This document shows positions 1 to 33,191 of a stretch of 33,191 nucleotides of DNA, piece after piece (positions within the stretch are counted from its first letter, which is position 1; the number at the start of each line of letters is the position of its first letter). The notes below the pieces were generated by a model that saw only the letters and a program-made list of their open reading frames with translations, was not told the origin of the DNA and made no database searches. Position numbers and translations under genes: made by a program. The stretch spans positions 1 through 33,191 of the forward strand of contig JAUREI010000024.1 in assembly GCA_030827515.1 (NCBI GenBank). The letters run 5' to 3'. The DNA is from Prosthecobacter sp. (GTDB lineage: Bacteria; Verrucomicrobiota; Verrucomicrobiia; Verrucomicrobiales; Verrucomicrobiaceae).

Positions 1-468
1 CTCGGATTTTTTCTCGCTCAGGGCGTGTTGGTCTGGCTGCTCATGCTGCCGGTCGCCCTGCTCGCTGCGGAATCGCGACCCGCCTTTCACCCGCTCGAAT
101 GGGCCGGCCTCGCACTCTGGCTGACCGGCCTCGCCGGCGAGGCACTTGCGGATGCCCAGCTCACTCGTTTCAAGCGACGACCCAACGCCGGGCTTGGCGT
201 GTGCGACGAAGGCCTCTGGAGCTGGAGCCGGCATCCCAACTACTTCTTCCAGAGCCTGCTCTGGTGGGGGCTCTTCCTCATGGCCCTGCCGTCTCCACTG
301 GGCTGGACGAGCGTTGTCGCCCCGCTCGCCATGCTGCATTTCCTGCTGAACGTCACCGGCATTCCGCTCACCGAAAAACTGTCGCTCGAACGCCGCGGCG
401 AGGCCTACCGCGCCTACCAGCGCCGAACCAGCCCCTTCCTCCCCCGACCTCCGCATCGCGACCCCTGA
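1..468 (+). CDS. DUF1295 (steroid 5-alpha-reductase-like) membrane protein, 5' end outside window
   Basis: The reading frame is open from base 1, so the gene starts upstream of the window; 155 codons are visible. The protein is hydrophobic with several membrane segments. The segment around GLWSWSRHPNYF, followed by a hydrophobic stretch and the ending RRGEAYRAYQRRTSPFLP, is typical of the C-terminal half of DUF1295 proteins, relatives of steroid 5-alpha-reductases and isoprenylcysteine methyltransferases. These are presumed NAD(P)H-dependent reductases of lipid or steroid-like substrates in the inner membrane; the substrate here is unknown. The next gene starts 4 bases after the stop, so it is probably cotranscribed with the photolyase, a neighbourhood known for this family. 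Confidence 0.85.
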   Translation, partial: LGFFLAQGVLVWLLMLPVALLAAESRPAFHPLEWAGLALWLTGLAGEALADAQLTRFKRRPNAGLGVCDEGLWSWSRHPNYFFQSLLWWGLFLMALPSPLGWTSVVAPLAMLHFLLNVTGIPLTEKLSLERRGEAYRAYQRRTSPFLPRPPHRDP

Positions 469-472
469 GCCC

Positions 473-2005
473 ATGCGCCGCCTCATCCTTGTGCTGGGCG
501 ACCAGCTCGACGCCCGTTCCGCCGCCTTCGACGGTTTTGACCCCGCCCAGGACGCGGTCTGGATGGCCGAGATCGCTGAAGAATCCACCAAGGTGTGGAG
601 TTCCAAACCGCGCATTGCCGTCTTCCTTGCCGCCATGCGCCACTTCCGCGAGGCCCTGCGCGAACGCGGCTGGCAGGTGGATTACCATGAGCTGGGAACG
701 CATCCGAACTTCACTGCCGCACTCGCCGCCAGCGTGCAAGCGCTCCAACCGCGCGAGTTGGTCATGGTTGAGGCCGGTGAATGGGCCATCCAGCGCGCCT
801 TCGAGGACGCCGCCATCCCATTGGGGCTGCCGCTGGAGGTGCGCGAGGATCGCCACTTCTTCTGCAGCCGGGCCAACTTCGCCCGCCATGCCAGCGGTCG
901 CAAACAGCTGCGCATGGAGTTTTTTTACCGGGACATGCGCCGTCGCACCGGCGTGCTGATGGAGGGAGATCAACCCGTCGGCGGACAGTGGAACTACGAC
1001 GCCGACAACCGGGAGTCCTTTGGCCGCCATGGACCGGGGTTGCTGCCGGCACCGCGCCGCTTCGAACCCGACGCCCTCACCCGCGGCGTGCTCGCCGACG
1101 TGAAACGGCGTTTTCACGATCACCCCGGCGACCTCGCCGCCTTTGACTGGCCAGTGACCGCGCCACAGGCGCGGGAGGCGCTCGAGGACTTCATCGCCCA
1201 TCGCCTGGCGGATTTTGGCCGTTATCAGGACGCTCTCTGGGAGGGCGAACCCTGGCTCTACCATTCGCGCCTGAGTGCGGCGATGAACCTGAAACTGCTC
1301 GACCCGCGCGAGGTGGTCGCAGCCGCCGAGCAGGCCTGGCGAGAAGGCCGCGCACCGCTGGCCGCGGCGGAGGGGTTCATTCGCCAGATCCTGGGCTGGC
1401 GCGAGTATGTGCGCGGCATTTACTGGCGCTTCATGCCGGAGTACGTCGAGCGCAATGCCCTCGCCGCCACGGCACCCCTGCCGGCCTTCTACTGGACGGG
1501 CGACACCGAATGGGCCTGCCTTCGCGACGCGCTCGGCCAGACCCTGCGACTGGGTTATGCCCATCACATCCAGCGGCTCATGGTCACCGGCCTCTTCGGC
1601 CTGCTCCTCGGCGTCGACCCGCGACGAATGCACGAATGGTATCTTGCCGTCTATGTCGACGCTGTCGAGTGGGTGGAACTTCCCAACACGCTCGGCATGT
1701 CGCAGTATGCCGACGGCGGCGTCATGGCCAGCAAACCCTATGTCGCCAGTGGTAAATATCTCCAGCGCATGGGCAACCACTGCGCGCAGTGCCGCTGTGA
1801 TCCCGGTCAGTCGACGGGCCCGCGTGCCTGCCCCTTCACCACCCTCTACTGGGATTTCCTGCTGCGCCACGAACCCGCGCTGCGCGGCAACCCGCGCATG
1901 ACGATGCAGCTGCGCAACCTGTCGCGCCTCGATACCGACAAGCGCGCCGCGATCCGGGGGCAGGCCGACCTCCTGCGCGACCGGCTTGCCTCCTCACCGC
2001 CATGA
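473..2005 (+). CDS. Iron-sulfur bacterial cryptochrome/(6-4)-type photolyase (FeS-BCP)
   Basis: This 510-residue protein belongs to the photolyase-related family COG3046, whose best known member is Agrobacterium PhrB, a FAD and [4Fe-4S] enzyme that repairs (6-4) photoproducts in light. The N-terminus (MRRLILVLGDQLD) is the family start. Four cysteines fit the cluster ligands: C349, C437, C440 and C453, each one residue below the PhrB positions I recall (350, 438, 441, 454). The His pair H364-H365 in YAHHIQRLM matches the (6-4) active-site histidines. An extra Cys, C442, lies nearby. Full length suggests a working repair enzyme or photoreceptor; which one cannot be told from sequence. The stop overlaps the tspO start by 4 bases. 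Confidence 0.95.
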   Translation: MRRLILVLGDQLDARSAAFDGFDPAQDAVWMAEIAEESTKVWSSKPRIAVFLAAMRHFREALRERGWQVDYHELGTHPNFTAALAASVQALQPRELVMVEAGEWAIQRAFEDAAIPLGLPLEVREDRHFFCSRANFARHASGRKQLRMEFFYRDMRRRTGVLMEGDQPVGGQWNYDADNRESFGRHGPGLLPAPRRFEPDALTRGVLADVKRRFHDHPGDLAAFDWPVTAPQAREALEDFIAHRLADFGRYQDALWEGEPWLYHSRLSAAMNLKLLDPREVVAAAEQAWREGRAPLAAAEGFIRQILGWREYVRGIYWRFMPEYVERNALAATAPLPAFYWTGDTEWACLRDALGQTLRLGYAHHIQRLMVTGLFGLLLGVDPRRMHEWYLAVYVDAVEWVELPNTLGMSQYADGGVMASKPYVASGKYLQRMGNHCAQCRCDPGQSTGPRACPFTTLYWDFLLRHEPALRGNPRMTMQLRNLSRLDTDKRAAIRGQADLLRDRLASSPP

Positions 2006-2481
2006 ATCCGCCCAACCCCTCCCGCTCCATCGCAGCCTACGCGGCCCTGCTCGCGCTCACCTTCGCCGCACCGGCCGTCGCCGCCTTTTTCCCGGGTCCG
2101 GGCGAATGGTATGCCGGCCTGACCAAACCCGCTTGGAATCCCCCGGGCTGGGTCTTCGGCCCGGTGTGGACGCTGCTTTACCTTCTCATGGCGACCGCCG
2201 CCTGGCGGGTTTGGCGCCGCACCGGTCTGGTTTCCCGGCCGATGACGCTCTACTTCCTCCAGCTCGCCCTCAATGCCGCCTGGACGCCGGTGTTCTTCGG
2301 CGCCCGCGCCATCACCCCGGCCCTGATTGTCCTGCTCGTCCTTTTCGCGGCCATTGTGGCCACCCTTGACGCCTTTCGGCGCGTGGATCGCGCGGCCGCC
2401 TGGCTGCTGGCGCCGTATCTTGCCTGGTCCGGCTTCGCCACCTTTCTCAACTTCACCCTCTGGCGCCTCAATCCTCCATGA
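2002..2481 (+). CDS. tspO: TspO/MBR family tryptophan-rich sensory protein
   Basis: At 159 residues this has the usual TspO length with about five membrane helices. The family signature is clear: TKPAWNPPGWVFGPVWTLLY at residues 41-60, and later NAAWTPVFFGARAI. TspO proteins bind porphyrins and, in Rhodobacter, modulate photopigment and tetrapyrrole gene expression with light and oxygen. The gene overlaps the photolyase stop by ATGA (2002-2005), and its own stop overlaps the next start in the same way, so translation is probably coupled. The setting next to a flavin photolyase suggests a role in light or oxidative stress (inference). Confidence 0.93.
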   Translation: MNPPNPSRSIAAYAALLALTFAAPAVAAFFPGPGEWYAGLTKPAWNPPGWVFGPVWTLLYLLMATAAWRVWRRTGLVSRPMTLYFLQLALNAAWTPVFFGARAITPALIVLLVLFAAIVATLDAFRRVDRAAAWLLAPYLAWSGFATFLNFTLWRLNPP

Positions 2482-3311
2482 CAGCTCAAACCTGGTTCCT
2501 CACCGGCTGCTCCAGCGGCCTGGGCCGCGCCCTCGCCGAAGCCGCTCTTGACGCCGGGCAGCGCGTCGTCGCGACGGCCCGGGACGTCCGCCAACTCGCC
2601 GATCTTGAGCGACCGGGCCAATGCGCGGTCTTCGCCCTCGACGTCACCGAACCGGCGGAAGTGGCCCGCGTCGTCGCCGAAGCTGAGTCACTCTGGGACG
2701 GGCTTGATGTGGTCGTCAACAACGCCGGATACGGCCTTCTGGGAGCCGTTGAGGAATGCACCGACGATCAGGTGCGACGCTGCTTTGAAACCCACTTCTT
2801 TGGCCCTCTCAACGTCCTGCGTGCAGCCCTGCCGGGCATGCGGGCACGCCGACGCGGTCACATTGTCCAGGTCGGTGCCGCGGCGGCCGTGTCGAACTAC
2901 GCCGGGTTCGGGGCCTATGGCGGCGCCAAGGCGGCGCTTGAGCGGATGAGCGACAGCCTGCGGCTCGAGCTCGCCCCAATCGGCATCCGCGTCACCACCC
3001 TCGTGCCCGGCCCCTTCCGGACCGGCTTCATCGCCCGCGGCCTGGAACGTGCGTCCGGTGCCATCGACGCTTATGCCGGTGGGCCGGCCGCCAAGTTCGG
3101 GCGTCTGCTCGATTCCGTGGACGGACGCCAGCCTGGCGATCCGGTGCGCGCTGCACGCGCCGTGGTTGGGCGCATCCTCGCCGGCGATGCCCCCGCACGC
3201 CTGCCGCTCGGAGGGTATCTCGTGAAAAAATGGCGTGACCAGGCCGCCCTGCTGCTGCGCGAGGCCGAGCAGGAACAGGCCTGGGCTGCCGCCGCCGACG
3301 CTCCAGTCTGA
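2478..3311 (+). CDS. Short-chain dehydrogenase/reductase family protein lacking the usual catalytic Ser
   Basis: A 277-residue classical SDR Rossmann protein. The cofactor motif TGCSSGLG lies at residues 9-16, NNAG at 81-84, the structural Asn at about 112, and the YxxxK pair is Y147/K151. By alignment to the usual 'IVNISS' strand, the catalytic Ser should be 13 residues before the Tyr, at position 134. The sequence there reads HIVQVGAAAAVS, giving Ala at 134 and Gly at 133. Catalysis may therefore be altered, or a neighbouring Ser (S139) may substitute. Substrate unknown. It overlaps tspO by 4 bases and precedes the DUF2256 gene by 3 bases, so it is part of the photolyase operon. Confidence 0.88.
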   Translation: MTAQTWFLTGCSSGLGRALAEAALDAGQRVVATARDVRQLADLERPGQCAVFALDVTEPAEVARVVAEAESLWDGLDVVVNNAGYGLLGAVEECTDDQVRRCFETHFFGPLNVLRAALPGMRARRRGHIVQVGAAAAVSNYAGFGAYGGAKAALERMSDSLRLELAPIGIRVTTLVPGPFRTGFIARGLERASGAIDAYAGGPAAKFGRLLDSVDGRQPGDPVRAARAVVGRILAGDAPARLPLGGYLVKKWRDQAALLLREAEQEQAWAAAADAPV

Positions 3312-3314
3312 ATC

Positions 3315-3479
3315 ATGCGCGGGATTCGCAAAGAGCATCTGCCCGAGAAAACCTGCCCGGTCTGCAACCGACCTTTCCGCTGGCGGAAAAAATGGGCGCG
3401 TGACTGGGAGCAGGTGCGCTGCTGCAGCGAACGCTGCCGCCGCGCGCAGCAACGAGGCAGGCTCAACCCTTCTTTTTGA
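3315..3479 (+). CDS. DUF2256 small zinc-finger-like protein (54 aa)
   Basis: A short gene starting ATG at 3315, 3 bases after the dehydrogenase stop. The translation begins [21 protein letters not shown], continues [22 protein letters not shown], and ends RLNPSF. A CxxC pair (C14, C17) and a second Cys group (C36, C37, C41) with a very basic middle are the hallmark of DUF2256, a small family that commonly neighbours, or is fused to, cryptochrome/photolyase proteins. It is probably a zinc-binding, possibly nucleic-acid-binding partner of the photolyase; its function is not established. Its last 17 bases overlap the 3' end of the convergent gene on the other strand (3463-3479). Confidence 0.9.
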
Positions 3480-4095
3480 AGAGGCGCTTGAAAAAGCTGC
3501 CCTTGCCTGCTTCCTCGCCACTGGGCGCCTCGGGGGCCGGTGTCGGCGAAGTCGGGGCCGCCGGGGTGGGGGCAAACCGGGACGGCGCCTGCCCCGCACC
3601 TGCCGGGAGGGCGGGACCTGACGGGGCGGCGCGATGGGTGAAGTCGATCGCCTCGGGACGCAGCGTCGGACTCTGGCTCAGGTTGACGACCTTTGGCGAC
3701 AGCGCCTTGCCGTTTTTGTCATACTCATGGACGATGCGCTGGAAAACCACCCCGCCCAGATCGGTGAGCCGATCCTCACGACGGCGTCCGAACTCGTCAT
3801 AATAGCACTGGGCGCGAGCGACGAGATTGCCGCGACCGTCGTAAATGTTGCCCTGCACAGGCTCGCCCTTCTCGTTGAGCAGGAAGACCTTCTTGGAGAC
3901 CACGGCGTTGGCCGAATTGTAGGTGGTCTCGGTCATCTCGCGAACATTCATGTCATGCACCGTCTCCGAGCGGGAATCGTCGGGGTGGTAGACCGTTCGG
4001 CCCACGATCGTCTGCGCAGCAGGGTTGGCCGCCGGGGCTGCGGCCGCCAAAAGCAGCCAGAAAATGGCAAAAATGGAGTCGCGCGCGTTCATCAA
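3463..4095 (-). CDS. Secreted protein with YD-like turns, unknown function
   Basis: A 210-residue protein with a probable Sec signal (hydrophobic [19 protein letters not shown] near residues 8-25). The middle has short turn-rich elements of the Rhs/YD kind ([12 protein letters not shown], then [12 protein letters not shown], then YDKNGKA), with about three repeats. A Pro/Ala-rich linker follows, and the end is basic ([10 protein letters not shown]). I do not recognise a named family beyond this. It is probably exported to the periplasm. The gene converges on the photolyase operon and overlaps the DUF2256 gene tail to tail by 17 bases. The 59-base gap to the GAF gene is a divergent promoter region. 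Confidence 0.75.
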
Positions 4096-4154
4096 TCCTG
4101 GAATGGTGTTCCAGTTTACTCCCCGACCGCCCGAACGCCAAGCCGTTTCCCGCC

Positions 4155-4604
4155 ATGAGTGCTCATCTCGCCAGCCTTCACCCCACCGACCCGGACTGGT
4201 CGGCCTTCCTCAACCGCGTCATTGAGGAATTCGATTGCAACACCGGCACCCTGCACCGGCTCGACGCGGCCGATCTCCACCTCAAACTGGTCGCCCACCA
4301 TGGCATTCCTCCTCAACTCATGCCGGTGATCCAGTCGATCCCGATCGGCAAGGGCATTGCCGGTGCCGCGGCGGAACGGCGCGAACCGGTCGAGCTCTGC
4401 AACCTGCAGACCGACAGCAGCGGCGTCGCCAAACCGGGCGCCAAGCAGACTCAGGTGCAGGGAAGCCTGGCCGTGCCGGTGCTCGATGGCGACCGCTTGT
4501 GCGGCACACTCGGCATCGGCAAGCTCACGGCCTACGAGTTCAATGCCGGGGAAAAGGAACGCCTGATCCAAATCGGTCGCGAAGTCGCCGCGCGACTCGC
4601 CTGA
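4155..4604 (+). CDS. GAF domain protein
   Basis: A 149-residue single GAF domain. Visible family elements are CNTGTLHRLD near residue 29, a glycine turn IGKGIAGAAAERREPV around residues 64-80, then CNLQTDSSGVAKPGAK, and GSLAVPVLDGDRLCGTLGIG. This compact, cytoplasmic version with the 'VAKPGAK' insert recurs in several phyla. It has no attached kinase, cyclase or HTH domain, so it probably senses a small molecule or redox state by itself; three Cys residues could matter. It lies 57 bases upstream of mlaE on the same strand and could be cotranscribed with it, though I see no established link to lipid transport. Confidence 0.85.
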   Translation: MSAHLASLHPTDPDWSAFLNRVIEEFDCNTGTLHRLDAADLHLKLVAHHGIPPQLMPVIQSIPIGKGIAGAAAERREPVELCNLQTDSSGVAKPGAKQTQVQGSLAVPVLDGDRLCGTLGIGKLTAYEFNAGEKERLIQIGREVAARLA

Positions 4605-4661
4605 CCTGCAGGGACTGACACGGGTTGCCATCGCCGCCGTGCGTGCCATTGTGGGCGAAGG

Positions 4662-5468
4662 ATGAATGCGCGTTTTGGACTGCTGGGCCTGCCGGGCCGC
4701 GCCCTGCTCAATTTTCTGGCCTATCTGGGTCAGCTGGGGCAGTTGTCGGCCGATCTCAGTCACTCGATTTTTCGCGGCAGCCTGCGCCTGCGCCAGATGG
4801 CGGAGCAGTTGGTGGGCATCGGCTACGGTTCGCAGGCCGTGGTGGTCGTCACCGGCGCCTTCACTGGTGCCGTGTTCACCGCCCAGTCCTACTTCAAGTT
4901 CAAGGATTTCGGGATTGAAACCACGATTGGCGGCATCGTCAGCGTCTCCCTGTGTCGCGAACTGGCGCCGGTGCTGGCCGGTCTCATGGTCACCGGCCGC
5001 GTCGGTGCCGCCATGGCCGCCGAGATCGGCACGATGAAGGTCAACGAGGAAATTGATGCCCTGAGGGTCATGGGTGTCCACCCGGTCGACTACTTGGTGC
5101 AACCACGCTTCTTCGCCATGCTGCTGTCGATGCCGTTGCTGATCGCCGAGTCCATCGTCTTCGGCCTGGCCGCCTCCGCCATTGTCGCCACCGGCGTCTT
5201 CGAAATTCCCTTCGCCTGGTTCTGGACCCATGTGGTCGATCACACCAACCACACCGACCTCATTTTCGGCATGAGCAAGGGGTTCGTCTTTGGCATCCTC
5301 ATCGTCATCATCTCCTGTCACCAGGGGCTGGCCGCCTCGAACGGCGCCGTCGGCGTCGGCCTCGGCACGACGCGCGCCGTCGTCTTCTCCTCCCTCGCCC
5401 TGCTCATCGTCAATTTCTTCCTGACGATGCTGCTGAACTTTTTCTTCCCGCTCGGCAACGCCCTCTGA
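4662..5468 (+). CDS. mlaE: MlaE-type phospholipid ABC transporter permease
   Basis: A 268-residue inner-membrane permease of the MlaE family, the core of the MlaFEDB system that moves phospholipids between inner and outer membranes. The diagnostic segment runs from about residue 120 to 150: AEIGTMKVNEEIDALRVMG, then VHPVDYLVQPRFFA. Several hydrophobic helices follow and the C-terminus is hydrophobic. The start is immediately preceded by GAAGG, which is too close for an ideal ribosome site, but no better in-frame start is visible. The ATPase gene begins 1 base after the stop, confirming an operon. Length is normal for the family. Confidence 0.95.
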   Translation: MNARFGLLGLPGRALLNFLAYLGQLGQLSADLSHSIFRGSLRLRQMAEQLVGIGYGSQAVVVVTGAFTGAVFTAQSYFKFKDFGIETTIGGIVSVSLCRELAPVLAGLMVTGRVGAAMAAEIGTMKVNEEIDALRVMGVHPVDYLVQPRFFAMLLSMPLLIAESIVFGLAASAIVATGVFEIPFAWFWTHVVDHTNHTDLIFGMSKGFVFGILIVIISCHQGLAASNGAVGVGLGTTRAVVFSSLALLIVNFFLTMLLNFFFPLGNAL

Positions 5469-5469
5469 G

Positions 5470-6234
5470 ATGACCGAGACTGACTCCAGCCCCCCCTTCA
5501 TCCGCGTCACCGGACTGCGCAAGAGCTTCGGCACGCAAAAGATCCTGCAGGGCGTCGACCTCGACATCTGCCATGGCGAGACCCTCGTGCTCATCGGTCC
5601 CAGCGGCGAGGGCAAGAGTGTCCTGCTCAAGCACATCATCGGACTGCTTCACCCCGACGGCGGGCAGGTCGAACTGGATGGCGTCAACTTGTCCGAGATG
5701 AGCGAGCGCCAGCTTTTGGTCGCGCGCCGGCGCATGGGATATCTGTTCCAGAACGCCGCCCTGTTCGCCAGCCTGACCGTCGCCGAAAACGTCGCCTTCC
5801 CCCTGCGCGAAGCGGGCGTGCGCGATCCTGGGGTGCTGGCCGAGCGGGTGCACGAAGCGCTGGATCTGGTCGAACTGTCCGCCCACAAGGACAAGATGCC
5901 GATCAATCTCTCCGGCGGGATGCGCAAGCGCGTCGGCATCGCCCGCGCCATCATCACCCGGCCGGAGTGCATCCTCTACGACGAACCCACCGCCGGCCTC
6001 GACCCGGTGGTCACCGACGTCATCGACCACATGATCCAGCGCATGCAGAAGCACTTTCGCGTCACCAGCGTGGTCATCACCCACGACATGAACAGCGTCT
6101 TCCGCATCGCCGACCGCGTCGTCATGCTCAAGAACGGCGTTGTCAGCTTCAACGGCACGCCGGAGCAGTTGCGCGGCTCGCCCGACCCCGAAATCCAGAA
6201 CTTCATCGCCGGCCGTTCCGGCATCACCGCCTGA
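5470..6234 (+). CDS. mlaF: MlaF-type phospholipid ABC transporter ATPase
   Basis: A 254-residue ABC ATPase. The Walker A motif is GPSGEGKS at residues 43-50, the signature LSGGM at 147-151, Walker B ILYDEP at 168-173, and the switch His H205 is in VVITHD. The Glu in GPSGEGKS and the signature variant SGGMRKR are usual for MlaF relatives. It powers the MlaE permease at the cytoplasmic face. It sits between mlaE and mlaD with gaps of 1 and 5 bases. Confidence 0.95.
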   Translation: MTETDSSPPFIRVTGLRKSFGTQKILQGVDLDICHGETLVLIGPSGEGKSVLLKHIIGLLHPDGGQVELDGVNLSEMSERQLLVARRRMGYLFQNAALFASLTVAENVAFPLREAGVRDPGVLAERVHEALDLVELSAHKDKMPINLSGGMRKRVGIARAIITRPECILYDEPTAGLDPVVTDVIDHMIQRMQKHFRVTSVVITHDMNSVFRIADRVVMLKNGVVSFNGTPEQLRGSPDPEIQNFIAGRSGITA

Positions 6235-6239
6235 CCCTC

Positions 6240-7289
6240 ATGCAGTCTGAACGCAAAACCGAAATCCTCGTCGGCCTCTTTCTCTTTGTCGGCATGCTCA
6301 TGCTCGGCGGCGTCGTCCTGCAGTTCGGCGGGCTGCATGAGTGGTTCGCCGACACCTACAACCTGCGCGTCGCCTTCCCCAATGCGGCCGGCATTCGTGA
6401 AGGGTCACCCGTCTACCTTGGCGGCTCCAAGGTGGGCAAGGTCGTCCGCCACCCGCAGCTCAACGAGACATTCACCGGCATTCTCGTCGATCTGAAAATA
6501 CGTGATGACGTCGACATCCCCGCCGACTCGATCTTTGCCATCGGCTCGGCCGGTCTCATGGGCGATGCGCTTGTTGAAATCCGCCCGGGCAGTGGAGAAA
6601 GCACGGTCTTTCTGTCCCATGATCAAACCGAGGTCATCGAAGGCGCCAAGTCCGGCGGCCTGGCCGATCTGCAGAGCACGGCGGAACAGGTGGGACGCAA
6701 GGTCGATGTCGTCCTCGACGACCTGCGTATCGCGCTCAAGGATGTTCGCGAGGCCGTCGCCAAGATCAACCATGACGCTCTGAGTGACGAGACCGTTGGC
6801 GACTTCAAGGAGAGCATGCGCCACCTCAGCCAGACGCTGACCAGAGTTGACGAGAAAGTATTGGGTGAGGACAACGCGGGGGAATTGAAGGCCGCCCTGG
6901 CCGACCTGCGCGCGGGTGCCGCCAGTTTCAAGACGGCCGCCGGCAACGCCGAAGCCGGCAGCGCCAAGATCGGCCCGCTGATCGACCGTCTCGACCCTGC
7001 GGTCGCCCGTGCCGACCGGGTCATGGCCACAGCCGAGGAGGCGCTGAAATCCGTCAAATCGGCGGCCGACAGCTTTGCCGTCACCGCCCGCCACTTGCAG
7101 TCGGGCGAAGGGCTGTTGGGTGCCCTGGTTCACGACGCGGAACTGAAGACCGACCTCAAGGACCTGATCGCCAACATGAAGCGCAACGGTGTGCTGTTTT
7201 ATCGTGACAGCGCCACCCGTGAACGCGAGCGCGCGGATGAGAAGGCCTCCCCGAAGTCGGCGCCGAGACTGCCCTACCTGGGCCGTTGA
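6240..7289 (+). CDS. mlaD: MlaD-type MCE domain substrate-binding protein
   Basis: I choose the ATG at 6240 because the 349-residue product then begins MQSERKTEILVGLFLFVG, the classic MCE start: a short cytoplasmic tail and one membrane helix at about residues 9-26. The MCE domain follows at about 39-117, with NAAGIREGSPVYLGGSKVG and FAIGSAGLMGDALVEIRPG. The remaining 230 residues are Ala/Asp/Lys-rich and predicted helical or coiled coil (repeated LADL and VDVVLDDL patterns), longer than E. coli MlaD (183 residues). It should form the periplasmic ring that hands lipids to partners. No mlaC or mlaB is adjacent, so the long helical tail may form the periplasmic path itself (inference). Confidence 0.93.
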   Translation: MQSERKTEILVGLFLFVGMLMLGGVVLQFGGLHEWFADTYNLRVAFPNAAGIREGSPVYLGGSKVGKVVRHPQLNETFTGILVDLKIRDDVDIPADSIFAIGSAGLMGDALVEIRPGSGESTVFLSHDQTEVIEGAKSGGLADLQSTAEQVGRKVDVVLDDLRIALKDVREAVAKINHDALSDETVGDFKESMRHLSQTLTRVDEKVLGEDNAGELKAALADLRAGAASFKTAAGNAEAGSAKIGPLIDRLDPAVARADRVMATAEEALKSVKSAADSFAVTARHLQSGEGLLGALVHDAELKTDLKDLIANMKRNGVLFYRDSATRERERADEKASPKSAPRLPYLGR

Positions 7290-7292
7290 ACC

Positions 7293-7529
7293 TCAGTTGA
7301 GGTCCGTGCTCAGGACCGAGTGCGGGGCTCTCAGCGCCAGCTCGCGCGCTTGAGCCACCACCCGCACCGGGGTGGCGTCGAACAGGTAGGCATGACAACT
7401 CGGGCAGGTGATTGCACGCGCCACAATGATTGAGCCACAGCCTTCGCACACCTTGTACTGTTCGGGCTGGCTGGCGATCTTTTCGGCCTGCTTGAGCCGC
7501 TGGTCCTGGGATTCGTCCGGGGAACTCAT
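7293..7529 (-). CDS. Small zinc-ribbon protein (78 aa)
   Basis: The chosen start is the ATG whose complement is at 7527-7529, because GGAGAG lies just upstream on the minus strand and the longer frame runs into the permease-lipocalin gene. The product has an acidic/polar N-terminus and a four-cysteine zinc ribbon, CEGCGSIIVARAITCPSCHAY (CxxC, 11 residues, CxxC). A short hydrophilic tail follows. Function unknown; such ribbons often bind RNA, DNA or protein. It follows the ABC permease gene by 41 bases on the same strand and converges on mlaD with 3 bases between the stops. Confidence 0.8.
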   Translation of the reverse strand: MSSPDESQDQRLKQAEKIASQPEQYKVCEGCGSIIVARAITCPSCHAYLFDATPVRVVAQARELALRAPHSVLSTDLN

Positions 7530-7570
7530 TCTCTCCACTTCATACGCCAGCCGGGGCCAAACGCAACGAA

Positions 7571-10500
7571 CTAGTTGCCGTCCCCGGTGCCAAACCAGGC
7601 GCTCATGGACCGGCCTGAATAGCCGGTCATCTCCAGGTAGCCGCGCCCGGTCACCGGCCGGCCGGCCGACGTGCCGCGGTAGTCCACCGCCCCCTCCCAG
7701 TACCCCAGCCCGGGCATGTTGACGGCCCGAAACTCCTGCTCGGGAAGCGCCGCCTGCGCCTCCAATGCCAGTCCCAAGCTGGGCACCTCCAGTTGCCAAT
7801 CCACCGGATACCTGGCACCCACCGGGGAGGTCCAGGTGCGGCCGGGAGTCAGACGGAAATCCCCGTTCTCGAGAGCCACGACACTCCCGTCCGGCCGAAT
7901 CCATGTGCCGGCACTTCCGGTCGCCGCACCACCGTTTTCAGAACGGAGCTGGAAGAGCATCAGCGCGCTGCCGTCGTCGAGTTGGGCGCTGAACCAATCC
8001 CAGCCGGCCGTGCCCTTCTCGAGGAAACTGCTGCCGAATTCGTGGTCCATCCAGCTCACCCCGGTCACCTCATGACGCTCGCCTCCGACGCTCAGCACGC
8101 CGCGCGTCGGCAGGCGGGGGAAGGAATAATAATGGCTGGCGTTGCCGGCCGTCGCCCCTTTCTGGCTAAGCCCGTCCCGGCCGTGCACCACCGGCTCGCC
8201 GTCCGATTCCAGCCGGAGGTCGAGTCCAAAGCTCCGGTCACCCGCCATCAGCGTCATGCCACCCGCCTCAAATCGACACTGCCAGTCCTCGTTCCAGACG
8301 CGCCCAGGATCGGCACCCGCCAAACCGGGTCCGGCCCGGTTAAGGCGATCGGCATGATGATAGGCTTTGCCCGCCACGTCGGTCAGGGCCAGATGCGCCA
8401 TCCAGACGTCGCGCAGGGCCCAGTTGGAGCGCCCCTCCGGATTGGCGACGGCACCGATGCGGAAAAAAGTCAGCTGATACCCAAAACGCCTTCCCGCGAC
8501 CGTGTCGAGGTTGCCGGTGAAATACCACCACTCGATTTTGTGTCGCGGATGCGCGCCATGATCGCGCGGGAACTCGTAGCGGTAGCCGGGCTCGGCCGGC
8601 TGCCAATCCGACGACGGCTCCTGCGCAGCCACCGGCAGGCCGACCAGCAAGAAGGCGGCACCGAGCCTTGCCACCGCACGCCGCGCCGGCCAGAACCCGG
8701 CGAGCATCGTCCCCAGAACGGTCAGCAGCGTTGCCCCCGTCAGCAGGCCCCAGGGGGCATGAAAGCGGATGCTCCAACCAAAGCTCTGGGGATTGATGAC
8801 ATGAATGAGCAGCAGCGACAGCAACAGGCCGACCGCCAAACCGAGCGCCTGGCTGACCGCACCCAGAATGCCGGACTCGATGAGGATCGTGCGCCGCAAC
8901 TGAGCCGCATCGGCCCCAGCCAGATGCAGCAGTCTCAGCTCCGCGCGCCGCTCCAGCACCAGGGTCAGCAGGGTGGCTGCCACCCCCGCCATGGCCACCA
9001 GGATGGCAATGATCTCCAGCGCCCAGGTGATGGCAAAGGTGGCGTCAAAAATGCGCAGGACCTCGGCGCGCAAACCGGCGTTGGTGAACACCGAGACGAA
9101 GCCGTGGCCGTCGAGCGCCGCCAGCATCTCGGCGCGCACCGCCTCCGGGTCGGCTCCCGGCTTGAGATAGAGGGCGAGATGCGTCGGCCGACTGCTGCCA
9201 AACCATTGTTCAAACATGGCCTGGTCCAGAGTCACCGTGCCGCTGTCGCTCGAGTAATCATAAAACTGGCCGGCGATGCGGAAGGACTGGGGACCCTTGG
9301 GAGTCGGCAATTCCAGACGGTCCCCATCCCGCACGCCAAAGCGCAGGGCGAAGCTTTCCGAAACGAAGATCTCGCCGCGCTCCCGAGCCTGCCGAAGCAG
9401 CGCGTTCGGATCGCCCGGCGACTTGAACACCATGCGACCGTGCTCGATCTGCACGGCGAAATCGCCGGTGCCCAGCTTGATGACCCGATCGCGAAAGGGC
9501 AGGTCGAGGGCGCGATAGCCGTCGGCCGCCGCCACGGCGGGGTGTCCGGTCAAGCGGTCCAGAGTATTTTGCGACAGGGTGGGTGCCCCCTGACTGCGGG
9601 CCGGCGTGCCGGGCCTGACATACAGATCCGCACCCATGCTCTGGTCGACCCACAGCAGCACGGTCTGGCGGAAGCTGCCGACCATCACCGCAATGGCGGT
9701 GGCGAGGGCCAGACTGACCGCGAGTGCGGCGACCGACACCGAGAGGCGCGGCGTCGAGGCGCGGATTTGCGCGGCGGCGAGCCGACCCTCCAGGCCGAAC
9801 CACCGACCCAACGAACCCCGCAGGGCGGCGGCGGCCGTGCGCAGCAGCAGCGGTGTCAGCAGCGCCATCACGGCAATGGCGGCGAGACAGGCGACATATC
9901 CCCACAGGGGCAGGCCGGCCACCGGGGGTTGCAGGGCCGCCAGCCAGCCTGCGCAAGCCACCAGCAGGGCCAGCCCACCGCGGCGACTCCAGGATGCCCT
10001 ACCGTCCGAATGCAGGGCCGCATCATCCCGCAGGGCCTCCACCGGCGGGACGCGCGCCGCCTCGCGGGCCGGCACGGCGGCGGCAGCCAGCGCCAGCGGC
10101 ACGGCGATGCCAATCGCCGCCAGCCAGTGCCAGAACTGCAGGGCCGGCACACGCGCGGCAGTGGCCACGTACAGGGTGTCGACCGTGGTCGAAGTCAGGG
10201 CCACAGCACCCTCGGCCAGAGCCTTCGCCAGCGGCACGCCGAGCAGGGCGCCTCCCATTCCGAGGAGCAGGGCCTCGCCGAGAAACAGCCCCAGCACCTG
10301 GCCCCGGGTCAGCCCCAGCGTGCGCCACAGGCCGATCTCGCGACGCCGCGTCATCACCGCCACGGAAACGGTGTTGTGGATGAGAAAGAGCCCGACCAGC
10401 AGGGCAATGCCCGACAGCATGGTCAGGTTGAAGTGAAAGGCCGCCAGCATTTTCTCGACCGCCGCCGTTCGGCGCTGCGGCCGGGCGACCTGCAGCCCTG

Positions 10501-11224
10501 CCGGCAGACGCTGCCGCAGTTCCTGCTCGACCACATCGATCCCAAGCCCGTCGTGCAGGCGCAACTCCAGCCGGTCGAGCCGGCCGGCCTTGTCGAGCAG
10601 GAGTTGGGCATGGGCGATGTCCATGACCGCCAACGCCTGGGCCGACAGGGCCGAGTCGCCGCCAATCACCGCACTGACCTCACAGTCGCGGCGCCGATCC
10701 CCGACAAGCAGGGTCAGCCGGCCGCCCGCCTGCAAGCCATGGCGCTCGGCAAAGCCGCGAGTGACCAACAGGGTGTCGGGACGGCCGAGAAAACGCATGA
10801 GGTCGAGCCCCGCCATCGCCGCATCCTCCTGCACGGCGTAATCGCGCAGGGCTGGGTCACGAAGGACATCCACGCCGATGAGGCGCAACATTTCTTCCGA
10901 ACCGTCCGTGCGCGCCAGAACATCGGCCTCGACCACCGGTGCGGCGACGCCGAACTGGCGCAGCCAGGCGAGCCCGGCAAACCGGGTCTCGTCGATGCCC
11001 AGCGGCGGACTGCTGATCTCCAGCGCCGCCTTGCCGGAGACGGCATCCAGGGCAGCGGCAAAGCCGCCAAGCGAACCGCGGTTGGCAAGCTGGATGCCCA
11101 GCATGACCGCGACTCCAAGAGCGACTCCGGCGAGGCTGAGCAGACTGCGGGCGGGTTCCTTGAGCAGCGGCCGCACCATGAGGCGGCGAAACAAGCCCGG
11201 AATGCCAGATTCAATCAAGTTCAT
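7571..11224 (-). CDS. FtsX-type ABC permease fused to a CrtC/AttH lipocalin-like domain
   Basis: A single frame of 1217 codons. Residues 1 to about 854 form a complete MacB/FtsX-type permease with two core blocks. The first is FHFNLTMLSGIALL with a cytoplasmic RRREIGLWRTLGLTRGQVLG loop; the second contains ERRAELRLLHLAGAD, ending in LAGFWPARRAVARL. Then comes a signal-peptide-like stretch (LGAAFLLVGLPVAAQE). The CrtC/AttH (carotenoid 1,2-hydratase-like) lipocalin domain fills about 870-1217, with HPRHKIEWWYFTGNL, SWMDHEFGSSFL and GWDWFSAQLDDGSALMLFQL. These two proteins are usually separate neighbouring genes. I chose the ATG at 11224 (AAGGA about 10 bases upstream); a GTG at 11248 overlapping the ATPase stop is the alternative. 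Likely role: extraction or export of a lipid-like ligand bound outside the inner membrane. Confidence 0.88.
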   Translation of the reverse strand: MNLIESGIPGLFRRLMVRPLLKEPARSLLSLAGVALGVAVMLGIQLANRGSLGGFAAALDAVSGKAALEISSPPLGIDETRFAGLAWLRQFGVAAPVVEADVLARTDGSEEMLRLIGVDVLRDPALRDYAVQEDAAMAGLDLMRFLGRPDTLLVTRGFAERHGLQAGGRLTLLVGDRRRDCEVSAVIGGDSALSAQALAVMDIAHAQLLLDKAGRLDRLELRLHDGLGIDVVEQELRQRLPAGLQVARPQRRTAAVEKMLAAFHFNLTMLSGIALLVGLFLIHNTVSVAVMTRRREIGLWRTLGLTRGQVLGLFLGEALLLGMGGALLGVPLAKALAEGAVALTSTTVDTLYVATAARVPALQFWHWLAAIGIAVPLALAAAAVPAREAARVPPVEALRDDAALHSDGRASWSRRGGLALLVACAGWLAALQPPVAGLPLWGYVACLAAIAVMALLTPLLLRTAAAALRGSLGRWFGLEGRLAAAQIRASTPRLSVSVAALAVSLALATAIAVMVGSFRQTVLLWVDQSMGADLYVRPGTPARSQGAPTLSQNTLDRLTGHPAVAAADGYRALDLPFRDRVIKLGTGDFAVQIEHGRMVFKSPGDPNALLRQARERGEIFVSESFALRFGVRDGDRLELPTPKGPQSFRIAGQFYDYSSDSGTVTLDQAMFEQWFGSSRPTHLALYLKPGADPEAVRAEMLAALDGHGFVSVFTNAGLRAEVLRIFDATFAITWALEIIAILVAMAGVAATLLTLVLERRAELRLLHLAGADAAQLRRTILIESGILGAVSQALGLAVGLLLSLLLIHVINPQSFGWSIRFHAPWGLLTGATLLTVLGTMLAGFWPARRAVARLGAAFLLVGLPVAAQEPSSDWQPAEPGYRYEFPRDHGAHPRHKIEWWYFTGNLDTVAGRRFGYQLTFFRIGAVANPEGRSNWALRDVWMAHLALTDVAGKAYHHADRLNRAGPGLAGADPGRVWNEDWQCRFEAGGMTLMAGDRSFGLDLRLESDGEPVVHGRDGLSQKGATAGNASHYYSFPRLPTRGVLSVGGERHEVTGVSWMDHEFGSSFLEKGTAGWDWFSAQLDDGSALMLFQLRSENGGAATGSAGTWIRPDGSVVALENGDFRLTPGRTWTSPVGARYPVDWQLEVPSLGLALEAQAALPEQEFRAVNMPGLGYWEGAVDYRGTSAGRPVTGRGYLEMTGYSGRSMSAWFGTGDGN

Positions 11225-11244
11225 CCGCGGGGTGTCCTTGCCTT

Positions 11245-11913
11245 TCACACAATCCGCCCGTCCTTCATGCGCACCTGCCTGCCCGCCGACGCGGCCACAC
11301 CCGCGTCATGGGTGGCGAGCAGGATGGCCACGCCGAATTCCCGGTTCAGTTCGCCCAACAATTCCAGCACGGTGCGGCCGTTTTCGCTGTCGAGGCTGCC
11401 GGTCGGCTCGTCGGCGATCAGCAGGACCGGCCGATGCACAACCGCCCTTGCCAGCGCCGCGCGCTGGGCTTCACCCCCGGAAACCTGGGCGGGATAGTGC
11501 CGTAGTCGGTGCCCAATGCCGACCCGGTCAGCCAGGGCACGGGCGGCGGCAAAGGCCTCACTCTCAGGACGCCGTGCCAGCAGCAGTGGCAGCGCGATGT
11601 TCTCCAGCAGGGACAGGGTCGGCAGGAGGTTGAAGAACTGGAAGACGAAGCCGATCCGGTCGCGGCGCAGGCGGGTCAATTCGGCGTCCGTCAGTGCTGT
11701 GACGTCGCGCCCGTCGAGGTGCAGCGTGCCCGCATCGGCTCGATCCATGGCGCCGCAGAGCTGCAGCAGGGTCGACTTTCCGCAGCCGGAGGGGCCGGTC
11801 ACCGCCACGAAATCGCCGGCCTTCAACTGAAGGGAAACCCCACGCAGGGCCGGCACCGCGGCCCCGTCGAGGGCGTAGGAGCGGTGCAGGTCGGTGGCGG
11901 CGAGAACGGTCAT
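11245..11913 (-). CDS. LolD/MacB-type ABC transporter ATPase
   Basis: A 222-residue ATPase with Walker A GPSGCGKS at residues 40-47, Q-loop Q92 in [10 protein letters not shown], signature VSGGEAQR at 144-151 and Walker B LLIADEP at 164-170, followed by TGSLD. This is the MacB/LolD subfamily that pairs with FtsX-fold permeases, and the partner is the fused permease encoded directly downstream. The stop at 11245-11247 overlaps the alternative GTG start of the permease. The product energises a mechanotransmission-type exporter rather than a classical substrate-translocating pore. The start is 45 bases after the PLP-enzyme stop. Confidence 0.94.
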
Positions 11914-11958
11914 GCAGCCACGAGATAACGGCTGACAGGGCGACGGGGGAGCAAAAAC

Positions 11959-13455
11959 TCAGGCGCGCAGGGCTTCATCGAAACGGGCAATGAGATCGGC
12001 CTTGTCCTCAAGCCCGGCGGAAACGCGCAGCAGGTGGCGCGGCACACCGCAGCTCTCGACCCAGTCGAGTTCGTCGTAATGCGCCAGCAAGGTGTAGGGA
12101 CAGGCCAGGGTGAAGTGGGTGCCAAGGCTGGGGCCCTTGCAGACACGCAGGGCGTCATACACCACCGGACTGACTGTCGCGGCCTCCTTGAGCAGGAAGG
12201 AAAACAGGCAGCCGTAACCGCCTCCCTCGCGGCGGATGAATTCATAGCCGTCGCCGCCCTGCGTGCGTGCGTGCCAGACTTTTTCGACCCTGGGGTGCGC
12301 GGCCAGAAACTCCGCCAGGGCCAGGGCATTGTCGCTCATCCGGCTCGCGCGCGCGGCAAAGTCGCGCGAGTTGTGCTCCAGAGCGACCGCATCGCCGCGC
12401 CACAACTCATGATCGGCCTGCACACGCAGGAAAGCGGCGAAGGCGGCGTGATGCGGCGAGGCGCTGTTGAGAATGACACTGCCGGCCATGACATCGCCGA
12501 CTCCGGAAAAGGCCTTGGTCAGGCTCGTGGTGACCACATCCGCCACACGCAGGGCGTCGGCATGGGCCACCGTGGCGATGGTATCGTCGACCACCATCGG
12601 CACGCCCGGCTGCACGGCCGCACGGATCTCGAGCAGACGTTGGAAATCCACGCAGCGCAGCAATGGATTGCTTGGTGCCTCGCAAAAGAGGCCGGCCACC
12701 GGCTCGCGACTTAACAGGGCACGCAGGTCGGCATACTCGGTCTCCCGCACCAGAGGCAGGAAGTGCACCCCGCTGCCGAAGGTTTGCTGAAGCTTGAGCA
12801 CGTCCACGTAGGGAAAGTCCAGCTGCACGGTCTTTCGGCCCGGAAAGCAAGTCGTCAGCATCCGGTGAACGGCGAAATTCGCGGCCATGCCGGAGGGGAA
12901 CAGGAACACGTCATCCACCGGCTGCCCGGACAGTTCCGCGAGCCGGCGGCGGATCGCCAGGTTTGCCTCATGCCCCTCAGCCTCACCGAACTCACAAGGA
13001 CGTTCGCCCAGGGCATGCGCCGCCTGGCGCGTACTGACCACCTCGCCGCAGAAGCGCCAGAAACGCCGGGCCATGTCATGGGCCGCCGCCGGAAAAACAG
13101 CCGCTCCCAACCCCTGCCAGGCGACGGATCGTCCGGCAGACCCCGATCGCGCGATGAACTCGACACAGCGCTGCGCATGACTGAGCCGCGGAAAGACCAG
13201 GCAGCGTTCGCCCGATGCGGCAAGATCCCGCTCGGCGTGTTCAAACAATCGGCCGATGGCGGGCGGACAGCAAAAGCGCGGATAGCCCGAGCGGAACTTC
13301 GCCATGACCTCGGGATCGCGTTCCTCATAGCCGATGACATGCCGCCACAACGGCAGCGACACGCTGACGCCGAATTCATCATCCGGCAGCGGCGTGCCCA
13401 GGGTCTCGGCCTGCCAGAGGGGATGGCGCAGAAGATCGGTCATGGGGAGGGCCAT
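11959..13455 (-). CDS. Cys/Met-metabolism PLP enzyme, cystathionine gamma-synthase-like, with long N-terminal region
   Basis: From the ATG at 13455 the product has 498 residues (an ATG at 13443 gives 494). The catalytic fold-type I domain is clear: FPSGMAANFAVHRML (phosphate-binding turn), CEAPSNPLLRCVDF, VVDDTIATVAHADA, and the PLP lysine K314 in TTSLTKAFSG. The C-terminus SLGTHFTLACPYTL resembles the 'SLGxxxTL' region of cystathionine synthases. Bacterial MetB is about 380 residues; the extra 110 or so N-terminal residues, including an FPRLSHAQRCVEF segment, resemble the longer fungal-type enzymes. It probably acts in methionine/cysteine transsulfuration or direct sulfhydrylation; the exact reaction is unsure. 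It is 34 bases downstream of trpD. Confidence 0.85.
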   Translation of the reverse strand: MALPMTDLLRHPLWQAETLGTPLPDDEFGVSVSLPLWRHVIGYEERDPEVMAKFRSGYPRFCCPPAIGRLFEHAERDLAASGERCLVFPRLSHAQRCVEFIARSGSAGRSVAWQGLGAAVFPAAAHDMARRFWRFCGEVVSTRQAAHALGERPCEFGEAEGHEANLAIRRRLAELSGQPVDDVFLFPSGMAANFAVHRMLTTCFPGRKTVQLDFPYVDVLKLQQTFGSGVHFLPLVRETEYADLRALLSREPVAGLFCEAPSNPLLRCVDFQRLLEIRAAVQPGVPMVVDDTIATVAHADALRVADVVTTSLTKAFSGVGDVMAGSVILNSASPHHAAFAAFLRVQADHELWRGDAVALEHNSRDFAARASRMSDNALALAEFLAAHPRVEKVWHARTQGGDGYEFIRREGGGYGCLFSFLLKEAATVSPVVYDALRVCKGPSLGTHFTLACPYTLLAHYDELDWVESCGVPRHLLRVSAGLEDKADLIARFDEALRA

Positions 13456-13489
13456 GCAGATACGCGGGCGGAGGCGCGTCTCAAGTCTT

Positions 13490-14524
13490 TCAGCACCAGT
13501 CGCGCAGGGCGCGCATTTTGGCATGGGCGGCGCCGCGGTCGAGAACCGACTGCGCGAGGTCACAGCCTGCGGCCAGATTTTCGGCCAGACCGGTGATGAC
13601 AAAGCCCGCGGCGGCGTTGAGAACGGCGATGTCGCGCTTGGGTCCCTTGTCCGTCCCGGCCAGAATGCCCTCGATCAGGGCGGCATTCTCGGCGGCATAG
13701 CCCCCGGTCAGATCCGCCAGGGCCGCCGGCCCGAAGCCAAGCGAGGCGGGATCGACGTGAAATTCCGCCAACGCACCGTCGCGCAGTTCGCAGACCGCGT
13801 TGCTGCCCAGGGTCGACAACTCGTCCATGCCGCTCGCATTGGCCTTTCCATGCACCACCCAGGCGCGCTTGCGGCCCAGCACGCGCAGGATCTCCCCGAA
13901 CGCTCGGGTCAGGGACGGATCGAAGACCCCGATGAGCTGGTGGTCGGGCCGCGCCGGATTGAGCAGCGGGCCGAGCAGGTTGAAGATGGAGCGCCGTCCC
14001 TCGGCGGCCAAAAGCTTGCGCGCTCCGGCGACGGCCTTGAAGGCGGGATGATAAAGCGGCGCGAAAAAGAAACCGAGGCCGTTCGCTTCCATGCCTCGCG
14101 CCACGCGTTCGACCGGCAGATCAATGCGGATGCCTAGCGCCTCCAGGACGTCGGCGCCGCCGGCCTTGCTCGTGACGCCGCGGTTGCCGTGCTTGGTGAC
14201 ACAGACGCCGCCTCCGGCGAGGATGAACATGGCCGTGGTCGAAACGTTGAAAAGGTGCAGCTTGTCGCCGCCGGTACCGACCACGTCGAGAACGGGCCCC
14301 TGCAGCCTGGCACGGTCCAGGCCCGGATCGACGGCCAGGCGCAGGAATTCCTCGACGAAACCGGCGATCTCGCCCGGCGCCTCCCCCTTGTCCGCCAGAG
14401 CGCGCAACAACGCCGCCTTGGTCTCGTCGCTCTCCAGCTCGTCGGTGAGAAAGGCGGCCGCCTCACGCACCTGGGCGGCGTTGAGTTCGGTTCCGGCGGC
14501 GAGATCGGCGAGCAGGTTTTGCAT
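13490..14524 (-). CDS. trpD: Anthranilate phosphoribosyltransferase
   Basis: The product has 344 residues from the ATG at 14524; an upstream in-frame start would add 23 non-conserved residues. The PRPP-binding glycine loop GTGGD lies at residues 83-87, NVSTTAMF at 93-100, KHGNRGVTSKAGGAD at 111-125, and SIFNLLGPLLNPARPD further on, all family hallmarks. It transfers phosphoribose from PRPP to anthranilate in tryptophan synthesis. No other trp genes adjoin it, so the pathway is split in this genome. It leads a minus-strand run with the PLP enzyme and ABC genes. The 89 bases up to recQ are a divergent promoter region. Confidence 0.96.
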   Translation of the reverse strand: MQNLLADLAAGTELNAAQVREAAAFLTDELESDETKAALLRALADKGEAPGEIAGFVEEFLRLAVDPGLDRARLQGPVLDVVGTGGDKLHLFNVSTTAMFILAGGGVCVTKHGNRGVTSKAGGADVLEALGIRIDLPVERVARGMEANGLGFFFAPLYHPAFKAVAGARKLLAAEGRRSIFNLLGPLLNPARPDHQLIGVFDPSLTRAFGEILRVLGRKRAWVVHGKANASGMDELSTLGSNAVCELRDGALAEFHVDPASLGFGPAALADLTGGYAAENAALIEGILAGTDKGPKRDIAVLNAAAGFVITGLAENLAAGCDLAQSVLDRGAAHAKMRALRDWC

Positions 14525-14613
14525 GGAACGTCGACTTTGACCGAAACCGCGCCGGCATGCAATCGCGGATGCCCGCACTTGCCCGGGCCCCACCCCCTGT
14601 GCGAAGAGACCCC

Positions 14614-16557
14614 ATGGACCTGCACGAGACCCTGCGCACGCGCTTTGGCCTGACCGCTTTCCGCCCGGGTCAGGAACCGGTCATGCGGGCCCTGCTCGCC
14701 GGTCGCAGCGCCCTGGCGCTGTTTCCCACCGGAGCCGGCAAGTCACTCTGCTACCAACTGCCCGCCCTGTTGCTCGACGGTGTCACCCTGGTGATCTCGC
14801 CGCTGATCGCCCTGATGAAGGACCAGGTCGAGGCCCTGCAAAAGCGCGGCATCGCGGCCGCACGCCTCGATTCCTCCCTGTCACCAGCCGAGGCACAGCG
14901 CGTTTTCGACCAGTTGCAGAGCGGCGAACTCAAACTGCTCTACATCGCCCCGGAGCGACTCGTGAAGGAGAGTTTCGTCGCCCGTCTCAAACAACTGCGG
15001 ATCGCGCTCATGGCGGTGGACGAGGCGCACTGCATCTCGGAGTGGGGTCACAACTTTCGTCCGGAATACCTGCGTCTCGCGCTCATGGCGCGCGAGCTTG
15101 GCATTCACCCGGTACTCGCCCTCACCGCCACCGCCACACCGGCGGTCGCCGAAGACATCCGCCGCGCCTTCGGGATCGAGCCGGCCGACCACATCCAGAC
15201 CTCCTTCCTGCGCCCGAACCTGCGCTACCGCGTAACACCCTGCAACGGCCGGGAACGCCTCGCTCTCCTGACTCGCCGACTGCAGGAACACCCAGGGCCG
15301 GCCATCGTCTACGTCACGCTCCAGCACACGGCGGAACAGGTCGCCACCCACCTGCAGAAGCAGGGGGTCAAGGCCCGTGCCTACCACGCCGGCCTGGCCG
15401 ACGAACACCGCCACGAAGCCCAGGACGCCTTCATGAACGGAGGCACCGACGTCATTGTCGCCACCATCGCCTTTGGCATGGGCATCGACAAGGCAGACAT
15501 TCGCGCGGTCTACCATTACAACCTGCCCAAGACCCTGGAGAACTACCAGCAGGAGACCGGCCGTGCCGGACGCGACGGCCTGCCTTCGGTCTGCGAACTG
15601 CTCGCCTGCGCCGACGACCGCATTGTCCTGGAGAACTTCACCTATGGCGACACCCCCACGCCGCAGGCTCTGAGGCAACTGCTCGACCACCTGCTGCGCC
15701 AGGGCGACGAATTCGATTTCTCGCTCTATGAGTTGTCGCAGGCGACCGACATCCGGCCGCTGGTCATCGAGACGGTACTCACGAACCTCGAGCTTGCCGG
15801 CGTGCTGCGCCCGCTCGGCAGCTTTTACGCCGGGTATCAATACCGGCTGCTGCAGCCGGCCGAGCGCGTGCTCTCCGGCCACAAACCGGCGCGGCGCGCT
15901 TTTCTGGAAAAGCTCTTTGCCTGCGGCAAAAAGGGCCGGGTCTGGACCAGTCTCAACCCCGACGAGGTTGCCGCCGAACTCGGCGAAAATCGAGAACGCG
16001 TGCTCACCGCCCTGACCTGGCTGCAGGAGGCCGGCGAGATCGAGCTGAAGCCGAGCGGCAGCCGGCAGCGGTTTCGGCTCTGCGCCGATGCCGCGAAACG
16101 CGCGCCGACCGAACTCGCCGAACAGATGGAAACCCTGTTCCGCGAACGCGAGCGGCGCGATGTCGAACGACTCGGCGAGGTGCTCGACTTCGCCGCTGAC
16201 CGCGGCTGCCTCGTGCGCCGGCTGCTGCGCTACTTTGGCGAGGAACTCAACGCGGATTGCGGCCAGTGCACCAGTTGCGGGGAACTCGCCGGGGGCACGG
16301 TCGCTGACGAACCGCGGATCATCCCCGCCTCCGCACCGCCCGCCATCACCACCGACGACGTCGCCGCCATTCGCGGACTGATCCACGAGCGCCAGGCCGC
16401 CCTGCGCGGACCGCGCGCGCTCGCCCGCTTCCTCTGCGGCCTCACCAGCCCCGCCACCACGCGTGCGCGCCTGACACGCGATGACCGTTTCGGCCTGCTC
16501 GAACAAGTCCCCTTCCCCGATGTTCTGGCGCAAGCGGAGAGCTTGTTGGTCGGATGA
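14614..16557 (+). CDS. recQ: ATP-dependent DNA helicase RecQ
   Basis: From the ATG at 14614 (preceded by GAAGAG) the product has 647 residues and begins with the RecQ motif 0 region, FGLTAFRPGQEPVMRALLAG. Walker A is TGAGKS (39-44), DEAH is at 136-139 followed by the aromatic-rich loop CISEWGHNFRPEY, and motif VI is QETGRAGRDG. The zinc subdomain has a first Cys in RGCLVRRLLRYFGE and then CGQCTSC. A winged-helix region precedes it. The last 100 residues do not look like a full HRDC domain but form a small conserved C-terminal module (ALARFLCGLTSPATTRARLT). It unwinds 3'-to-5' in recombination repair. An upstream in-frame ATG at 14557 is rejected as non-conserved. Confidence 0.95.
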   Translation: MDLHETLRTRFGLTAFRPGQEPVMRALLAGRSALALFPTGAGKSLCYQLPALLLDGVTLVISPLIALMKDQVEALQKRGIAAARLDSSLSPAEAQRVFDQLQSGELKLLYIAPERLVKESFVARLKQLRIALMAVDEAHCISEWGHNFRPEYLRLALMARELGIHPVLALTATATPAVAEDIRRAFGIEPADHIQTSFLRPNLRYRVTPCNGRERLALLTRRLQEHPGPAIVYVTLQHTAEQVATHLQKQGVKARAYHAGLADEHRHEAQDAFMNGGTDVIVATIAFGMGIDKADIRAVYHYNLPKTLENYQQETGRAGRDGLPSVCELLACADDRIVLENFTYGDTPTPQALRQLLDHLLRQGDEFDFSLYELSQATDIRPLVIETVLTNLELAGVLRPLGSFYAGYQYRLLQPAERVLSGHKPARRAFLEKLFACGKKGRVWTSLNPDEVAAELGENRERVLTALTWLQEAGEIELKPSGSRQRFRLCADAAKRAPTELAEQMETLFRERERRDVERLGEVLDFAADRGCLVRRLLRYFGEELNADCGQCTSCGELAGGTVADEPRIIPASAPPAITTDDVAAIRGLIHERQAALRGPRALARFLCGLTSPATTRARLTRDDRFGLLEQVPFPDVLAQAESLLVG

Positions 16558-16566
16558 GCTCCGGCC

Positions 16567-17481
16567 TCACCCCCAGTGCATCCACTCGGAGAGCACTTTC
16601 ACGTCGCGCAGGTGGGCGGCGCGGAATTCTTTCAGGGTTGCGGGATCCTTGGCATCTCCCTTGAGGTATTCGAGATGCAGGGAAATCGGACCGGCATAGG
16701 CGCGGTCGCGCAGGAGCTTGGCGAAGTCGGGATTGATCTGGCCCAGTCCAAGCGGGCAGGTCTCGCTCTTGCGGCCCTGCCACTGGAAGTCCTTGAAGTA
16801 GACCGCTCCCCAATGGGTGGACGTCAGCGCGGCATGCAGCGGCCAGGCGAGGCCGCCCTCGACGGTCGCGTGCAGGATGTCGAAGCAGAAGCCGATCTGT
16901 TCGGGGCGATAGTCGCGGATGATGGAATACATGTCCCAGACCGTCGCTCCAAAGTAATCCTTGCCCGAGTGATTCTGGAACACCGGCTGGATGCCGAGTT
17001 CGTCGCAAAGCTGGACGAGGTCGCGCACGAGCGGGCGCACGGCCTGCAGCTGCTCCCAGATGGGCTTCTTGAGATCGTACTTGAAGTAGTTCATGCGGAA
17101 GCGCTTGATGCCGAGACCGGCCGCGGTGCGCAGGACCTTCTCCGTGTGCTGCTCGACGCTGACCTGGTTGATGCCTGAAGTCATGAGGGTCATCTCCAAA
17201 CCCTGCTGTTTCAGCGCCTCGACAAACTTGGGCAGTTCATCCGGCACCTGCTCGGGTTCAATGTGCCCCTTGGGCCGGATCGGTGCCTCGATGCCATCCA
17301 CCCCCATCTCGGCGGCCAGGCTGGCGATGTCGCCATACGACAGTCCCTGCAGGTGCTTGGTGAAAAAGCAGAGCTTGTTCGGGCGCTTCGCCGCCGAGGC
17401 GGCTACCGCGGGAGAGTCGGCAAGCAGGAGGCCGCCACCGGCGAGGGCGGCATGTTTGAGGAAGGCGCGGCGGTCGGTCAT
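16567..17481 (-). CDS. Tat-exported sugar phosphate isomerase/epimerase-like TIM-barrel protein
   Basis: A 304-residue protein starting at the ATG at 17481. It begins MTDRRAFLKHAALAGGGLLL, a twin-arginine signal (RRAFLK plus hydrophobic core), with cleavage probably after AVAASA. The rest is an AP-endonuclease-2-like/xylose-isomerase-like TIM barrel: GVDGIEAPIRPKGH early, then GIQPVFQNHSG, GFCFDILHATVEGG, and near the end ISLHLEYL. His, Asp and Glu in these motifs fit a metal site. Such periplasmic proteins are frequent in Verrucomicrobiota and Planctomycetes and are thought to act on sugars or cyclitols; the substrate is unknown. It converges with recQ with 9 bases between the stops. Confidence 0.88.
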   Translation of the reverse strand: MTDRRAFLKHAALAGGGLLLADSPAVAASAAKRPNKLCFFTKHLQGLSYGDIASLAAEMGVDGIEAPIRPKGHIEPEQVPDELPKFVEALKQQGLEMTLMTSGINQVSVEQHTEKVLRTAAGLGIKRFRMNYFKYDLKKPIWEQLQAVRPLVRDLVQLCDELGIQPVFQNHSGKDYFGATVWDMYSIIRDYRPEQIGFCFDILHATVEGGLAWPLHAALTSTHWGAVYFKDFQWQGRKSETCPLGLGQINPDFAKLLRDRAYAGPISLHLEYLKGDAKDPATLKEFRAAHLRDVKVLSEWMHWG

Positions 17482-17589
17482 GGCGTGAAGGGTGGCGAAG
17501 GGAAAGAGGCGCGCGCGGCGCTTCTTGCAAGCGTCTCCGGCTTTTGCTGTTTGCCTTGAGTCGGGCCAGCCCCGCGCCAGACTGCCGCG

Positions 17590-18486
17590 ATGGCCGATCC
17601 GATCCAGTTCTACAACCGCCAGACCCGGAGCCTTGAGACCGAATCGGTCTATGGCGAGGGGCCGCTGCGCTTTGTCTACGAGAATCCGGCCGGGCGACTG
17701 GCCCTGCACGCGCTGGTCAAGCGCCGTCTGTTCTCGCGCTGGTACGGCTGGCGCATGGATCAGCCGTCAAGCCGCGCCAAGGTCGGGCCCTTCATCGAGC
17801 AATTCGGGGTCGATGCCGCCGAGTTTGCCGAACCGGTTGAGAACTACCGGACCTTCAACGAGTTCTTTTACCGCAGGCTGAAGGCCGGCGCGCGCCCGCT
17901 GGCGGCCGGTGACGATACCGTGGTGTTTCCGGCCGACGGCCGCCATCTGGCCATCCCCGATCTGGCCACCTGCACGAACTTCTGGGTCAAGGGCGTCCGC
18001 TTTGATCTCGCCGCCCTGCTCGACGACGAAGTCCTGGCGCGCGAGTTCGCCGGCGGTGCCGCTCTGATTTCGCGCCTCTGCCCGGTCGATTACCACCGCT
18101 TTCACTTTCCCTGTGCCGGCACGCCCAACACCCTGCGCCAGATCAACGGCCCGCTGTATTCGGTGAGTCCGATCGCCCTGCTGCGACGGCCGTCGATCCT
18201 GTGGGAAAACCTGCGCTGGGTGACGCGCCTCGACAGCCTTCGCTTCGGCCGTGTTCTCCTGCTGGAGATCGGCGCCACCTGCGTGGGAGGCGTCGTCCAC
18301 ACCGCGACCCCGGGCAGCTCCGTCGCCAAGGGCGAGGAAAAGGGCTACTTCCGTTTCGGCGGCTCCTGCTGCATCACCCTGTTTGAACGCGGGCGCGTGC
18401 GCTTTGCCGACGACCTGCTGGAGCATGGCGTCCAGGGTCGCGAAGTCTATGCCCGAATGGGCGAGGCGGCGGCCGAGGCGATGTGA
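17590..18486 (+). CDS. psd: Phosphatidylserine decarboxylase (GGS-C variant cleavage site)
   Basis: A 298-residue pyruvoyl-type decarboxylase that makes phosphatidylethanolamine at the inner membrane. The self-cleavage triad appears as D116 (FPADGRH), H172 (DYHRFHFP) and S259 in FRFGGSCCITLF. In most family members the cleavage motif is LGST or GGST; here the residue after the Ser is Cys, followed by another Cys. The Ser that becomes the pyruvoyl group is kept, so activity is expected. The N-terminal motif NYRTFNEFFYRRLKAGARP is typical of the family. The start has no obvious ribosome site; the 108-base gap behind it separates it from the divergent TIM-barrel gene. Confidence 0.93.
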   Translation: MADPIQFYNRQTRSLETESVYGEGPLRFVYENPAGRLALHALVKRRLFSRWYGWRMDQPSSRAKVGPFIEQFGVDAAEFAEPVENYRTFNEFFYRRLKAGARPLAAGDDTVVFPADGRHLAIPDLATCTNFWVKGVRFDLAALLDDEVLAREFAGGAALISRLCPVDYHRFHFPCAGTPNTLRQINGPLYSVSPIALLRRPSILWENLRWVTRLDSLRFGRVLLLEIGATCVGGVVHTATPGSSVAKGEEKGYFRFGGSCCITLFERGRVRFADDLLEHGVQGREVYARMGEAAAEAM

Positions 18487-18558
18487 GTCTGGGGCAACCT
18501 TCCGCAAGATTGCGCCGGACCACGGGTCGCGAATCCGGCTTGCCAAGCGGGCGCGCCC

Positions 18559-19050
18559 ATGAAAGAACAGGGCATGGAGTCGCATGATGTCATCCGCGAG
18601 GCGCTGGAGCGCACTTCCGCCAAGGAGGTGGCCAACCAGCTCGGTGTGTCGCTTTCACTGGTCTACAAGTGGTGCGGTCTTGACCCGCGCGAGGGCGGTG
18701 CCACTTCCAACCCGCTCGAGCGCGCCCGCCAGCTCTATGAAAGCACCGGCCACGAACCCCTGGTCCAGTGGCTCTGCCACAAGGCCGAGGGCGTGTTCGT
18801 GAAAAACCCGCCCACCGGCCGCAAGCCGGGCCGTGAAGTGATGCCGGCCACCCAGGAAATCGTGCAAAAGTTCGCCGACCTCCTCGCCGCGATCAGCCAG
18901 GCGGCGGCAGACAACCACATCAGCGAGACTGAGGCGAAAGCCATCCGCCGTGAATGGGACGAGCTCAAAAGCCACACCGAACGCTTTGTGAAGTGGTGCG
19001 AGGCGGGCGATTTCGAACACTTGTCCGACGACTTTTCCTCGCTTCCCTGA
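18559..19050 (+). CDS. HTH DNA-binding protein, phage CII-like, unknown function
   Basis: A 163-residue protein. Residues 10-35 form a helix-turn-helix, with AKEVANQLGVSLSLVYKWCG as the likely recognition unit. The C-terminal half is helical and charged (AAISQAAADNHISETEAKAI, then RREWDELKSHTERFVKWCEAG). The layout recalls the phage regulatory CII family, but no prophage genes surround it, so it is more likely a resident regulator. An alternative start lies at 18574. It follows psd by 72 bases and precedes the prenyl synthase by 9 bases, so it is probably cotranscribed with the latter. Confidence 0.75.
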   Translation: MKEQGMESHDVIREALERTSAKEVANQLGVSLSLVYKWCGLDPREGGATSNPLERARQLYESTGHEPLVQWLCHKAEGVFVKNPPTGRKPGREVMPATQEIVQKFADLLAAISQAAADNHISETEAKAIRREWDELKSHTERFVKWCEAGDFEHLSDDFSSLP

Positions 19051-19059
19051 CGCCTTCGC

Positions 19060-19944
19060 ATGTCCGACCTGAAGTCCTATCTCGCCGACCGCGCCGCCTT
19101 TGTCGACGCCACCCTCGACCGCCTCATCCCGCCCGCTGAAACACCTCCGGCGACCCTTCACCAGGCCATGCGCCACAGCGTCTTCGCCGGAGGCAAACGC
19201 CTGCGGCCGATCCTCTGCCTCGCCGCCACCGAGGCCTGTGGCGGAAGCCGGGAAGCCGCCGCCTTCGCCGCCTGCGCGGTCGAGTGCCTGCACACCTACT
19301 CGCTGATCCATGACGACCTGCCGAGCATGGACAATGATGACTTCCGCCGCGGCGTGCCAACCTGCCACAAGGTCTATGGCGAGGGGGTTGCCATCCTCGC
19401 CGGCGATGCCCTCCAGGCGCTGGCCTTTGAAATCCTGGTCAAGACGCCGGTGACCGTGCGTTACGGCGCCGGCGACCTCGTCGCCGAACTCGCACGCACG
19501 TCCGGCAGCCTGCATCTGGTCGGCGGACAGGTCGCCGACCTGGAGGGCGAAGGCAAAAAGCTGCCCCTTGAGGCCCTGCGCTTCATCCATGAAAACAAAA
19601 CCGCCGCCCTGCTCACCACCAGCCTGGCGCTCGGTGGCATGAGTGCCGACTGCCAGCCGGAGGAATTGCAGGCCCTGCGCACCTTTGGCATGGCCACCGG
19701 TCTTGCCTTCCAGATCCTCGACGACATTCTCGACGTCACCCAAACCAGCGAAAAGCTCGGCAAAAGTGCGGGGAAGGATTTGGCCTCCGACAAGTCCACC
19801 TACCCGGCCCTGATTGGTTTGGAAGCCTCACGTGTCGAGGCCCAGCGGCTCACCCAGTCCGCGCATGATGCGCTGGCGGTGTTCGGCGCGCGCGGCACAC
19901 GCCTGCGCGAGCTGGCCGACCACCTGCTGGCGCGGGATTATTAA
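19060..19944 (+). CDS. ispA: Farnesyl diphosphate synthase / short-chain polyprenyl synthetase
   Basis: A 294-residue E-type prenyl transferase. The first Asp-rich motif is DDLPSMD at residues 85-91, preceded by YSLIH and followed by the basic FRRG. The second is DDILD at 221-225 in FQILDDILDVT. AGGKRLRPIL near residue 44 binds isopentenyl diphosphate. The bulky pattern before the first motif (CLHTYSLIH) and the two residues between the Asp pairs fit a bacterial FPP/GGPP synthase. Product length is not settled by eye. Its stop overlaps the stop of the convergent ROK gene by 4 bases. Confidence 0.93.
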   Translation: MSDLKSYLADRAAFVDATLDRLIPPAETPPATLHQAMRHSVFAGGKRLRPILCLAATEACGGSREAAAFAACAVECLHTYSLIHDDLPSMDNDDFRRGVPTCHKVYGEGVAILAGDALQALAFEILVKTPVTVRYGAGDLVAELARTSGSLHLVGGQVADLEGEGKKLPLEALRFIHENKTAALLTTSLALGGMSADCQPEELQALRTFGMATGLAFQILDDILDVTQTSEKLGKSAGKDLASDKSTYPALIGLEASRVEAQRLTQSAHDALAVFGARGTRLRELADHLLARDY

Positions 19945-21059
19945 GGCTGCCAATGCTCGACCGCCAGGCAGGCGGCCCCCAGTGCGCCGGCCTCCTCCCC
20001 GAGCATGGTGAGTTCCACGCGCGGGGGCCTGCCGGCGAGAGCCGGAACGGTGAGTTCGACCTGGCGTACCATCGCTTCGCAGAATTTTTTTCCGAGCTGG
20101 CAAACCGGGCCGTGCAGGACGAACACCTCGGGATCCAGCAGTAGCTGCAGGCAGCCGATGACCCCCGCATAATCCATCGCCACCTCCTCAATCCGGTCTT
20201 CCGATGCGTTGCTCAGTTCGGCAAAAGCATCGTTGAGGTTCACCGGCACCGGAGCGTCCATGGCAAGTCCTGCCAACCGACGATAAGTTGCCGGCGCCGA
20301 AATCAGATCACCCAACTCCAGCCCTTGCCGTGAAGGGCTGGGCCAGAAACCCAGTTCACCGGCCGCATGGCGTGCCCCCATCGCGATATTGCCACCGTGG
20401 ACAACGGCCGCGTTGAAACCAAACCGGGCGCCAAGCAAGACATAATCCCTCAGGTGGTGCTGCAGGCCACACCAGCGCTCGGCCAGCGCGATCGTGCGCA
20501 AACCCTGTTCGATGTGAACAGGAACGGAGGTGACGCCATCCAGCATGCGGCTGAGAGGTATGTTCGTCCACCCCTTGATGAAGCGGTAGTGCAGGGCAAG
20601 CCCCTCGCCGGCGTTGACCAAGCCGGGCACACCAATGCCCACCCCAAGGAGCGGCAAGGACATGCCCGAAGATAAAATGTAGAAGACCTTTTGAATGGAT
20701 TCGAGCGTGCGTTCGACATCGAGATCCGCTGGCAGAAACTCGCGATAACGGGTGATCACCTTGCCCTCAAAATCCACCGCCACCCCCCAGATGCCACCGG
20801 CATGAAATTCAATGCCGGCAAACCATCCGGCGTCCGGACATGGGCGCAGCAGGCGTTTCGGACGGCCGACATGGCCCAACTCCTGACCGGTTTCCTGCAC
20901 CAGCCCGCGCTTGATCAGGGTGTCCACATAGATCCCCATGGTCGAGGCGGAAATGCTCATGGATCGCGCCAGCGATGATCTCGAGTTGGCCCGACGTGAG
21001 CGCAAATGCAAGACGCACTCCGCCAATTGGTGCTGAAACTCGTCGGGCTTGTAACGCAT
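19941..21059 (-). CDS. ROK-family transcriptional regulator without kinase residues
   Basis: A 372-residue protein with an N-terminal winged HTH (about residues 1-70; SRSSLARSMSISASTMGIYVDTLIKRGLV) and a ROK sugar-kinase-like domain. The ROK fold shows in FAGIEFHAGGIWGVAVDFEGKV, GVGIGVPGLVN and the late GARHAAGELGFWP. The usual kinase motif 'VENDANAAALGE' reads VHIEQGLRTIALAE, so the catalytic Asp is gone. The zinc motif CxCGxxGC after 'GE(L/I)G' is also absent. It is therefore most likely a sensor-repressor or activator of the NagC/XylR type with no kinase activity. It is divergent from the DMFase-like gene across a 263-base AT-rich spacer carrying palindromes. Confidence 0.9.
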   Translation of the reverse strand: MRYKPDEFQHQLAECVLHLRSRRANSRSSLARSMSISASTMGIYVDTLIKRGLVQETGQELGHVGRPKRLLRPCPDAGWFAGIEFHAGGIWGVAVDFEGKVITRYREFLPADLDVERTLESIQKVFYILSSGMSLPLLGVGIGVPGLVNAGEGLALHYRFIKGWTNIPLSRMLDGVTSVPVHIEQGLRTIALAERWCGLQHHLRDYVLLGARFGFNAAVVHGGNIAMGARHAAGELGFWPSPSRQGLELGDLISAPATYRRLAGLAMDAPVPVNLNDAFAELSNASEDRIEEVAMDYAGVIGCLQLLLDPEVFVLHGPVCQLGKKFCEAMVRQVELTVPALAGRPPRVELTMLGEEAGALGAACLAVEHWQP

Positions 21060-21080
21060 GGAACGACCTCAACGATTCCG

Positions 21081-21093
21081 AATTGTCACAATT
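21081..21093. promoter_or_regulatory. Perfect palindrome AATTGT-C-ACAATT, candidate ROK operator
   Basis: Two exact 6-base arms around a single C, centred 28 bases upstream of the ROK start codon. A related half-sized palindrome, ACAA-T-TTGT, lies at 21125-21133, and ATTGCAAT at 21091-21098 overlaps the end of the first. Operators of ROK repressors are typically AT-rich inverted repeats, so this may be the autoregulatory site (inference). Confidence 0.45.
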
Positions 21094-21160
21094 GCAATTA
21101 TTCTCAGAGTTTTCTCGAAACCGCACAATTTGTTTTTATTGCCGGCAATCAAGCGGCTGC

Positions 21161-21276
21161 GACCCTGTTTCTCGCAGATATGAAATCTTTTTATGCATGG
21201 CTCATTGAATTCCGCCCAGGACTTCGGAGTTCGGCACTTTCGGATACCAGTCCTGAAGGGCGTTGGGACCCTGTTT
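21161..21276. repeat. 10-base direct repeat GACCCTGTTT (21161-21170 and 21267-21276)
   Basis: Identical 10-base copies start 106 bases apart in the ROK/DMFase-like spacer. Copy 1 is followed by CTCG and copy 2 by TTGA. The spacing is close to ten helical turns. It could be a pair of regulator sites or chance. Confidence 0.3.
21217..21255 (+). repeat. Inverted repeat CAGGACT...AGTCCTG in leader region
   Basis: Seven-base arms at 21217-21223 and 21249-21255 are separated by 25 bases, about 70 bases upstream of the DMFase-like start. It could fold in a leader RNA or be a binding site. Support is only the symmetry. Confidence 0.3.
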
Positions 21277-21322
21277 TTGAGCGGAACCCGGCTTGACCCA
21301 AAAAAAACCCGTGAGGGCACGT

Positions 21323-22750
21323 ATGAAGCCCATGTCCCTGATTTCCCAGGAAAATGCCCAGGCCGGAACCACGGACTGGCAACTCACCCGGGTGCGACTT
21401 GATTCCACCACGGGTTTCCGCTCGCCTGTTCTGGAAGGCTGGTGTTCCCGTCAATCGGTCAAAGCGGGCGAAAGCCTGGATGTCTTCGTCAGCACCCGGC
21501 CTGCCACGCGCTTCAAGATCGAGATCTTCCGAACCGGCTACTATCAGGGTCGCGGCGCGAGGCGGATGCTGGAACTTGGTCCCTTCGAGGGCATCGAACA
21601 ACCCGTGCCGGCACCGGCTCAGGAAACCCGGCTGGTGGAATGTGCCTGGAAGAAATCCGTCACCCTGACCATTCCGAATGACTGGCTGAGCGGGGTCTAT
21701 CTTGGCCGCCTGACCACCCTGCCGGACCATGCCGACGAGCCCTACTGGCAGAGTTACGTCGTGTTCATCGTCAGGGACGACCGCCCGGCCGACATCCTGC
21801 TGCAATGCAGTGACAATACCTGGCAGGCCTACAACCGCTGGCCTTCCGACACCTCGCTTTACCTTCATCCAAAGGGTGGCCAGGGCCCTTGGCCACACGT
21901 CAGTTTCGACCGTCCCTACGCCAAGTACGCCCAGATCTACGAGAATCCGCAGTCGGTCGGTAGTGGCGAATGGCTCTGTTTTGAATTCCCCATGGCCTAC
22001 TGGCTGGAGCAGCATGGCTATGATGTCAGCTACTGTTCCAACAGCGACATGATCAGCCCCGAGCGCGGCAAGAAATGCAAGGCCTTCATCAGCATCGGCC
22101 ACGACGAATACTGGGACATCCGTCAGTACCAAAGCGTGGTGCAAATGCGGGAGGCAGGCGTCAACCTGCTCTTCCTCTCCGGCAACAGTGTCTGCTGGGT
22201 TACACCGTTTTCGGACAATGCGGGCGGCCTCCCCAACCGGCGTATCTTCCGCGGCGGACCCTACGGCGGCGACCATGAACATGCCGTTCACCGTGAAGCC
22301 AACCACGGTCCCTTTCCCCATCGGGGTCCCGACGAAGGCTATCTGATGGGCGCCCGCAACGTCCGCCCGGTCAATGGCGGCGGCGACTGGATCTGCGTGA
22401 AGCCGGAGCACTGGATCTTCGAAGGCACCGGGATGAAGGCAGGCGATGCCATCCCGGGCCTGATCGGCTGGGAATATCATGGGGATCCACCTTCCGACCT
22501 GCCCGGTCTTGAAGTCGTCGCGGGCGGCACCGCCTGGCAGGGAGGGCGCACTCCTCAACATTGGACGGCCACCCTCTATCCAGGACCCAAGGGAAATTTC
22601 GTCTTCAACGCCGCCACCATCTGGTGGGGGCTCGCCATCAGCAAGCCCCCCGGCACCCTGCCGGTCTGGAGTCATTACTCTAGACCCCATGGCCCGGATG
22701 CCCGCGTTCAACGCATCACGGCAAACCTGCTCAATCGGGCACTGCGCTGA
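21323..22750 (+). CDS. N,N-dimethylformamidase large-subunit-like protein (DMFA2_C type)
   Basis: I chose the ATG at 21323 because GAGG sits 6 bases upstream; an upstream in-frame TTG at 21293 is less likely. The 475-residue product has no signal peptide. An N-terminal beta domain (about 20-140) precedes the family core: DILLQCSDNTWQAYNRWP, DVSYCSNSDM, and H260-D-E-Y-W264 in SIGHDEYWDIRQYQ. Later come FLSGNSVCWV and WIFEGTGMKAGDAIPGLIG. This core is the C-terminal domain of DMFase large subunits, a 2-Tyr/1-Glu mononuclear iron amidohydrolase family; Y263 is a plausible iron ligand by recollection only. Paracoccus-type large subunits are longer (over 700 residues), so this is a short form, and no small-subunit gene adjoins it. 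Substrate unknown; the ROK neighbour suggests sugar-amide chemistry (speculation). Confidence 0.85.
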   Translation: MKPMSLISQENAQAGTTDWQLTRVRLDSTTGFRSPVLEGWCSRQSVKAGESLDVFVSTRPATRFKIEIFRTGYYQGRGARRMLELGPFEGIEQPVPAPAQETRLVECAWKKSVTLTIPNDWLSGVYLGRLTTLPDHADEPYWQSYVVFIVRDDRPADILLQCSDNTWQAYNRWPSDTSLYLHPKGGQGPWPHVSFDRPYAKYAQIYENPQSVGSGEWLCFEFPMAYWLEQHGYDVSYCSNSDMISPERGKKCKAFISIGHDEYWDIRQYQSVVQMREAGVNLLFLSGNSVCWVTPFSDNAGGLPNRRIFRGGPYGGDHEHAVHREANHGPFPHRGPDEGYLMGARNVRPVNGGGDWICVKPEHWIFEGTGMKAGDAIPGLIGWEYHGDPPSDLPGLEVVAGGTAWQGGRTPQHWTATLYPGPKGNFVFNAATIWWGLAISKPPGTLPVWSHYSRPHGPDARVQRITANLLNRALR

Positions 22751-22771
22751 GTTGCGCTCTCAAAACATAAC

Positions 22772-22815
22772 GGCACAAGCAAGCTATTCTCATCCGGCCA
22801 ATTTGTGCCTTTTTT
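22772..22815 (+). terminator. Probable intrinsic terminator of the DMFase-like gene
   Basis: GGCACAA at 22772-22778 pairs exactly with TTGTGCC at 22803-22809 and is followed by six T (22810-22815). The 24-base loop is long. It lies 21 bases after the stop at 22750 and directly before the 3' end of the convergent metallohydrolase gene. Confidence 0.65.
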
Positions 22816-22833
22816 GCAGGATGAATCGGGCGT

Positions 22834-25305
22834 TCAGGGGGCGCCGAGCCGTTGGCGCGCCTTGTCCGCGGTCAGGCCCATGGCCGGCAGTTCGAAGTCA
22901 AGGGTGTCGCCATTGGGACGGAAGCCGCCGCCATCCTCGTCGACGTAAATAGGGTTGTTGTAGGCGCAGGGGCGCATACGCGCGTAGTCGCTGGTGCCGA
23001 AGCCGGTTTTCATGTCGCCATCCTCGTCGAGAGCGACCACGATGACATGGGCATCCTGCTGGAGCGGGATGTGCAACGTGTGATCAAACTTGACGACGCC
23101 CTCCTGGAACATCTGGGGATGGGTGGCACGGGTGAAGTTGAAGTCCGGATGAGGACGGCTGTTGACCAGCACCTGGACGCGATCCACGTCCATCCAGTCA
23201 TTGCACTGGACGCGCACCTTGAGCTCGATCCCGCCCGTGGAACGCACATCGTCGCCGGCGGTTTTGCCGTCGGGCGTGGTGACCTCCAGAAAGGGGCCGG
23301 TGGTCAGGATGATGTTGCCGGCCTTGGCACGCGGCGCGAGCTGCGCCCAGTCGATCTGCGCCGGGTCATCGGTGGTGCTGGGAAGGTAGATGCGCCAGGA
23401 GCCGACGCCGTTGCCATAGACGCTGTGGGCATCGGCAACGCCAACGGCAACCAGTCGGTGCCCCTGGTTGAGCAGCTGGCGCCAGAGGAATTCACGCACG
23501 TAGGACACCTTGGCGGCGAGAGCTCCGGCCGGCCGAGTGACGGTGAAGGGGGCGTCGGCGAGAATGTTCGTGCCGGATCCGTTTTGCGACTCGCTGCCAT
23601 CGATCAAGGCACCCACGCCGACAAAGCCTCCATCCGTCACACCGTCACCATCGCGATCCACGAACATGTTCGAGAGGTCGGGGTGATTGAACTGGATCCA
23701 ACGGTCGGCGCGCTCGCCCTGCCAGCGACGCAGGGTAAGGGCGGTGATCCGCGGATCATCGTTCCATTCCGGCGCACCGCCATCCTGGGCAAACGCATCC
23801 GGCTCAAAGGGGAAGGCGTTGAAGTGCTGGCGTCGACCGGTCAATTCGACCCCCTTGATCGTCTTGAGGAAGGGAGCGAGACCCAGCTCGCGGAGGGTCG
23901 GCTCCCAGTCGAAGAAGCGGTTGTGTTCGGTGGTCGGTGCGAATTCAATGTGTTCGGCGGCGAGGTTGATGAGGCGGCCGTCCGTGTCGCATACGTTGTC
24001 CCCGCTGGGCGTGCTGTGATTGTGGAAATCGCTGCTGATCCAGCCGCGGCTGTCGACAAGGCGCTTGAGAACACCCTTGAATTCGACCGTTTTCCCAGCC
24101 GAAACCAGAACCTCGCGATCAAGATGGCCGTATTCCGGTCCACGCACCACCACCACGCGGTATTTGCCTGGGGCCAGTTGCTGGGTGAAGCGTCCGTTTT
24201 CGCTGTGGAACTGGTCCACACAACCGTGTGCGCGCCATTTCGGGCCGAGATCCAGTTTCGGCGCGCCCTCATCCAGGGGGGTGAAATGGGCCTTGCAGGG
24301 GATGGGCTTGCCATCCTCTCCGGAGATCTCAAAGCGGATGCCGGCGGCGGGTTCCAGAAACAGCTCCTTGTCGCTTGGAATTTGCCTTTCCCAGCGCACC
24401 TCGGGGCGGCCGAGATCCCTGATACCCAATTCCGTCCCGCCCTGCGGCAGTTTGAAAGTGAAACGTCCCTGGGCGTCTGTGTAACCAGGCACGGTGCTTT
24501 TGCCAAAGGGCACATCAAGGGTTGCCGTGGTGACTGGGCGGCCTGCCTGGCCCGTCTCGCTGATGCTGCCGGCAAGCACCGCGGTGCGCACCCCCTGCAC
24601 GGTCAACACCTCCCCGACTGCTTCAGCGGGTGAAGTGCCGACAGCGAAGAAGCGCTCGATGACAACCTCCTGGCCGGCAGCCAGTTCGAGACTGTCGGCC
24701 AGCTTGTCGATGCCGGTCAGGCGCAGCACACCGAGGGCATAACCGCACTTGTGAGCCGGATTGATGGCATCGGCCCAGCGGATGCCGTCCGCCGTGGTGC
24801 CGGTGGCATCAAAGCGGGTCAGATCATCCTTGGTGCCGACTTTCTGCGCGGTCGCCGACTCGTTGCGAAAGGTGGTGGTGATGAAAACCCCCTGGATGCC
24901 ATCCTCGACACGATACTCGTGGCGCTTGAAGACGCCACCGTTGAGCGGCGCGCTGGTGACGCTCTCCACGGCGGCGTTTCCGGCGGGTCGAACGTAGGAG
25001 ACAGGGCCGTGGCCGCAGGGGCCGTAGACCACGAGCTGGTCATTGGCGGCACCGCGCAGGGTGAGGTCATACAGGCAGCCGGGTGAAACACCGTCCTCTC
25101 CGTAGAAGGTGCTCATGTTGGCGCGTCGATTGGCGGCGTTGTGGGAGATCACGGCCTCCACCTTGTCGCTGCGCAGCACGAAGTCGCCGCGTATGCCGTC
25201 CGCCTCCTTGCCACCGGGCAGCTCGGCCTCTCGACCGCCGCGGGCTTCAAAGACTTCGGCGGCCTGAACGGCCAGAGGCAGGAGGAGCAGGAGAAAGCGT
25301 TTCAT
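22834..25305 (-). CDS. CehA/McbA-family PHP-type secreted metallohydrolase
   Basis: An 823-residue exported protein with a Sec signal (MKRFLLLLLPLAVQAAEV). Residues up to about 410 are beta-rich, including a carboxypeptidase-regulatory-like module (YTDAQGRFTFKLP and GKYRVVVVRG). The metal-dependent PHP domain follows: H428-x-H430 in SDFHNHSTPSGDN, E460-H461 in PTTEHNRF, H541 in QFNHPDL and D625-x-H627 in VADAHSVYG. This set matches the CehA/McbA carbaryl-hydrolase-like family of phosphoesterases/esterases. An EF-hand-like loop, DRDGDGVTD, spans residues 550-558 inside the domain and may bind calcium. The physiological substrate is unknown, perhaps a phosphodiester or glycan-linked ester. It is the last gene of the minus-strand run. 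Confidence 0.88.
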   Translation of the reverse strand: MKRFLLLLLPLAVQAAEVFEARGGREAELPGGKEADGIRGDFVLRSDKVEAVISHNAANRRANMSTFYGEDGVSPGCLYDLTLRGAANDQLVVYGPCGHGPVSYVRPAGNAAVESVTSAPLNGGVFKRHEYRVEDGIQGVFITTTFRNESATAQKVGTKDDLTRFDATGTTADGIRWADAINPAHKCGYALGVLRLTGIDKLADSLELAAGQEVVIERFFAVGTSPAEAVGEVLTVQGVRTAVLAGSISETGQAGRPVTTATLDVPFGKSTVPGYTDAQGRFTFKLPQGGTELGIRDLGRPEVRWERQIPSDKELFLEPAAGIRFEISGEDGKPIPCKAHFTPLDEGAPKLDLGPKWRAHGCVDQFHSENGRFTQQLAPGKYRVVVVRGPEYGHLDREVLVSAGKTVEFKGVLKRLVDSRGWISSDFHNHSTPSGDNVCDTDGRLINLAAEHIEFAPTTEHNRFFDWEPTLRELGLAPFLKTIKGVELTGRRQHFNAFPFEPDAFAQDGGAPEWNDDPRITALTLRRWQGERADRWIQFNHPDLSNMFVDRDGDGVTDGGFVGVGALIDGSESQNGSGTNILADAPFTVTRPAGALAAKVSYVREFLWRQLLNQGHRLVAVGVADAHSVYGNGVGSWRIYLPSTTDDPAQIDWAQLAPRAKAGNIILTTGPFLEVTTPDGKTAGDDVRSTGGIELKVRVQCNDWMDVDRVQVLVNSRPHPDFNFTRATHPQMFQEGVVKFDHTLHIPLQQDAHVIVVALDEDGDMKTGFGTSDYARMRPCAYNNPIYVDEDGGGFRPNGDTLDFELPAMGLTADKARQRLGAP

Positions 25306-25394
25306 GATGGGTGACTAATCCAAAACGCCGCAACGGACACGCCTCCTTCGCCAAAGACGCACCCACCTTCATCACACCGCCGTCATCCGAAGCC

Positions 25395-26318
25395 TCATTC
25401 GCCGGTGAAACCCGGGTAGTGGCTTACATCCGCCTGCAGTTTGCCTGCGGCCGTGCCCATCATGCCCTCAATGACGCAGCGGGTGTCGTTTTCCTCGTCA
25501 AACACCGGCCCTTGACCGCTGACGCCGGTCAGTTTGGTGGCGCCAACCACGTACACCGGCACCCGGTTCAGGCTGCCGCCAAGGCTGGCGAGCCGTTCAC
25601 TGCTGGCGAACACCCCCTCCATGCGGGCATATCCCACAAAGACATCCTCCGCGTCAAAAGGTTCGCCGCTGAAATCGATGTAGTAGATGCGGGTGGACTT
25701 CCAACTTGATAGGTCCGTCTCGGTCACCGCCGTCGTGTCGGTCGCATACTGGTAGCGCTCCAGATAGTGATAATTGACGTTGGCCGCATAACCGCTGCTG
25801 TAGGTGTCGGGATAACCACGAAAGATGACAGCGTTGAGATCCACGATGTCACCCTGTGCGCTGTGGACGGCGTAAAAGCGGCTTTCTCCGGTGAAGGGAT
25901 ATTCGTCCATGAAGGTTGGCGTCACCTGCACAATCGACCACCCGGCGAGGTGGGGCGCGTTGCCATACTGCGGCAGGATACCCGCCTCGATGAGATCGGT
26001 GAGAAACTCCTTGTTGCCGTACTTGCGGGTACCGATCTTGGAAACGTACTCCTCGTGGTACTCGTCGCTGACGGGGATGTCGCCGCGGCTCTTCAAGATG
26101 AGCCAGTCATTGGAATAAGCGGGACCCCCGAGCGGCGCCCCAAACTCGTCTTTGGCCGGCAGGGGCTTGCCGGTGTCAGGATCCTTGAGAACGGTTCCAG
26201 GCAGACTGAAACTGAGGGTGAGATTGAATAGGACGCTGCCGACGGAGCCAGGCAGGGACTGTGCATCAACCGCGGACGTGGCAGCGAGCAAAACCAGAAG
26301 GAGGACGCGGGTTGTCAT
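25395..26318 (-). CDS. Secreted protein of unknown function (307 aa)
   Basis: It begins MTTRVLLLVLLAATSAVDAQ, a clear Sec signal. The mature part is rich in Tyr, Ser, Asp and Gly (FRGYPDTYSSGYAANVNYHY, YYIDFSGEPFDAEDVFVG) and looks beta-structured. There is one Cys (C280). I recognise no family. The tail, VIEGMMGTAAGKLQADVSHY, gives no membrane anchor. It sits 89 bases upstream of the PHP metallohydrolase and 60 bases after the DUF4412 gene on the same strand, so it could belong to the same transcript. Confidence 0.8.
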   Translation of the reverse strand: MTTRVLLLVLLAATSAVDAQSLPGSVGSVLFNLTLSFSLPGTVLKDPDTGKPLPAKDEFGAPLGGPAYSNDWLILKSRGDIPVSDEYHEEYVSKIGTRKYGNKEFLTDLIEAGILPQYGNAPHLAGWSIVQVTPTFMDEYPFTGESRFYAVHSAQGDIVDLNAVIFRGYPDTYSSGYAANVNYHYLERYQYATDTTAVTETDLSSWKSTRIYYIDFSGEPFDAEDVFVGYARMEGVFASSERLASLGGSLNRVPVYVVGATKLTGVSGQGPVFDEENDTRCVIEGMMGTAAGKLQADVSHYPGFTGE

Positions 26319-26357
26319 GGGGAAACGGGGTCTTATCGTTCAGACGCTCCCCTCATG

Positions 26358-26377
26358 CCGCACATTCAAAAGTGCGG
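26358..26377 (-). terminator. Hairpin CCGCAC/GTGCGG after the DUF4412 gene, weak terminator candidate
   Basis: Exact 6-base arms at 26358-26363 and 26372-26377 with an 8-base loop, starting 1 base beyond the stop codon complement at 26379. On the minus strand no T run follows, so it could instead be an mRNA 3'-end stabilising or attenuating structure. Confidence 0.3.
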
Positions 26378-26378
26378 T

Positions 26379-27038
26379 TTATTTTCCGCCCGGAAGGGTC
26401 GGGATCTTCATCTCCTGATAGTCCTTGGGCACAACAAAGGCGGTTGAATCGACATCCTCCTCCTTCACGGAAACCAGTTCGGAAACACTCGTCTTGCCCA
26501 TAACCTGCATCTCGGACTTGACCACGATACCTGGAAAATCACTCGCCCGCGGGGCAAAGGAACTGGCCGGATTGCCCATGGCCTTCATCATCTTGTCCTG
26601 GGCGGCATTGAGAGCCTGGTAGTTGGGGAAGTCCTTCGCCACCCAGAATTTGCCCGAGCCCATCTTGCCGCTCCAGCTGAAGACTTCGCAGTCATATTCA
26701 CCCACCTTTTCCTTCATGCCGGTGGCGACCGGCTTGGCGGGAGCCTCGTCAGCACCCAATGCGGCGCCGGCAAGGGCCATGACTCCCTTGAGCGTGTCGG
26801 CGTTCATGCGCATCATCATTTTCTGCGGGTGCATCAACATGGTCATGCGACCATCGTCAGCACCGGCTATCACGCTCATCTGGTCGCCCACATCGAGCCG
26901 GATCTGATCCCCCTTGATGCATGTATGGACTTCCTCCATTTTGCCCTCGGCTGTGGTCTTCTGCACCACCACCCAGTCGGCCCAGGCGAAGCTGGCGGTC
27001 AGGAGGAGGCCGGCGGAAAGGGGCGGCAATAGTTTCAT
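26379..27038 (-). CDS. DUF4412-type exported protein
   Basis: A 219-residue product from the ATG at 27038; the longer open frame upstream is a shadow of the ATPase gene. It starts MKLLPPLSAGLLLTASFAWADW, a Sec signal. The mature protein shows KMEEVHTCIKGDQIRLDVG, then MTMLMHPQKMMMRMNADTLK, EYDCEVFSWSGKMGSGKFWVA and TAFVVPKDYQEMKIP. This pattern is typical of DUF4412, a periplasmic/outer-membrane family with a LolA/LppX-like shape. It probably binds a lipid or another protein; no function is proven. It lies 38 bases downstream of the PilT-like gene. Confidence 0.82.
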   Translation of the reverse strand: MKLLPPLSAGLLLTASFAWADWVVVQKTTAEGKMEEVHTCIKGDQIRLDVGDQMSVIAGADDGRMTMLMHPQKMMMRMNADTLKGVMALAGAALGADEAPAKPVATGMKEKVGEYDCEVFSWSGKMGSGKFWVAKDFPNYQALNAAQDKMMKAMGNPASSFAPRASDFPGIVVKSEMQVMGKTSVSELVSVKEEDVDSTAFVVPKDYQEMKIPTLPGGK

Positions 27039-27076
27039 GACGGTGTGTGTTCCGGAGTTGGTTTCATGCCGGCGGG

Positions 27077-28234
27077 TCAGGAGCCGAGCATGTTGGCGTT
27101 GAAGACCTCCTCGGAGATCCTGCCGTCGCGATAAAGGCTCATGAGCGACTGGTTCCAGCGCATGTTGCCCTTGCAGCGCAGGGCGTCCTCGAGGGAGGTG
27201 GCGCTGCCGTCGTAGGCGCGGATGCCCGCGGAAACCGCCTCGCTGGTGTTCTGCAGGTACTCTGTGACAAGGCAGCGACCACTGAAACCGGTGAGCAGGC
27301 CCTGGGAGAGCACGAAGGTGAGGGTTTCGCCGAGACGGTGCAGGATGCCGTGGTGCTGGTCCTTCGGGAAAAATTCCATGATACGGTCGATCGTCTTGAC
27401 CGCACCGCGGGTATGCAGGGTCGAGAGGACAAAATGACCGGTCTGCGCGGCCTCGATGCAGGTTTCCATGGTTTCGCGGTCGCGGATTTCCCCGAGCAGG
27501 ATGATGTGCGGCGTTTTGCGCAGCACTTCCTTGAGGCCACTTTGGTAGGTCATGGTGTGGCGGCCCACCTCCTGCTGGGTGACCAACGAAGGACAAGGAA
27601 TGAAGACCCCGGGGCGGTTGGGATCCTCCATGGTGGTGCCGTAACGATATTCGATGGGGTCCTCGACGGTGACGATGTGTTTCTGGAAGTTGCGCCGCAC
27701 CCAGTCAAGGATCGCCGCCAGCGTCGTCGATTTGCCGGAACCGGTGGGACCTGTAATGAGACCGAGACCAAAGCGGCGCTGCATGAGTTCCCGCAGGCTG
27801 TCCGAAATCAGCGGGTCAATGCCAAGGGTTTCCAGCTGGCTTATGCGGCCGCGCAGGCAACGGCAGGTGACCCCCATGCCATGATCGCTCAAGTGCACCT
27901 GAACGCGCATGCGGACCGGCGAGCCGAGCGCCCCCTCGTCGCAACTGAAGTCGATGACGCGCTTCTCACGCAGCATTTCCCACATTTTTTCAGCCCCGCC
28001 GACGACCTTGGAGGAATCATCCCATACTTCCAACGTCTGGCGGGAAAAAAGGCCCTCGGCCAGAGCGGCGACCGCGGAGGCGTCCTGGAGACCGTAGGCT
28101 TCGGCAATTTCAAGTCCCCGGTTGGTGTGGAGATAAAGCAGACCTCCAGAGCGCACCTGAACATCGGAGATTTCGCGGTCGGAGTAGGTTTCGGTCAGTC
28201 GGCCAAGGAGGTTGTCAACAGTGCCGGTGCTCAT
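27077..28234 (-). CDS. PilT-like secretion/retraction ATPase
   Basis: A 385-residue GspE/PilT superfamily hexameric ATPase starting at the ATG at 28234. Walker A is GPTGSGKST (162-170), the Asp box VTVEDPIEY (188-196), Walker B IILLGEIRD (244-252) and the His box STLHTRGAVKTIDRI (271-285). It is closest to PilT, but two things differ. The segment between the Asp box and TQQEVGRHT carries about 13 extra residues with CPSL (around 200-216). The C-terminal retraction motif AIRNLIRE is not present; instead there is a helical tail ending EEVFNANMLGS. The stop of the 645-residue gene is 11 bases upstream. It probably powers assembly or retraction of the adjacent pilin-like proteins. Confidence 0.93.
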   Translation of the reverse strand: MSTGTVDNLLGRLTETYSDREISDVQVRSGGLLYLHTNRGLEIAEAYGLQDASAVAALAEGLFSRQTLEVWDDSSKVVGGAEKMWEMLREKRVIDFSCDEGALGSPVRMRVQVHLSDHGMGVTCRCLRGRISQLETLGIDPLISDSLRELMQRRFGLGLITGPTGSGKSTTLAAILDWVRRNFQKHIVTVEDPIEYRYGTTMEDPNRPGVFIPCPSLVTQQEVGRHTMTYQSGLKEVLRKTPHIILLGEIRDRETMETCIEAAQTGHFVLSTLHTRGAVKTIDRIMEFFPKDQHHGILHRLGETLTFVLSQGLLTGFSGRCLVTEYLQNTSEAVSAGIRAYDGSATSLEDALRCKGNMRWNQSLMSLYRDGRISEEVFNANMLGS

Positions 28235-28245
28235 GGATTGAAACT

Positions 28246-30183
28246 TCAATCCTGCGGTATTTCCTCGATGACAACAAGCCAATTCATCTGATGCACGGGA
28301 GGAAGTTCAGCCGGACTCCGAAGGGGTTTGAGATCGGCACTGATGTTCTCCGCGTGAACGGCATCATCGCTGCCAAGTTTGATGTCGAGCGGACTCCAGC
28401 TCGTGCCTGCGCCCTTGGTGAGCGTGCCGATCTGTCCGTGGTGTTCGACCAGCCGGTTGACCGCAGTGGTGCCGATGCGCAGTTCGGCGGCGAAGATGGA
28501 CAGAGGGGGATAGAAGGGCTCGGTTCCATCCAGACCGGATCCCTCCGGGGGGGCCGCCAGAGGCATGTCATTCAGGTCGTCCCCGACATAGACCCGCATG
28601 GGTGTGACCAATGAAAGGCCATGGGTGAAATTGGTAAGATCACCGCCCCTGCGGATGATCACGCACAAGTCATCGGCGGCAGGCGGGTCATCAAGGGTGC
28701 CGACCGTCACAGGGTCGAGCGAGGCATCGACGCCGAAGAAAACACTGTTGTTGATACCAACATTGGCCGCTCCATGAGCCAACAACCAGGGCTCAAAGAG
28801 GCTCGGCTGAAAATTCAGACACGAACGGCTATTGTCCATCAATTCGGTCTGGAATGGCACGTCGGCACCTCCTGGCTCGAACAAGGTCGGCCAGTTGACA
28901 CCTCGCCGGAGGACGACTTCCGAAGTGCCGCCGGTGCCATTCTGAAAACGCACACGCAGGGCCGTAGGCGTCTGATCCGCGAGGCTGACCATGCTGATCG
29001 CCTCAACGCTCACCCGACAGCGCCAGCCTCCCGATACATAGCCCTCCCAGGCGTTGGCAACCGCAGCGGGGCGAAGCAAAAACTCACGTCCGGGCTGGAT
29101 CGGCATGAAAGCAAGCCTCCCGGAATTGGCGGACAGTGCCACCGGCAGGGCATCACTCTGCTGCTCCGCCTGCATCATTTCACGGACACCGAGCGCGTCA
29201 AAATTTTCTTCCACCTGAACGCCTCCAACATCAATCGGACCGTTGAGCTGGATGCCGGAACGCCCGGCCAGCCGTGAAGCGCCAAATGTGTCCTGAACGG
29301 CCATGGCTTCGGCATAAACAGAGCCCTCAATGCGCACGTTGGCGGCATTCCAAGCGGCACCGTTCTGGTGACGGCCAATCTGCGCAAAGGTCGCCGCCTC
29401 GATGGGCATTTGCGATGGCACCTCAAAGAGCGAGAGAACATAGTGGCGAACCATCGGCTGGCGCGGGCCGCCGTAATTCACCGAAAAGGCCCACCAGTTG
29501 CGCTTGGCCACAAACGGTTCCCCGGGTGCCGCGTAGCCGAAGCGGATGTTCGGATAGGGAATGAGGTTGAAGTGGGGATAAGCGGCAACATCGGCCAGCA
29601 GGCCGGGTGCCTGAACCGTGTACTGCTTCTGCGATCCGACGATCGGACGATCGGCATCGGCCTGCTGCAGTGCGCCGGCAATACCAAGGAGCGGCGGCAC
29701 ACGTCCAGCAAAGGCGGGCTGGGCAAAGACATCGGCATAGTCCGTGGTGCCCGGGGTTACCCGGCCGGCCTCGCCAGTCAGGGAGGTGATCCAGCTCTGC
29801 ACCACCGCGTCTTCGGTATCGCCCACATCGCCCGCGCGCATGCGGTCCACTCCGAGTTCTGCGGCCAATTCGGAAGGCAAGCGCTTGGAAACGCCGGCTA
29901 TCTCCACCGCCTCGCGGAAGATGGTGGCCCAAGAATATTCATCAGCGGCGACGTGATCCGCGCTCATGCAGGCGGCTGTCTTGGCTGGCAGAATGGCGAC
30001 CAAGGCGCGCATCAGCGCGTCCTCGCGCTGGTGATAGTCCATGCGCAACTGTGTTTTGGCCGACTGATCGCGGGTCATCAAGTTCTGCTGGAAAAGCATC
30101 GCCAAGCCGAAAGTCATCAGCAACGCCAAGCCGGTGACCATGGGAATGGCTGCATAACCGCCGGAGCAACGGTGGCTCTTCAT
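28246..30183 (-). CDS. Large membrane-anchored pilus-associated protein (PilX/cassette protein A-like), 645 aa
   Basis: The N-terminus has about 12 mostly polar residues and then one hydrophobic helix (IPMVTGLALLMTFGLAMLFQ, residues 13-32) followed by an amphipathic helix, the same layout as pilin-like PilX/GspK proteins. No Gly-Phe prepilin site is obvious. The remaining 600 residues look beta-rich and extracellular or periplasmic, with few Cys. The gene overlaps the prepilin stop by ATGA (30180-30183) and precedes the ATPase by 11 bases, so it belongs to the same operon. It could be a tip or minor pilin-complex subunit. I considered the large 'A' protein of Verru_Chthon cassettes, but the match is by context and N-terminus only. 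Confidence 0.8.
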   Translation of the reverse strand: MKSHRCSGGYAAIPMVTGLALLMTFGLAMLFQQNLMTRDQSAKTQLRMDYHQREDALMRALVAILPAKTAACMSADHVAADEYSWATIFREAVEIAGVSKRLPSELAAELGVDRMRAGDVGDTEDAVVQSWITSLTGEAGRVTPGTTDYADVFAQPAFAGRVPPLLGIAGALQQADADRPIVGSQKQYTVQAPGLLADVAAYPHFNLIPYPNIRFGYAAPGEPFVAKRNWWAFSVNYGGPRQPMVRHYVLSLFEVPSQMPIEAATFAQIGRHQNGAAWNAANVRIEGSVYAEAMAVQDTFGASRLAGRSGIQLNGPIDVGGVQVEENFDALGVREMMQAEQQSDALPVALSANSGRLAFMPIQPGREFLLRPAAVANAWEGYVSGGWRCRVSVEAISMVSLADQTPTALRVRFQNGTGGTSEVVLRRGVNWPTLFEPGGADVPFQTELMDNSRSCLNFQPSLFEPWLLAHGAANVGINNSVFFGVDASLDPVTVGTLDDPPAADDLCVIIRRGGDLTNFTHGLSLVTPMRVYVGDDLNDMPLAAPPEGSGLDGTEPFYPPLSIFAAELRIGTTAVNRLVEHHGQIGTLTKGAGTSWSPLDIKLGSDDAVHAENISADLKPLRSPAELPPVHQMNWLVVIEEIPQD

Positions 30184-30713
30184 CGGGCTCCCCCTCCGTA
30201 GGTGATCTCTTCTCCATTCGGCCCATTCAGAGTGATGGTGAGAATGCCTTGGTCGGCGGCAAACGTGGCGTCACTCAGACGATCACAGATGCTCCAGGAC
30301 ACCTGCGAGCCATCAGCCTGGGTGTGATGGAAACGCAAATCAACACCCGATGCAAGGGGTTGGACTGAAACAATCCGGATTTCGGTGCTCTGGTCGGCGG
30401 CCCGGAAATACAACCGCACAGCGCGCCCGCCGGCAAGAACCGGCGTGGCACCGGCGACGGCGGCATCATGAGTGTCATAAACCAAAAAGTGGTCCGCCTG
30501 GCCGAAGATGCGGCCGACCAAGTTGCCAATCTTGGGAGCCTCGTCGGCCAGGAAACTCTGGCGCTGGGCCAACCCCATGAAAGTGACATGCTGCTGGAGC
30601 ATGGCCACCAGGCTGGAGCCCAAAATGAGCATCAGCCCCATGGCGGTGGATAGCTCCAGGAGAGTGAAGCCGGCGCGGCGCGCGCGGCGCGAGCTCATGG
30701 CGACGGTTTTCAT
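30180..30713 (-). CDS. Prepilin-like protein (minor pilin/pseudopilin, PilW-like)
   Basis: A 177-residue protein with a textbook prepilin peptidase site: basic leader MKTVAMSSRRARRAG, cleavage after G15, F16 at +1, E20 at +5 (FTLLEL), and a hydrophobic helix to about residue 37. The C-terminal domain is beta-rich. This places it in the type IV pilin/pseudopilin class, and its length suits a minor pilin. Starts and stops overlap neighbours by 4 bases on both sides, so expression is coupled. An internal ATG at residue 6 would still leave a proper leader. The prepilin peptidase and platform protein are not in the window. Confidence 0.9.
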   Translation of the reverse strand: MKTVAMSSRRARRAGFTLLELSTAMGLMLILGSSLVAMLQQHVTFMGLAQRQSFLADEAPKIGNLVGRIFGQADHFLVYDTHDAAVAGATPVLAGGRAVRLYFRAADQSTEIRIVSVQPLASGVDLRFHHTQADGSQVSWSICDRLSDATFAADQGILTITLNGPNGEEITYGGGAR

Positions 30714-31180
30714 TGGGTGCGCAAAACGGCCCGGCTTTTGACGTAAGTGTGTTCGCCCACTTGGTAGGTGAGAACCGAGTGCAGCCGCCAGATGGCCAGA
30801 TCGGGTGCACCTGCGCCCAAGGCTTCATCCTCGGGTGCGCTGTTGACCCGAAAACGCACAATACGCCCATTCACTTCGGTGCCTCCGGCAAGCCTCCCAA
30901 GGGAGACGACGCCCTCGAAACGAGCTTCATTCGCAGCGACATCTGGCCAGGGCGAGCCAGCGGCCGTGAGGTCCGCCACCGGCAGGCGGTTGGCAAGGGC
31001 GGATTCCCGGGTCATGTAGGCGTCGGTGAGCGTCTGCATGATAGTCCACTGGTTGCTGTCGAGCGCGAGCAGCGATGCACGCATCAGCAGGAGTGCCAGC
31101 ATGGCCGCCAGCCACATGCCAATCGAGACCTCGATGAGAAGGCTGCCGCGCGGGCGACTGATGGCGGATCGCAATTTCAC
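30710..31180 (-). CDS. Prepilin-like protein with GTG start (cassette protein B-like)
   Basis: The open frame extends to 31270, which would overlap the upstream gene by 65 bases and prepend a non-pilin leader. A GTG at 31180 gives a 156-residue product beginning MKLRSAISRPRG, a 12-residue basic leader, then SLLIEVSIGMWLAAMLALLLM. Cleavage after G12 puts Ser at +1 and Glu at +5, as in prepilins, although +1 is not Phe. The rest is helix then beta. It overlaps the next prepilin gene by ATGA (30710-30713). Probably a minor pilin or pseudopilin of the same complex. The start choice is the least certain point. Confidence 0.78.
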   Translation of the reverse strand: MKLRSAISRPRGSLLIEVSIGMWLAAMLALLLMRASLLALDSNQWTIMQTLTDAYMTRESALANRLPVADLTAAGSPWPDVAANEARFEGVVSLGRLAGGTEVNGRIVRFRVNSAPEDEALGAGAPDLAIWRLHSVLTYQVGEHTYVKSRAVLRTQ

Positions 31181-31205
31181 TGGCGGCCGACGATATGCGT
31201 CTGTT

Positions 31206-32369
31206 TCACTCTTCGACACCTTCGGCAGAGGTGAACTGACCGCGCGATGAGATGGTGCGGTCGACCTCAAAGGTCACATGCACAAGGCGCTCGGGGGCGC
31301 GATTGAAAAAGGGGGTTTCAGTGATCACCTCGAGGGTGTAGACGCCGTCGCGCGAGGCATAGTTGGAGAGGTCCTCCATGCTCAGGGAAAGTGTTTGCGG
31401 CACATTGGTCGGCTCCCCTTCGACATCCGGGTTGTAAAAACGGCCGAACTTGCGCTCAGTGCCGTTGATGAGGGTGCCCTCGCGGCCGAGCACAGCACTG
31501 CCGCTGTAGATCTGCACGTAGGTGCGCGAGTCTGGATAGAGGTGCTGCAGGCGGACCACGATCGAAGGGATGCGGTCGATGAGCACTTGCCCGGACGAGA
31601 TGTTTTCGATACTCGCCTTGGCGACCGGCCAAACCTCGATTGTCGGCTGGGCAAGAATCGCGTCAGGGACGCCGTCAGCCGCGTGACGAACAAAGGTGTA
31701 AATTTGTTTGCCGCACCCCAATGTAGGGGTGGCGGACGGCAGTTCATGATACAGCGGACTCAGGTCAGCGCTGCCGTTAGACAACTCCGCCTCAGACAGA
31801 ACCTCCGGATCTGCATCACTTTCATCGGAATAATCCTCCAAGGAGTAGCTTTTGTAATGGCAGCCGAAGTAGACTGATCGTTCGGCTTCGTTTGTGCTGC
31901 CGTGGACAAGGCCGCTGACCGTGTATCTCAAACCGAATGGACGGTCGGCACGGGTGCGCCTAATATAGTTACCTCCTGCAAGATCGCCTCGCGAATAATC
32001 ATCCTCCGACACGAGCTCCACGCTGATTTTGGGCGAGTACGCACGGATGATCTTGGTGTCGAGAAGATAAATCTTAGAGTCCCAAGCAGAACCGCGGGCA
32101 AACAGCTCAAACATCGATCCTTGCTCACCGATGGGCAGAGGCGCAGTAAACAGACCACCATCATCCGCCAACGGCAGGTCGTAGATGAGTCCACTGGTCA
32201 AGTCGGTCTGCCTCACCCAAGTGTTCTGGCCAGCTTGGCGGCAATTAAGGTCATCGTCATCGTCAGAGGACTCTGATCCACCGTCCGATGCCAGCAGGCA
32301 AGGAGTAAGGAGGAAGGGCGAACCAGCCGTCAGGCAAAACAACAGAAAGAGGAGATACGAGGCTTTCAT
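31206..32369 (-). CDS. Secreted acidic protein of unknown function (387 aa), pilin-cassette partner
   Basis: Sec signal MKASYLLFLLFCLTAGSPFL (cleavage near LLAS), then a strongly acidic stretch, DGGSESSDDDDD, at about residues 29-40. The mature domain is beta-rich with paired Cys residues (C43, YFGCHYKS, TLGCGKQIY), which could form disulfides outside the cytoplasm. Near the C-terminus YTLEVITETPFFNRAPERLVHVTFEVD resembles an Ig-like beta strand pattern. No named family recognised. It overlaps the upstream gene by ATGA (32366-32369) and is 25 bases ahead of the prepilin GTG, so it is cotranscribed. Local G+C is low (27 of 60 at 31801-31860). Confidence 0.82.
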   Translation of the reverse strand: MKASYLLFLLFCLTAGSPFLLTPCLLASDGGSESSDDDDDLNCRQAGQNTWVRQTDLTSGLIYDLPLADDGGLFTAPLPIGEQGSMFELFARGSAWDSKIYLLDTKIIRAYSPKISVELVSEDDYSRGDLAGGNYIRRTRADRPFGLRYTVSGLVHGSTNEAERSVYFGCHYKSYSLEDYSDESDADPEVLSEAELSNGSADLSPLYHELPSATPTLGCGKQIYTFVRHAADGVPDAILAQPTIEVWPVAKASIENISSGQVLIDRIPSIVVRLQHLYPDSRTYVQIYSGSAVLGREGTLINGTERKFGRFYNPDVEGEPTNVPQTLSLSMEDLSNYASRDGVYTLEVITETPFFNRAPERLVHVTFEVDRTISSRGQFTSAEGVEE

Positions 32370-32926
32370 GGCTTTTCAGCATCAGGAGGTTCAGGTTGCA
32401 GAAGACTGATTGGTCCATTTTTATAAACTGCGATCACGGCCTTGGACTCGCCCGCCAAGTTGCGGGCCAGTTGCTCAATACCGCGAACGTCACCCTTGGC
32501 GTTCTCAAGAGACACTTCCTGGCTTTTTAGCCACGCCGCATTGCGTTTCAGAAAGGCTGACCAGGTTAAGAAATCGCCCTCTGGCTTGCTGAGGATGCGC
32601 TCACGCAATGAGGGGGGCAGGTGCAGCACGCAGCCGGGAGGCAAAAGGGTAAAAAATCGGCCGTCGTGAACCACAATGGAACGGGAAATCAGATCGTGCT
32701 GCAATCTCGGCCTTTTGACCGCGATGTCTGCGCGGGCAACAGCGCCTTGTTTGAGATAATCTTCCATGCTTGGCGCAGCTTCCAGCCGGCTGCGCAATTC
32801 CTGGTCAGTGACCACATCCCTGGCCCTAGTCGGAGTCTCCGCCCGGGCAGGAATGATGCCGAGACAGAACATGGCTAGCCAGGAAAACTGACGGTGGCGC
32901 CACAACGGATGGGAAGGCGGATTCAT
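32366..32926 (-). CDS. Secreted protein of unknown function (186 aa), pilin-cassette partner
   Basis: I take the ATG at 32926, which gives MNPPSHPLWRHRQFSWLAMF then CLGIIPARAETPT, a Sec signal with AxA-type cleavage (ARA). The longer frame upstream overlaps the end of the previous gene. The mature protein is charged and mostly helical at its end (LENAKGDVRGIEQLARNLA) with a central LLPPGCVLHLPPSLRERI. I recognise no domain. The ATGA overlap with the next gene indicates coupled translation. Its position as a leader gene of the prepilin run suggests a periplasmic or outer-membrane accessory protein (inference). Confidence 0.82.
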   Translation of the reverse strand: MNPPSHPLWRHRQFSWLAMFCLGIIPARAETPTRARDVVTDQELRSRLEAAPSMEDYLKQGAVARADIAVKRPRLQHDLISRSIVVHDGRFFTLLPPGCVLHLPPSLRERILSKPEGDFLTWSAFLKRNAAWLKSQEVSLENAKGDVRGIEQLARNLAGESKAVIAVYKNGPISLLQPEPPDAEKP

Positions 32927-32942
32927 GATGGAGCGCCCTGCT

Positions 32943-33191
32943 TCAGTCGCGCGTGATCGTGGCCGTTCCTTGCGGTTGTAGTCCGGCATTCACAAGAAGG
33001 TAATCGCCGACTTCGAAGTTTAGGCTGCCGACCGGTGGCGGCGGATTCTTCTGATATTCACCGAGAATGTTGAACCAGCCGTTGGGTTTGTGCGCATTGC
33101 CGTTGCCCTGCCACTCGGTGGTGATGGTGATCGGGGAATTCTCCGCTTTGAAAACCGCACCGGGTGTGATTAGCAGGGTCTGCAGCGGTGC
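32943..33191 (-). CDS. C-terminal fragment of an unknown protein, 5' end outside window
   Basis: On the minus strand a frame is open from the window edge to TGA at 32943-32945, giving 82 codons: it begins APLQTLLITPGAVFKAENSP and ends GLQPQGTATITRD. The visible part is Thr/Asn/Pro-rich and beta-like (ITITTEWQGNGNAHKPNGWF). The next gene's ATG at 32926 follows after 16 bases, so this is the upstream member of the same operon. The family cannot be told from this piece. Confidence 0.7.
   Translation of the reverse strand, partial: APLQTLLITPGAVFKAENSPITITTEWQGNGNAHKPNGWFNILGEYQKNPPPPVGSLNFEVGDYLLVNAGLQPQGTATITRD

Follow-up and report, generated by a model that had tools for sequence, protein, structure and literature searches.

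The type IV filaments described so far include several systems that share parts with the locus analysed here. The type IVa pilus of Myxococcus xanthus has, like this locus, assembly and PilT-type ATPases, a platform, a secretin and a prepilin tip cluster, as well as an ABC ATPase and permease in the locus and several alternative tip clusters (PMC7541494, PMC3724824, PMC6060248). In that bacterium, the clusters of PilY1 and minor pilins are interchangeable (PMC7541494), and the PilGHI ABC proteins are required for type IV pili (PMC3724824). The type II secretion system (T2SS, GspC-M) shares with the locus the GspE, GspF and GspD domains, a set of I-J-K-like minor pseudopilins with a large K lacking Glu5, and a single long protein at the PilM-N position. 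At filament tips, GspK caps the I-J-K complex and minor pilins display PilY1 (PMC7248040). Within the same phylum, Verrucomicrobiota, the Amuc_1098-type pilus is a secretin-based type IV filament (PMC4960237, PMC5332112); by text search, the main text of a broad survey of type IV filaments contains no mention of the phylum (PMC6668835).

The window, that is, the whole stretch of 33,191 nucleotides of Prosthecobacter sp. DNA that was analysed, ends in a cassette of seven minus-strand open reading frames, six complete and one truncated, which span positions 33191 to 27077. The first one, AspG (32943..33191), is present as its last 82 codons (C-terminal); the contig end falls inside the gene. It is followed, all on the minus strand, by two secreted proteins with signal peptides, S207 (32366..32926; 186 aa, no known family) and S387 (31206..32369; 387 aa), by the prepilins I (30710..31180; 156 aa, GTG start, motif RG/SLLIEV) and J (30180..30713; 177 aa, motif G/FTLLEL), by K (28246..30183), a large prepilin-like protein of 645 aa with one N-terminal hydrophobic helix, and by a PilT-type ATPase of 385 aa (27077..28234). 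Three of the six junctions are ATGA overlaps (32369-32366, 30713-30710 and 30183-30180), and the remaining three are short gaps if the likely starts are taken (ATG 32926, GTG 31180 and ATG 28234); the mechanical start of S207, at 32989, gives 207 aa. An earlier sequence-only reading had described these seven genes and their ATGA overlaps, which is borne out, and had allowed that their homologues might be scattered without shared order, which is not so: the tabulated neighbourhoods keep the order across relatives. The arrangement is repeated in 20 relatives and again across the 79 named loci of a census, a recurrence that is far above chance.

The three prepilin-like proteins appear to follow, as tip subunits, the PilV-PilW-PilX (GspI-J-K) pattern. 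On the basis of the prepilin motif and the gene order, I would be PilV/GspI-like and J PilW/GspJ-like; the order I-J-K is kept in 66 of the 70 testable loci. A prepilin-type motif, mostly GSxxxE, is found in 101 of 104 members of the I family searched, J scores 17.7 bits against TIGR02532 (cut-off 16.3), and PF07963 matches 12 of 13 J family members. Searches of the I and J profiles against Pfam and the PDB matched the N-methylation motif alone, and neither protein matched the GspI/J or PilV/W models. K, in turn, matched no curated family. In a 63-member alignment its family conserves Gly-1, and nearly all members have Ala, Pro, Leu or Val at mature position 5, with Glu not among the residues listed; a large protein without Glu5 after I and J is a GspK-like trait. 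Because of the absence of Glu5 and its very large size, K is a candidate tip cap. Its structural model (pLDDT 87.2, pTM 0.85) has a 63-residue N-terminal helix (12-74), and a Foldseek search returned nothing under E 0.7, with no fold match past the pilin-like helix. Tapirins are pilus-linked cellulose binders; a resemblance of K to the tapirin C-terminal domain (VIA Z 3.1) was far too weak to use.

The secreted proteins are also a regular part of the cassette: in 51 of 54 testable loci, the genes for S207 and S387 precede those for the prepilins. AspG belongs to a family of secreted proteins of about 190-250 aa, Asp/Gly-rich in some relatives, and its HMM matches directly upstream of the 186-aa S207 gene in 27 loci; a complete form (L109:6710-7339) carries a signal peptide. 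The impression that the secreted partners match nothing known is supported, as no curated family was matched. The family alignment of S387 has 52 members. The AF2 model of S387 (mean pLDDT 87.1) consists of tandem Ig-like beta-sandwiches, with modest fold matches to the BIg domains of SiiE (Z ~8) and to the FnIII of RbmA (Z 7.7), both by VIA-align. S387 is a candidate tip adhesin or scaffold. It is similar to PilY1 in being secreted, encoded with minor pilins and duplicated together with them, but it differs in its modelled Ig-like sandwiches and in lacking a PilY1 domain; no Pfam match to the PilY1 family was obtained in either S387 or S207.

The window ATPase scores 152 bits against PF00437, and among solved structures it is closest to the PilT retraction ATPases (E 1e-44). 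The Walker A motif GPTGSGKS and the motifs GEIRD and TGHFVLSTLHT are kept across 59 homologues. Nonetheless, it reaches 244 bits against TIGR01420, below the cut-off of 319.1, whereas the canonical PilT/PilU of the same genome reach 436-440 bits. The platform lies in the same genome on another contig (C276:25337-35784, the cassette being on C263), so the earlier remark that no full pilus locus is present holds for the cassette contig and fails for the genome. This second locus encodes PilM/N-, PilO- and PilP-like proteins, a secretin, PilB, PilC, a pilin, an ABC-2 ATPase and an ABC-2 permease, and provides further prepilins beyond the two in the window. PilB (PF00437, 283 bits, cut-off 24.9), PilC (PF00482, 95.7 bits, cut-off 25.2) and the secretin (PF00263, 112 bits, cut-off 27.5) all exceed the curated cut-offs, and by these profile scores for ATPase, platform protein and secretin the system is a member of the type IV filament (TFF) superfamily. 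Several small proteins carry a class III prepilin signal (G/xxxxE), and the genome has one prepilin peptidase gene (PilD, PF01478), on C304. The PilM/N-, PilO- and PilP-like proteins precede the secretin in the right order, and their putative identities are taken purely from gene position: profile searches gave no relative for the three, and a sequence search of the PilM-N-like and PilO-like proteins against solved structures found nothing.

Comparison of gene neighbourhoods shows that cassette and platform belong to one co-inherited system, split here between C263 and C276. In most Prosthecobacter and Verrucomicrobium relatives, platform and cassette lie directly side by side, in many cases within a single operon. 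For instance, a co-directional operon S207-S387-I-J-K-ABC-permease-TM-PilT-pilin-MN-O-P-secretin is found in L127, L130, L132, L134, L142, L168 and others, continued by u196-PilB where the contig permits; the gene lengths in these loci are upper limits because greedy ORF calling gives fused or over-long starts. Among genomes at least 90% complete, K and the ABC permease occur together in 24 of 24 positive genomes and neither occurs in the other 50. The system itself is patchy, being present in 31 of 96 relatives. Where the K locus has no PilT or platform genes nearby, all 14 genomes keep exactly one system-type PilT elsewhere, with 48-55% identity compared with about 40% for canonical PilT/PilU. 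A point against this picture is Roseibacillus, where the ABC, permease and PilT genes are absent near the K/platform locus; PilT is found elsewhere in those genomes. For the cassette and the platform of G000 alike, the nearest relative is G009. A SufD gene lies beside the platform in G000 and beside the cassette in G009, which indicates that the two halves were once adjacent. The sequence-only reading had proposed that general platform proteins are borrowed; a dedicated, co-inherited platform exists instead. A pilVWX set beside pilM-Q, the other arrangement it had considered, is present in spirit in the relatives, with proteins that fall outside the standard families. Its broader idea of a pilin-type export or surface machine with its own PilT-like ATPase receives support.

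The cassette probably encodes one half, the tip and the retraction motor, of a type IV filament machine that is dedicated and specific to its lineage, and the best reading of the whole system is a filament confined to Verrucomicrobiales, putatively retractable and adhesive, with an exchangeable tip module. The tip looks exchangeable because the S207-S387-I-J-K module is duplicated in several Akkermansiaceae genomes in which one system-type PilT/platform was found. In this machine, the single PilD would cleave the prepilins, and I, J and K would assemble first as a tip complex capped by K. This complex would serve as the primer onto which PilB, acting on PilC, polymerises the small pilin. Exit would be via the secretin, and the window ATPase would pull the filament back; the direction of this motor is assumed, because the PilT and PilB of the system score far below the curated cut-offs. 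S387 and S207 may be exported by Sec and become part of the tip, where they would take the functional place of PilY1 and make the tip adhesive. The ABC-2 transporter is probably involved in pilin or envelope handling, by analogy with Myxococcus PilGHI; its ATPase and permease are likened to PilH and PilI by their presence in the locus.

According to the strongest alternative, which we regard as unlikely, the system is a T2SS-like exporter. S207, S387 and AspG would then pass the secretin in folded form, driven by a short pseudopilus that carries the I-J-K tip, and the only task of the PilT-type ATPase would be to reset this pseudopilus. The PilM-N fusion and the I-J-K pattern resemble GspL and GspIJK, the C276 PilB scores equally on the GspE (303) and PilB (304) models, and the C276 secretin scores higher on GspD (144) than on PilQ (127). 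However, four Gsp equivalog cut-offs are missed (GspE 303/630, GspD 144/351, GspF 123/424 and GspG 16/89 bits), and S207 and S387 move with the duplicated tip module (51/54 loci) like tip parts and unlike variable cargo. The system also has a co-inherited ABC-2 transporter and PilT-type ATPase; T2SS are not known to have the latter. A DNA-uptake pilus, in which tip proteins bind DNA and retraction draws it to the secretin for transformation, is quite improbable. The retraction motor and the large minor pilins would suit it, and ComZ of Thermus, a large minor pilin that sits at the tip and binds DNA, provides a precedent (PMC7248040). Against it, a DNA-binding domain was looked for and not found, competence genes were not recognised in the neighbourhoods read (no systematic search), and the patchy presence suits an accessory adhesin at least equally.

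A very improbable option is that the cassette provides tips for the canonical Amuc_1098-type pilus of the genome and has no platform of its own. The genome does contain the partners, namely two Amuc_1098-type secretins (1019 and 870 bits), canonical PilB/PilC, PilT/PilU and the one PilD, but the dedicated platform co-occurs perfectly with the cassette, adjacent or in the same operon in most relatives. The C276 secretin differs from the Amuc_1098 type in scoring 39-61 bits against NF042912, far below the cut-off of 750. Finally, that the cassette is a Verru_Chthon variant, a likeness raised by the sequence-only reading and consistent with a Verrucomicrobiota cassette of prepilin-like proteins with one very large membrane-anchored member, is hardly credible, since TIGR02596/02598/02599/02600 matched no window protein, TIGR02600 matched neither K nor its relatives in the 63-member alignment, and the genuine Verru_Chthon A (922-924 bits) lies on another contig, C283, with a probability of 0.1% in profile comparison with K and no sequence relation to the cassette found.

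The proposed filament machine also departs from the M. xanthus pilus. Its PilT forms a monophyletic, long-branched clade outside PilT/PilU, and its PilB another outside PilB/GspE (support 100, stem 1.58 substitutions per site); the C276 PilB reaches 304 bits against TIGR02538 (cut-off 675.65), and the genome's canonical ATPases of PilB type fall short of this cut-off as well, though at 511-593 bits. Further differences are S387 and S207 in place of the PilY1 family, the 645-aa candidate cap, and PilM/N/O/P counterparts unrecognisable by sequence. It is possible, though we propose it tentatively, that this is a distinct class apart from T4aP, T4bP, T2SS, MSH, Com and Tad, with a standing ABC-2 transporter and an exchangeable tip module consisting of two secreted proteins, one of them tandem Ig-like, on an I-J-K prepilin complex. 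Whether or not it is a separate class, the system extends the type IV filament family by a complete branch that is restricted to one lineage. As the ABC transporter is a standing component, the association known from Myxococcus PilGHI becomes testable in a second lineage, and the separation of a conserved motor from an exchangeable tip module would be a useful model for how pili alter their binding. Verrucomicrobium spinosum is reported to bear fimbriae at the tips of its prosthecae (PMC12283558), and we found no report of their genetic basis. The system would offer candidate genes for these fimbriae, and Verrucomicrobium sp. BvORR034 and BvORR106 carry loci of it.

The seven minus-strand genes between 33191 and 27077 are best read as the tip-and-retraction half of a complete, dedicated and lineage-restricted type IV filament system. 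The window is the entire contig C263 (33,191 bases) of a 4.05-Mb Prosthecobacter draft genome in 315 contigs, and the cassette predicted by the sequence-only reading is present as one truncated and six complete genes. With likely start codons, these encode: the end of a secreted protein (33191-32943), recognised immediately upstream of S207 in 27 loci; the signal-peptide proteins S207 (32926-32366, 186 aa) and S387 (32369-31206, 387 aa); the prepilin-like proteins I (31180-30710, 156 aa) and J (30713-30180, 177 aa); the PilX/GspK-like protein K (30183-28246, 645 aa); and a PilT-type ATPase (28234-27077, 385 aa). The several ATGA overlaps claimed earlier are found at three junctions (S207/S387, I/J and J/K), the other three having short gaps. 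The next gene downstream, for a DUF4412 protein (27020-26379), does not recur with the cassette in relatives, which places the end of the unit at 27077. This gene and the following one (25395-26318, minus strand, no family) both encode secreted proteins and are operonic-looking directly behind the PilT gene; neither is conserved with the cassette.

The full pilus locus described as absent is indeed not on contig C263, but a platform cluster is located elsewhere in the genome (C276:25337-35784). In this cluster Pfam supports T2SSE, T2SSF, secretin and ABC ATPase, with the ABC-2 permease below the cut-off. The second cluster comes after the cassette, on the opposite strand, in most relatives from Prosthecobacter and Verrucomicrobium, in the order 296-aa protein, ABC-2 permease, ABC ATPase, small pilin, small secreted protein, PilC, PilB, 196-aa protein and secretin. 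Beyond the secretin are proteins that occupy the PilP, PilO and PilM-N positions, with another pilin ahead of them; these labels reflect gene position only, and profile searches found no relative of the three. In more distant MAGs all genes run in one direction (S207-S387-I-J-K-ABC-permease-TM-PilT-pilin-MN-O-P-secretin-u196), continuing from u196 into PilB where the contig allows. Between secretin and PilB, 30 loci carry the 196-aa protein, which is conserved and belongs to no known family (L088:11458-12048, minus strand, on C276). In the Roseibacillus loci L149, L155, L159, L171, L175, L178 and L181, PilB, PilC, secretin and pilin are present, while ABC ATPase, permease and PilT are not adjacent; the system-type PilT is located elsewhere in all five Roseibacillus genomes searched.

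It is nearly certain that the system is a dedicated one. Among genomes at least 90% complete, K and the permease occur together in 24 and are both missing from 50, K without permease being limited to three genomes of 81-87% completeness; together with the platform on C276, this contradicts the proposal that general platform proteins are borrowed. Exactly one system-type PilT (48-55% identity, versus about 40% for canonical PilT/PilU) is found in each of 14 genomes where PilT is missing from around K or the neighbouring platform genes are few or absent. Most cassette and platform genes share the same nearest relative, genome G009. A SufD gene (84% identity) lies beside the platform in the window's genome and near the cassette in G009, which suggests, from gene order, that the two halves were once adjacent and became separated in the window's lineage. 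K homologues occur in 31 of 96 relatives, patchily inside the genus and across the order, and in 13 of 288 genomes spread over the phylum, all 13 from that same taxonomic order. Scanning the collection yielded 79 named loci, every title a Verrucomicrobiota group or genus (Prosthecobacter, Brevifollis, Verrucomicrobium, Haloferula, Luteolibacter, Roseibacillus and others). The homologues are not scattered without a common order: where sequence suffices, 66 of 70 loci have I and J ahead of K, and 51 of 54 have S207 with S387 upstream. The system is also on two contigs from lake MAGs whose records name Akkermansia muciniphila (L110, L150), yet no genome of the Akkermansia-like genus g12 had it; L110 is apparently G037, which belongs to the window's own genus, and both titles look wrong.

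Regarding the tip, class III prepilin motifs are found on I and J in nearly all members, and 57 of 63 K members retain Gly at -1. Mature position 5 of K is mostly Ala, Pro, Leu or Val instead of the Glu of most pilins, and GspK likewise lacks this Glu. The K model has an N-terminal helix of 63 residues followed by a large domain, for which structure comparison gave no fold match; K's sole fold resemblance, to two tapirin C-terminal domains of Caldicellulosiruptor, is very weak (Z 3.1 and 2.0). Since GspI-J-K, homologous to PilV-W-X, assemble into a capped tip complex (PMC7248040, PMC6211770), the gene order and features of I, J and K fit such a complex, and by analogy the three would assemble as one. 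The structure model of S387 is of good confidence and shows tandem Ig-like sandwiches, which bear a modest resemblance to domains of SiiE and RbmA; this predicted architecture is common in adhesins or scaffolds, and the chances that S387 is a tip adhesin are about even. S207 and S387 accompany I-J-K in module duplications (e.g., L167, L176, L183), much as PilY1 travels with the minor pilins of M. xanthus, whose clusters of this kind are interchangeable (PMC7541494). Two K genes are found in several Akkermansiaceae genomes (L163, L166, L167, L170, L176, L180, L183, L059), with one K at the platform (often without I and J) plus an extra S207-S387-I-J-K module, or with tandem I-J-K sets; these modules may be read as an exchangeable tip repertoire.

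The cassette has its own PilT-like ATPase, as had been noted: it scores 244 bits against the PilT family model, under the cut-off of 319, its nearest solved structures are PilT retraction ATPases, and the catalytic motifs are kept. A filament that extends and retracts is the likely product, a secretion pseudopilus being less likely. The ABC-2 pair is reminiscent of Myxococcus PilGHI, reported to be needed for pilin translocation (PMC3724824), a role under debate (PMC6060248).

Besides two Amuc_1098-type secretins, the window's genome also holds ordinary PilB/PilC (C172), T2SS-like ATPases (C201, C300) and PilT/PilU (C90). Against TIGR02538 its canonical PilB-type ATPases reach 511-593 bits (304 for the present system), and against TIGR01420 its canonical PilT/PilU reach 436-440 bits (244 here). 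In a 24-sequence maximum-likelihood tree, with reference sequences represented by their aligned parts only, the system PilBs and PilTs each form one clade (support 100; stems of 1.58 and 1.35 substitutions per site, respectively). Because the relations among the remaining PilB/GspE branches have weak support and long-branch attraction is possible, the tree shows separateness and not the branching point; a separate class of type IV filament machine is a tentative reading, somewhat less probable than its contrary. The likeness to Verru_Chthon cassettes did not survive: the Verru_Chthon models matched none of the seven genes, the genuine Verru_Chthon A of this genome lies on C283 (922-924 bits), and its profile comparison with K and 62 relatives was negative. 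Among the seven, matches to curated families are limited to the ATPase (PilT family) and J (prepilin motif), which agrees with the earlier view of the secreted partners as being of no known kind. The 63 members of the K family likewise gave no curated-family match. No paper describing the system was found in a literature search that did not cover most subscription journals.

Two other minus-strand genes of the window deserve mention. In a 1225-codon ORF (7571-11248), a CrtC-type double lipocalin is fused with two permease halves of FtsX/MacB type, and the 1234-codon ORF overlapping it on the opposite strand is probably a shadow. At 22834-25305, an 823-aa secreted protein, in which Pfam finds a CarboxypepD regulatory domain only, carries the motif HNHSTPSGD, by eye typical of PHP/CehA metallohydrolases.
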